This document shows, piece by piece, positions 1 through 64,000 of a stretch of 64,000 bases of DNA. The notes under the pieces are model-generated. The model was not told where the DNA came from. It saw only the letters and a program-made list of their open reading frames with translations, and ran no database searches. How positions within the stretch are numbered: position 1 is the stretch's first letter; the number at the start of each line of letters is the position of its first letter. Where the stretch lies: contig NC_053046.1 of NCBI RefSeq assembly GCF_003473485.1, forward strand, positions 630,001 to 694,000, given 5' to 3'. The stretch is from Medicago truncatula (Eukaryota; Streptophyta; Magnoliopsida; Fabales; Fabaceae). The translations under genes were made by a program, and so were the position numbers.

Positions 1-317
1 CAAATCATATGGCTTACACAAGCAAGTAAAAAATGACTAAAATGTTCCCCCAACCCAGCTTTTGGACCATGTGTTTGTGTCACCTTTCTAATTATTGTAG
101 TTTTTTTTTTTTTTTTTTAATCCTGTTCCTCCTTTTCAATTAAACAAAATAATGAAACTATTTTAGGTAACAGATGAAAGCATGACAACTAAATAGTGGT
201 AGTAAACAAATTGCTAATTGCAAGATTAGGTAACTATAAACTTTATGTTTGTTGAGTCCAAAAGGTTTAAAAGCTGGTTAATTGTAAATTATAAATATAT
301 AGTATCATAGTTGAGAC
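1..317. other. AT-rich intergenic DNA
   Basis: No reading frame of interest, RNA gene or recognisable repeat was seen here apart from a poly-T run near 101-118. Confidence 0.6.
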
Positions 318-500
318 GGGAATGGATTTTCTCAGGTGAATTTCTTTCTATTTTTCTCAATTGTTACATCTTAGCCACACACTCAATATCCTCTCTTTTT
401 TATAATATTATATCTCTTTTTCTCTCTCATGTTTAATAGTGTAGATGTGATAATTGAGAAAAATAGAGAAAATTTTAATTGAGATAATCCATTTTCAGCC
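318..500. mobile_element. Fold-back MITE, 183 bp
   Basis: The two halves are inverted copies over roughly 60-80 bp: GGAATGGATTTTCTCA at the left matches the complement of the right end, and TATTTTTCTCAATT recurs inverted inside. GAGAC lies on both sides (313-317 and 501-505) and may be a 5-bp target duplication. There is no coding capacity. I do not recognise the superfamily. Confidence 0.6.
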
Positions 501-505
501 GAGAC

Positions 506-975
506 AGAAACTATCTAGGACCAAACAAGTACAAATAGCTACCGATTCTAGATAATCTCATTGGGAATAAATGACTCACTGATTGGTACGAGTGTTAATT
601 CTATTCTTAGTGTGTGCTAGTAATTAACAAAAAAAAAAATTATATTTATCAACTAATTAATGTGGTTGGGCTTCTAAAATATTACACTAACAAAAATTGT
701 GCTAACAACACATATTTTAGCATATATTTTTCAACACTTTTTTATTAGTTAAAATTTATATAATTCCACTAAATTACGTGTTCCATTTAAATTTGACAGT
801 ACTCATATGAACTTTAACTAATAAAAGAGATGTCATAGTTTATTGGTGTTCAATCATATCACATTAACCTAAACAACCAAACAAGTGGAATGGACATACA
901 CTACATTCTTAACTCAAAAGTCTAATATATTAAGCATGTGTTTGGTTGTGTGGTGACGAGAATTGATTTTGATAA
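506..975. other. AT-rich intergenic DNA
   Basis: No gene or structured repeat recognised between the MITE and the CACTA transposon. Confidence 0.6.
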
Positions 976-1699
976 CACTACTAGAAAAATTCAATACAGA
1001 GACGGGCTAAATCTGTCTCAAAAAAGCTAAAAATCCGTCTCTAACCACTTTGGTGACGGAATTAGAGACGGAAATAGATCCGTGGCTGTTTTACTCGTCT
1101 CTAAAGCAATTAGAGACGGATTTAGTGATTCCGTCTCTAATAGAGACAGAAACATTCCGTCACAACATTATTAATTCCGTCTCTAAAGTTGGATTATGAG
1201 AAACAAAATTCCGTCTCTGTGGCTTGGATTATTCCGTGACAATAGAGACAGATTATAAATTCCGTCTCTAATTTAATTATTTTAAAAAAAAAGACTGAAT
1301 TTAGTATTTTATGCTATTCACTATTTGAAAAGACACAAATTTTGATCTACATATTAATGTTAGTTAACAGTCATGAGAAAAGTTCTCGAAAAAAAATACA
1401 CGCAGTTTGCAACTAACCATTACCTAATAATAATATTAATACGATAATAAATCTAAAACTTTCTAAACTCCAAATTTGTGTTATTGTGTCCCCTCCTTCA
1501 TTGTCATTATCATTATCTCAAGCTCTTGACATATGCTTCAGAATAACACCTAAGCTGAAAAGGTATAACTTCCACCAACCTGCAAAATTTAAAATATATG
1601 TTGGTCTCATACCACAATAATATAGTTAATATCATACACTAAAAAGCATAAATTACAAAATTATATATAGTTATACCTAGAAGCATAAATTAGAAAGAC

Positions 1700-1887
1700 A
1701 AAGGTACAAAATTATACTTAAACACTAAACCTATACTTGTAACCTCAATTCCTTCTATTTGTATGTTAGCTTTTTATCCTCCTTCAACAGTTATAACTTA
1801 AAAGATGGTTGAGGGGGACCATTCTTAAAATCTGTGGGTTGAATCAATCCTCCATATTCAAGAGGAATATTCTCTGACCTTATAAAT
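1700..1887 (-). pseudogene. Captured patellin-like (Sec14-GOLD) gene fragment
   Basis: Read on the minus strand from a splice-acceptor-like TTGTTCAG, the sequence gives FIRSENIPLEYGGLIQP, then DFKNGPPQP and, in another frame after a stop, ANIQIEGIE. From memory this is the join between the Sec14 lipid-binding domain and the GOLD domain of plant patellins, PATL6 type (IPVQYGGL, then NGPPKPA, then KVNIQIEGIEGG). Patellins bind phosphoinositides and act at membranes and the cell plate. Here only part of one exon is left, with an in-frame stop and a frame change, inside a CACTA transposon, so it is a captured and decaying copy. The last stretch, to about 1,700, is poorly conserved and its end is approximate. 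Confidence 0.65.
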
Positions 1888-2190
1888 CTGAACAAAAAAA
1901 GCCTGCACCAATTAAGGTAGTTTAGAGGGAACAAATATATAGAGAAAAAATAAGGAAATTCAAAGAATTGAACAAAGACAACTAGCACACGTATGAATAT
2001 GGTAAGGCTCTAGAAGTTAGGTTGCATCACCAACATCATCATTATGCATCCATTCACTTTAAAAATTTAAAATTGAACTAGAAAAATAAGACAGAAAAAT
2101 CTGATAATTGAACTAGAAAAATCTCATTCCCTTACTTGAAACATAAAATGTTCTTCCTTCAGTTTTCTCCTAATATTTGCAATCTCTTTC

Positions 2191-2351
2191 CACTACTAAA
2201 AAAAACAAAAATTAGTGAGGGATATTTAGTGAGGGAAAACATGAAATCCCTCTCTAATTCCGTCACTAAATTTTGCGACCAAGGAATTTGTGAGGAATTT
2301 CATTTTTTCCGTCACTAATTTCCCTCGCTAATTTTGCTTTTTCTAATAGTG
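2191..2351. mobile_element. Small CACTA-type MITE nested in the larger CACTA element
   Basis: The 161-bp unit starts CACTACTAAAAA and ends TTCTAATAGTG. TTC flanks it on both sides (2,188-2,190 and 2,352-2,354). Internal GTGAGGGA and CCGTCACTAA motifs form inverted subterminal repeats unlike the GAGACGGA motif of the host element, so it belongs to a different CACTA subfamily that jumped in later. Confidence 0.85.
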
Positions 2352-2969
2352 TTCCTTAGCTATTCAATTATCAAAGAATGTGCTTCTTGATTTTTTATAA
2401 GTCTAAACCGTTAAAAAAAAAAAAAATCCTTCAATACACATTGCCAACAGGCCACAGCTACCGGTTGATATAAGCTTGGTGTGTTATTAGAGGGAACATA
2501 GACAATAATGTTGAACTTCAAGGGTCTGTACCTCTCTAGCCTATAAACACCAACATGACAAGACAATCTCCCTATTAAACAACATGCCTTATTTCTTCTA
2601 ACTATGTTGATCCAACTAACCAAATTAACTAACTCTCTCATTAACAATAATTATTTAATGGTAATTCTAGTAGAGACTTAAGAGTAATGGTTTCCCCCTT
2701 GCATCATATTCACAAATGGTAAGTAAAGTGTGTCTAAACCACTGTACAAGAAAGGAAGCAAATATATGTAATTTTAACTGATATCTTTCTCAACTATAAC
2801 ATTAAATTTTCTTTGATAAAGACAATATTGGTTTGATGAAGTAAGATCCCCATCAGAGATTCAGTGTAAGTAGACACATAAAAAGTATCAAGCCTATTTA
2901 AAGTGGAAAAATAACTATGTTGATCTAAAATAGAGGAGCAAACCATTACATTTATGAGTTTTAGCTTAC

Positions 2970-3353
2970 CCCGTGAACCTTCATAAGGAGGCAGAGTGTG
3001 TCTCTATTTATTTTACCACTAATTGCCCTGAATGAAAAAATAAACCAAAACCAGAACATTTTCAGATTAAATTATGATAACATGTAAGATAGAAATGTGG
3101 TAAACAAAATATTAGAATCACAAAAATTTTACCCTCCCTAATATTATTTGGTAACCAAGTAAAAACCAAAAAATGAGGAGACTATGAGAAAAAAGTAGAA
3201 CATATAACTACAGAGAAAGAAGAGTTACACAAATGAGAATCATAAAATATCACAGCCTTAGAAAAGACACATAGTGCAAAGCTATGTCTACTCCGTCGAA
3301 CTTGTAGGGATGCGAAATAATGTCGTTAATATAGCCATTGCTGAAGCAATAGT
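2970..3353 (-). pseudogene. Captured CLEC16A/GFS9-like gene fragment (two exons)
   Basis: Two minus-strand exon-like pieces join in frame. The first (3,257-3,353) follows a TTGCAG acceptor and reads YCFSNGYINDIISHPYKF, then ALHYVSFLR. The second (2,970-3,027) follows CATTCAG, reads AISGKINRDTLCLLMKVHG and ends at a GTAAGC donor. From memory this matches the N-terminal FPL domain of plant CLEC16A homologues (GREEN FLUORESCENT SEED9/TT9; FSNEYVNYLI, then YYISFLRAISGKLN, then TISLL), which act in endosome and vacuole trafficking. The donor of the first piece is GC rather than GT. Flanking exons were not found. The setting inside a CACTA transposon makes it a captured fragment; the frame across both pieces is still open, suggesting recent capture. 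Confidence 0.6.
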
Positions 3354-5419
3354 CTGCAACATGTAAATATGAAATACCAATTTATAGTAAGTACTAGTAC
3401 TAAGGAAAAAAACCATAGGAGTAACATAGTGATTTGTACAATGAATATTAATTTGAGTTAAACTTAGAAGTTATATGAAAAATGGGATTATATGAAAACA
3501 GTAGATTCCATAGAAAGAACTTAATCTTAGGATAGATATTACCTTCAAAAAAATTTATCTCCTTGCTAGAACAAAGCCATGCCTTTTCTATCTCCTTGGG
3601 AGAATGAAGTCAATGCCAATTGCCAACAATTCCATTGAAACATAAAAAGAAATACCTACAAGATGTGAAAGAATCACAAATAAAAATGGAACCATTACTA
3701 AAAATTTCAGAGCATATCACAAAGGAGAACTCATATATGGAACATTATAGCAGCCACTTACCTCAAAAAATCAATATGCAAGGAAAGTTTCTCAAATTTA
3801 CCAAACATGACTAAAAGATTGTAACTTCGTGGCAAATGCAAGAGGCAAAGATGCCATCTTGAAGTCATTCCCTTACCCGCTTCATGTAAAAGGCAAGTAA
3901 TCAATATATGTAATTTGCAATATAAAAAAGATTGGAATTAAGTATGAAATTAAATTATAACAATGCATAATAATTACAAAAGAATAATGATTAAACTAAA
4001 TCTTAAGAGGTGGTATGAATGCCTAGTTCAGCCATGTATCCACTCTTCTCTTGTTCACCAATTTAAGTCACAAGACGCATTTACTCTTTTACAATAAGCA
4101 AGTATAGAAAACTTTGAATTAACAATCATTGACCAACTTCCGCAATCAAATATGAATCATTTTCACTGCATAAATGTAGGTTTGTTCAAACTACGAATTA
4201 TAGTTCTAATCTTGCAATAACAAAGATTCATCCTAAAGGGGTATATCTATCAATCGATCTGTGTTCAACAAACAACAAATCAAATAATCACTTAGAGAAC
4301 ATTTATCAAACAGTTTGTGTTCAACCAACAACAAATCAAATAAATGTAAACCAGATAACAGAATATGAGAATGGTGAAACCATGTGTCGTGAGACGAAAC
4401 AGAATATGAGATCTAGTTGATTTAGAGAGATAGACTTTGACAATCAATCAATAACAAACAAGATCCATTTGTTCTTAGTCACCAATCTAGTTAACAATTA
4501 GTCAACAATCTAGTTAAGCTTAGGGTTTCTTTTCCTCAAAACCCACAAAAGGGACTCCTCAAGCTTGATTGCTGAAATGATTATCTAGGTTATATGAATG
4601 AAAATCATATAAAAATAGGGATAATCGATGAAAAGAAATTGAGTGAAATTTTTAAGAAACTAACCTCAACCACAAGAACTTCAGAACGATATAAAGGGAT
4701 TGAAATGAGCAGAACTGAGATGAACACGAACCGGGATTTGAACTTAGATGTGCGGATCTATTGCAGGGCGTGTAATTGGAGATGAAGGGATTCGAAATTG
4801 CCATTTTAGGGCTTTTGTGAAATTGGTGATGAAGTGATTCTAATTTTTAGTTTGATTATTTTAAGGCTTTGCAGAAATTTGAAGTTGAGGGATGAAAAAA
4901 TTGGGGGTTTTGGGTTGGAGCCAAGTGAAATTCGATTTTGGAGCCTGTGAAAATGAGATATGGCCCCAGCGAATGGATAAAAAGTTATTTTTAATTAATT
5001 AAAAAAAGAAATTTGACCTGTTTGAGACGGAATTGGAGACAGAATAATTTTGTGACGGTACAATCCGTCTCTAAAGTCTGTCTCTGATGTTAAAAATATA
5101 ATTCCGTCTCTGTTCATTATATTCGGTCTCAACTTCCGTCTCTATCAGAGACGGAATAAAATCTGTCTCTAAATTCCGTCGGTATATGAAACTTTTCTAG
5201 TAGTGTAAAATTGATTTTGTAAAATTGATTTTGGTTAAAATTCAGTTGAATTTAAAGTGATTTATGATTGGATACCTTCAAAACAGAAGTGATTTTTATG
5301 AAAACTGGTGTTTGGATATGTTGTATTATAATTGTTGTTGGGTGTGTGAAAGACTAAAATGGGTTTTAACATGTGTGTGAAAAGGAGAGTTAACAGTATG
5401 TAAAAGACAATTAAATTAA

Positions 5420-5957
5420 GGGTTAAATATGTTTTTTATCCCTATAAAATTGGGAACTTCCAAGTTTAGTCCTTAATTAATTTTAATAAATTTTTTAGTC
5501 CCTACAAAAAAAGTTACTTCTAATTTTAGTCTCTATTACAACAAAGTTTGTTTAATTATCCTTAAACTCTTAAATTTTAGAACGATTTTTATGAGACAGA
5601 TTTAGAACACTATAAAAGGTTCATTTACTAGAATTTACAATTTTTTAACATGAAACGAATTAAATATGAATTTTTTAAAACGGCAAAACTTAAAGATAAA
5701 ATTAACAAAATCTGGATGTAGAAATCACATTTTGCGACAATTTTTTGCAGAGGAACTTTTAGTAATGTTTTTAACACGTCTGCCAAAAATTGTTCAAAAA
5801 CTCAAAAGTTTAAGCATAAATTAAAGAAATTTGAACTGAGGAGGGACTAAAACTGGATGCAGAAAAAAAATTTATGGACTAAAAGAACTATTAAAATTAA
5901 GTAAGTATTAAACTTGAAAGGTCCCAATTTTATAGAGACCAGAAACATATTTAACCC
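5420..5957. mobile_element. Mutator-like non-autonomous element, 538 bp
   Basis: Terminal inverted repeats start GGGTTAAATATGTTTTTTAT and end with the complement (CATATTTAACCC). A perfect 9-bp direct duplication, TTAAATTAA, lies at 5,411-5,419 and 5,958-5,966, which is the Mutator signature. The repeats extend over about 40 bp (CCCTATAAAATTGGGA). No coding content was seen. Confidence 0.9.
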
Positions 5958-5966
5958 TTAAATTAA

Positions 5967-7727
5967 AGGACAAAAAAGAAAAATTCATTGAAACCAAACT
6001 CACGCTGAGAGAATTGATTCCAAGAAGCTATGAAATGGACCTTCATCCAAAATTGATTCTCAAAAACAAAAAGTATGCTAACAGCAAAAATGTGAAGATA
6101 ACCAAACACAATAAAATTGATTTTGAAAAAAATGAACTGACGTTTGGGCCATCTCATCGGACAATCAAACACTGACCAAGTACATGTGTCTCGTCATTTT
6201 TATGTTCTTCAACATCCAATCCAATGTAAAACTTGTAAAGTTATACTCACACACCACTAATCTGTTAGGACTAACTGAAAGATTGTAAGAATATAACCAT
6301 AGAGATACAAGTCATAACATATTTGCGGTTCATCTTCTCATTGAAGGAAGGAGGATTGTGTTTTGGCAACACATTCTTCCAGAGGCTAACCAAATTGCAG
6401 ATAGTATAGTTTACTCCACTAAAATGTGCGTGATCACTATTTTTACTTACTTAATCAAATAAATTCTGGAAAAATAAGTGTCACGCAATTAAAAAAATGT
6501 GAGTCACACAAACAATCTATTTGATTAACGTAAATTTTTTTAGAATGGTAAAAAGGAACGTACACATTAAGGATGTCAACCTATCATTGTTGTTTAACAA
6601 AACAGTATATCTAATTGCCATCGTTGTCTCGAAGTATCCCACTGTGACCTGCTTGCACACTGCTTATATATAGTACCATGTTGTATAATTTGTGATTTTT
6701 TTAAAAAATAAATAATATAGTAGCTTTTAAAAAAATATTGCGCAAGCAGGTTGCAGTGGAAAAAATATAGAAGCTACTATATTTTTTTTGGATAGCAACT
6801 TTGAAAATAAATATAGTAGCTTCTAAAAAAATATCCATTTCTAAAAAATTTGTGAATTTTTTTTCTATTTTCTAAGTTTATATTGTATAAGCTCCTATAA
6901 TCAAAATAAAGTTGTTAGGTAACGTCGTCTTTTGTAAGAGTTTACAGTGTTTTTTCATATATGCTACATTAAGTAGAGTTTCAAAATGTGAATAACAAAC
7001 GTGAGTTTTGTCTTACATTTTTAGGTTGAACGAAAATATTACTGCTTTATTGTTTTAAGAAGTACGTGAGTGAGTGGACACAATAAAGCAATTCAAAACC
7101 AATAAATTACTTTTATTCAAGACACTAATATGAACATCACAGATGCTAAAATACGAACAGATTTCTGACAACTTAAATTGTATAGATTCTTTAATTTCTA
7201 AAAATCCTTGGCAGTTTTTGTCAAATATGTACATTCGAATAACTGTTTTGATTCATAAAATATTTTCAGAATACATCGGTAGATCAACATGGAAAAAATC
7301 TAATATGAACCAAAAAGGACAGAGAAAGATATCTTGAACTTGAAAAGATGAAATGCATTAACTCTAACATTCTACAATAAAAATTTCATCATAGATATTT
7401 ACTTCACATTGCATGGTTTTGAGTCTATGAAATTTCAAGGACATATTACTGATGATTAGAAAATAGTTGTTTGTTCTCCCATGCATACTCAGAGCAAGTA
7501 TATATTATCGCAACAAATAATAATGAGTAAGTTAGAGTATGGATCCCACGAGGATTGGAGTGGATACGTTATGAGTATGTCTAAATGCTAAGTTTAATTA
7601 TTTAAGATTCAAAATGACAAACAACAAAGATAAGGTTTCGAGATACCAAAGTAAAATGCATAAGTAAATTATTAAAGCATATAAAAAGGATTTAGAGATC
7701 CAAGTGAAAAAGTGTGGTTAAGAAATT
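5967..7727. other. Intergenic, no gene recognised
   Basis: AT-rich DNA with short frames only. Apart from the hairpin listed separately at 6,639-6,759 I see nothing that can be supported as a gene. Confidence 0.55.
6639..6759. repeat. Short inverted-repeat element
   Basis: CCACTGTGACCTGCTTGCAC at the left end is matched inverted by TGCGCAAGCAGGTTGCAGTGG at the right, giving about 21-bp terminal inverted repeats around an AT-rich 80-bp core. No clear target duplication was found. Confidence 0.5.
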
Positions 7728-8296
7728 TGTTGGTTTGCAAGTGTGAGTTATATGTCTCACATCGGATATAATAGTAAAGGTTGAACACTTTACAAGTAAG
7801 TTGAGCCATAAACTTATAGCCTTAAGGTTTTGAGTAAGAGTGTGGTGTCTCTCTCACTTGTGGGGTTGTTCTAGCCTCAATGTAGACGGTCCCCCGAGCT
7901 CCTCAGTGACCCAACAGTGGTATCAGAGCCCTGTTCGAAGAAGGGTACGACCGTGGCAGTCGGTCCGTTTGCGCAGAAAGAAGCAACGACGGTACAAGTA
8001 GTGTCGGTCCGTTTGCGGAGAACCCAGCAACGGCGATACAAAGCGAGTAAGAGCTTCCGCTTAAAGGGGAGCATGATGAATAGATGGATCACACTTGAGG
8101 GGAAGTGTTGGTTTGCAAGTGTGAGTTATATGTCCCACATTGTATAAAATAGTAAAGGTTGAACACGTTATAAGTAAGATGACCCATAAACCCATAGCCT
8201 TGAGGTTTTGGGTAAGAGTGTGGTGTCTCTCTCACTTGTGGGGTTGTTCTAGCCTCGATGTGGACGGTTCCCCGAGCTCCCCCTAGTGACCCAACA
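7728..8296 (+). mobile_element. TRIM (miniature LTR retrotransposon), structurally whole
   Basis: Two direct repeats of about 190 bp (7,728-7,916 and 8,106-8,296) both begin TGTTGGTTTGCAAGTG and end GACCCAACA. Right after the first lies TGGTATCAGAGC (7,918-7,929), the primer-binding site complementary to initiator methionine tRNA. Just before the second lies a purine tract, GAGGGGAAG. Flanks are AAATT and GAATT, a 5-bp target duplication differing at one base. The 190-bp interior is non-coding, as usual for TRIMs, which depend on proteins from other elements. The two repeats have diverged visibly, so the copy is not recent. Confidence 0.93.
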
Positions 8297-8549
8297 GAAT
8301 TAACTTGGTAAAAATAGAGGTTTGCAGGATTTAGAAAAGCTACAACTCTAAGATGGAAGTTATAGCTTCGTACAACTTCATGAGGAAAAATGTAGAGAGT
8401 TATAGCTTTGCATAGCTTTCCGGCAACCTGGTGGCATTTGGGGTCTTTCGACTTAGTCATCATGTTAAGCATGTGAAAATACACCTCTCAATGTACATTC
8501 AAGTACTTAACATGCAACATTACTAGTTTAGGTCATTAGTAGCTCTACA

Positions 8550-8602
8550 ACAATGGCAGAGGATGATCTTTCAAAAAAAAAAAAAACAATGGCAGAGGAT
8601 GA
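8550..8602. repeat. Poly-A micro-insertion flanked by a 17-bp direct repeat
   Basis: ACAATGGCAGAGGATGA occurs at 8,550-8,566 and again at 8,586-8,602, separated by TCTTTC followed by a 13-base A run. It looks like a retroposition event that delivered only a tail, or break repair with filler. Similar scars are listed under the findings. Confidence 0.7.
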
Positions 8603-10590
8603 GTCATGGCCTATGATAAGAGTTCTAGTTAGACCTCAGTGCTTTTAGGCTCTTCTAAGATCTAGTTTTCGTTCAAAACAGTTTCCCTTGTTTCCATCTC
8701 CTCTCGGTACATGGGGACATAACTCATATCAAACAAATATTTTCCATTTCCATATATACCCTCTCAGTTTCAGGAACACAATATAGCATCAAAAATAAAA
8801 GAGATCAAGTAATGTTGCATGGAAGGACGGACGCACAGATGTTTTGAAAAGAAAAGTGCAGTGTCAAACAGAGAAGGAATAGAATGTGGTCGACCAACCA
8901 CAATGAAGTTTTGGATTAGCTGTTTAGGGTTCCTAGCTCTTTGAGAAGATGAAGTCCCGATTTCACTCTTTTTATTTTTTAATTTTTTATGATTACATTT
9001 CTTAAAAATATGTATTATAATAACATGTGAACGGACTAGAACTTGTTCATCAAACTGATTTAGTCATTAGGTCTCATTGGTTCTTATCGATTCAAATGCA
9101 TGATTGATCTATTAAGCTACTCACCCTAGTCATACCCCCAGTGAAATAACAAACAAAATTTACCACTTATATTTATTTATGTAACATCAACCCCGTCAAA
9201 AATGATGATATATAATTTTATTGTTTTTGGAAGAAAGAAAATTTAGTAAATTTTTTGTTCCACTCACTTTTTCTATTAACAACATAAATTGTTATTCAAT
9301 TCTTTTTGTCAAGTAATTTAGTTGTCAGAATTTTACTCCTTAAGATAAATAAGTGAGAAATACGGATTGTAACTCCAACTCCTACATATTACAATATTTC
9401 TACCAACTAAGTTATGCTTACATGAACAATGTTATTCAATTCTATACAATGCTAGTGTGCATGGAATGATAATTTGTTACTATATATCAATACTTAAAAT
9501 AAAAGTGATTGAATTTTTCACTAGAAAATATGTGAGAGATTCACTCATTGGTTTAAGTAACGAATGTTAGTATTAGTTGTCAAAAAATATTGTTAGCAAG
9601 GTTGTCAGACTCGCGAGTCTACATAGACTCGAAAAAGGTTTTTAGACTCGGACTCGTAGACCCATATGAGTCTATGAAAAATTAAAATTGACTTTGAAAA
9701 ATATGTAAGTGACACATAAGTGACATATATATTTATAATAGAACACCACTTAACATAAAAATTAAAATTTCAAACTCCATACCAAACATTTTAACAAAAA
9801 AAAAAAAACTCATATTAGAGCAAGCAAAGTAGAAAAGTAAGTAGATCATAAAACATATATGTGAATGTCTTCAAACATCCAAAGCTCCTATGAAATCTTA
9901 TCCAATATCAAAATCATCATCATCTTCACGAACATCCCGACCATCATCATCAAACTCAACCTAGATAAAACACTTTATTCATCATTAACCGTAACCAAAC
10001 TTGAATTATTTTAACCTCCACCTTATTCAACGTTTCCTCCACCACCACTTTGCATATTATTATTATTAACAACATCGGTTCGGTTTTGGACTTTGGAGCT
10101 GGTTTTGGAAGCTAAAGTTGCTCTATAGGCATCTACGTTGTTTACTCACACCATAAAATTTCAAAAATGTTGCATTTTGATGCTCTTGAAAGTTATGCTT
10201 CGATTATAATTTTTTAACCCCCTCACTTTTTTATTATAATTTTTCAGGTTAAGAAACAAAGTTCTAGATCTTTCTCTTGCAAGAAAAAAAAAATCACAGA
10301 AAGAAAATATAAGGATTGAGGAAAAACCAATGACTTCACAATTAACAATTGATTTAGAGGTCAAAACAAGTTTTCAAAAAAAATCATTCGTCTATAAAGG
10401 AAAACAAAGGGACAACCTAGATTAAGATGATTGGTCCAACAATGTCGTATACAAGTTTGAGGGATATGATGTTGTTGCAACATTCTTCTATGAATGACCG
10501 CTGAAATGAGAATAAGGAACCAAACGACGCTCTCTTAATTGGTTAAAATGTTTGCAAAATCAATAGAATGATGCATCAAATGTTAGGTTA
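8603..10590. other. Intergenic with degraded repeats
   Basis: No gene is supported. Around 9,360-9,420 lies a faint copy of the SINE family found at 10,591. At 9,598-9,690 a repeated GACTCG motif (AGACTCGCGAGTCTAC) marks a dispersed repeat. Around 9,900-10,130 the minus strand reads acidic low-complexity sequence broken by stops, perhaps an old transposon gene tail, which I cannot identify. Confidence 0.4.
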
Positions 10591-10733
10591 AGTTTTTTTT
10601 TTTTTTTTTCATGTAGTCTAGTGACTATAGCTCACACAATTTAATTGTGGAGAAATGGATTGTCCGGGGTTCAAACTCCGGCTTCTGCATATAATATGTA
10701 ATATCTCTACTAACTGAGTTAAACTCACGGAGA
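10591..10733 (-). mobile_element. tRNA-derived SINE
   Basis: On the minus strand the unit runs from CTCCGTGAG through a pol III A box (TAACTCAGTTAGTAGAG) and a B box (GTTTGAACCCC) to a poly-A tail, seen as the T run at 10,593-10,609. TTAGGTTA flanks it on both sides (10,583-10,590 and 10,734-10,741). A degraded relative lies at 52,334-52,462. Confidence 0.85.
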
Positions 10734-10741
10734 TTAGGTTA

Positions 10742-13180
10742 CGTTTAAAATGGACCAGTAAAAATTTTGGTTAATGTTATCTTCTAAGAAATACGAACTT
10801 AACTCCCATTCCCATCAGAGTGTAACATCTGAACTTTATATAAAAGGTATTTTTGGGGCTTGTGAGCAATTAAAGCGGCACGTAGAGCAATGTTCAAGGT
10901 AGGTTATGTTGTTTGGGTCAAAGATGGGCTATTGGAGCTTTTTTGGGACGTTTCTCTTCAAGCCTCCAATATTTCTAAGGCCCCCCTAAATACACATCCG
11001 GAATATCTTTCGGATGTACATGTTTTTTTGAATGGCATAGGTAAGAATGTGATAAAGTCATTTGGTTGATAAGCTAATTTTTACACATGCCATTTATGAT
11101 TTGTGGTAGAAACTTCAATTTTCGTTAACCGTAATTGTAAACTATTAGTGTGATGAGATGAAAAATTGTAAATGACTGAGATTCAAACGAGATTGAGATA
11201 AACGTTCTCTATTTTTTTAGAGGATATAAGAGTTCTTCTAGATTTATTATTTAATTAGTCAATTATAGCTTGACATAATTAATTATTATTATTAGGTATT
11301 GATAAATTGGATCAGATCATTTTATTATGCCCGATAAAAGTTTTCTAACTTTTTTTTATTTTTTGAGTGAAAAAGTTTTCTAACTCTAATAATGTGAATA
11401 TTTATTATAGTCAAAAAGATAATATAAAGAAATATAAAGACCACATTGGACATAACATAAGGTAGTAGTGAGTACACTAGCAATCTCTACTGATCATACT
11501 TTTGATCACCATCTATCCGTTGTTATGGATCTAAAGGTATGCAATTCGTTATCTATCATTTATACAATATATGTATATCATAATAAATTTATACAATATA
11601 TGTATATCATAATAATAATTTGTGTATTATTATTGTTACAATTATATTCAAGTCCTTCAATCTTTCCTTTGCTATGCTACAAGGTACCTTGCCAATTGCC
11701 ATATCTTATAGCTCGATCTTAATTTTATGATGAAAGTGGAAGAAAATGTGTTTATTTTAGGAAGAAGAAAATTCTAAATCTTTTTTGAAGAAACGTACCA
11801 AAAAATTATTAAATAAAAATAAAGAAAATTCTAGAATAATTCCAATTAATTGTGTTTTTATGCATTCATTGTATGTTTTTATATATGATATGTTATTGCA
11901 TTTTTTTTTAAAATAATACAGTTAAAATAAAAATACAGATTCATATGTTTTTGTGTTAACCCCCCAATTTTTAGAGGAATAAGGTCCAGTAATCTGGAGT
12001 TCGACCAAAAGGTAAATAATATCTGATAAAAAATTATTCAATCTATGAATCAAACTCAGGTTCTATACAATGATATGTCTTACCGCGAGACTCATTAACA
12101 TACGAGTCTAATCACTTGGTTATATGGATTCATGATTTAAATTTGATAAAAACATTTCAAATTATTATTATTATTGTATGAATTTGTCGTCTATCTTTTA
12201 TAATATTTTAGTGCCTCATTTAAAAGAATACAATGGATATGAAAATATGAAACTATGATCTGAAATTGATAAAAATAAAATATTTCAAATTATTAATTTT
12301 TTTATACATTTATTGTATGTTTTTGTATAATATTGCATTGCCTCTTTCAAAAGAATAAATATATGAATTTATATTTGAAATTTGGTAAAATAAATTCATC
12401 TTTTTGGGCATTTATTATGTTTTTTGATAATATTTTACTGCATCATTTAAAAGAATACACTTGGTATAAAAATATCAAAGCATGATCTGAATTCGATAAA
12501 AGCATTTCAATTTTCTTATAAATTTTTTGTCTTTTTTTTTACAATATTTTATTACCTTGTCTAAAAGAATATAGTTAAAATAAAATTACAAAACCATGAT
12601 TATATTAATAAAAATATTACAAATGAATCAAGTCCAAAAGAAGAAGGTAGGAATATACATATTAATGAATGTTGACTTAGTTAATAAAAAGTTGATTCAT
12701 TTACAAAGTCATAAGTTCAACTCATACAACCAACTTTAAAATATATTTGTGGCTCTCTATTCTCTTTTAAACTCACTATTTATTTATTAATAATTAAAAA
12801 TATAATCATGAGAGAGAGGATGAGATTAAGAGAGAAATCGAGAGTTACGAGATAAACATAAAGAAGATGATCCAATTTGATCTTGTAGTCAAATTCATCT
12901 AAGCGTAACGAACAAAAAAATTAAAAAAGATATAAATACATTACGCAGATAATTGTATTGGTGGAAAGAGTAAAATGATTTATTGTTAGAAAATGTAATA
13001 AAAGATGAAATAAAGAGAAAACGCGTAAAAAGAAAAGGTAAAAAAATGAATTACACATAATAGAGAAAAATCTTTGTAATAATTAGCAAAATCAGCACAT
13101 TAATGGAAAAAAGAAGTGACTATTTCAAAGAACGAAATTGTCGCAAACCCAAACCCAATCTCAAAAAAATTGTCGCGAAG
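10742..13180. other. Intergenic and KAPP upstream region
   Basis: AT-rich. A 29-bp sequence is tandemly duplicated at about 11,559-11,616. A direct repeat with T-rich filler lies at 11,336-11,385. ATATAAATACA near 12,930 is a possible TATA box for the downstream phosphatase gene, but about 250 bp from its start codon, so this is weak. No other gene seen. Confidence 0.4.
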
Positions 13181-16100
13181 ATGGAACAAACGATGTTACA
13201 AAACATTGTGACTGTGCTTCTTCTCCTTATGCTTCTTCTCATCTTCATTTTCCTTTTCTTTCTCTTCAAACCATGGCGCTTCTTTTTCTCTTCTCGTTTT
13301 CGTTCTTTCATCAAGGTATTTAATTATTAATCTTCTTTATTATCTTATAATAATCATGATTTCATTATTAACCTAATCTTGATCTGTTCTTTATTTGATT
13401 AGGGTTCTGCTGATGAATTAGAGAGGCCATTAGTTGAAGATAATCAGAATAATATTAATAATAATAATAATGGATTATTATCTAGGGATTATGATCTTGA
13501 AGGTGCTTGTTATTATCCTAATGAAGTTAATTTTCGTTCTCCAAGAACACATGGACAAGCTCTTGTTCATAAACCAAGGCTTCATAATGTTCCTGTTTCC
13601 AATAATTTTCAACAAGGTGGTGCTGGTGTTGTTGCTGATAGTTTGGTTGTTGATGTAATCACTGAGGATGTTGGTGAAGTTGTTAAGGTTGTTGATCATG
13701 CTCCTGTTTTAGCTCAAATTCCAAAGAATGATTTTCGTAATGATACTAGATTGCAGGATTTTGTGGAGAAAGATATCAGCGATCAAAGTAATTTTCTTGA
13801 ACTCTTTTTATAGTGATTGGTTTTTTTTTTTTTTTTTCTTTGTTGAATTTTGTGTATTTGTATATTGTGTTAATGGGGATAACGTATTGTTGTTTTAGAA
13901 GTGCAGGAAGTTTTCTTACTCTCGAGGTTATCAGTGGTCCTTCTCGCGGACAACAATGGTCTGTTCAGTCGACGGAGTCTTCTCGTTTACCGTTGACGTT
14001 GGGACGGATTTTCCCTAGTGATTTTTTGATAAAGGATAATGAAGTGTCGGGGAAGCATGCTTTGATCAAGTGGAATTTGGATGTAAACCCTATTTGTTTC
14101 TATTAGATTTGTGATTAGATTTTTTTTTTTATACGATGTATTTATGTGTGGTATTCTGAGCTATAATTGTTGTTTAAATTGTGAATTTTCAGACGATGAA
14201 ATGGGAGCTGGTGGATATGGGTAGCCTGAACGGAACACTGTTGAATTCTAAGTCAATCAATCGTCTGGACACTGAACGTAGGCATTGGGGAGATCCGATG
14301 AATCTTGCTAATGGAGATGTTATAACACTTGGAACAACATCGAAAATAATTGTAAGTTTGTGAGTTGTGAATGAACCACCTTATTTGAAGGTGCTGCCTT
14401 TTGCTTATGTTTAGATTCTTTTTATTGCCATAGATGATAGATGCAAAGCTTGCTTAAACTCGTATGCATGATACTATCTACGTGAAGATATTGTATGTCG
14501 CTTTTACAGGTCAAATGAATTTAAGTTGGTAATTTATAATTGCAGCGTGTTTTGCTTTCCTTTACAATCCAAAATTTGTATTCCATGGAAATATATTTGT
14601 CCTGTCCTATTTCATGCATGCAGATGTATAAGAGGGAAAATTTTATTGAATGTGACTATTTCTGTGAGATACATTTAGAATAACTTGTGCATTCAAAATA
14701 AGACTTTAGCTAGATCGAATCTGGAATGTAGTTATTTTTGGTTTAAGAATGTTGTTTTTAGCCCCGGAAAAATGTCGATCTTTGACATTTGTCCTTAATT
14801 GGATGTTTTTCCTTTTGTAGTTCTTATATTTAACAAAATTGCGCATTTTAATCCCTAAAAGTGATGTGCGTTTAGTCGCTAATGAATTCGATGACTATTA
14901 ACGAGTGAAATTCAAATAATGACTAATTTTCGAAAGTCACTGTTTAAGGAATTGAAAACTTATTTAAGCCTTGTCTTTTTTCCTTTATCAAATTCAACCT
15001 CCTTTCTCTCCCGAGCTGTTATTTGTTGTTCAGTTATAGAAAAAACTCTACATACATATTTCCAAAGTCCAGTGCTGTCAAATACCGGCCATGGCGGATA
15101 TCGGTGGTGGATTTTCGGAAAGCCAACATGGCCAATTTGTGAAGGATGGCGGCGCCACGTTGTCGTACTCGGATATGGATGTGCCATATGTTAGCTGATA
15201 TGTCAGATTTTTGGCTTTCCGCCATGGTCCATTGCCATCGATAACATTGCCAAAGTTTGTTTTAATTAAATTTTAATTTGTTAGAATTAAATTACTTACT
15301 CTTCCAATAGTTAGAGGTAGGAGGGGACGGAAGAAAACTATTGGCCAATCAAGTGATGTCAATTGCGGATTGCTAAAATTCCGCTGCGCAATAGTGCAGC
15401 TATAGCCGCTATATGACAATATTTTGTACTAAATAGCGTATCGCGAAATAGCAACGGTTCGTTGAAATTCTGCTACACTATAGTGATATATTGCAGCTAT
15501 AGCTGCAATTTATCCTCACCAAGGCCAATTCAGTATAAGGGATTCAACGTTAAAGGGTCTAATCGGTTTATCATTAAATATGATTCATGACAGAGCTTTA
15601 TGATGTAGATTGATCAATGTAGCCAACCCCACCTAGTTGGAAAGGTTTTGGCGGTGTTTGTTGTTCCTGTAGAGTTAGTTTTATCTGTTTTGCACTGCTC
15701 TGTCATTTACATTGACGTCGTATGACGGAGTATGTTGCTGTGGTTATTTTTTATGCTGTTATAGATTTTCTTCTGTTTTTTTCGTAAAAGACATTCCTAT
15801 TTAGTCTGCCATGTGGTTTAATGTATGACAGGTTCATATCACTTCACAAAATCATCATCACATCCCCTTTGGAGTTGGTATGGCATCAGATCCCATGTCT
15901 TTGCGTCGAGGAGGAAAAAAACTTCCTATGGAGGATGTTTGCTACTATCAATGGCCTCTACCTGGACTGGATAAGGTTCGTAATTTATTAATCGCTCTTT
16001 TTCAATGAAGATCTCTTCAATTTCTTTATTTCTCAATTTCCAGAGAGAGCTAACCCATTTTTGTGCCTAATTTTCAGTTTGGAATTTTTGGCATTTGTGA

Positions 16101-18964
16101 CGGGCACAGTGGCGATGCGGCTGCCAAATTTGCTAGCAAGTTAGTATTTTCTGCCTTAGGTCAGCCATGTTTGATGGTTGCCATTTTAATGAAACTCATA
16201 GATTAATGCTTGCCAGTTCTATACTTTGCTCTATGTTGGTGACTATGAACAGTGGACTTGATGAATATAAATAATTTGATCTAGTCAAAGAGTATTTTGT
16301 CAATAGCTGTGGACTGTGAAGGTGGACCTCTTTAATCCATTAATGTGAATATCAGTATTATATCCAAACATCATCTACTGACTGTTCTAAAATTCAAAAT
16401 AAAAAAATCTACTGACTGTTCTATAATTTGACGTTGCTGTGACAACTTTCTCTCACATCATTTAGTAGCTTAAATGTACTTAGTACGTCAATAGATTTAT
16501 GATGTTTCAGTAACGTTTATATTATACTATAGTTGATTGAATTATTAAATATGAAGTATACTATTCAATTGACTGTATTGACTTGTCTACTATTAGAATA
16601 TATAGATGATAATTGATAACTACTAAGATTGTAATTGTGACTTTTACCCTAAACTGAATTACACGATCTCGTAGGATTGGATTCCATATTCCCTAATTTG
16701 TTTCCTGATTTGATTAGGATGAGAATTTGGATTCTAATACTATAAACGAGAAAAATCTTCATGGTTTATTTCATTTCGATTCCTCCTTTCCTATCTGAAT
16801 CCATGTAATTTTGCTGATTTTCATCTGTCATCATTTGCACTTCCAATACTGCTGTCCTGCTTAAAGTGGATTCCATTGTCATTTGTCCAGTGTACGCGGG
16901 GACTTACTGCACCTCGTATTTTTTATCTTCACCAAGTTCTATGAAGGAATTGTTTTAAGGTTTTAGACCATCAATATATGTAGATAATAAGGACACAATA
17001 AGCCAGGTCAAATACTGAGATTCACCCGCGTATGCTTGCATTTGTTTGAAGTAATTCTTAGCCCCTGATGACAGATGTAACAAACAACATGACTGGTTTT
17101 TCTGGTACTCTAGTTTTATTGGGATTATCTACTGTAATAAACACCAGTTGATGCTAACTATAATAGTATATGACATGGTGTCTGGACACGAAGAATTTCG
17201 TTACTGGCAATTTGCAAAGAAAACTGGAACCTATAGTAAAAGGAAGTATTTACCAAAAATGCATTCCTTTTATAATTAATCAAATGTTCCATGCATATAT
17301 TTTTTTCCCATCCGAAGTCATTATTCTCTATCTGCAAAACATTACTAACTTTCTGTAATTATATTTTCAGACTTTTTCCCGAGATAATTTCTAGTATCTT
17401 GTCGGATTCATCAAGAAGGGAGAGGGTTTTGTCACTTCGTGATGCTTCTGATATTCTTCGAGATGCATTTTCTCAAACAGAGGCAGGCATAAATAACTCT
17501 TATGAGGTACTGTGGATTTGGTTTATCTTGTTTGACTTTTGCGTCTCACTTTGGTCTTGATTAACTTATCCTTATATGCATGAGTTTGTACATTTTGATA
17601 ACAAATCTATGCAGGGATGTACAGCAACAGTGCTTCTGGTGTGGGCTGACCGTGATGATAATTTCTATGCACAATGTGCAAATGTTGGAGATTCTGAATG
17701 CATTATGAGGTATGTTTATCTACCCAGCTGGAATGCTTGAATTCTCTGAATTTTGAATGGTTCGTGGGTGGGCAACATGACTATTGGGCTATCAGAAACA
17801 AAATAATATGGTTATGTTGGTTGATGCTAGCTTCTCTTTTCTAGCTATGTTGAGATTCCTGTAGTTCTGGAACTTTCAAAGTGGATAGCATAGCAGAGAA
17901 ATTTGATGAATGGAGACTCGGTTAGAATTTTCAAGTTGCTGTTGATAGCAATATGTAGTTTTATCTAGTTATAAATTTGTTGGCATTATAGACGGCAGTG
18001 GTTATGCTGGCTTAAAATGAATGGAATATTGTGCGTAATTTATGCCTGTATGAAACTCAATGTTAATTATTTTTGTCAGTGTTGACGGGCAACAAATCAA
18101 GATGACAGAAGATCACAAGATATCAAGTCATTCTGAAAGACTCAGAATGGAAGGGACAGGTGAACCATTGAAAGATGGGGAAACACGGCTATATGGTATG
18201 AAGGAAGAAAAAGTCACTGAAACAAAATTTTCCTGGGCTAGGATCTGGACATGACAACTTGCTGATTGTGGTCCTTGACTTGATGCAGGTATAAATCTTG
18301 CAAGGATGCTTGGTGACAAATTCCTAAAACAGCAGGATTCCCGGTTCAGTTCAGAACCTTATATAAGTGAGGCTGTGCATATTCACCAATCAAGCAAGGC
18401 TTTTGCTCTTCTGGCTAGGTGATTTTGTTTTTATAAATTTTCCATAGCTAAATGTATATTCTGATTATCATTTTCCACTGTCATCATCTTCAAATAATTT
18501 TCCATCAGAAGGAAGGAGTTATTCTAAAGTGAGTTTGTGCGAGTGAGCAAATAAGGGTGTACCCAATTGCGGTGAAAGTCACTAGTTTATTTGTTTGAAC
18601 ATTTGCATTTATCTTTAGACCGTGTTGAATAACTTCGGTATATCTGTTCAATTTTCAGTGATGGGTTATGGGATGTCGTCAGTTCGAAGAAGGCGATTCA
18701 GCTAGTGCTTCAGGTATTGTATTAACAAACTGTTTCTGGTTGTTATATTATTTTTTCCTATTTCCGATGAACTTGCTCTAATAGTTTGCTTTCTGAATTG
18801 CAAAGGCGAGGGAGCGGTACAATACAGATAGAGAGAATACAGCAGAAAAGATTGCTAGTTTGTTGTTGAGTGAGGCTAGAACAAACAAAACCAAGGATAA
18901 TACCTCTATAATATTCTTAGATTTTGATAGCTTTGATAGATTATCTTGTAAAGTTGAATCCTAG
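13181..18964 (+). CDS. KAPP: Kinase-associated protein phosphatase (FHA domain-PP2C, PP2C 70 type)
   Basis: Twelve exons join in frame to 583 residues (Arabidopsis KAPP is about 581): 13181-13315, 13403-13787, 13907-14082, 14193-14351, 15832-15975, 16078-16139, 17371-17506, 17615-17709, 18080-18195, 18289-18418, 18659-18713, 18806-18964. An N-terminal signal anchor (about residues 7-30) precedes KPWRFF. The FHA domain spans about 177-285 with G206-R207, S221/H224 and N245-G246-T247, the phosphothreonine pocket. The PP2C domain follows with metal-ligand motifs DGH (341-343), SDGLWD (513-518) and DN (562-563). In Arabidopsis KAPP sits at the plasma membrane, binds phosphorylated receptor kinases such as CLV1 through FHA and dampens signalling. 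Another in-frame ATG at 13,103 would add 26 basic residues; I prefer 13,181 because the family starts just before the anchor. Intron 4 contains dispersed repeats. Confidence 0.95.
15070..15248. repeat. Dispersed repeat in KAPP intron 4
   Basis: A GC-richer unit with CAGTGCTGTCAAATACC at one end and GCCATCGATAACATTG at the other, containing GCCATGGCGG and AATTTGTGAAGGATGG. A relative in inverted orientation lies at about 62,075-62,210 inside an intron of the ARIA-type gene. A second repetitive piece with GCTATAGCYGCAAT-type motifs follows at about 15,360-15,510. No transposase. Confidence 0.55.
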
Positions 18965-20042
18965 TATGAGTTAGGAATAGAGTTACAGAAATGGTAGCAA
19001 TACATCTTTTTTGGTTAGTGGAACTTGTTTCATTTTCTGGTCCTTCTCAAGCTCACTTCATGGAACCGAAAAATAAAACAAATAAAAAAAAACACAGTGC
19101 GAATTGCTGAATCGTTTACAATGAAACTATTCCGTTGAAGATACAACGAATGATCGATCATCTTAATGCTATATGGATAATTGAAATTATGCTGAATCTT
19201 TAAATTTGTACTGTATCTGTTAAAACTTGAATTATTGTTCATTTTAATTTCATCAGTGAGAGAATTAGTTTGATGGGTAGAGTAGTAGGATAACCAGTGT
19301 GGGTATTCATGCCATTTTATTTTTTAATATTATTTATTTGCTAATGGTGATGTATTGTATGAAGAACTTCTATTTTTTAAGATAAACCAAGAGCATGTAA
19401 AGGCAACATTTTGCGTTTTATCATCCCAAATATGTTACCTAAAAGCGCAAAAATTAATAGCAACATACTCGTGAAATTAGCTATAACTTGGACATTATTT
19501 TCATCTGACATGGGACTTCAAATTGGTAACTCTATTCATCAATGTCTCTGTTGTTCATGTATATACTGAACAAAAAGTACATCAATCATTGCACTTGTAT
19601 ATATAAATTATGTCTTTTTAATATTCAGTGTGCTTTTCCAATATAATTTTCAGTATTCACCAGAGAACACTTTGAGGGTAGTGTTGCTTTGGAGTGGCCT
19701 TGTCTACTCAAGCTTCTTTTTTTTTAAAAAAAAAATATTTTTGACAAGTTTTTTATGTTCACTACTTTAATAATGTAGATTTAACTACCTAAAATAAGTT
19801 TATTTTGTGAAAATTATTAGTAAAAATACATAAGACAAACTTATCATTTGATATATACATTTATTTGTCTTGTTTTGACATTTTCTGTCTCTATAGTAAG
19901 CAGTAACTACGTATAAAACTTTGTCCGCAACAAAAGTTGTTATGGCTTCTCTAAAGAATTAGAACATCAGATCAATTAAATCAATGGGTGAGATTTGGTG
20001 TCAATATAATCGTTGACACTTGGTGTTAATGGATCCTAACTC

Positions 20043-20095
<53 letters not shown>

Positions 20096-20278
20096 CTCGT
20101 AATATTTCGGCGAGCTTCGCCACCAACCACATCATTATCAAGATCTCCATCAGGTCCGTCTTAATTTATTATGGTGATATTATTAGACTGAACCTATTCG
20201 TTGACTCAAACCAAGAATTTTGCAATTGTGTGAGTTTTAGATGGTATATGACATTTCATCTACAAATAAAAAAGGGAC
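18965..20278. other. Intergenic, no gene recognised
   Basis: 3' flank of KAPP and AT-rich DNA. Nothing further is supported before the microsatellite at 20,043, and the short frame running through that repeat is an artefact. Confidence 0.55.
20043..20093. repeat. (TA)n microsatellite
   Basis: About 25 uninterrupted TA units. Confidence 0.95.
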
Positions 20279-20295
20279 AAAAATGATTCTTTTTT

Positions 20296-20380
20296 GTTGT
20301 TTGAAGATGTCAGGACTCGAACCAAGGACCACAAGATTGAGGAGAGAATCCAGCAACCAAGTGATCTAAGGGAAATTCGC
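20296..20380 (-). mobile_element. Short tRNA-derived SINE
   Basis: On the minus strand it has an A-box-like TAGATCACTTGG and a B box GGTTCGAGTCC and ends in an A-rich tail. CAAAAATGAT(T)CTTTTTT flanks it on both sides (20,279-20,295 and 20,381-20,396), a target duplication with one indel. Confidence 0.7.
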
Positions 20381-20447
20381 CAAAAATGATCTTTTTTATT
20401 TGGTTACACAAAAATGAACTTTTAAATAAGTGGCATTGTTTTATATT

Positions 20448-20564
20448 ATTTTTTTAAGAAATTAAATTAGTCCACTCAAACTATCACTAGAGAGAATCGA
20501 ACCTGAAAAGAGCACACTTCCAGATCTCAAGTCAATACCATCATACCAATCCAAATGGGTTAGG
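20448..20564 (-). mobile_element. tRNA-derived SINE, second family
   Basis: The minus strand has A-box-like TTGGTATGATGG and B box GGTTCGATTCTC. ATTGTTTTATATT (20,435-20,447) and ATTGTTTTATGTT (20,565-20,577) form a 13-bp target duplication with one mismatch. The copy at 48,105-48,222 belongs to the same family. Confidence 0.7.
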
Positions 20565-20678
20565 ATTGTTTTATGTTGAACTTCTTCTTCAAAATAGCTA
20601 GTGGTTAGAAGACCAACGTCTATATTATGCAATGTTGCTATCAACATAGTCAAGTTTACGAGTACTTTGTAATTTTAT

Positions 20679-20680
<2 letters not shown>

Positions 20681-20744
<64 letters not shown>
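20681..20744. repeat. (AT)n microsatellite upstream of the cupin gene
   Basis: About 32 uninterrupted AT units, ending some 270 bp before the cupin start codon. Confidence 0.95.
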
Positions 20745-20746
<2 letters not shown>

Positions 20747-21017
20747 TGAAACAGTAAAATGAGCCAAATCAAAATATTTTGCCCTGAAAAGTGGAATTGT
20801 TCTCTATATAGAAACTTTGTATTAATGTGAACTTTTTTCGACTAATCATATTAATGTTAATTATTTACTCCTTAAATGGAATTGTTCTCTATATAGAAAC
20901 TTTCTGAAAAACGCAAACAATAATTTGGTAAAGCAAGGAAACCATTTAGTTTGGGCTCGTTGTTTTCATTCCTCTCATTCTCCCCCTCTTGTTTTTAGCT
21001 CTTATGCCAAAACTGCT

Positions 21018-22585
21018 ATGGCAGCCTATGAAGTATTTGGAGTGAAGATAGAGAAGAATCCATCAAAATCTAAACTCATTGAGCTTAGTGTTTCAACTTG
21101 GCCTAAGTAATTCCCTTTTTCTCCACACTTTTTTTTTTCTTTCAATTTTTTATATTTCTTGTTTTTATTAGTTTTTTGTTGTATGTTTCTTTAAATTGTA
21201 GTTCGGTTCAACTGGTTTTACATTATTTATTTATTTATCTTCCGATTAAATTGGAGTTAGACCAATTGAATCATGACCTAGAAATTTCACCGATTCGATT
21301 TTCGGTCATGATTTTAAAACATTTGTTTAGACGCTTCTAGACAATTTGTGTCGTCCTATGCACACTTCTAACAGGGGAGCGAAACGGCTTCACTAACGTT
21401 TTACCTCCGATCTGGCTCTCTCCTTCCAATCACTTCCTCCTTCTCCCTCCTTCCACAATTTGTCTATCTATCTCTAAAATTTTAGAGGGAAGATCAAGAG
21501 AGAGATAGACATATATTCTTGAAGGAGGTAGAAGGATTGAGTGATTGGAAGGAGAGGATCCAAAGTGGTTCGATCTCATGTTTGGGCTGTTTTGGCCCTA
21601 GGGATTAGGATCAATGTAGTTTAATTTCACACTTTCAGCCTCTAGTGGTTTCATGGTGTGTTGTTTCGTTATGTTTCTAAAGGAAAAAAGAAAATAGAGA
21701 AACAGCTTTATAATCTTTGTACATGTTTGGATTCTTGGAAACGAACCTTTGTCTCAAAGGAACTCTATACTTCGGATTCAATACATATTCACATCCCTTG
21801 TGAAAGTTTGTGATATTAACAACTTTTGTTTTGTTAGAGTTAAAAGAAAATTCTAATGATATTCTGTTCATAACTTTTAATTCTTGATATGAACATATCA
21901 TTGGATGATATGTTTGATAGTGTTTGTGCAATTCATATCAAGGAACTCTAAAATATCATGAAGGAGACTCACATATACCCTATTGCATCTAGTTTAGAGA
22001 AACTGGTTGAAACAGATCAAACCTAAAGAAATATGCTCTTGCACATGCTAAATAACCATAAACAGGTTTGAGGATGACAGTCAATCATACTTCATCATCT
22101 TGTCATAGTATATAGTTATTAAACTCTTTTATTTATGTCATGTATCTGCATTTGTTTTTGTAGGTTTATACATTACCTTCCTGATTTTGTTTTCTTTTTA
22201 GTGCTTTGATTTGAAACCTGATTGAAACAATTATTGGTTAAATTTTACTTAGCTCTGGACCGAATTTCGGATAAGATCAATGTCCTTTCCCTGAAAATCC
22301 GGACAGCTAAGACTCAAAAAATTGTTTCATTCTATCTTAAGTTACACTGACACATGAATTTGAACATTCAACAGGTGGGAAGGTGGTCCATTAAAAATTC
22401 CAAGGTCGTTTAAAGAAGAAGAAACAATGTATCTTGTTGAGGGAAAAGTGAAGGTTACTGTTGAAGAGAAAATTGGATCTTTTGAAATTGGAGGTGGTGA
22501 TTTAGTTGTTTTCCCTAAAGGAATGACCATTACATGGGAAATAACAGAACCTGTGAAGAAGCACTCTAGTTGGAAAAAAGAATGA
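21018..22585 (+). CDS. Small cupin-fold protein (Cupin_3/DUF861 type)
   Basis: Two exons, 21018-21106 and 22375-22585, join at a phase-2 GT-AG intron to give 99 residues starting MAAYEVFGVKIEKNPS. Exon 1 ends STWP and exon 2 continues KWEGGPLKIPRSFKEEETMYL, followed by VEGKVKVT, GGGDLVVFPKG and MTITWEI. This order (W-x-GG, then an E-x-x-Y-L-x-EG strand, then D-x-V-x-FP-x-G) is the single cupin barrel of small plant RmlC-like proteins; enzymatic role unknown. The full 2-His-1-Glu metal set of classical cupins is not obvious. I place the start at 21,018 because no other in-frame ATG lies upstream before a stop, although the upstream frame stays open for 90 bases. An out-of-frame ATG at 21,004 overlaps the start. 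Confidence 0.85.
21417..21556. repeat. Imperfect hairpin in the cupin intron
   Basis: CTCTCCTTCCAATCACT at the left arm is matched inverted by AGTGATTGGAAGGAGAG at the right; the arms are about 56 bp with scattered mismatches around a short AT loop. It could be a MITE or a precursor-like fold-back. No target duplication was found. Confidence 0.6.
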
Positions 22586-22820
22586 GCCTATAACAAAGCC
22601 TTGTGGCCTAGTTAGTAATTATGCTATGTAGAATTTCATGAAGTTGATTATCGCACACTGTGGCTATATAATTGTTGTAGGGATGCACCTTTAAGCTTTC
22701 ACTTCCATTAGATTTACACCTTTGATTGGAAGTAATTTGTAGTCAGTATGTTCGTGGTGATTATGGATGTTATGCTAATAGATTCATTTGAATTATGAGT
22801 TGGAATTGCTCTATGTTTAG

Positions 22821-23488
22821 TAGGGATGGCAATAGGATCCAGATCCTATGGGCACCCGCAAAAAATATCCGATGTGGGTAGGGTAAAACCCCGCTTTCAT
22901 GGGTCCGGGTTTGGGTATGTGTAATTACCCGCAAATTTAAATGGATATGGGCACTGTACTACCAGCCCCGCAACCCGCATATATGTATTTATATAATATG
23001 ATAAATAATTTATTTATTTTTTGTGTACAATTAATTAATTAATATGTTTAACTATTTAAGCCTAACTCTAAAACAGCTTAATGCAACTTAATAAAAACTT
23101 TATTAACAATTTATTATGACTTTAACATGCAACTGCAACTTTTTAACGTATAATTGATGTAAAATATCTATTTTTTCTTTCTATCTAGGGATATTTTTGA
23201 TGTTTTTTATTTGGCTAAATACTACGATTTATACTATTTTATTAGTTGATTTGAAATTTTTTGGATCATAATTTTATTTCAATTGTGGTGTTTTTTATTT
23301 TCTTTTCATGGTTAATGTGCGGGTAATTGATGCGGGTATGGGCACTTAAGTACCCATAGGGTATGGGGAAAGACACTAAAGTTGTTGCCCACGAGGGTAC
23401 GAACTCGGATACAGGTATTTTTTACAAACGCGGATATAAGGATGGGTACTATTGTATCCTGCCCATTGAGTATCCATTGCCATCCCTA
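22821..23488. mobile_element. hAT-type non-autonomous element, 668 bp
   Basis: Ends TAGGGATGGCAAT and ATTGCCATCCCTA form terminal inverted repeats. ATGTTTAG (22,813-22,820) and ATATTTAG (23,489-23,496) are the 8-bp target duplication typical of hAT, with one mismatch. Subterminal GGGTAC/GTACCC motifs are repeated. There is no transposase frame. Confidence 0.88.
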
Positions 23489-23664
23489 ATATTTAGTATA
23501 GTTTAGGAGAAAACTTGTTTAATACCAAAGAAGGATTGAATATGTTTAGTATATGAAAATATTATATATGTTTTTGCAAAATCAGTCTTTATTTGCTAAA
23601 ATTTGTGTTAATAGATTTTTGAAGTGGATAATTGTATGCATTTTTTACTTTTTAAAAATGCTGA

Positions 23665-23765
23665 ACATAGATATTAAAAACACTATTTTGGTCATCAAAA
23701 TTGTAATGATCGACCAAATTAGTTTTTAAAATTTGCCAAATAGCAATTTATTTTCTTAAATTGAA
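23665..23765. repeat. Direct repeat, left copy
   Basis: This 100-bp segment (from ACATAGATATTAAAAACACT to TTTATTTTCTTAAATTG) recurs at 25,581-26,010, where the second copy is interrupted by a Mutator-type MITE. The left copy therefore shows the site before that insertion. Confidence 0.85.
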
Positions 23766-23768
23766 AAA

Positions 23769-23984
23769 GAGTAAATAGTCAATTACCCTCCCGAAATTGT
23801 AACTTTCGTCAAAAAATTCCTGAATTTTGCAAAAGATCAAAAAAGCCCTTGAATTGTCAAGCGTCTGTCAATTACCCCTCCGTTAATTTCCTCCATCAAA
23901 CATGCTGATGTGGCCGTTAACTGCCATGCGGCACTGCAGTCAGAAAAGTCATGTCACGTCATAGGGGGTAATTGACTATATTTT
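23769..23984. mobile_element. Small terminal-inverted-repeat element
   Basis: AAATAGTCAATTACCCTCC at the left is inverted as GGGGGTAATTGACTATATTT at the right. The interior has no coding capacity. The superfamily is unclear since no clean target duplication could be read. Confidence 0.55.
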
Positions 23985-24311
23985 TGAAGAAAAAAATCTG
24001 ATTTTTTTTGTCTTTTCAAAATTAACATTTGTACGACCCACTGACCTTGCAAATACCCCTCTGAAATTTAACATTCATGTGCAAATACCCCCCTCAAATT
24101 TAAAATTTATGTAGCAAATATTCCCTCAAATTTATAACTTATATGCAAATATTCTCTTCAAATGTAAAACTTATATGCAAATTACACCTTGAATCATAAA
24201 ACTTTGATGGTAAAGTAAAACTTATTCTTAATCTATAATTTACTATATCTCTATAATTTACTAACCTTGATTTTTTCTTTCTTTTTTATTGTTATTAGAG
24301 ATATAGTAAAT

Positions 24312-25400
24312 GGAACCCTTTTCCAACCCTTTTTCTATAGAGGTTTTTTTCTCTCTGATCACAACCCTTTTCCACCGCCGCAGCGCCTACTCCATCCAAA
24401 TCCAAAACCGATCTGCTCCGATGTAGTATTAATGGATGGTGGTGCGACGAGCTTCACCCTCCGCACCACCAGCGTCCCTCTCCCTGTCTGTCGATGGCTA
24501 GATGGGGCGATTTGAGATCGACGTTGTCGCCGGAATGAGTTTCTTGCGCCGCCATCGTTCTACTTGTGTTTGACAACAACCTTTTGGTTCAGATGTGGGT
24601 TGTTGTTTGCCGTTATGAAATGGGTCAATTTTCGTCGTCTGTGGCGGCGGTCGTCCCACTGTTTTCCTTATCAGTGCGATTCGTTTTGGTTTTCTTGCCG
24701 CCGGGAACTCGTTGTTGTGTTGATGCTCCGCCTGTCAAATTCTGATTCTTCCAGACCTGTTGAGGTCTGCAGTTTTCTTAGTATGGTTCGTCGACAGACA
24801 CAACAACAGTGTTTTTGGTGGTTGTACTCGTTATTGAATCCGGTTCAATCCGTAGTGATTGAACTTGGACTGTTAGGCCAGAAATGGCTATGAATTTGTT
24901 GTGGATTATCACAACAAATGGTCGGTGATGTGGATTCGTTAACTACCGTGTTGGCGGTCGAATCCACTCCCCACTCTCAAGAATTTTGGTCTGATGATAA
25001 GTCGACTCGACAGAGGTTAATTCAGACTCTTTTGGACTCGAAAGAGTCGGTAATGCTTGTTGCTGATGGTGCAGGGAGCTGATGGCACGTGATCCTTTCT
25101 GTGTTGACAGCGGGTTCATTCACCAACTTATAAGCCCAATTGGTGCTCACAAACATCGTTTGTTAGTCTTAACTAGGGTTGAATCGAGTGTATGTTCTTA
25201 ACATGTTTGTAATGCCCGTTTAGGTTGGCTTGCACGTCTTTTTTTACTGGGTTAGGTCTATGCCCCCCAGGTTTTTTTTTTCCTATACTTTTTCTTTTTT
25301 TAATAATATATATGAGCATGTGACACAAGATTAGAGTATAGGTGAGATATCGCCTATTCTTTTTCTTGATGTCATTCTGCTCTGACCTTATAAAAAAAAA
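24312..25400 (+). mobile_element. Non-LTR retroposon, 1.09 kb, of unknown parent
   Basis: A GC-richer insert ending in TTATAAAAAAAAAA is flanked by a perfect 15-bp direct repeat, AGAGATATAGTAAAT (24,297-24,311 and 25,401-25,415). A related uninterrupted sequence at 25,529-25,543 shows the empty site. Long target duplication plus poly-A indicates LINE-driven retroposition. No reverse transcriptase or endonuclease motif is visible and the frames are short, so it may be a 5'-rich non-autonomous LINE derivative or a retroposed transcript. I recognise no protein in it. Confidence 0.8.
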
Positions 25401-25596
25401 AGAGATATAGTAAATTATAAATTAATAATAAGTTTTACTTTACCAAAATAAAACTATAATTTACTGACCTTGATTTTTTTTTCTTTTTTATTGTTTTTTT
25501 TTTTGGTAGATTCTTTTTTATTGTTATTAGAGATATAGTAAATTATAGATTAGGAATAAGTTTTGCTTTACCAAAATAAAACATAGATATTAAAAA

Positions 25597-25912
25597 GGTT
25601 TAATACATACTTTGGTCCCTTAACTTATTTTTGAATTTCAATTCGGTCCCCTAGCTTTAAAGTGTCTCAATTTGATCCCCTAAGTATACTTTCGTTTATC
25701 TAAGTGGTCCTTTCTGTTAGTTTTTGTAAAAAAACGTTAACTTTGTCCATGTTGGCTACATGGACAAAGTTAATGTTTTTTGAAAAATATTAACAGAAAG
25801 GACCACTTCGGTAAACAGAGGTATACTTAGGGGACCAAATTGAGACAGTTTAAAGTTAGGGGACCAAATTGAAATCTAAAAATAAGTTTAAGGACCAAAG
25901 CATGTATTAACC
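25597..25912. mobile_element. Mutator-type MITE, 316 bp
   Basis: Ends GGTTTAATACATACTTTGGTCC and its near-complement GGACCAAAGCATGTATTAACC are extended inverted repeats; most of the element folds back on itself around a TGGACAAAGTTAA core. TATTAAAAA flanks it on both sides (25,588-25,596 and 25,913-25,921), a perfect 9-bp target duplication. Confidence 0.9.
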
Positions 25913-26259
25913 TATTAAAAACACTATTTTGATCATCAAAATTATAATGATCGACCAAATTAGTTTTTAAAATTTGTCAAGTAGCAATTTATTTTCTTAA
26001 ATTGAAAAATGTCAGTCAATTTTACCTTTTGACCAAAATATCTCTTTTAAAAATGACAATATATATTCATAAAAAAAATGACTATATATTGAAAGGCTTA
26101 CTTACTTCTTTTTTAATGAAGAAGGAAAATGACATACACAAAAACTAGATTACAATTTGAGACGAACAAAAACTACAAGCAAAAACAAGGCGAATGTGAT
26201 GCAACAAATAGCGGTAGAAAGTCTAGGAGTTGATAAGATCCATGGAAGGACACCATATA

Positions 26260-27549
26260 TGTTGGAATAAAATGGGTTTAACATTACCCTTTGAGAGTTT
26301 TGATAATAATAAGGTATTAAAAATTGTCAATTGGATATGCTAATATTTGTTCAAGTGTGCAGGACCATATACAAGGTTAAGTATATTTGTAGGTTTTGAA
26401 AGAACAAATTGAGAGCTATGGAATCGACAAAAAGGAAGCTTGAAGCGTCTGAAGAAAAGTGATCCTGAAGTCAAGTGCTTCTGAAGTGATGACGTCATCA
26501 GAAGCAAGTTCATCAGAAGCACCTCATGAGATGCTGAAGATCACCAGAAATTGCAGTTCATCAGAAGATGAGAGACTTAAAGCTTCAAAGGTTGTTCAAT
26601 GGATTTAATCACACCTAGCATTACAGAAGATCAGGAGAGTGAAACAACGGCTAATTCAAATAAAGTTGAAGGCATTGGATGCTTGTTTTTTGAAGAGCGT
26701 TGACAAAGTACAATTGTACGAAGTGTACAACCACTATCTCCACTACTCTTGTGTCTCTGCTACAGGACAAGGATAACAGCTATGCTTGCAACAATGTTCC
26801 TTCATACTTGGAATGGATTTGAAATTGATCATTTATAGGACAAACCATATTAGGCAAAAGATCATTGGTGATTGATCAAAGCTTCAAATGACTCTATTTT
26901 GATGTGCTAGCAATTCACAACGTCTCTTTCACACCTCTATATAAAAGAGTGAAGACTTAGAGAATGACAAGACTCTACAACAATTTAAAAGCGCCAAAAC
27001 TCTGCTGAAATTGTTCTGCATGAAAAGTTCACTTAGAATTTTTTATCAAAGTTCATATCTTAGAAATTCTATAGTCATAAGAGTCTGTATCTGATTTGTA
27101 TTGTGAACACCACTGATTGTATATCAAATGTTCAAGCTCAAACAATTTTCTTTGTAATTCTGTTTGAATAGAAGTCTCTTGCAGTTGTGCTTGAGCATGA
27201 GAAGTCTCTTGATTGTGTTCAGGAGCATAAGAAATCTCTTGCAGTTATGCTTGAGTAATTTGAAGCCTCTTGCTAGTTTTAGTAGTGAGCAGTTGTAATC
27301 AGATATTACATTTTAGTGAACTCTCCTTGGAAGTGCAAGGGGGACATGACTACTTCCGGTTTGTAGAAGGAACTTGTATAATTGTTTTGTGTCTTTCTTC
27401 TCTCTCTCCGTTTTATCCGTTGCATTTTAGTCCTAAACATCACTTCAAAAGTAGAACTTCATCTATTTCTAATCAGTGTTTTCAGCTTAGGAGAAAACGA
27501 TAACTAAAACTAACACAATTCAATCCCCCTTCTTGTGTTTTTCTCATCA
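26260..27549 (+). mobile_element. Solo LTR of a copia-type (SIRE/Maximus-like) retrotransposon
   Basis: A 1.29-kb block starts TGTTGGAATAAAATGGG and ends near CCCCCTTCTTGTGTTTTTCT followed by CATCA, with repeated CATCAGAAG and TCTCTTGCAG motifs, which I associate with long LTRs of legume SIRE/Maximus copia elements. No internal region lies next to it, so it is a fossil left by recombination. A convincing target duplication was not found, leaving the right border uncertain by a few bases. Confidence 0.7.
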
Positions 27550-28772
27550 TGTATATGGTTAATATGCATATTGGTTACCCTAATGAAGATTGAAAAAATC
27601 TAAGTAATTAATAGAATAAGTATGAAAGAGTTGGACATTCCGACATTATTAAACCAAGAGCCACCGCATAATTTGATTCAATAATAGTATTCGTGTAACT
27701 AAGATATATATATATTTAACATCTTAAGTTGTATGTGTAAATCTTTAAAAAAAAAAAAAAAGTTGTATATGTAAACCAAGATAAATGACATAATTCTACT
27801 GTCAAATGAATAATGATACAACATGAACTAGATTTGCTCAAAAAAAAAAACATGAACTAGATAATCTTAATAATAATCAAATCACCGTCTCTTCCTCATT
27901 TAACATCCAAAACTTAATATTTTTTTTGGATTTCGTAAATAACTACCACAATTTTGATAGACTAGATAGCTAAACCTTAAAATTTCAAGAACTAAAATGA
28001 TATTAACCAAATATTATTAATTAACAAATGAAATTTTGTCAAATCTAGGTTTTTTTTTACAAGGTCAAATATAGGGTGTTTGTTATGTTTTAGTTTTAAA
28101 TCTCAAAAATAATTATTACTTTAGAAAAATAATTAGCAAACACTTTCAATTGTTAATCGTAGCTTTTCAAAAAAATTGTTGTTCTAGGAGAGAGAAAATC
28201 AGTCAAAAGGGGGAGGAGTTTTGTAATAAAAGAAAAAACTCACATTCATTTAGTTCTACCCATGAAAAGTAAAATTATTTTTTCTTTAAAAAAATTGATT
28301 TTATTATGATAAAAAAAACACAAAATGAATTATGATTTTTTTATTTATAAATTCTCTAAAAAATAATATCTAAATTATTGAATATCAAAATTATTTTTTT
28401 AATCTATAACTAATGAATTAGTTTAGAGTTTTGATAAACTCATGGTCATTCAGTGACCAAAATGACTATATCGTGTATCAGAATTGTTGCAAAAACTAAG
28501 GGTATTAACGTCTTTAAAGTGATATACTAGAAGGGCGTGTTTGGCTAACATTAACCTATACACACAAAATAAAAGAGAACAAAGGCTTCACAAGAGAGAA
28601 AGCAGCGAAGGGAGAGAGAGGGTTATAGTTTGGCACTGTCAATTACGAGTCGCAACTCACTCACTCAAACGCGCTTACAAAGCTTAATTCAAAAACATTT
28701 GCATGCAATAAATAATAAACAACGCTCTCTCGCGCCACGCCAGTAGAAGCAGAAGCAGAAGCAGAAACGGCG
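27550..28772. other. Intergenic and remodeller 5' flank
   Basis: Two A-rich micro-insertions flanked by short direct repeats lie at 27,726-27,775 and 27,821-27,862. GAGAGA-rich sequence at about 28,590-28,625 probably belongs to the promoter or 5' leader of the downstream gene. No other gene seen. Confidence 0.5.
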
Positions 28773-31700
28773 ATGGAGCAAGCACTTATCGGTGCACTAA
28801 ACCTCGTTTCTCGAGACTTACCTCTTCCTCCTGAACTCTTCAACACCGTTTCTTCTATCTGTTACGGATCTGACTCCAAACCTCTCTCTCTCAACGCTGA
28901 GGTATAATCAATCACTTTTTTCTTCACCTGCTTAATTCTCTTAATTTGCTTCTCTTATTCACTATTTTCTCATACATTTTTGTTTTCGTTGTTGTTTAGC
29001 AAGATGATGATAGTTTACTGACTGAGCTTCAAGATGCAATTTCCAAACAACGACCTAATTGTTCGTCTAGTTCGAAATTGAATAATGCTATGAAAGTTCG
29101 TACTCAAGCTCGGTTTCAGAATCGATTAACGCAGCTTGAAGGTAATTTAGTTTTGCTTTTTTTTATTACTTCCTTGTGTTGTGTGTTTTGCATTTCTATA
29201 TGATAATCTATGGAGCACTGACACATATGACACTGGTACGTCGATACTGATGGTAATTTAAGAAAATGACATAATTGAATGTAATCACATGCACGGACAT
29301 GTGTCTGACGGACACGTGTCTCTAGAGATTGTTTTTTTATTATTAATTGATTGGAAATGATTCTTAGTAGTGTTGTTGATTATTGTTTTTGAATAGGATT
29401 GCGTTGGAACTGGGGGGACAACCTACAGACGAAGTGCTTGCTCGAGCTTTATGGACTAAAGGTGAAATTGATTCTTGAATCTTTGTTCATTGTTTTCTGT
29501 CTTGTGAGTGGTGTGTATATTTGCTAAGTATGTGTTTGTTTTGGCGGTGGATGAATTGTTAACGCACGTTAACTTTGAAGCTGCATAATTTGTAGCTTTT
29601 ACGTTTTTGCTTTGAAATTCTATGACTTCGTGTGGTGGGAGTTGACAAATGGTCTACCAAACATGTGCTAAATTGGTTATCAGTTTATTTTTTTATTTTT
29701 TTTATGTAACGCATTTAATTTTCCCATGCTTGTCGTATGCGGATGAATATCATTTCCTTTATTGCTTTTCGTATATCGTGAAGAACGATTTCCCTTGATG
29801 AAACTATTATTTTTATTTCCATATCTGCCTGCTTGCATGTCAATTAAAACCGATAAATGACAAGAAACGTGTCCTTGTCGGCAAGGACTTTTTTTCTTGC
29901 AGCTAGCGGAGTTACAGGGGAAGGTTCGAACGGAAGTGAGCTCTGAATATTGGCTTAATGTTAACTGTGCATATCCCGACAAGCAATTGTTTGACTGGGG
30001 CATGATGCGGTTGCGGCGTCCTCCTTATGGAATTGGAGATCCATTTGCCATGGATGCTGATGATCAAATAAGGAAGAAACGGGATGCGGAGGTGATTTTC
30101 TATTTCACTGATTGGTGCCCCTCTCCCCCACTTGGTTTAAATCCAGTTTTTCATATTATGGATATTATTGGTTATAATTTGCATATATTGATGATGAGGC
30201 TCCGCTTCATTGATCCAAGGAGTAAATGAGAGTGAAATGAAATTTATTTGTAATGCATATCTCATGTAGAACTTCAATTGCAGAGACTATCTAGAATAGA
30301 AGAGCAAGCAAAAGGTCAGATAGAGACCAGAACAAGAAGATTTTTTGCTGAAATACTGAATGCTGTCCGTGAGTTCCAGTTACAAATCCAAGGTTCTTTG
30401 AAGAGGAGAAAACAGAGGAATGATGCTGTTCAGGTCCGCTATTTCTTCCACTATCTTTCATTTGTTACAAAACATGTATGTTTTTATGGGAAACTAAAAT
30501 GTACAGTTGGTATACAACTTTTTGGCCTATTACAAAGTACTTGTGAGCTACTCTTATGATAATTATATGTATTGGCAGGAACGTGTTCAGAGTTGGCATT
30601 TGTTTTCCATGATACTGGATATGCAAGAACAAGAACTTTGTTTATTTTCAAAATATGTTAATATGATAAAAATGTTTGAATTTGTTACTGTCTGTCTCTC
30701 TTGGGTTAACGTGAAAATTTCTAAGTTGTTTTTTATGTCAGATTTTCCCCTCTTTTTGGGTCAAAAGATCGTTTAAGTAACTTTGGCTTAATATGGATTA
30801 CAAATTCCTCATAAATAATATTGCAGGCATGGCATGGAAGGCAAAGACAACGTGCAACTCGGGCTGAGAAGCTGAGATTCCAAGCTTTAAAAGCTGATGA
30901 TCAGGAAGCTTACATGAGAATGGTGAAAGAGAGTAAGAATGAAAGATTAACGTTGCTTCTTGAAGAAACAAATAAACTGCTTGTAAATTTGGGAGCAGCG
31001 GTTCAACGTCAAAGAGACTCCAAACAATCAAATGGTATTGAACCCTTGGAAGATTCAGATGCTTTGAAGAATGGAATATCTAAGGAATCACCTCTTGAGG
31101 AAGATGAGGATTTGATGGATTCTGATCATAATGATGACAGTAGTGATTTACTTGAAGGTCAGCGGCAATACAATTCAACCATACATTCCATTCAAGAAAA
31201 GGTAGGTATCTGTGAATACTTTTTTATACTATTATAATTTTTTCATATATTGGAATTCTAACTAGCATAGGGTTTAGGGTAGCTCGTTGTAATTCAAACT
31301 AACTTGTAGTACATTGTAATTGTATATAGGTAACTGAGCAACCATCTATGCTTCAAGGTGGAGAATTAAGACCATACCAGATAGAAGGGCTCCAGTGGAT
31401 GCTTTCTTTGTTTAATAACAACTTAAATGGAATTTTGGCTGATGAAATGGGGCTTGGAAAGACAATACAAACCATTTCGTTGATAGCACATCTTATGGAA
31501 TACAAGGGTGTGACTGGCCCTTTTTTGATTGTGGCTCCAAAGGCTGTTCTGCCAAATTGGGTCAACGAGTTCGCAACATGGGCTCCTAGGTATGTCGAAG
31601 TTAGATATAGAATAGTAATTTCCTAATCTGTTCTCCTGTTTGGGAGAAGGTAATGGATTCTGCGCATCATATTCACTTTCTTAATCACTTGTGCATTTTC

Positions 31701-34700
31701 GTTATGATTCAGCATTACAGCTGTTTTATATGATGGACGAATGGATGAGAGGAAAGCAATAAAGGAAGAAATTTCAGGGGAGGGGAAGTTTAATGTTCTT
31801 TTAACACACTATGATCTTATAATGAGAGATAAAGCATTTCTGAAGAAAATCCATTGGAAATACTTGATTGTTGATGAAGGCCATCGATTGAAGAATCATG
31901 AGTGTGCTCTAGCAAGAACCCTGGACAACAGGTACGGCCAGTATTAGTGTTATGGTGATTTTATTATGTTTGTTAGTATTGGTGTTATACTGATGTTTTT
32001 GTTTGGGTATATTGAAGGAGGAAAGATAATGGAGAGTGATAAAAATTGGGGTGGGGCCACCCGAATTTTTTCTTTCCTCCTGTCATTTATTTGACATTTA
32101 TGCCACCCTCCATCTTCTCTGTTTCACAATCATTTCTCTCTCAGCCTCTCTCTCTCTCTGGACTATCTCTTTCTTCCTGGACCTTCTTTTCAGACCCCCT
32201 GAGACCTAGCTCACTACCTTCCTCCATTGCCCCACAATACATTGTATATCATGTACTGAAGTTTGGTCTAATACCCTAAACTCATCTCTGTTAAAGGAGC
32301 ATGGGTTGTTTAGGCTCACTGCAACCTCAACCAACCCCAAAACTAATTATGAGACCATGGCATATAGGATGGTTATTCAACCTGCGTATGTTTTTAGATA
32401 AATTGGTTAGTCAAAACGTAAGGGTCTGTTTGGTAAGACACCTCAATGAGCTTATAGCTTATAAGCTCGTCTGACAAAAAAAGCTCTGTTTGGTAATGCT
32501 TTTTCACCATGAGCTTATAGCTTATTTCACGAGCTTATAAGCTATTTTTCAGAAGCTATTCCAAGTAGCGTTTGAGCTTATAGCTTATCAAAATTTCTTC
32601 CATTTTTACCCTTAATATTTTATCTAAAATCCATTTTTATCCTTTATAATTTAACTAATAGATATAATCACCTTATAAATATCCATTGCCTTCCTTTGTT
32701 GTAATAATAGATACTATTATGTTTTTATGCAACTGCAATATACCTACATCATAATATATATATTTTTTTCATAAATAAAAATGATCATTGCCTTCCGTTT
32801 GAATAAAAAAATTCATGAATTACGTTATAATTTTTCATAAAAAGGGAAAAAAAAATTAGTGACGTTTAAATTCTTTTGGTTAGGCTTACATTATTTTTAT
32901 TAAAGGTGTTAGCCTTAAAATGTTTTTCATATATCATTTCACGTCTGTATTTTTTTGTCTAAATAATTTAAAACACTAGTTACAATAATCACATTTTTTA
33001 ATACAAATTCACTAAAATTCACATTTTTTACTACACTTAAATTCACTAAACTCGTTATATTTTATTTCCATACTTTTTTTTTTTTTGTTACGTCCAAATC
33101 TTTTACTCTTTATATTTTGTTTTCTCAGTAGATACTCTCTATATTTTTCTAAAGATAATGCATAAAAAATATATTAAATTAATAAATTATAAATACTTAA
33201 ATATTAATGAATATAAATTTTAATATGAAATAAGAATGTCCTTTTATGTCATTTTACATTTATAAGTCAGTTAAACCGCTAATTTTACAAACACTTCAAC
33301 TAGCTTATCAGCTATAAGTCGTCAGCTATAAGCTATCAGCTATCCGCTATAAGCTATTAGTCATCAGCTATCAGCTAGCTTATAAGCTATCCGCTGTTTT
33401 TACCAAACAGAGCCCAAGTGTTCTTAAATAACCTTATTAGAATTTTACTTGGAAGCATTTTTTGGGTCTGCTCATCACCTTCTAAAGCTGTTTACATCCA
33501 GCAATATCTATTGTTGAATTTCTTATAATTTTCATTAGATTATACTAACATCCATTAATCTAACTGCATTAGAATTTTGCAAAACAAAATTTACAAATTC
33601 TCCAATTCAATTATTTTGCAGCTATCACATTGAACGAAGACTTCTGTTGACCGGTACCCCAATTCAGAACAGCCTGCAGGAATTGTGGTCCCTGCTCAAT
33701 TTTCTCCTCCCAAACATTTTCAATTCAGTTCAAAATTTCGAGGACTGGTTTAATGCTCCCTTTGCAGATCGAGTTGATGTGTCCTTAACAGATGAAGAAC
33801 AATTATTGATTATTCGCCGTCTGCATCAGGTGAGTTTCTATCTTATTTTTTATTCTCCTTCTCTTATCAATGTCATTCTAATATAATAAACCATTCCCTC
33901 TTTTAGGTAATAAGGCCCTTCATACTACGAAGGAAAAAGGCTGAGGTAGAAAAGTTTCTTCCTGGTAAATCTCAGGTCATACTCAAATGTGACATGTCAG
34001 CCTGGCAGAAAGTATATTATCAACAAGTGACCGACGTGGGCAGAGTTGGGTTAGACTATGGTTTGTCTCAATTACCTTCCAGTTATCCCTTTACATACTC
34101 TTCTCTTAAAGTTCAACTCACAAAAATATATGCTTAACCTGAGTACTTTTTTATTTGAATATTGGCCTGCTTCTGCCAAAGGTTATTTGTTTATTCCCAT
34201 CCAACCCCATTCTATTTGGTTTTGGCTCTCAAAAGTCAAACTTCATTGTAGCTGTATAGAAATATATCAGTTCTGCCCATCTTTAGAAAGCAAATCAAAA
34301 TCTTTTTTTCCCATTCAGTTGGATATTAACTTGTTATTGATATGTTCTATGTTTGGAACAGATTTCCTTCTCTCTTTCGTAAAGAGAGAATTTTTTTCCT
34401 GGTGTTTTCCAACATTTTACTAGTTGTAACATTATGATAATTTAGTTAAATAAGATTCTTTGTTCAATAAAAATGTAATTTCTAATTTTGTCTTCCTTTC
34501 ATCCAAAGAACTAGTTTTCATTGGTATTATAACCATCCCAAAATATCTGTCTCTGTAATGTTGGTTTATACATCCTTATATGCTTACCTGATTTCTTGAC
34601 AACTTCAGTTACAAACTCTTAACTAAATAGAGAAAAATCTGTAGGTTCTGGAAAATCAAAAAGTCTACAGAACTTGACAATGCAACTCAGGAAGTGCTGT

Positions 34701-36717
34701 AACCATCCCTACCTCTTTGTGGGAAACTATGATATATATCGTAGGGAGGAGATCGTCAGAGCATCAGGGAAATTTGAACTTCTTGACCGCTTGCTTCCAA
34801 AACTCCGTAGAGCTGGTCATAGAGTCCTCCTTTTTTCACAAATGACTCGCCTCATGGACATTCTTGAGGTTTATCTTCAACTTCATGATTATAAATTTCT
34901 TAGACTTGATGGCTCAACAAAAACCGAGGAAAGAGGTTCCCTTCTAAAGAAATTCAATGCTCCTGACTCGCCATATTTTATGTTTCTTTTGAGCACTCGT
35001 GCCGGAGGTCTTGGTTTGAACTTGCAAACAGCAGATACTGTTATAATCTTTGACAGTGATTGGAACCCTCAAATGGATCAACAAGCTGAGGATCGAGCCC
35101 ATCGCATTGGGCAAAAAAAGGAAGTTAGAGTTTTTGTGTTAGTTAGTGTAGGATCCATTGAAGAGGTGATATTGGAACGTGCTAAACAAAAGATGGGAAT
35201 TGATGCCAAAGTCATCCAGGCTGGTCTTTTCAATACAACGTCAACAGGTTTGTTTTGCGTACTTTTGCAATGCCCAGAAAATATGTAAATGTTTTCAGTT
35301 TTTGGATGGTGGGGGAAATTGTTTCTTTGCATATTAAAAAGGAGATAAGTTTTCGTTTATTCACTACTTCAGACCTAGAGCCAGCATTATGCTTGTAAAT
35401 TGCTGCATATTCCATGTATAAACTTTGTCAAACAGCTCTTCTCTGACTTACAGAATGTGTCATGAGCCAAACTGCTACTAGGGCCATAAACAGATTACAT
35501 AAGTCATATCTCCAGTGTAATTTCAGGCCTTTTGATGCTTGATACTGACCCATAGTCATGAAATTTATGTCCTTATATACTGAACCCAGCTTGTTTTTAT
35601 GCACATAATCCTATATTTTATTATTTGAAAATATCATCCGATGCACGTCAATATTGTTTTTATAAGCAATATGTTAGTTGTTAGTATGTTAATAATCAAA
35701 GTTTGAATCCTGGCCCTTCTCAAACTCTTTCAGATGTCTCAGCTCAACTACTTGACGAGACATTCTTTATTGGAACGTTTACTTGTGTTTTCATCTCATC
35801 TTCTCATTTGAGTGATGTTCAAATAATTAGTTGGTGAAAGATGAATATTGCATTCTTAATTGCATTTTACCCCCTACCTGATTTTGAGCATTAGCAAAGA
35901 TGTTTGCGTTCAACTTTGAACATACCCTGCCGCCATATCAATCTTCCGTGTTTCACTTCCTAGATCTTGCTAAAAATTAACTATTTAAACGTTAATATAT
36001 GGTATTTCAATTTGTGCAGCCCAGGACAGAAGAGAAATGTTGGAGGAGATTATGCGTAGAGGTAGCAGCTCACTTGGAACAGATGTGCCAAGTGAGAGAG
36101 AAATTAACCGCCTTGCAGCCCGATCGGATGAGGAATTTTGGCTGTTCGAGAGAATGGACGAAGATAGAAGGCAAAAGGAGAACTACAGATCTCGTCTCAT
36201 GGACGAGAACGAACTGCCAGATTGGGTATACTCTGCACTAAATAAGGATGAAAAGGCCAAAGCTTTTGACAGCAGTGCTGTTACTGGAAAGCGGCCAAGA
36301 AAAGAAGTGGTATATGCAGATACGTTAAGCGATCTACAATGGATGAAGGCTGTGGAAAGCGGACATGATGTATCTAATTCTTCAGCTAAAGGAAAAAGAA
36401 AAATCCGCCTCCCTATTGACAGCCATGCACAAACAAGTGATGACACCGGGGCAGAAGAAAGGTTGTTAGAGTTAAGCAACACCATGGCAAATGAAAGATC
36501 AAATGAAGACACTTTTTATGGGACCCCTGCCTCTAAGAGGTTCAAGCATGAAGAAGTAAGTTCCCATAAACATGAAATCAAGGATACCGGTGTAAGTGGT
36601 TTGAACGAGCATGTGTTTTCTTGGAATACTATTAGAAAAAAGAGATCAAGCTATCCTAGCCAGGGTTCATTATCTGATACCAAAGGGCAGAGTTCAAATG
36701 GAAGAAGAGCAAGCTAA
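28773..36717 (+). CDS. CHR12: SNF2-family chromatin-remodelling ATPase (CHR12/CHR23, MINU type)
   Basis: Twelve exons join in frame to 1,063 residues (Arabidopsis CHR12 and CHR23 are about 1,100 and 1,060): 28773-28901, 29000-29141, 29397-29461, 29903-30091, 30284-30433, 30827-31201, 31330-31589, 31713-31931, 33622-33829, 33907-34060, 34645-35247, 36020-36717. Order: start [19 protein letters not shown], conserved DWGMMR, an HSA-like basic helix ([17 protein letters not shown]), SNF2 ATPase from about 360 with DEMGLGKT (388-395) and DEGH (491-494), helicase C with HRIGQ (783-787), then a SnAC-like segment ([14 protein letters not shown] to FERMDEDR) and a basic tail. There is no bromodomain, unlike BRM. 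In Arabidopsis these paralogues are nuclear SWI/SNF ATPases controlling stress-induced growth arrest and meristem maintenance. Which of the two paralogues this is cannot be told. Intron 8 holds a 1-kb transposon-like insert. Confidence 0.95.
32422..33415. mobile_element. Terminal-inverted-repeat element in remodeller intron 8
   Basis: Ends GGGTCTGTTTGGTAA and TTACCAAACAGAGCCC are inverted repeats. Subterminal AGCTTATAAGCT-type palindromes are dense at both ends. No transposase frame. Ends of the GGGNCTGTTTGG kind occur in hAT and PIF/Harbinger MITEs; no clear target duplication decides between them. Confidence 0.7.
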
Positions 36718-37233
36718 AACTTATGAGTTTCAAATTAATCAATGGTGCCAGAAATTTTCCCCAAATATTTGAACCAAATTCTGCTTTTAACTCTTGGAGT
36801 TTGTCAAGAGTTATTAGTAGATTCTTCTATAAAAAAAAATGAAGATACTACAAAGTTCCTTCTGGCTGTTGTAATTTTATCGTAATTAATGTAAAATCGA
36901 TCATTTTATGAAGTCTATTTCCCCAAGTAATTCTATGCATACGCTAGATTGTTAAGCAAGTGGAGTCAGTGAATGATAGATGTTGGTGAACGCACTTCTC
37001 AACAAAATAAACACCAAAACGATTCAAAGTAAACTCAATTTGATAAATGGGGCCAAGATTACAAAAGAAATTGTTTATTTCCCGACCTCGTGTTGAACTT
37101 GTTTGTCAACTAAAGAAATGAGTTTGATCAATCATTTAATAAGCTCAACAATATTTCATAAACAACTATGGATTTTTTTTCCCTCACTTACGGACCAATA
37201 CATTTTTCTTTAACATTTATTGAAAAGGGTTAA
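36718..37233. other. Convergent intergenic spacer
   Basis: The 516 bp between the 3' ends of the remodeller (plus) and the first esterase (minus) presumably hold both 3' UTRs. No repeat or other gene recognised. Confidence 0.6.
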
Positions 37234-38223
37234 TCAAACAAGAAAAGAAGCTAAGCGTTTGATAAATTGTTTAGCCCCATCAGTTTCAGGTTTGAAGATC
37301 TGAAAACCATGTTCCTCATCTCCAGCTTCAAACAGTTCAAGTTGACCTTGCCACCCACTTTCTTTAACAGACTCATAGTACAAAACATCTCTGTCTCTAA
37401 ACTCATCCTTGTCAGTAATAGTTAGTAGTATTTTAGAACATCCAAGTGTAGCCAAACTAGGTGCACCAATAGCACAAGGATTAACCATAGGGTTATCAAT
37501 CCCACCCTTTGCATTAGGGTACACAAAGTTCCACACTTTAATAGCAAGGCTATTCTCATGTTCCTCCACAGGTTCTGACCCAATTGGCTTTGAACCCCAG
37601 AAAAAAGGACAACATAGTAATGCTCCCAATATTTTAAGATTGTTTGGTAATGTTTCAGTTCCAGCACGCATAGCTAAGTTATGAGCAAGGTTAGCACCGT
37701 TGACATCACCACCTATGTAAACTTTGTTGAAATCACCATAATCTTGTAACCATTGTTCTTTTTCTATGCTACTGTTGGGGTCATTGCTTGTGTGAGAAGC
37801 AACCCATTGGAGAGAAGTCCAACCATCTTCATACGCTGCAGGAAGAGGATGTTGTGGAAGAAGTCTGTAATCTATAGAAACAGCTATTATATTTGATTCA
37901 GAAACCAAGAGGTTGAGATATCGGTGGCAGAAAAAGGAGAAAGGGGATTCAACACAAAAAGCACCAGCATGAAAATAGAGTAAGATGGGAAATTTATGAT
38001 TGTGGTGAGATTTTGGAAGGAAAATGCGAGCGGAAAGGGAAGGGTTATTGTTGGAGATAACGATATCTTTGGATGAGACACCGGTTTGAGGGTCTTGAAG
38101 GGAAGGTGGGACTATTGAAGAACTCATTAGACGTTCTATGGTGCCATCTTTGTAGACACGGATAAGGGGTAGAAGCTCTTTTTCTATCTCTTTGTTGGTG
38201 TTGGAACAAGAATTCATTGACAT
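37234..38223 (-). CDS. HIDH-like carboxylesterase with substituted nucleophile
   Basis: Intronless, 329 residues, an alpha/beta-hydrolase of the plant CXE family. The start (ELLPLIRVYKDGTIERL), DPQTGVSSKDIVI and the end (EFRDRDVLYYESV, then GDEEHGFQIFKPET, then LASFLV) strongly resemble, from memory, soybean 2-hydroxyisoflavanone dehydratase, which makes isoflavones in the cytosol. Asp273 and His305 of the triad are present. The nucleophile motif, GDSSG in the plus-strand paralogues and Thr-containing in HIDH, reads GDVNG here, with Val174 (codon at 37,702-37,704). The oxyanion HGG is HAG (85-87). Classical esterase or dehydratase activity is therefore doubtful. I chose the ATG at 38,223 because it aligns with the paralogues and lies below a TATA box; an in-frame ATG at 38,313 would add 30 hydrophobic residues. 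The frame is fully open, so it is not an obvious pseudogene. Confidence 0.93.
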   Translation of the reverse strand: MSMNSCSNTNKEIEKELLPLIRVYKDGTIERLMSSSIVPPSLQDPQTGVSSKDIVISNNNPSLSARIFLPKSHHNHKFPILLYFHAGAFCVESPFSFFCHRYLNLLVSESNIIAVSIDYRLLPQHPLPAAYEDGWTSLQWVASHTSNDPNSSIEKEQWLQDYGDFNKVYIGGDVNGANLAHNLAMRAGTETLPNNLKILGALLCCPFFWGSKPIGSEPVEEHENSLAIKVWNFVYPNAKGGIDNPMVNPCAIGAPSLATLGCSKILLTITDKDEFRDRDVLYYESVKESGWQGQLELFEAGDEEHGFQIFKPETDGAKQFIKRLASFLV

Positions 38224-38274
38224 TTTGGTGGAATAAACAAAGTGAGTGAGAAACATGGGAAGGAGGGTATGTAC

Positions 38275-38281
38275 TAATATA
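38275..38281 (-). promoter_or_regulatory. Candidate TATA box of the HIDH-like gene
   Basis: TATATTA on the minus strand lies about 50 bp before the ATG at 38,223. Transcription starting some 30 bp downstream would exclude the upstream in-frame ATG at 38,313. Confidence 0.5.
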
Positions 38282-41069
38282 GTCAAAGATAAGATTATTA
38301 GATAAGGTTCCATCTAAATGGTTGGTGAAGAATGTGAAGATCAATATTGACAATACTCAAGTGGAACTGTAACAGTCAATATTTGAGGTTTTTTATTGTC
38401 TTTATCATAAAATATGGACATTCTTTTAAATTAAATTAATATAGTTTTCTTTTGTAAAGATGACATCAGTGAAAAAAAAATAATCTTCACTGAAAATTTT
38501 GAGAAACAAAAAATAGTGAAAAATTCATAAAATGCTAAGCAAAGAAGTTCAATCAATGACAAAAAAAAAAATTAAAAAAAAAAGTTTACAAATAAATTTC
38601 TCAAGTAATTGAAATGATAAAGGACATCTAATATAAGAATAAATACATATTTCAAGCCGTACAAACAAGGACTCTAATTAATTCAATATTCTATATTCAT
38701 TTGGCTGTATGTGATAAAAGGACCATGCATTTATTTATTTATTTTACTTCAAAAAATTTCCTGCACTCTGCTTAGTTGCTAATAAATCTTATTCATACAA
38801 AAAAAATCTCACTACACTAACTAAAGTCTAAAACACAAAATAAACCTCAGAATCAAATTCCAAAACAACACATCAATTAAATCAACAATCAATCAGAAAT
38901 CTAAACACTTCCACTCTGTTTAGTTTATGAGTAAAATAGAATTAAACGAATCCAGATTTATGATCGACGGCAGAAGCTAAGAAGCACACATATAGAATAT
39001 CATGACAAAAATGGAAACTGACCAAGTCAATGTGATAAATGCTAAGCAATTTAAGAAAAAAACAATAATCTCCAAAATGAGTACTAATTTTCCCACTAGA
39101 GAGCTTCTTTTACTAGTTCATATACCACAACCACTGTTGAGCTTGAAAAAACAAAATGTATCAAAGATAAAAGTATTTTAGGTAAACCAAATTCACATCG
39201 AAATGATAAGATTTAATGTGAGCATTTAGGAATAATTTTTACATCAGTGTCTATTTTGACTATAAAATTGTATTATTAAGGACTATATTAGAATTTCGAT
39301 GCATTGGGGTTTGGCCCTCTTTTATGTACCAAAAGAAGAAGAAAAAGAATTTTGATGCATTGACGAACTATTGTGACTACTCGTTATATATTCGGTGATT
39401 AAAATGACTACTACCATCCCTTTTTAAAACTTGTTGGTGTGACTAATTATTTAATGTCAAATTTATGTATGTGTCGTTGCAGAATAGGCACGGAGCATGA
39501 GAAATTGGGTTTTGAGTTTGATACTTTACGTCCAATCAAATACAAACAAATATCACATTTACTCAAAACTGTAAGACCTTTATATATAATAATTTGATAT
39601 TCATTTTTTCTTTACCAAAATTTGTGTCTTCCATATATATTATGTGTGTGAAAATTTGTACCTCAGCAAAGGATATCATTGGAGCCTGGTGGACAAATTT
39701 GTTATTTTGATTTCAACCAAGTTTTTTTCTATGGACTTGTACAAATCCAGTTCTTACAATTGTTTCTACTTTTTTTTATAACAGTTGTAGAAAGTGAAAT
39801 TTATTTTACGTTAATTACAATTAGAGTAATGGTTTACCATATTCGTTACCTTGAAAATCATTGCAATATTTATGATATACATATATTTTAAAGATTTAAA
39901 GCTTGTTCAATGATAAACTTGATGTAGCATCATGTCAATTGTTGTTCAATCTCACTCTTCTAGAATGGAATATATTAAAGAGAGGAGGTTCCATTTATCA
40001 AAGACAAATCAATTAATAACTAAGAAAATGCCCGTGATGAGGGAAAGGAAAAGAAATAGATATTCAAGTATGACCAGTGATGGTCTCTTTTTTCTGGTGG
40101 CATTATCATTCATTATGTGATTTAAGTGATGATAGTTTATCTTGGGATTCAGATATTCAAGTAGGGCCAGTGATGAAAGTTTTTCTGGTAGCTTTGGTTT
40201 CCTATTCATTTCCATTTATTGTCATCCCAAATGCCTGATTGGTCGGTTCTATCGTCGCCTAAACTTCCTTCCGCTTTGATCGCTCTTTCTTTGCCCATAA
40301 ATTGTTTTGCACAGCACTCAATAGGTATGTTATCGACATCGTATCATTTTTAGTTTTCTGCCAACACTGAGACTCACCATTTTTTGGTTTCTTTCAATGT
40401 TGGGACTCCACGGCTGAATATGGTGTAATTGTATAAAGCCTTCATGTTAGTAAGTAGTTAGTTTTCCTATCATATTTTCTCAAGTGTCCACACAACCCAT
40501 TTCTGTAGTATAAATGGAGTGTGTGAAAGAAAATCCATGAATGCAATAATTGAACTCAAACTTAGTATATGCTCAAATGAGCTGAAACTTGAAATTTTCT
40601 ACAACTCTTTCATTGATTGCAAAGTATTACCAGGGTTCTGTTGGATGGAGATCCACAGAATTTACTCTTTCTGATCTTTGAGCAAGCTTTCGCTGATCAA
40701 ATTACATACACACCATGGCTCAGAAACCAAGAGAGAATCCACTCTCTAACTCTCAAATGAGAAACTCAAGTTTTTTTTCAATGAGGTAAGGGATGATGTA
40801 AGTGACCTTGAGCCTATGAATACTAGGGGTGGTGCAATTAATAGGTTCTATGAATTTCTTGATCTGCATCACACCAACGCATCAGTTTAATCCACAAAAA
40901 ATCTAAACACTTGCACCGACTAAAACAAAATATATCAAAAACAAAATGCATAAAAGTACCCTAAGGACTGCATTGTTAAGTCTTTTATACTAGATCATCT
41001 TCCACTAAAAGTACACTAAGATAAAAGTATTCAATCACCACCAACTCCCATGAACAGAGTTATGCCAAA
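38282..41069. other. Intergenic, no gene recognised
   Basis: AT-rich DNA with only short broken frames. I see no structured repeat or RNA gene; the text around 40,600-40,800 looks slightly more gene-like but gives no recognisable protein. Confidence 0.5.
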
Positions 41070-43624
41070 TCACTCAGTCTCCAGCTCACCAACAATTTCA
41101 CTGCCAATAGTAGGTCCATCCTCACCCATGACAACATGACTCTGATACATTTAGTCCAGCTCCTTTCTCTTGAGCTCAATATCTTCAATATCTTCAAAGT
41201 GGCAATTCTCTAGGCATGCATTCAACAGCCAAATTGATCTCACTTTCAATTTCTTCCTTTGCATTAACTGACAGCTCAGGATTAATTGTTTGCTTCATGG
41301 CAGTGGCATATTCAATAAGCTCATTTGCTGCCTCCTTATTCTTCTGGTGTTTCTCATCATCAGATTTGTACTTAGCAGCTTGGTTAATCATCTTCTCGAT
41401 CTCCTCTTCAGAAAATCTTCCCTTGAAATTTTCAATGGTAATTTTGTTGCTTGTTCCAGAAGAGCTCTCTGTTGCAGAAATAGTTAAGGCACCATCTGAA
41501 CTTATATCGAAGCCAAGAGTGATAGTGGGAACACCACATTTAGCAGGAGGAATGCCAAGGAGTTCTAATTCTCCTAGTTTAGTGTTTCTGTTAACACTTT
41601 GTTCATCTCCTTCATAGATCAACAAACACATTTCATTTTGATTATCTTGAACCGTTGTGATATTCTTCGCTTCCTTGGAGATAGGAAGAGGACTGCACCT
41701 AGGAACCACAACAGCCATCCCACAACAGCCATCATGTCTTTCATTAACCTTCCACTGTTTTCGTCTTTTATGAAAGTATTATAACCAAGGTTGAGCGAGG
41801 TTACCTCATTCAAATACGCAGTTGGAACATTCTGATCACCATTTAATACTGCAGCATAGTATACAGCACCATGTGCTACGGCCACATCGGGGTAAATGGT
41901 CTTCAAAATCTGCTTGCCTTTAAATAATTTCGTCAAAAGTGATTCAATCTTTGGGATCCTGGTTGACCCACCAACAAGTACAATGTCGTCGACCTCCTTG
42001 ATATTTGTCTTGGCATAGGTCAAACATTTCTCAATAGTTTTCATACAGTCAGCGAAGTGGACAGAATTAATCCTTTCAAACTGATCACGGGAGATGGAAG
42101 TTTGTAAATCAATACTGTTGCGAATTCGATGAAAATCACACCAATAACAAATTTGATGTGTGGAGCAAGGAATAATCAGGCAACCAAAACAAAGTGTACG
42201 GAACAATAATAAACATAAGCCAAAAGTAGAAAACAGCAAGAGAAAAGAAGAGAGAACACAAAAGAATTTGTTGACCCAGTTCGGTCCAAATTGACCTAGT
42301 CTGGGGAGAGCAGCCATCCGTTTCACTATATGATGAGTAACGTTACAAAAGAGATATCAATGGGTTACAAGAATAAGTCTCCCGCCTAATTCTACCCAAA
42401 GTCCCAGCCTCTTCCCGTAACCAAGAGACTCGATCCTAATAGTGTTTCTCAAGGTGAATCAACCCTCAAACCCTAGTGTTTGTTCCAAATAGACAAACTC
42501 TATACAAACCCTAGTTTTGTTGAAGGGTGAAGGTTTGTTACCGATCACCATGTCACGAGCGGAGAAGACCGAGATGGTGGACAAGGTCAGGAGTGCCATT
42601 GTCTTGTGCCTCGGGGATAAAGTTTTGAGAGAAGTAGCAAAGGAACCAACCGCGACATCGATGTGGTCAAAGTTCGAATATTTGTATATGACAAAGTCTT
42701 TGGCTCATCGGCAAGTCCTAAAGCAACAACTTTACTCATTCAAGATGGTAAAGTCAAAGGCCATCATGGACCTACTTGTAGAGTTCAACAAAATCATTGG
42801 TGATTTGGAGAATATTGAGGCGCGTCTTGGGGATGCGGGTGCTCTGATGGTGTGGTGTTGTTTGGAGGATGAAGAAGGTGATGTGTCTCACCTTGGGAGT
42901 GATGCCTAGTGGAGCGGTGGTCGTCTGGAGAGACGTTAAACACTCACCATCAGCCTAGAGAGGCGGTCGTAAGAATAATCATGATCAGTCTGGAGAGGCG
43001 GAGGCAACAATACTCATGATCTACCTGTTGAGATGGAGTTTCAAGATTGAAGACATAGTGGGATGTACGCATTTTCTAGTTTAGGTAGAGTACGCTCAGC
43101 GTGAGGTGGAGTTGAACACACTGGTAATGGTACGACTATGAAGGACCTTGGGTGCTTTGCTCTATGATGAGCAAGGGATTTCTTCATGAAGACGGAAGGC
43201 ATTTCGGAGGTTGAAGAATGTATAGCACGGCTTGCGGGATTACCCTAAAAAAAAGGCCAAGGGTGATTGGATGCAAGGAGACCTTCAAGGAAGCGGGAGA
43301 TGTCCTGTGTTGAAGATGTTATGGTGAATGTTTGTGGAACTACCTAAAACTCCTAGTGTAGTTGGACTACAAGGACTCTTCGAGAAGACGGAAGACGTTC
43401 CGATGGCTGAAGAGGTTAAGGTGAATGCTTGTGGAACTACCTAAAATTCCTAGTGTAGTTGGACTGCAAGGACCTTCGAGAAGGCGGAAGACATTCCGAT
43501 GGTTGAAGGGGTTAAGGTGTAAACTTGTGGAGCTACTTGGTGTAGTGGGAAGCAATGGAAAGAGCAGCAATGGTGGTTGATGTTAAATTGGCATCATCCC
43601 TGATTTGAAGTCAAGGTGGAGAAT

Positions 43625-45198
43625 TGTGAGAGTTAACTTAAAATCAGGTTCTGCAGAAATCGTGGCACGATGGCTAGGCAACGTGGCACGATTGGAGGTT
43701 TCAGTTTGAGGCAAGTCACTGGAAAAATCGTGGCACGATGGTGCGCTGGCAGCGAATAACGTCGTGCCACAATGCGACCTCATCGTGCCACGATTTTTCC
43801 AGTGACTTGCCTCAAACTGAAACCTCCAATCGTGCCACGTTTGTAACACCCCGTTTTCCTAACTTGAAAATTTTTACATAATAATCAGAGTAATCAACTT
43901 AAACAGGATGTCACACTACTTTAAAAGATAAATAGAGTAGAATTACTATTTATTTAAACATTTTTCATCAATAATTCAAATTACATCGCAGCGGAAAAAC
44001 TTGTCATTAGACAACTTCAACAACTTAGACAACTTGCAGCTTAACGATATTAACACAACAACAGTAACAACGACTTTGCATCATAATACCATAATTCATC
44101 AATTATAAACAACATCATGTAACATCATATTTATCAACATATACCTTCATATAATACTTCATCAATCATGAACAACAACATACAACATCATATTCATCAA
44201 CATTTATATACATCAAAAGAGACTCAAAACCATATCAAACTTGAACCAAAACATCATTTCAACAAAAATCACCATTTGACGCATTTTTCATAAAAGTTCT
44301 CAAGAACAACAAAAGTTCACTTCAAGCTCTATGGTTAAGATTACCCAAGGTTTCAATCATCAAAAACAATATCTCATAACAAAAACAACAACAATCAGAA
44401 GTTAATTCATCAACAACATTATACTTCATCAATTTTGAGCAAAAACACAAGTATACATATATACATAACTTGAGCATATAAATTCATCATCAACAACTTA
44501 ATTAACATCAAATTCACATATCCAAACATTGCATCAAAACATAAGCACAAATCTCACCAATTAAATCCACAATAATCACTTTATACAAATAGGCACTTAT
44601 GGGTAGAAGTAGAAAAAGAGATTATACAAAAGATTATGAATGAAATCTAACCCAAATTTCTATAACATCAAAACTAACAACAACTACAAGGTTAAACCTT
44701 TTTCAGAATTATACAACCCCTTATTAGAGAAAGCTAGTCCCCCCTTACCTTAGGTTAGATGATCGCAAGGTTCTACCGCTTTCTCTTCTCCGACTCTTCT
44801 CTTCTCTTGGTTTCTTCCTTTTCTCCCAAAAACTGTTTTCACGTATTCTGTTTCTCTATTCCTAACCTCTCTTTTTATAAGTCTAACATATTCTCCCTTA
44901 TTCCAAATCTGCCCATCACATCTCAATATTCTATATATATATATATATAATATTTCTATAACAAATATATTTCTACACCAAATAACAAATATATTTCTAC
45001 ACCAAATAACATATATATTTTACTAATAAATACCAACATATAACATAACAAAATATCACTCATCAAAATAAATCGACTAAATTATAAAAAGACATCTAAA
45101 CTCAATAAAATAAATAAATAATAAAATAGGACGTCACAACGTTGCCTAGCCATCATACCACGATTTCTGCAGAACCTGATTTTAAGTTAACTCTCACA
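43625..45198. repeat. Palindromic right terminus of the copia relic
   Basis: Ignoring the nested solo LTR, the last 272 bp of the relic form one large hairpin. TGTGAGAGTTAACTTAAAAT at 43,625 is mirrored by its complement at 45,198, and the arms (about 115 bp each) include ATCGTGGCACGAT several times. The loop is about 40 bp. Confidence 0.85.
43842..45138 (-). mobile_element. Solo LTR nested in the copia relic
   Basis: A 1,297-bp block runs from TGTAACACCCCGTTTTCC to GGACGTCACA and is flanked by a perfect 5-bp duplication, ACGTT (43,837-43,841 and 45,139-45,143). No gene or primer-binding site is present. Read on the minus strand it starts TGTGACGTCC, which suits LTRs of Ty3/gypsy elements. 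It is a fossil, younger than the element it sits in. Confidence 0.85.
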
Positions 45199-45842
45199 GA
45201 TACCATTGCATAAAGTGTCAAGATGAATCTCAGCTTTCTCAGCTGTTGAAAGAATTATTTTGGCCTCTTCGCAGACTGTTTTCACCCTCCTGATAACCTT
45301 GAGACTTACATTAAGATCACACTTTATGTTCTTGTTCCTTAATTCTTTGATTAAGTGATTCACCATTGTGTTGGTAAAATCTTGACCGCCAAGATGTTGA
45401 TTGCCATAAGTGGATTTCACAGTAAAAGAATTGACATCCATAGAAACGAGGGAAACGTCAAGTGTCCCACCGCCTAGGTCGACAACCAGAACATTTTTCA
45501 CCGAGATAAATTTGTGTTTCAGACCATAAGTCATAGCAGCAGCGGTATCTTTCATCCTTGTGATAACCATGGCAGAGATTTCTTCGGGATATAATTTCTT
45601 CATTTCCCCCATATAGTTCACCGCAATCATGGCCTTATCATCTTCAGGAACAATCTCAAATGGCCAATGGAAAATATATTTTTTTACGAAAGAATCAGAG
45701 AATCGCATACCAACCAGACGCTTAGCATCTGCACAGGACATTTATAATTAATTATAACAAAAAAGCTTCGATGCCATAAATATTGAACATAAATAAACGT
45801 TTCAAATAATGTCATTTACTACAAATGTTATTACATTGAAAT

Positions 45843-46428
45843 GTTTTAGGTTTTACTGTTTTAAGCAACAACAATGAACGACACTTGTGATCCGACACAT
45901 GTCGTGTACCGACACCACGACACCGCTAACAATTGTGATTATGTCATTTACTCAAAAATATTGTATCGGTGTTATGTGTATGTGTTTAGGTTTTACTGTT
46001 TTAAGCAACAACAACGAACAACATTTGTGATCTGACACATGTCGTGTACCGACACCACGACACCGCTAACAATTGTGATTATGTCGTTTACTCAAAAAAA
46101 TTGTATCGGTGTTACGTGTATGTGTTTAGGTTTTACTGTTTTAAGCAACAACAATGAACGACACTTGTGATCCGACACATGTCGTGTACCGACACCGCTA
46201 ACAATTGTGATTATGTCATTTACTCAAAAAAAATGTATCGGTGTTATGTGTATGTGTTTAGGTTTTACTGTTTTAAGCAACAACAACGAACGACATTTGT
46301 GATCCGACACATGTTGTGTACCGACACCACGACACCGCTAACAATTGTGATTATGTCTTTTACTAAAAAAAAAATTGTATCGGTGTTACGTGTATGTGTT
46401 TAGGTTTTACTGTTTTAAGCAACAACAA
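45843..46428. repeat. Tandem array, four 140-bp units plus a partial
   Basis: The phrase GGTTTTACTGTTTTAAGCAA recurs at about 45,849, 45,989, 46,129, 46,261 and 46,402, a period of 140 bp (one unit is about 8 bp shorter). Each unit holds GTGATCCGACACATGTCGTG followed by ACCGACACC. Units are highly similar, so amplification is recent. It lies between the HSP70 pseudogene and the second esterase, where HSP70 exon 1 would be expected. Confidence 0.92.
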
Positions 46429-46795
46429 CATAAACAACAGAAAAACAATCAAAGATTGTGATTAAAGATGATACAACAACAACAACAGAAAATCAAAGAA
46501 AAATTGTGATTAAAGTTAAAGCAACAACAAAATTAATTTTTTACCATTTATATCATTTTACTTTTACTTGGTTGGTAGTAGGCCAGCGAAAAGATAACAA
46601 TATCTTTTGTAATAATATAAGAAATCCGATTCTTTGTAAAAATAAAATAAATTATTGAATTGTGTCCATAAATAAGATTAAACAATCAAATATTTTAATT
46701 AAAATATCATGCATAATCAATTTCCTAAATAACGTACGTGTGTAATAAAAAAGAAATAAATAAATACTGGAACATAAGAGAGAACTTCTTGCTCC
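46429..46795. other. Upstream region of the second esterase
   Basis: AT-rich. ATAAATAAATA at about 46,756-46,766 is a weak TATA candidate some 75 bp before the start codon. No gene seen. Confidence 0.45.
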
Positions 46796-46834
46796 ATGAA
46801 ACTATTACTCCTTCTAATTGATTTGCATGTTTGA
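46796..46834 (+). other. Upstream open reading frame, 12 codons
   Basis: ATG at 46,796 opens a 12-codon frame (MKLLLLIDLHV then stop) ending two bases before the main ATG at 46,837. A second out-of-frame ATG at 46,827 overlaps the main start. Whether they are in the transcript depends on the start site. Confidence 0.35.
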
Positions 46835-46836
46835 AA

Positions 46837-47823
46837 ATGTCTTCTACACCAAAGAAAGAGATAGTTTCACTAGTTCCTGATTTCATTCATGTGTACAATG
46901 ATGGAACCATAGAACGTCTCAATGACATGCCTAAGGTTACACCTTCACCACAAGACCTTGAAACAAATGTCTCATCAAAAGACATTCTCTTTTCCAATGA
47001 ACCTTCACTCTTTGCTAGACTTTACCTACCAAAACTAACCGATCAAAACCAAAAAATACCTATCTTAGTCTACTTTCATGGTGGTGCATTTTGTTGTGAA
47101 TCAACTTTTGCATCACATCATCACAAATATTGTAACATTATTGCTTCTCAAGGAAATGTTCTAATTTTTTCTATTGAATATAGAAAAGCTCCAGAACATT
47201 TTCTTCCAACGCAATATAATGATTGTTGGGATGGTCTCAATTGGGTTGCTTCTCATAACACTACCATTGAAAATGTTCCAGAAAATAGTGACCCTTGGAT
47301 CATTAATCATGGTGATTTCAACAAAGTTTTTATTGGTGGTGATAGCAGTGGTGCAAATATTGTTCACAACATTGCTATGCGTGCTGGTGTTACAAGAATA
47401 CCTAATGGTGTTAAAATATTTGGTGCTTATATGAACCATACATTTTTTTGGGGTTCAAAACCATTAGGGTTTGAAAAGGTTGAGAAATTTGAGAAGGTAA
47501 ATGAATTTGCTACTTTGCTTTGGAAATTTGTGTACCCTCGTGCTCCTTTTGGGATAGATGATCCAAATGTGAATCCATTGGGTCCAATGTCACCTAATTT
47601 GGCTTTACTTGGTTGTTCTAAAATGCTTGTTACTGTTGCTGGTAAGGATCGTTTTAGGGACAGAGCTGTTTTGTATTATGAAGCTGTGAAAAGGAGTCAT
47701 TGGAATGGGGAAGTTGAATTTTTTGAAGAAGAAGATGAAGATCATTGTTATTATATGGTCCATCCTGAATCTGATAAGGGCAAAAAACTCATCAAAGTTG
47801 TGGCTGATTTTCTTCACCAGTGA
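46837..47823 (+). CDS. Carboxylesterase (CXE family), intact triad
   Basis: Intronless, 328 residues, starting MSSTPKKEIVSLVPDFIHVY. An alpha/beta-hydrolase fold enzyme related to HIDH and the plant carboxylesterases CXE. Conserved parts in order: DGTIERL, SSKDILFSN, oxyanion HGGAF (His81), the nucleophile motif GGDSSGANIVHN with Ser170, GKDRFRDRAVLYYEAV with Asp271 and EDEDHCYYMV with His303. All catalytic residues expected for ester hydrolysis are in place. No signal peptide is seen, so it is likely cytosolic; the natural substrate is unknown. Bases just before the ATG are GAAA, a fair plant context. It is the most intact of the three paralogues in the window and lies in the same orientation as the one at 56,595. 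Confidence 0.94.
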   Translation: MSSTPKKEIVSLVPDFIHVYNDGTIERLNDMPKVTPSPQDLETNVSSKDILFSNEPSLFARLYLPKLTDQNQKIPILVYFHGGAFCCESTFASHHHKYCNIIASQGNVLIFSIEYRKAPEHFLPTQYNDCWDGLNWVASHNTTIENVPENSDPWIINHGDFNKVFIGGDSSGANIVHNIAMRAGVTRIPNGVKIFGAYMNHTFFWGSKPLGFEKVEKFEKVNEFATLLWKFVYPRAPFGIDDPNVNPLGPMSPNLALLGCSKMLVTVAGKDRFRDRAVLYYEAVKRSHWNGEVEFFEEEDEDHCYYMVHPESDKGKKLIKVVADFLHQ

Positions 47824-48104
47824 AAGATTTAAGAAATTGTATGGGTTGAATAAGGATATGTCATGCTATTGTTTGTTTCTCTTTTGTTTATGTTTGTTTT
47901 ATTTTATTTATTCAAATGTGTCATTGGGTTTTATTAATTGGTGTTAGGGTTTTCTTTTGGGTGTTTCACACATATAGCACCTTTTATCATGTTGTCTACG
48001 TCTTACGTGTCATTTTACTATGTCGTTTTTATCTTGCGTGTCTCTGTTCTTCTTGAACAAATACTTGGTAATTAATAAATTTTAATGTTAAAAAAATGTC
48101 ACTT

Positions 48105-48222
48105 AGATTGGTCTGATGGTGTTAACTCAAGACCTTAGAGTGTTTTCCTCTCAGGTTTGAATCTCCGATGTCAATTTCATATTAGTGATCCTTGAGTCAG
48201 ATACCAAATTTAAGAAAGAAAG
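48105..48222 (+). mobile_element. tRNA-derived SINE
   Basis: A-box-like TTGGTCTGATGG and B box GGTTTGAATCTCC, ending in a GAAAGAAAGAA tail. A perfect 13-bp duplication AAAAATGTCACTT flanks it (48,092-48,104 and 48,223-48,235). Same family as 20,448-20,564. Confidence 0.82.
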
Positions 48223-48235
48223 AAAAATGTCACTT

Positions 48236-49363
48236 TATGTGAGAATTGTAAGTACACCTTGAAATAGTGATCAAATGGAATAATCATAATCCTTAAAAGA
48301 TGGTTCTTCTAACATATTTTCTCCTATGTTCTTCTAATTTTATATTCCTCTACTATTTCTATTTCTTTTTTTTAAACAAGTCCAACTCAACTTATTTCAT
48401 TTGTTAAATACTCTCCTATGTTCTTCTCGCCGCACATTAACAGCGTCAACAAAGATTTGAGAGTTATTGTTTCAAAAAAAAATAAAAATTGAGAGTTATA
48501 TTGAAACGTGACATTGTGGAGTCTCATTTGTTGAACCCAACAACATCTTCAAACAATCCAAACACATCACCTTCGTAAACGTGACATTGGAATGTTTCAA
48601 TGATTTATATTTCGATGATGTTATTATTATTATTATTACTATTACTATTATTATTATGGAAGTTTCTACGGTACAACCTTCAATTAAGGTGTACCAGTAC
48701 ATCTAATTCATAAATCTATAAGTTAACGATAATTTTAATGTGATAAAGAGATATTTATCGACTTTTATATCTTAGAAAATATTATCTCATAAGAAAAAAT
48801 ATCATTTCATTTTTTATAAGAATTATACTAAATTTTTTTAACATTTTATTGAAAAAAATAATCAATATACACTATTATGAGTAAAAAAAATTGAATTTTG
48901 CTTTGCCGACACTTTTGAAAAATAAAATATAATTATAAATGATAGAAAATATTTTTTTCTAAAGAAAATAACATTAAACTATTCATTTAAATACACGGGT
49001 GTACCGGTACACTCAAAATTATCGAGTGTGCCATAGAAATTGCCTATTATTATTACTACTACTACTATTATTATTATTATTATTTTTGAACAAACAAAAA
49101 TGGGATATATATTAACGCCAAAAGATGATCATCTTAGTATAAGGAGGAGTGCCAAAAAGACCTCGAAAGTTTACAATATAGGAAAGGTAACCACAAATAA
49201 AAAAATACAATCAGAGGAGTAGCCGACACCCAAACATGCAAATGGGTTCGACCACCAAATATGAAAACTTAAGTTAAAATTGACATGAACTGCCTTCATC
49301 CACCAAAAAGAGTGAAGTTTAACTTTGATTAGCATCTGACAAACATTTTTTTCCTTATTTTTA
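48236..49363. other. AT-rich intergenic DNA with microsatellites
   Basis: Contains (TTA)n-type runs at about 48,620-48,657 and 49,048-49,084 and an A-rich micro-insertion at 48,457-48,499. GTACACCTTAATTGAAGG-type sequence near 48,675-48,700 and ACCGGTACACTC near 48,990-49,020 suggest the ends of another small transposon, not resolved. No gene. Confidence 0.45.
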
Positions 49364-50617
49364 GGTACCGTTTGGCCAGGCTTTTTTCGGTCTAAAAGCT
49401 ACTTTAAAACAAATTTAAAATAAAGCTCTTTAAGAAAAAGACTAAAGTTGTTTGGTTTCTTTATTTTTTTTTTAGTTCTAAAGTTATTTTTGAGTTAAAA
49501 GCTGTTCGGCAAAATATTATACAAAACTTTGAATTTATTATTTTTTGGTGGTGTATGGGTTCGAATCCGGGACCTTGCATATATTTATGCATTGTCTATA
49601 AATAAATAAAAAAACTTTGAATTCATTATGAATTAACATAATAAATAAAAAAATGTCTAAAATATTTTTTGAAGGGAAAAAATGTTTAAAATATAAAAGA
49701 TATATTTTTACCAATACTATATTTACTCAATGACGTTTATTTTGTGTAACATGAATACAAATTTGTACAATATCTTTTCCAATTATACTCTATAACAAAT
49801 TTTGTTATAAGAATACCATATTTTTAGTGTTGGTCAAAAAGATAAGAATTTATATTATATAATATTATATTTGTTACATTGCTGGTGTCATTGAGAAAGA
49901 TATGTTTAGTTTTTTTAATAAGAAAAAGATATGCATAGTTTGTTACAATACAAATGTGTAAATTATATATAAGTATAATTTTTTTAGGCAACTACACTTG
50001 TACTTTTAATTAAAATCAAAATTTTATAAAAATAATTATACGCATTACACAACACTAACAAAAATTATACGCATTAGCATAACAAAAAAAAAACAGAAAA
50101 AGGAACATAAAGTATTACTCTAAACGCTAACATGTGTGTGTATTTCCGTGGTTGAAGAAAGGGAATAAAAATATTCGGTGTCATTCATTGACAGCGTGAA
50201 TACAAATATTTGCGAGGTTGTGATAATCAAAAGATATTGAAATTAATATATAAGTGATAAAGAGATTATAAAATTCCTTAAAAAAATAGATAATAAAATT
50301 TAATGGAACCTCATTAAAAAATTAAATGGACCGGTTAAAAAAAATAAAATAAAATAAAATGGAAGAAAAAAGCATATTGAAAAAATAAAACAAAAGGTTG
50401 CCGGCGGGAGTTGAAGAGAGATGCTTGTGAAATAAATTGGGGAGAAATAGTTTTTTGAAGTAGCATTCAACAACTTTTGGTTAAAGTTCATTCCATTCAA
50501 TTTTATGCATTCTAAAAAAAGTACTTTTTTTCGAAGGTACTTTATTGATATTGTGTTTGGCCTAGCTTCTCCTTAAAAACGTAGAAAAGCTGAAAAAAAG
50601 CCGGGCCAAACGGTACC
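49364..50617. mobile_element. PIF/Harbinger-like or hAT-like TIR element, 1.25 kb
   Basis: Ends GGTACCGTTTGGCCAGGC and GCCGGGCCAAACGGTACC are inverted repeats continuing into AAAGCT-rich subterminal sequence. TTA (49,361-49,363) and TGA (50,618-50,620) could be a 3-bp duplication with one change, which would fit PIF/Harbinger. There is no transposase. The interior carries a small retroposon and several filler-containing direct repeats. Confidence 0.65.
49542..49610. mobile_element. Truncated retroposon, 69 bp
   Basis: A GGGTTCGAATCCGGGACC B-box-like segment followed by an AAATAAATAAA tail is flanked by AAAACTTTGAATTTATTAT (49,523-49,541) and a copy with one change (49,611-49,629). It is probably a truncated SINE that entered the surrounding TIR element. 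Confidence 0.7.
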
Positions 50618-50716
50618 TGAATAAACTGTTATTTCTCTCATTTCACATAACCCAAACACATGAGAGCCACACAAGTTGCATAACAGCATTGTGAAGTACA
50701 ATCCTACTGCCACAAC

Positions 50717-51666
50717 TAGGGGTGTTCAAAACCGAACCAATCCAATAGAAAAACCGCAAACCGAACCAACCCAAACTGAAACCGCAAAAAACCGCACTTG
50801 GTTCGGATGAGTTCGGATGACTTTTAGACTGAACCGCGCGGTTCGGTTCGGTTTGCGGTTTGCATCTCAGCAACCGAACCAAACCAAACCAAACCGCAAA
50901 AATACTCAATGTTATTAAACTAAGTAAGTACTGTACTAGCCCAATACCAAAGTGAACCCAAGCCCAAGCCCAACACTATCCAGCAGAAACTACACAATAT
51001 TCATTTTTTACTGCCATTCATGAGTGCCATTCATTTTGGAGTTTAGAATTTTCTACATACAGCTGTTTATTATATGAATGATTGTTATTCATTTCTTAGT
51101 CTAGAATTTTCTATAGATTCGTGATCATCCTTGCAAGAAAAATTTTACATTTATGCAAAGAGGCAATATTTATATTGATAGTTTGCCGAATTTAGAATCA
51201 TGATTTTTATTCACTAAATCATGATTTATATTGAGGCAATGTTTATGATTTTTGTTTTTTAACTTTAGATATGACTATCAAGTTGTTATTATTTTGGAGT
51301 CATGATAATGTGTTACTTTGGAACTTCAAGTTGTTCTTTTTTAATTCTTAAATATTATTTTGGTACTGTAATGTTATTTTAGATAAATAACTTTTATTGG
51401 TATTGTAATGCTATTTTGGAACTTCAAGTTTTTTTTTTGAATAATTAAAATTGCTTGGTACTAGTTGGCAATATTAGAGTTAATGTAATTTTTTTATTTA
51501 TCTCGCGATTTACTGCATCAACTGAACCAATCCAAACCGCATTGGTTTGGTTTGGATGACTTTTTAAAAATCAACCGAACCAAACCAAACCGTATGTTTT
51601 TCTCTCTCGCGGTTTGGATGATTATTATGCTTGAAACCGAACCAAACCGCACCGCGAACACCCCTA
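50717..51666. mobile_element. hAT-type non-autonomous element, 950 bp
   Basis: Ends TAGGGGTGTTCAAAACCG and GCGAACACCCCTA are inverted repeats. GCCACAAC (50,709-50,716) and GCCATAAC (51,667-51,674) form an 8-bp duplication with one mismatch. Subterminal AACCGAACCAAACC motifs are repeated many times at both ends in opposite orientation. No transposase. The short frames in these arrays are artefacts. Confidence 0.88.
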
Positions 51667-52333
51667 GCCATAACATATGCTGCCACTGTCACGTACGTAC
51701 TCCATCCCTTCTCCCAACCCAAACCACACATCGCAGCCATTGACAGCAACTTGTTTTCTACCAAGTCAAACAGACGCCGATTATTATTGTTGTTGTTGTT
51801 TATTATATATACATGAAATTATTTGAATCAATGAGTTTTGAATGTAAAAACAAAAATAGTGTGATTTGCATCCGATTAAAAGTGTATTTGATTGTAAGTT
51901 GGGTGTAAATAGCTAGCAGCATTCCTTTCCATAAAAAAGTTGTTAAGTAGAATTTTATTTCGAGAATTTCTACATGAAAAATAGTAATTTTATGTGGATA
52001 ATTTTACCAAAAATTAACAATCTTATTTGGACACGTATTCCGTCTATATTTGTATTGTAGCTGCAACTACAACAAAAACATCAAATTAAGACGGAATTTT
52101 GAATCAATCACAAAGTTTGTAACGGCCGATATAAGAATTCTACCAATGAAATTATTTATTTTCTGTCCCATATTCCGTCCTAAAATTGCGACAAAGTTAA
52201 ATATTTCGTCCTAAGTTTTTTTTGACAAGCGATTTAATTAAGATGGAATGTATTTTTGCAAACTCCGTTCTAAAAATATTTTGGGACGGAAATTTCAACT
52301 ATCATATGACGAATTTTTCAATCTCAAAATTAC

Positions 52334-52462
52334 TTTTTTTCTATCTAGTTTAGTGGATAGAGTTTACACATTTTAAATATGGAGAAGTTGATTATCCGGT
52401 CTTCGAACCCCAACTCCTGCATATATTAAGCATTGTTCCTATCTACTGAGATAAGCTCGTGG
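52334..52462 (-). mobile_element. Degraded tRNA-derived SINE
   Basis: The minus strand has TATCTCAGTAGATAGG (A box) and GGGTTCGAAGACC (B box) and a short A tail. Same family as 10,591-10,733. No target duplication could be read. Confidence 0.6.
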
Positions 52463-52856
52463 AATAAAATGATTTTTAATATTTTTTTATATAGATTTCG
52501 ATACAAACACAGTATGTATATGTATATTTATACTGATTTCGAGTTTTAAATTGTGTTTTCTCTTTTTTGGGTTGTTTTTTACTCTCCTTGTGATTGATGT
52601 CCATTTTCAAAGGGTACAATATTGAGGTGCCAGAAAATTGTTTGTCCAAATAACACAATTGTAGTTTTTTTTAAGAAAACACATGAAAGCATTAAATATT
52701 TTTTTATGATAGTTGAGTAAATTAAAAGTTCACAATAAACTGCCTTTTAAGTTGATCAAACAATCCAGTCAAAAAAAGTTGATCAAACAAACCAGTCAAA
52801 AGAAAAAGTTGATCAAACAAATCCTAAAAAAAGAAGTTGGTCAAACAAAAAAAAAG

Positions 52857-53032
52857 TAAGGTTATTATTTTTATTTTTTTGAAAGAAGAAAGGAAGTTTA
52901 TTATTTGAGACTCCTTAAAAAAAAATCCAAAAATATCGAGACAATATATCCCTGATATACAATATGTAGTAAACAATAATAAACTTCCTTTCTTCTTTCA
53001 AAAAAATAAAAATAATAACCTTACTTTTTTTT
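52857..53032. repeat. Near-perfect inverted repeat, about 58-bp arms
   Basis: GAAAGAAGAAAGGAAGTTTA on the left is mirrored by TAAACTTCCTTTCTTCTTTC on the right, and the match continues through TTATTATTTTTA and GTAAGGTT without visible mismatch. The spacer is about 60 bp. The match suggests a recent inverted duplication. Confidence 0.8.
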
Positions 53033-53350
53033 ATTGTTTACTACATATTAATATGGATTTTGAAATTAAAAAATTAGTGTGATAGGCATCCGAATTAAAC
53101 GTGTCTTTGATTGTAAGATGGGTTATCACGTGACTATATTGTGTAAATATTTTTTTTTTAAGGAAGTGTGTAAATAGTAGTTAGTAGAATTTTACCAAAA
53201 ACAATATATATATGAGAAGCATTTGGTCTATATTTTTATAGTATTTTTTTTGGTACAATAGTTTTATTGTATTTGTGTTTTTCTAGAGAAGTTTTAAGTG
53301 CTAAACAGTACGGGACTTGTGCGTACGAATTTTCACGAATGCGCCCTTAA

Positions 53351-54903
53351 GGGTCCGTTTGGTTCGAGAGTTTTGGAGGGGAGGGGAGATTTTTAATTTG
53401 AAGTGTTTGGTTCAATTTTTAGAAGGGAAGGGAAGGGGAGGAGAGCAAATCTCTTTAAAATTTTATTGCATTGCCATAATTATCCTTAAATTAATTTCAA
53501 ATCTCAATATTAACCTTGTAACAACTTTTATTATTATTAGATTATATTATTTTTGTAACAATCTTATTATTATTATTAGGTTATCTTATTCTTGTAACAA
53601 TTATTATTATTATTTTGTTATATTTTCCTTGTAACAATTTTTATTATTATATAATCTACCACTCTTATTTGTTAGATGTACAAACCGCTCTTACTACTAC
53701 TTTGTTGTTGTCAACGACTGCTTGAGGCTTCCTCCAAAGTGAATTGTGAGTAATTTCATCATCTCATTGTCTATATCGTAGTATTATTAATTACATCGTT
53801 ATTGATTCGCTACTTTATTATCCTTGTTTAATCGTTATCGTTGTTGGAACTTTATTGTTTAAATTGTTGCTTTATCCTTACGGTGGCTTGTTTGTTTCAT
53901 AGTGTGTTTTTTCTTATGGTATTGATCCATTCATTTGAGAGTATTGTTTTTTTTTCACTTTTAAAATCGTTGAAGTCTTTTTTTTTTGATGAAATCGTTG
54001 AAGTTTTATTATTATTATTATTATTTTATTTTAATTCAGCTTATTATACTTGTTGTTGCTTGTTTTTTTTTCACAGTTAATTCACCTATCCATGTCTTGT
54101 TGTGTAAAATCTTGACCAGAATTTTTTTTCACTACACAACCTTACTATTATCGGATTAGCTGAATATAACTCGTAATCATTGAATCAAATTGAAAATGAA
54201 ATTCACTAAAAACGCACATAGTTTTAAAAAAATAAAATAATTTACCATGAGAACAGAAATATACAAATAAAATTTTGCATAAAATAGCTACAGCCTACAG
54301 GCAAACGAACAGTAAAAACTCAGGACATGTTTACATTTCACATGTTCCCACTTAAAACCTCTCTCAAACATGCAGGCCATTTATTTTATTTTTTTAAAGG
54401 CTGATGCTGGCTATTGAACTTGTTCCTGTTGGCACACTACATTATCCATCCTCAAAGCTGTGCATTATTTTTATTGATACTTATTGTTGTTGGAGTATCA
54501 GATACAGCTTATATAAAATGCAAATCTTCACTTCTAGCTAAAATAGGATAATCACAACCTAGTAGTGTTTTTTTTCACTGTTAATTCACCGATCCTACAT
54601 GTCTTGTTGTGTAAAATCTTGGCTTTATTTTTCTGTACATTAATCTATATGCTTGGAGCAAAATACATGAGCCAATTTAAGATAAAATAGCGGCTTAGAT
54701 GTGTGCTTGTCTTTGTCAGTTTCTGAAATCGTAAAAACAAACAGTTTCTTTTATTTAATTAAGTTTAAGGGTAAAACGGTAAAATACTGTTAAAATCCCT
54801 CCCCTCCCCTTGTGAACCAAACACACTTTTAATTAAAAATATCTCCCCTCCACTCCCCTCCGTAAAAATCCCTCCCCTCCTAATTCTCGAACCAAACGGA
54901 CCC
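53351..54903. mobile_element. PIF/Harbinger-type non-autonomous element, 1.55 kb
   Basis: Ends GGGTCCGTTTGGTTCGAGA and TCTCGAACCAAACGGACCC are perfect inverted repeats. TAA flanks both sides (53,348-53,350 and 54,904-54,906), matching the TWA preference of PIF/Harbinger. Subterminal GAGGGGAGGGGAG purine tracts are mirrored at the other end. No transposase frame was recognised. Confidence 0.83.
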
Positions 54904-54955
54904 TAAGAGAAAATGCATCCCTTTTTTAATTTCATACAAAAAAAAATCCATTCTT

Positions 54956-55099
54956 TTTTTTTTTTTTTGGTAGATAGACGAAATGGCAAAGTCATTATAA
55001 ACTCACACACACACGTGGAGGTATCGGGGTTCGAACCCCGATCATGACATCCGACCTAACAATTTCGGCATTTTGCCAGTTGAACTAGGACTTCTGGAT
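54956..55099 (-). mobile_element. tRNA-derived SINE, third family
   Basis: The minus strand has TAGTTCAACTGG (A box) and GGGGTTCGAACCCCG (B box) and ends in a poly-A tail. A perfect 12-bp duplication AAATCCATTCTT flanks it (54,944-54,955 and 55,100-55,111). Confidence 0.88.
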
Positions 55100-55111
55100 A
55101 AATCCATTCTT

Positions 55112-56529
55112 CTTTAGTTATACATTTATACTTCCACTCAATGTAACCCAAAAAAATACTCTCACTTATACATTTATCTCTCTTTCAAATTAATGTGAGG
55201 GGATAAGCTTTACACATTTGGTAAAACCAAGGGGAAACTGATAGGATATTTAGAATAAGGAGCATTAATATAGTGACTCGGCTAATTCTAGATGTTATTA
55301 TGACTCACCTTAATCTAGAAGGATCCATAAGATATATTGTTAGGGGATAATATTGAGTAGGTTAGGGTACACTTATCTTATTATGAGTATGCACAAGTTT
55401 ATATAATCATTGTATGCCTTATTATGAGAATTAATGAAAAATATAATGAATTTTCTTTCTTTTATCTCTAGCTTTCTCTCTTAATTTCTGAAGTGTGATC
55501 CCAACTCGAATTGGATTGTATTAGAAGCATGGGACAAAAGGATCATAATAATTTTCAAAGTTACAAAGAAATATGAATCGGTGATAGTTATCCTCGATCC
55601 CAAAGTCACCATAAACAATTTAGAAAATTGTTTTTTCTCCAAGTCAAAAATTGCCAAGGCCACATCGCAAAAAATACGTGCAGTGGTGAAAATTTAGAGG
55701 TGCAGATGTGAGCCACATGGGGATGAAATTTCATTTTAGGAAAGGAGAAGCGGTGTGTGCTACAGTAAATTTTAATATATCCGTGAAATTTCGTATAAAT
55801 ATATATCCGTACAATTAAGCATTTCCCTTTATTGTATATTTTGATAGTATAGATAATTTTTAAATGTATATAGTAAAATAAATATAATTTTTGACATTGA
55901 TTTGATTACAACCCCCGTATATTTACTAGATTTTCAAGTTTTAATTTTTTTCTTCATAACTGTAGCTGAAATGGTTTATATACAATGGAAATTGTTTGTC
56001 CAAATAACATATTTGTAGCTGAAATGCATTGTAAATTTATTTTATGTTTTATATTTGACATATTTTCAATAAAGAACAATATTTTATTTAGTTCCATATA
56101 GTTAAAATATCATATATCCGAAAATATAAGATCAACTAATAAAAATGTTGAAATTGTTAACTTTGTGAATTTTTAGACAATGTTGGTCACATACATGGTA
56201 TAAATTCATCCTTATCTTTTTTTTTTAAAGACTATTGGTCACATAATTGTTCCTCCACTTATATACGTGAGTTTTTAAAGACTATTATCATTTTTGCCTA
56301 TTTTCCAAAAAAAAAAATCCTTGAAAGTTTTTTACCTAAATAATGTTGGTCCAAACGTTGTCTCAATTCATGCTTATTTTTTTAAAAAAGGAAATTCATT
56401 CTTATCTAAATTCATGCTTATGCTAAAAAGATAGTCCACATATATTTTAAGCTGATAAAATAAATCCTAAAAAGACGTTGGTCAAACTAAATTAATGATT
56501 CATGCTTATCTAAAAATATAATTGACACA
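55112..56529. other. Intergenic and upstream region of the third esterase
   Basis: No gene. GAAATTGTTTGTCCAAATAACA-type sequence at about 55,989 and CCTAAAAAGACGTTGGTCAAAC at about 56,467 have relatives at 52,636 and 52,824, indicating an old duplication of upstream DNA. Confidence 0.5.
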
Positions 56530-56538
56530 TATATAAAT
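56530..56538 (+). promoter_or_regulatory. Candidate TATA box of the third esterase
   Basis: TATATAAAT lies about 60 bp before the ATG at 56,595, giving a plausible leader of about 30 bases. Confidence 0.6.
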
Positions 56539-56594
56539 TGCACAAGGTGTTGTGAACTCATTCATCCATCTTCAACATTGCATGCTTGATCAAA

Positions 56595-57593
56595 ATGGCT
56601 TCCAACACAGAAAGCAATAGTAACAAGGTAATTGTTCACAACTTGCTCCCTCATTTGGTTGTCTATAATGATGGCACCATAGATCGTCTAAGAAACTTTC
56701 CAATTGTTCCTCCACAACAAGAGGACCCTAAAACTGGTGTCTCATCCAAAGACATTGTCTTTTCCAATGACCCTTACCTCACTGCTAGACTTTACCTTCC
56801 AAAACTAACACAAACCAATGATCAAAACCAAAAACTCTCCATCTTGGTTTATTTTTATGGTGGTGCATTCAGCTTTGAATCAGCATATTCATCCATCCAC
56901 CATGCATATTGTAACCTCTTAGCTTCTCAAGCAAATATTTTGATTGCTTCCATAGAACATAGAAATGCTCCAGAGCATTATCTTCCTGCAGGTTATAATG
57001 ATTGTTGGGATGGTCTCTATTGGGTTGCTTCTCATGCAACTCAAAATCCCATAAACAGTGACCCTTGGATAATCAATCATGGTAATTTCAATAGAGTTTT
57101 CATTGGTGGTGATAGTAGTGGTGGTAATCTTTGTCACAACGTTGCTATGCGTGCTGGTGTCGAGGATTTACCTGGTGGTGTTAAAGTATTTGGTGCTTAT
57201 CTTAACCACCCTTACTTTTGGGGTGCAAAACCAATAGGGGAAGAACCTGTTATAGGGTTTGAGGAGACTTTACAGTCTAGGATTTGGAAGTTTGCATACC
57301 CTTCTGCTCCTGGTGGGTTAGATAACCCTATGATCAATCCATTGGCTTCTGGGGCACCTAGTTTGGCTACACTTGGTTGTTCCAGGATGCTTATTACTGC
57401 TGCTGGAAAGGATCAACTTCTCTTTAGGGACAGATCAGAAAGATATTTTGAGGCTGTGAAGAAGAGTGGATGGAAAGGGGAAGTGGAATTCTTTGAAGAG
57501 AAAGATGAGGATCATGTTTATTACATGTATGATCTTGAAACTGACCAATCTAAAAGATTCATTAAAGTTTTGGTTGATTTTCTTCGTCAGTGA
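56595..57593 (+). CDS. Carboxylesterase (CXE family) with YGG oxyanion motif
   Basis: Intronless, 332 residues, starting MASNTESNSNKVIVHNLLPH. Same alpha/beta-hydrolase family as its two neighbours: DGTIDRLRNFP, DPKTGVSSKDIVFSNDP, nucleophile motif GGDSSGGNLCHN with Ser174, Asp273 in GKDQLLFRDR and His307 in DEDHVYYMY. The oxyanion-hole motif is YGG, with Tyr88 replacing the nearly invariant His of HGG. The Asp loop reads DQLLFRDR, longer than the DRFRDR and DEFRDR of the other two. The triad is complete, but the changed oxyanion region may alter rate or substrate. No signal peptide. Polyadenylation signals of the AATAAA type follow at about 57,630-57,642. The natural substrate is unknown. 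Confidence 0.94.
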   Translation: MASNTESNSNKVIVHNLLPHLVVYNDGTIDRLRNFPIVPPQQEDPKTGVSSKDIVFSNDPYLTARLYLPKLTQTNDQNQKLSILVYFYGGAFSFESAYSSIHHAYCNLLASQANILIASIEHRNAPEHYLPAGYNDCWDGLYWVASHATQNPINSDPWIINHGNFNRVFIGGDSSGGNLCHNVAMRAGVEDLPGGVKVFGAYLNHPYFWGAKPIGEEPVIGFEETLQSRIWKFAYPSAPGGLDNPMINPLASGAPSLATLGCSRMLITAAGKDQLLFRDRSERYFEAVKKSGWKGEVEFFEEKDEDHVYYMYDLETDQSKRFIKVLVDFLRQ

Positions 57594-60021
57594 AAGAAGA
57601 AACTTTCATGTCATCATTCTCCTTTGTAATAATAAATAAAATCTGGTATTGTATTTGTAATAAATATTTCTTGGTTAATTACTGATAATTCCTAAATGTT
57701 GTTAAATCAGGAGCATTGCATAGCATCAGTTCATTCATCCCTTTCAACCTCTTTGCATTTCGTGGCAATGCCACACACACCTTCGTCTACCAACACCATT
57801 GATGTTTTTTTCCACAGATACCAACGCCATTGATTTTTATATTTCAAATTTTAAAATTTTAATTTTGAATATCATTTTATTCTTTTCTAGGAGATCGATT
57901 CATTCTTTTCAGGTTTTATTTTGATCCATGTATTGATGAAATTGCACCGTTCAACGCTGTCATGTAGTGGTGCGGAAAATAATCGATGCATCGACACCAA
58001 TTCAATATTCGAACCAAACATGTACACCAAATTATGAAGGAAAAAAAACTGTTTGAAAAAAAATAAAACCTGACCAAATTTGATCAAAGAAAACAAAACT
58101 TTCCGTAATGACTTAATACTTTAGACTTAATAAACAAAAGTAAAGAAATGATTTGTAAAATCATTTGCACGGGTCCTACCTACTAAAACGTGTTCGAATA
58201 AGATATCATAATAAAAAACGACATTGATATAAATGCACGTGTTCGAATGTGAAATAGTCACATGATAAAAATGTATTACATTAGTCATATCATTTTGAAG
58301 TGACATTAGTACATTTTACATTAATTATCATACATTACGAAATACTCTATTAACGACATTTTGAAGTGACATTAGTAATTTCACATTCATCACCGATTAT
58401 CGGTATCTTTAACCCATTTTATTTTTTTAGGTATTCAACCCATCTCTTAAAGTAACTCTTGTCAATAGTCATTGCAAATAAAACAAACAAAAATTGACTC
58501 CTTTGAAACTTGATTCAAGCCTTACGCCAATTACTTATTAAATGAGCCAACTTTCATTGGCTTAACTTAGTTAATATAGCCGGTTAAAATTTTCTGTTTT
58601 AAATTACAAATCATAAATTTTCATTTATGACATCTTTATGTTGTATTCCAATAGCAAAATATGATAACAATGTCAGAGATTCTCTTAAAAGTTTGACACC
58701 GTGATAAGAGAAAGCATGTACAACTTAACCTGCATCCCAATAATAAGATAGTAGTTAACAATATAAACCAATTGCTATGAAATTTGCAAGATAGAAGCTG
58801 ACATGGTGAGCAAGAATGGAAGACCAAATATCTTTGTATTACTCGGACATTAAAAAATTATCACATAAATAAAAAGAAAGATTAAATTCATCTTATAAAA
58901 GCATTGTTTTTTTAAACCTCATCTTTGCAATTTATACAACTCTTGTTATATCTTGTTTTGAATTCTCCTCCACTTCATTTACTTAGACATCTTTGAGTAT
59001 ATCACGGCAAAATTTTATTAATCAAAGCTAGTAAGAGAAATACTCAGCTTGCAAATAGAACAAAGTACAAAATACAAATGCATATGGGCATAATCCCTGA
59101 TAATTCCTAGCAAGCAAAAAAAAGCCCCAAACTGTCAGCACCACTAAAACATGACAGCAGCAAGGCTAAAACGCCAAAAAAAAACAATAGAAAACACAAA
59201 AACTCCAAGCACACAGAAGCTGCAATCGCCAAAGGAAGCCTCAAAGCCACCAGCAAATGCTAGACGGGACCGCAACCCTCCCACAAACTCAGAACAGAAC
59301 AGCAGACCAGCCAGGAACATAAGGACTAATAGAAGAGAAAATGCAATTTAAACAATTAAGTGATCTCAAAGACCTTGAGGATTTGGGAGGGAAAGTGGGA
59401 TTAGGATTAGGGTTAAGTTATAGCTTGACCTAATTAGTGTTTATAGTAAGTATGAAGTATGATTATGTTTTTACTTTCTCTATTGCATTAGTTTCCGTGT
59501 TAATGCCTATTTTTCCTTGTAAATTTATGATTGTTACAAATGGTTGTTCACAAAATTATAAGCTCATGCATACATAAAAGATGTATTTGTAACATTAGTT
59601 AACAACACCTTTTTATGTCAGAAAACAACTAAAAGACTACATAACCAGACCATCAACGCAACTTTCTTGCAAACGACTAATTGTCATATATACATGAAAT
59701 GATTGGGTAACCTGTAACATAATCATAAACTCAACAATTGTAAAGGAAAATCGATTGAGATAGAGAACAATTAATTCATAACCATCACAATCTTGCAGGA
59801 GGAAAAAAAACAATGTTCGTGAAGGTCATGTGTGCTACATCTATGACATCGACATTAAAATCAGATGAGAGAGACACATCATCAAAAAAGAACATACACC
59901 ACTTGGTGTTGGACATTTCTTCAAAACCATGTTGTTCTGAATCCAGAAGACCTCACACTTCAATAAATAACATCTGCATATTATGTACATTGCAATCTGT
60001 TAGAAGTAAGAATGGCACATG
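57594..60021. other. Intergenic, no gene recognised
   Basis: 3' flank of the third esterase and of the ARIA-type gene. A C/A-rich stretch at about 59,100-59,345 gives a short basic frame that resembles nothing I know. TGACATTAGTA is repeated near 58,300-58,375. Confidence 0.5.
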
Positions 60022-63000
60022 CTACGCCTGGATGTTGGAGTTCCCCTTTGTAAGAGCATTAACAAAGTAATTGCGGATATCTGGTATTGTACGCTGAATT
60101 AAATCAGAGTTCCTGCAAACATTTGGCACAAGCAGAATTTAGAAATTTAAGAACCAATGTAATATTAAACGTGAACTTCAATTATCATATTCATGAATGA
60201 AGTATATGGAAGCAACCATGCCCCCAACAAATGCTTTAACTGACAATAAAACTCTTCACACATGAGAGAGAAAAAAACTGACCAACTAAGACTTACTTAT
60301 TCAGCTTATTTCAAAGCGAAGGTTGGTGTCTGTATCTAACTATACGACGGTGTAACGTATAAGACCGCAGTTTATCATATTGGTAAAATAAAACCAAGCA
60401 AGATGGATAAAGGAACCGTCCCCAAACCTATTTTCTTCAAATGTTGAGAAAACCATTCACTTGTCCTCATTTTGTATCTATCTGAGAAACCTTTACTCAA
60501 AAGGTGAAATGGTGCATGATTGTAAAGACCTACTCCTTGTTAATTAATATGTATAACACCTGTATAATTTTCTTTTAGACCTCTAAAAGAATGTAACTGT
60601 TCGCCAGAAACTTTCAATATATGGATTCATTTTAGGTCAACATATTTGACAAAACTACAACAATAATAAAGACTGTTAAAACCTATAGCTTATTCAAGAT
60701 TCTTAGATATTTTGTTTCAAAAATATATATAATCGTAGATACATAATTAATTTAGATTGCCTGATAAATTTATAAAAAAGTGTCTTTTACACATTCCAAG
60801 GGAAAAGAGAATTCTACAAAAAGCAAGAAGCATAAGATTGAGGAATTCAGATAGATACCCTGGCGTTTCACTTAATTTATCGAAGTGCCCCAAGATAAAA
60901 AGGATGCACGTGTGTCTCAATGATGTAGCATTGAAGGCTTCTGAAAGTTCATACATACTTGACACATTCTCGAGTGATACATGCTGTGGCAAAAACTCAA
61001 GTAATGAGGACTTCACTTTTGATTCTAATATTAGTTCACGAAACAATACTCTAGCAAAACCAATTCACTTAGCTAACCTGTGCAATCGTGTATTCACATA
61101 GTCTCTTAAGCCCTTCCAAGAGATATTGATCAGCTGCTCGGAGGAGATCTTGAGCAATTTCAAGAGTGACATCAACTGATCCAGTATAGATAAATCTGGA
61201 CAAAGAGTAAACAGTGAGATTTAAGTTGTCCTCAAATCATTACAAACTTCCATAAGGCATATGGTTAGACCTCATCATAAGCTCAAAGACCTGCCATCTA
61301 ATATTTGGAATCTCAATGTCCCTTGCATCCTTCTCCTGTAATAGAATAAAAGAATTGTATATCAATCAAGGACATGGATTTTAGCTTTGTATTAAAATTT
61401 CAACAGAAACTTTTATTGCTAAATTTAAAATTCACCATTCAATTCAAAAGCCAAATCTGAAATATCCGACAAAAGTTTTCGCATGGAAGAGAAAGCATTA
61501 AAACCAAAATAGTAGGTGATAAATATGTTTCTCGTAGAGAGAAATCAATAAAGGAGTTTCCTTTTTGGTAGATAATCAACAGTAACAAGAATCAAGGGAG
61601 GAGAGAGAGGAAATATACCCACCCTATAACCACCATCAAACATCGCACGAAATGCATCTGAAGATGCAAGTAGACAGATTCTATGAGCATGAAACCGTTT
61701 ACCTGCAGCAAAGTATAGAGATACCTAGTTATATACAAATGTCAACTGAAGCTATGACACTACATTTCAGGTAAGTTATTTTTCAAGAAACATTCATGAG
61801 AATTAAACGATATGGATAGAAAGTATCAACCTTCAACCAAAAATGTAACGTCGGACAGGGTAGCATTGTTTACATACTGCTCCCCCAAATAGACCTGCAA
61901 GGATAGTCTAGGATGATAAATATTCCAACATTAAAAGCAACTTATCCAGAATCATTTAGACGTGGCGGAAAGTAAGGAGAAAGGATGAAACTAGACATCA
62001 GATGCCAATTAATTAAATGTAGCATATATTCATAACTCGACACCGTCACTTTTAGATAACAGTTTTATCGACTGTGGATGGCAGACCATGGTGGAAAGCC
62101 AAACTATACAACACTACAGCGCTGCCACCCTTCACAAATTGGCCATTGTGGTTGTAAAAAATAAAACCACCACCACAATCTTCCATGGCTGCTATTTGAC
62201 AACACTACTAGATATTCATTTCAACTTCAAATGCCAAGAGATATCATAAGTTCAAAACATGGCAAACACAGAATATGCGCAAATAGGGTGAGGTCAGATT
62301 GTTGCCAGCATAAAAAAAAATTAGGGTTATGCTAGCAGTTGTTAAGGAAACCAAAATTAGCAGGTTTACAATGGATTCAACAATTTTTTAACTTTTAAAA
62401 GGTTAAATTCATTACTTTTCACCATTTTCCAATACAACAATTCTATTTTTGTCCTCTTAACCAATGCTTTAAGGGCACTCTTCAGCATTTCCCAAAAATT
62501 TAATCAATGACAAGATTCAAATAGGTAAAGATCTCACAGCTAACACATCTTAAGCATGTGATTGCACAAAGTTCCTATGAGAACAATAAGGGTAAAACCA
62601 AAATCAGAAGAAACAAAGTTTTCCCACACCATCGAGAAAAATAAACGAAATAAAATTTTGACCAAAAAACACCATGTAAGTAAAGCATTGAGATCCTGTG
62701 ATTATGAAAATAGTGGAATGAAAATTATAAACCCTGAAGTAAAGCAGTGAGATTATAAACCCTGAAGAAGAAGAAGCAAATTAATTATAAGCTAACCTGA
62801 GGTGTTGGGGATGGAGGAGCAGCATCTACAGGAGACAGAGTCATAGCTTTGTTGGCCAACTTGAATAAAGCCACAGCACCATCAAGTTGCTGCTTAGGGC
62901 AAGATGAGCCAAGAAGTCCAATAAGCAACTCCAGCCCTGCATGAACAGATGCTCGACTTCAAACAGAATAAAATAAGCAACAAAATATCCATAAAAAGGA

Positions 63001-63953
63001 TTTTATAGACAAGAAACAAGAGACATGACACTAATGCAAAAGGGTTGACTAGGGATATGCATACCATTGTGGTCAATAAATATTTTTTTCTGGTCATCTG
63101 CAGAACAAAGATGAGCAAGAGCCAAAGCAACTCGTCTTTGGAATGCCTTTTCAGAAACTCTCATAAGATATAACAAATGGTTCAGCACCTACAAAGAGAA
63201 TATTAATAGATTACAAATTTGATCATAATATGAAACTTGGAACTTATAGAATAAGGTTTGGTGGTTTATTGTCGTATAGAACTAATTAAACTTATAACTG
63301 ATAAAGTAATAGCATCCATGTCATTTCCATGTTAATTACAGTATGATGAGTAAACTCGGTAAAGTAACAAGTTAATGTGATATTGTGCTTACACGACCAT
63401 TAATCTTCTCTTCTAGTCTTTTCAATGTCTTAGCAACACAATCCTTAGTTGCCTACAATAGAAAACAACAGCATTTCCTTAAAGATCAGTGGGTGTCAGA
63501 AAGCCTAATGTTTCAAGTTCATGAAGATAAAATTTGCATGCAATCACCAATATCATTTAATTCCCATTGATATAGGCAACAAAAGGGTTTAAGGCGGAAA
63601 CTCTGAAACCAGAGTTACTACCTAGGTATTAAAGAGATAAACTTACTTGGATTATAAACTCTCCATCCTGAAATCTCTTAATTCCACCTATCCTAATAAA
63701 GTCGGGCACATTATCCTACGGCACAAAGTAAAACACATAAATTAACTTTGGTTTTCAGTAATAAATTTTCTAAACAATTAAGACAAAAGATCTTTAGTGG
63801 TAGAGTTCTTATAGTGTATCTTACCTCATTCTCTGCAAGGCCATAAAGAGCAAAAGCAGCATTATGTTGCAAAGACCCATTTTTTGAGTCAAGAAGCTTC
63901 AGTAGTGGCACTAATCCGCCAGAGTGTGCAATACCAGCTTGGTTATGTGTGTC
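60022..63953 (-). CDS. ARIA: ARM-repeat and BTB/POZ protein, ARIA type (3' part)
   Basis: Eleven minus-strand exons join in frame to the last 354 residues: 63825-63953, 63647-63715, 63393-63452, 63065-63188, 62797-62936, 61831-61894, 61623-61702, 61271-61335, 61078-61195, 60859-60983, 60022-60112 (stop TAG at 60,022-60,024). The upstream exons lie beyond 64,000; Arabidopsis ARIA has about 710 residues. First come the last armadillo repeats (HSGGLVPLLKLLDS, HNAAFALYGLAENE, RRVALALAHLCSADDQ), then a BTB domain (LSDVTFLVEG, HAHRICLLASSDAFRAMFDG, IPNIRWQVFELMMRFIYTG) and a BACK-like helical tail ending SNIQA. ARIA binds the ABRE factor ABF2 in the nucleus and modulates ABA responses; BTB proteins of this build can serve as CUL3 adaptors. 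The related ABAP1 is the alternative, but the VDAAPPSPT linker and BTB sequence fit ARIA better. All introns are GT-AG. Confidence 0.93.
62075..62210. repeat. Dispersed repeat in an ARIA-type gene intron
   Basis: GCAGACCATGGTGGAAAGCC, CCACCCTTCACAAATTGGCC and CATGGCTGCTATTTGACAAC match, inverted, the repeat at 15,070-15,248 in the KAPP intron. Confidence 0.6.
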
Positions 63954-64000
63954 CTGACATAAAATTTAATAACTTCAGGCCAAAGGAAATGGTTATGATG

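Follow-up and report, generated by a model that had tools for sequence, protein, structure and literature searches.

The window, a stretch of 64,000 nucleotides of the Medicago truncatula genome (G000:C5:630001-694000), carries at 37234–38223 on the minus strand a coding sequence that its open frame, its identity to the kudzu enzyme and its place in the tree mark as that of an HIDH-type carboxylesterase-like protein without a nucleophile. The first-pass annotation had the position right; the strand is in fact minus, and the plus strand there is rich in stop codons. Translated from the minus strand, the gene is a single exon running from an ATG at 38223 to a stop codon ending at 37234, and encodes 329 residues in a frame that is uninterrupted over the 329 codons originally claimed for it. 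An upstream in-frame ATG at 38313 would yield a protein of 359 residues; we favour the start at 38223 because a TATATTA stretch, read by eye, lies between the two ATGs.

Two further HID-like carboxylesterases are found in the window, both on the plus strand. L003 (56586–57593) has all three triad residues, Ser, Asp and His, and its oxyanion motif is YGG in place of HGG, the His to Tyr change falling in a column that is invariant among the 15 other sequences compared. L006 (46831–47823), in the same 20 kb stretch, has ordinary GDSSG and HGG motifs. Frames at 41194–42326 and 45187–45741 on the minus strand resemble by eye pieces of an HSP70, which we take to be perhaps a broken copy lying between the carboxylesterases. 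On the plus strand, frames from about 29900 to 36717 resemble, again by eye, exons of an SNF2-type chromatin ATPase; some 500 bases separate their end from the 3′ end of the nucleophile-less gene (the window gene in what follows), with which they are convergent.

The translation of the window gene contains the motifs FHAGAF, CVES, GDVNG, KDEF and EEHG. The nucleophile elbow, GDVNG (residues 172–176; 37696–37710, minus strand), aligns with GETSG of kudzu 2-hydroxyisoflavanone dehydratase (2-HID) and has Val at position 174 (codon GTC, 37704–37702) and Asn at position 175 (AAC, 37701–37699). The oxyanion motif (residues 85–87; 37963–37971, minus) is HAG where kudzu 2-HID has HGG, with Ala86 encoded by GCT. 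Asp273 (37405–37407, minus) and His305 (37309–37311, minus) of the triad are kept, as read from the codons and the alignment, and Glu92 (37948–37950, minus) aligns with kudzu Glu89; the available text of PMC9663428 proposes this Glu as the catalytic acid and the triad His as the base in dehydration. Val174, the HAG motif and the survival of Asp273 and His305 had all been reported from the first reading of the DNA and are confirmed here, while the replacement of the Ser that follows the nucleophile in kudzu 2-HID by Asn175 had gone unmentioned.

The genetic code places Val two base changes away from Thr or Ser, and Asn at least one away from Ser; the Val-Asn elbow therefore differs from Thr-Ser or Ser-Ser by at least three bases in six. 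A single base-call error is ruled out, because three changes within six bases would be required. The sequence is known from one assembly, which leaves a broader error of sequencing or assembly at the elbow to be considered, but such an error would have to comprise these three or more differences and one more elsewhere (Gly to Ala), all in a frame that is otherwise open, and we consider it extremely improbable.

The protein belongs to the Pfam family Abhydrolase_3 (3e-37), of the alpha/beta hydrolase fold, and its best sequence match among solved structures is kudzu 2-HID (8ea1, 1.5e-159). The close kinship with HID that had earlier been put in terms of the soybean sequence thus holds with the kudzu enzyme in its place, the identity being 72.0% over 318 residues; this comparison covered 29 of 30 loci, L030 having yielded no frame once the motif filter was applied. 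A tree of 20 rows, built without the three columns in question, contains 19 of the 30 loci plus kudzu, as does the residue table (L020–L030, distant or incomplete, were omitted). In it the window gene and kudzu 2-HID are sisters with support of 100/99 and L002 joins them next (91/94); the pairing of L002 with either of them is rejected (p-AU 0.001 and 0.003). From this sisterhood we take the window gene to be the HIDH-type gene of the plant. No second HIDH-type copy was found, since the nearest to the window protein of the 48 other genome matches, L002, is only 58% identical. With kudzu 2-HID (PDB 8ea1/8ea2; HIDH type, as in soybean) the window protein has in common the acid, Asp and His (kudzu Glu89, Asp269 and His301; here Glu92, Asp273 and His305) and the pocket residues S31, L222 and F306, that is, three of the four that characterise HIDH, the fourth, A302, being Gly. 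It differs from the kudzu enzyme by this A302G, by G83A and by T168V and S169N, so that both the Thr nucleophile of the HIDH type and the adjacent Ser are absent.

The four pocket residues distinguish the HIDH type (Ser31, Leu222, Ala302, Phe306) from the HIDM of licorice, Glycyrrhiza echinata, which has Gly, Ser, Cys and Tyr at these positions (available text of PMC9663428). L002, on contig C1 and 60.7% identical to kudzu 2-HID, carries G31, S222, C302 and Y306 and is the sole locus with all four among the 19 in the residue table, whereas the window protein, with Ser, Leu, Gly and Phe, has none of them. L002 also keeps Thr168, Ser169, Glu89, Asp269, His301 and HGG (kudzu numbering). Counting the window gene, 14 of the 19 loci have the counterpart of Glu89, which is not peculiar to HID in this genome. 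We infer that L002 is a putative orthologue of the licorice HIDM, in the same subfamily as the window protein, and probably a working HIDM. Because kudzu 2-HID and L002 agree at positions 83, 168 and 169, where the window protein has Ala, Val and Asn, the three changes are derived in the lineage of the window gene. The two genes thus form a pair in which the HIDH-type copy has lost its nucleophile and the adjacent Ser and the HIDM-type copy is apparently intact.

The genome search, over 430 Mb in 42 contigs, gave 49 matches, of which 41 were read and the eight weakest left out. Of the 41 loci read, 38 have Ser at the nucleophile site; L002 has Thr, L037 has Gly, and the window gene alone has Val. 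L037 (C8:13368024) has a shorter frame in which the nucleophile site reads GCGCG and the oxyanion motif HNG, and is possibly broken or misaligned. In L008 (C7:24303391) and L009 (C1:50970382), which are close mutual relatives, the Asp before the nucleophile is replaced by Pro (GPSSG) and Ala (GASAG), respectively. The signature of class I plant carboxylesterases, a Ser nucleophile with HGG, is lacking in the window protein, which has GDVNG and HAGA. Collections of prokaryote and virus contigs gave 50 and 23 pattern matches, none encoding a relative, as is expected for such collections.

Mutants of the characterised enzymes indicate what the changes at the elbow may mean for catalysis. In kudzu 2-HID, T168A leaves 3% of the esterase and 1% of the dehydration activity, S169A leaves 52% and 0%, E89A leaves 23% of the esterase activity and no dehydration, and H301A abolishes dehydration; soybean T164A and T164S keep 1–3% of the esterase activity (all from the available text of PMC9663428). 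A review, in the part available to us, describes both activities of GmHID as depending importantly on the oxyanion hole and the triad (PMC8216759). By analogy with kudzu T168A and the two soybean mutants, it is very likely that the window protein is esterase-dead, as the first-pass annotation supposed, and we make this a firm prediction. That it is also a poor or dead dehydratase is likely, but we predict this less firmly, since the residues proposed as base and acid survive and Asn, rather than Ala, follows the nucleophile site.

An AlphaFold2 model of the window protein, made from 18 sequences (the protein itself and those of 17 loci, L014 being omitted as its start is unclear), has a mean pLDDT of 91.6. 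Among PDB structures it matches 8ea1 best, at 1.3 Å and 70% identity. Residues 1–8 are modelled with low confidence and the first structural element is a strand at 13–17. We defined 26 pocket positions by our interpretation of the ranges and residues in section 11 of PMC9663428, as far as available; seven of them (27%) differ between the window protein and kudzu 2-HID (L30M, G83A, T168V, S169N, M224I, A302G and L305I), as do 84 of the 293 other positions (29%). The pocket of L002 differs from that of kudzu at 10 of the 26 positions. Special conservation of the pocket was thus not found in this comparison of pocket with other positions, and the pocket of the window protein is near that of HIDH yet not specially guarded.

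The gibberellin receptor GID1 had been offered as a known case of this fold turned into a receptor by loss of catalytic residues. GID1 receptors do have in common with the window protein the carboxylesterase fold and a broken triad, and their structures are 24–26% identical to the window protein model. According to the available text of PMC9663428 and PMC10873640, however, GID1 keeps Ser and has Val or Ile in place of His, and two N-terminal helices lie over its pocket entrance. It is therefore the opposite residue that is lost, the window protein keeping His and Asp and losing the nucleophile, and the helices have no counterpart in the window protein's model. On these two grounds a GID1-like receptor was rejected as a homologous case, and GID1 is a weak analogy for the window protein. 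The GID1 residue pattern itself occurs at three loci of the genome, L031, L040 and L041, which have GDSSG with Ile in two cases and Val in one.

Closer precedents are the HID-like proteins of the Apocynaceae. The cyclases CS, TS and CorS have HGAG and lack the catalytic His, and the proteins of clade 1b are without both Ser and His and did not turn over the substrates tested (available text of PMC10873640). These are HID relatives in which ester hydrolysis has been lost, and clade 1b, like the window protein, is without a nucleophile. The resemblance is not complete. The Gly to Ala change in the oxyanion motif of the cyclases falls one position later (HGAG) than in the HAG of the window protein, and the Apocynaceae proteins lose His also or instead, whereas the window protein keeps His and Asp. 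The signature of the cyclases, Tyr or Phe for the catalytic His together with HGAG, is correspondingly absent from it (His305, HAGA). HID relatives without a nucleophile are thus already known, in the Apocynaceae (PMC10873640, as available).

Several measures bear on whether the window gene has been decaying. In relative-rate counts with 18 outgroups, more private changes fall in the kudzu enzyme with 13 and in the window gene with five (L002, L012, L016, L017 and L019), and the sole p value below 0.05 (0.04, uncorrected; outgroup L006) has kudzu as the faster. With L002 as outgroup, the window gene has 33 changes against 26 in kudzu (ratio 1.27, 95% interval 0.74–2.21); at sites where another locus supports L002 the numbers are 22 and 24 (0.92, 0.49–1.71). 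The end branch of the window gene in the tree has a length of 0.148, that of kudzu 0.214. A codon model on the topology of the tree (11 loci, 310 codons), fitted with a purpose-written script without a simulation check, gives an omega of 0.35 on the window gene branch against 0.26 elsewhere (p 0.29) and rejects an omega of 1 on that branch (p 0.0009). The rate and omega results average in the time before the nucleophile was lost; with an omega of 0.26, the neutral part of the lineage could amount to 25% to 43%, as set by the upper limits from both counts. They speak against a long period of neutrality, and an old pseudogene is ruled out by the open frame, the lack of acceleration relative to kudzu and the rejection of an omega of 1. 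The results are equally compatible with a rather recent loss and with a maintained new role.

The reading that we put forward, with about an even chance of its being correct, is that the window gene is the plant's HIDH-type 2-hydroxyisoflavanone dehydratase gene, inactivated at its catalytic centre. Comparison with kudzu 2-HID and L002 has Thr-Ser becoming Val-Asn and HGG becoming HAG in its lineage. To judge from the kudzu and soybean mutants, the loss of the Thr hydroxyl would prevent formation of an acyl-enzyme, and with it ester hydrolysis; without Thr168 and Ser169 the substrate would not be held for elimination by His301 and Glu89, and dehydration would be lost or very weak. The loss would be tolerated because L002, of the Thr type and with the 4′-methoxy-specific pocket of HIDM, could supply the dehydration step toward formononetin and medicarpin. 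The window protein is predicted still to fold and is without visible decay. Among the aglycones of M. truncatula roots, formononetin is described as the most abundant; in these roots the 4′-hydroxy isoflavone daidzein is also present (available text of PMC9301243). The daidzein must arise by some means, which could be L002, a non-enzymatic route or a window protein that still dehydrates. In the open-access literature, surveyed by titles and the starts of abstracts and so with subscription papers mostly outside its scope, we found nothing on the window gene or on a nucleophile-less legume HID; the available parts of PMC4533520, PMC5066740 and PMC10625430 mention 2HID in Medicago with no gene identifier, and those of PMC7357106, PMC4663792 and PMC11231381 hold nothing decisive on the window gene.

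Against inactivation stand the open frame, the absence of excess changes relative to kudzu, the rejected omega of 1 and the retention of the proposed base and acid; the three changes in the catalytic core could equally be taken for remodelling or for decay. It is possible, if tentative, that the nucleophile was given up while acid, base and fold were kept under selection, the product being either a dedicated dehydratase with Asn for Thr-Ser or a pseudoenzyme that binds isoflavonoids. The pseudoenzyme, maintained for binding an isoflavonoid or another ligand, is the first-pass idea freed of its dependence on GID1. The confidently predicted fold, at 1.3 Å from 8ea1, the omega below 1 without acceleration over kudzu, and the existence of relatives with broken triads, GID1 receptors and Apocynaceae clade 1b without Ser and His among them (PMC10873640, as available), would all be consistent with it, but the pocket is no better kept than the rest and the model has no GID1-like N-terminal helices. 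Ligand binding is a possible role but one that the results do not support, an intact Thr-type copy with HIDM residues gives a simpler account, and we think the pseudoenzyme rather unlikely. The dehydratase, freed of esterase activity, would rely on His305 as base and Glu92 as acid, with Asn175 replacing the hydrogen bonding of Thr and Ser; isoflavones would still be made, perhaps 4′-hydroxy ones such as daidzein, and esters no longer hydrolysed. The retention of Glu92, Asp273 and His305 and of S31, L222 and F306 of the HIDH pocket, the presence of daidzein in the roots and the unaccelerated rate all fit, and the available text of PMC9663428 shows through E89A that the two activities are separable. 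The same source reports that T168A and S169A each all but abolish dehydration in the kudzu enzyme, however, and both sites are changed in the window protein, as are A302 and G83; we hold this version to be unlikely.

Labelling the window gene a working HIDH from its identity to the kudzu enzyme would be misleading, also for pathway engineering. Should the nucleophile have been given up under selection, the gene would represent an exit from esterase chemistry in this fold in which only the nucleophile was lost and His kept, the mirror image of GID1. The pair of an apparently intact HIDM-type gene and a nucleophile-less HIDH-type gene makes it testable whether the plant's isoflavones may be made via the 4′-methoxy type alone, and whether dehydration requires the old esterase nucleophile at all.
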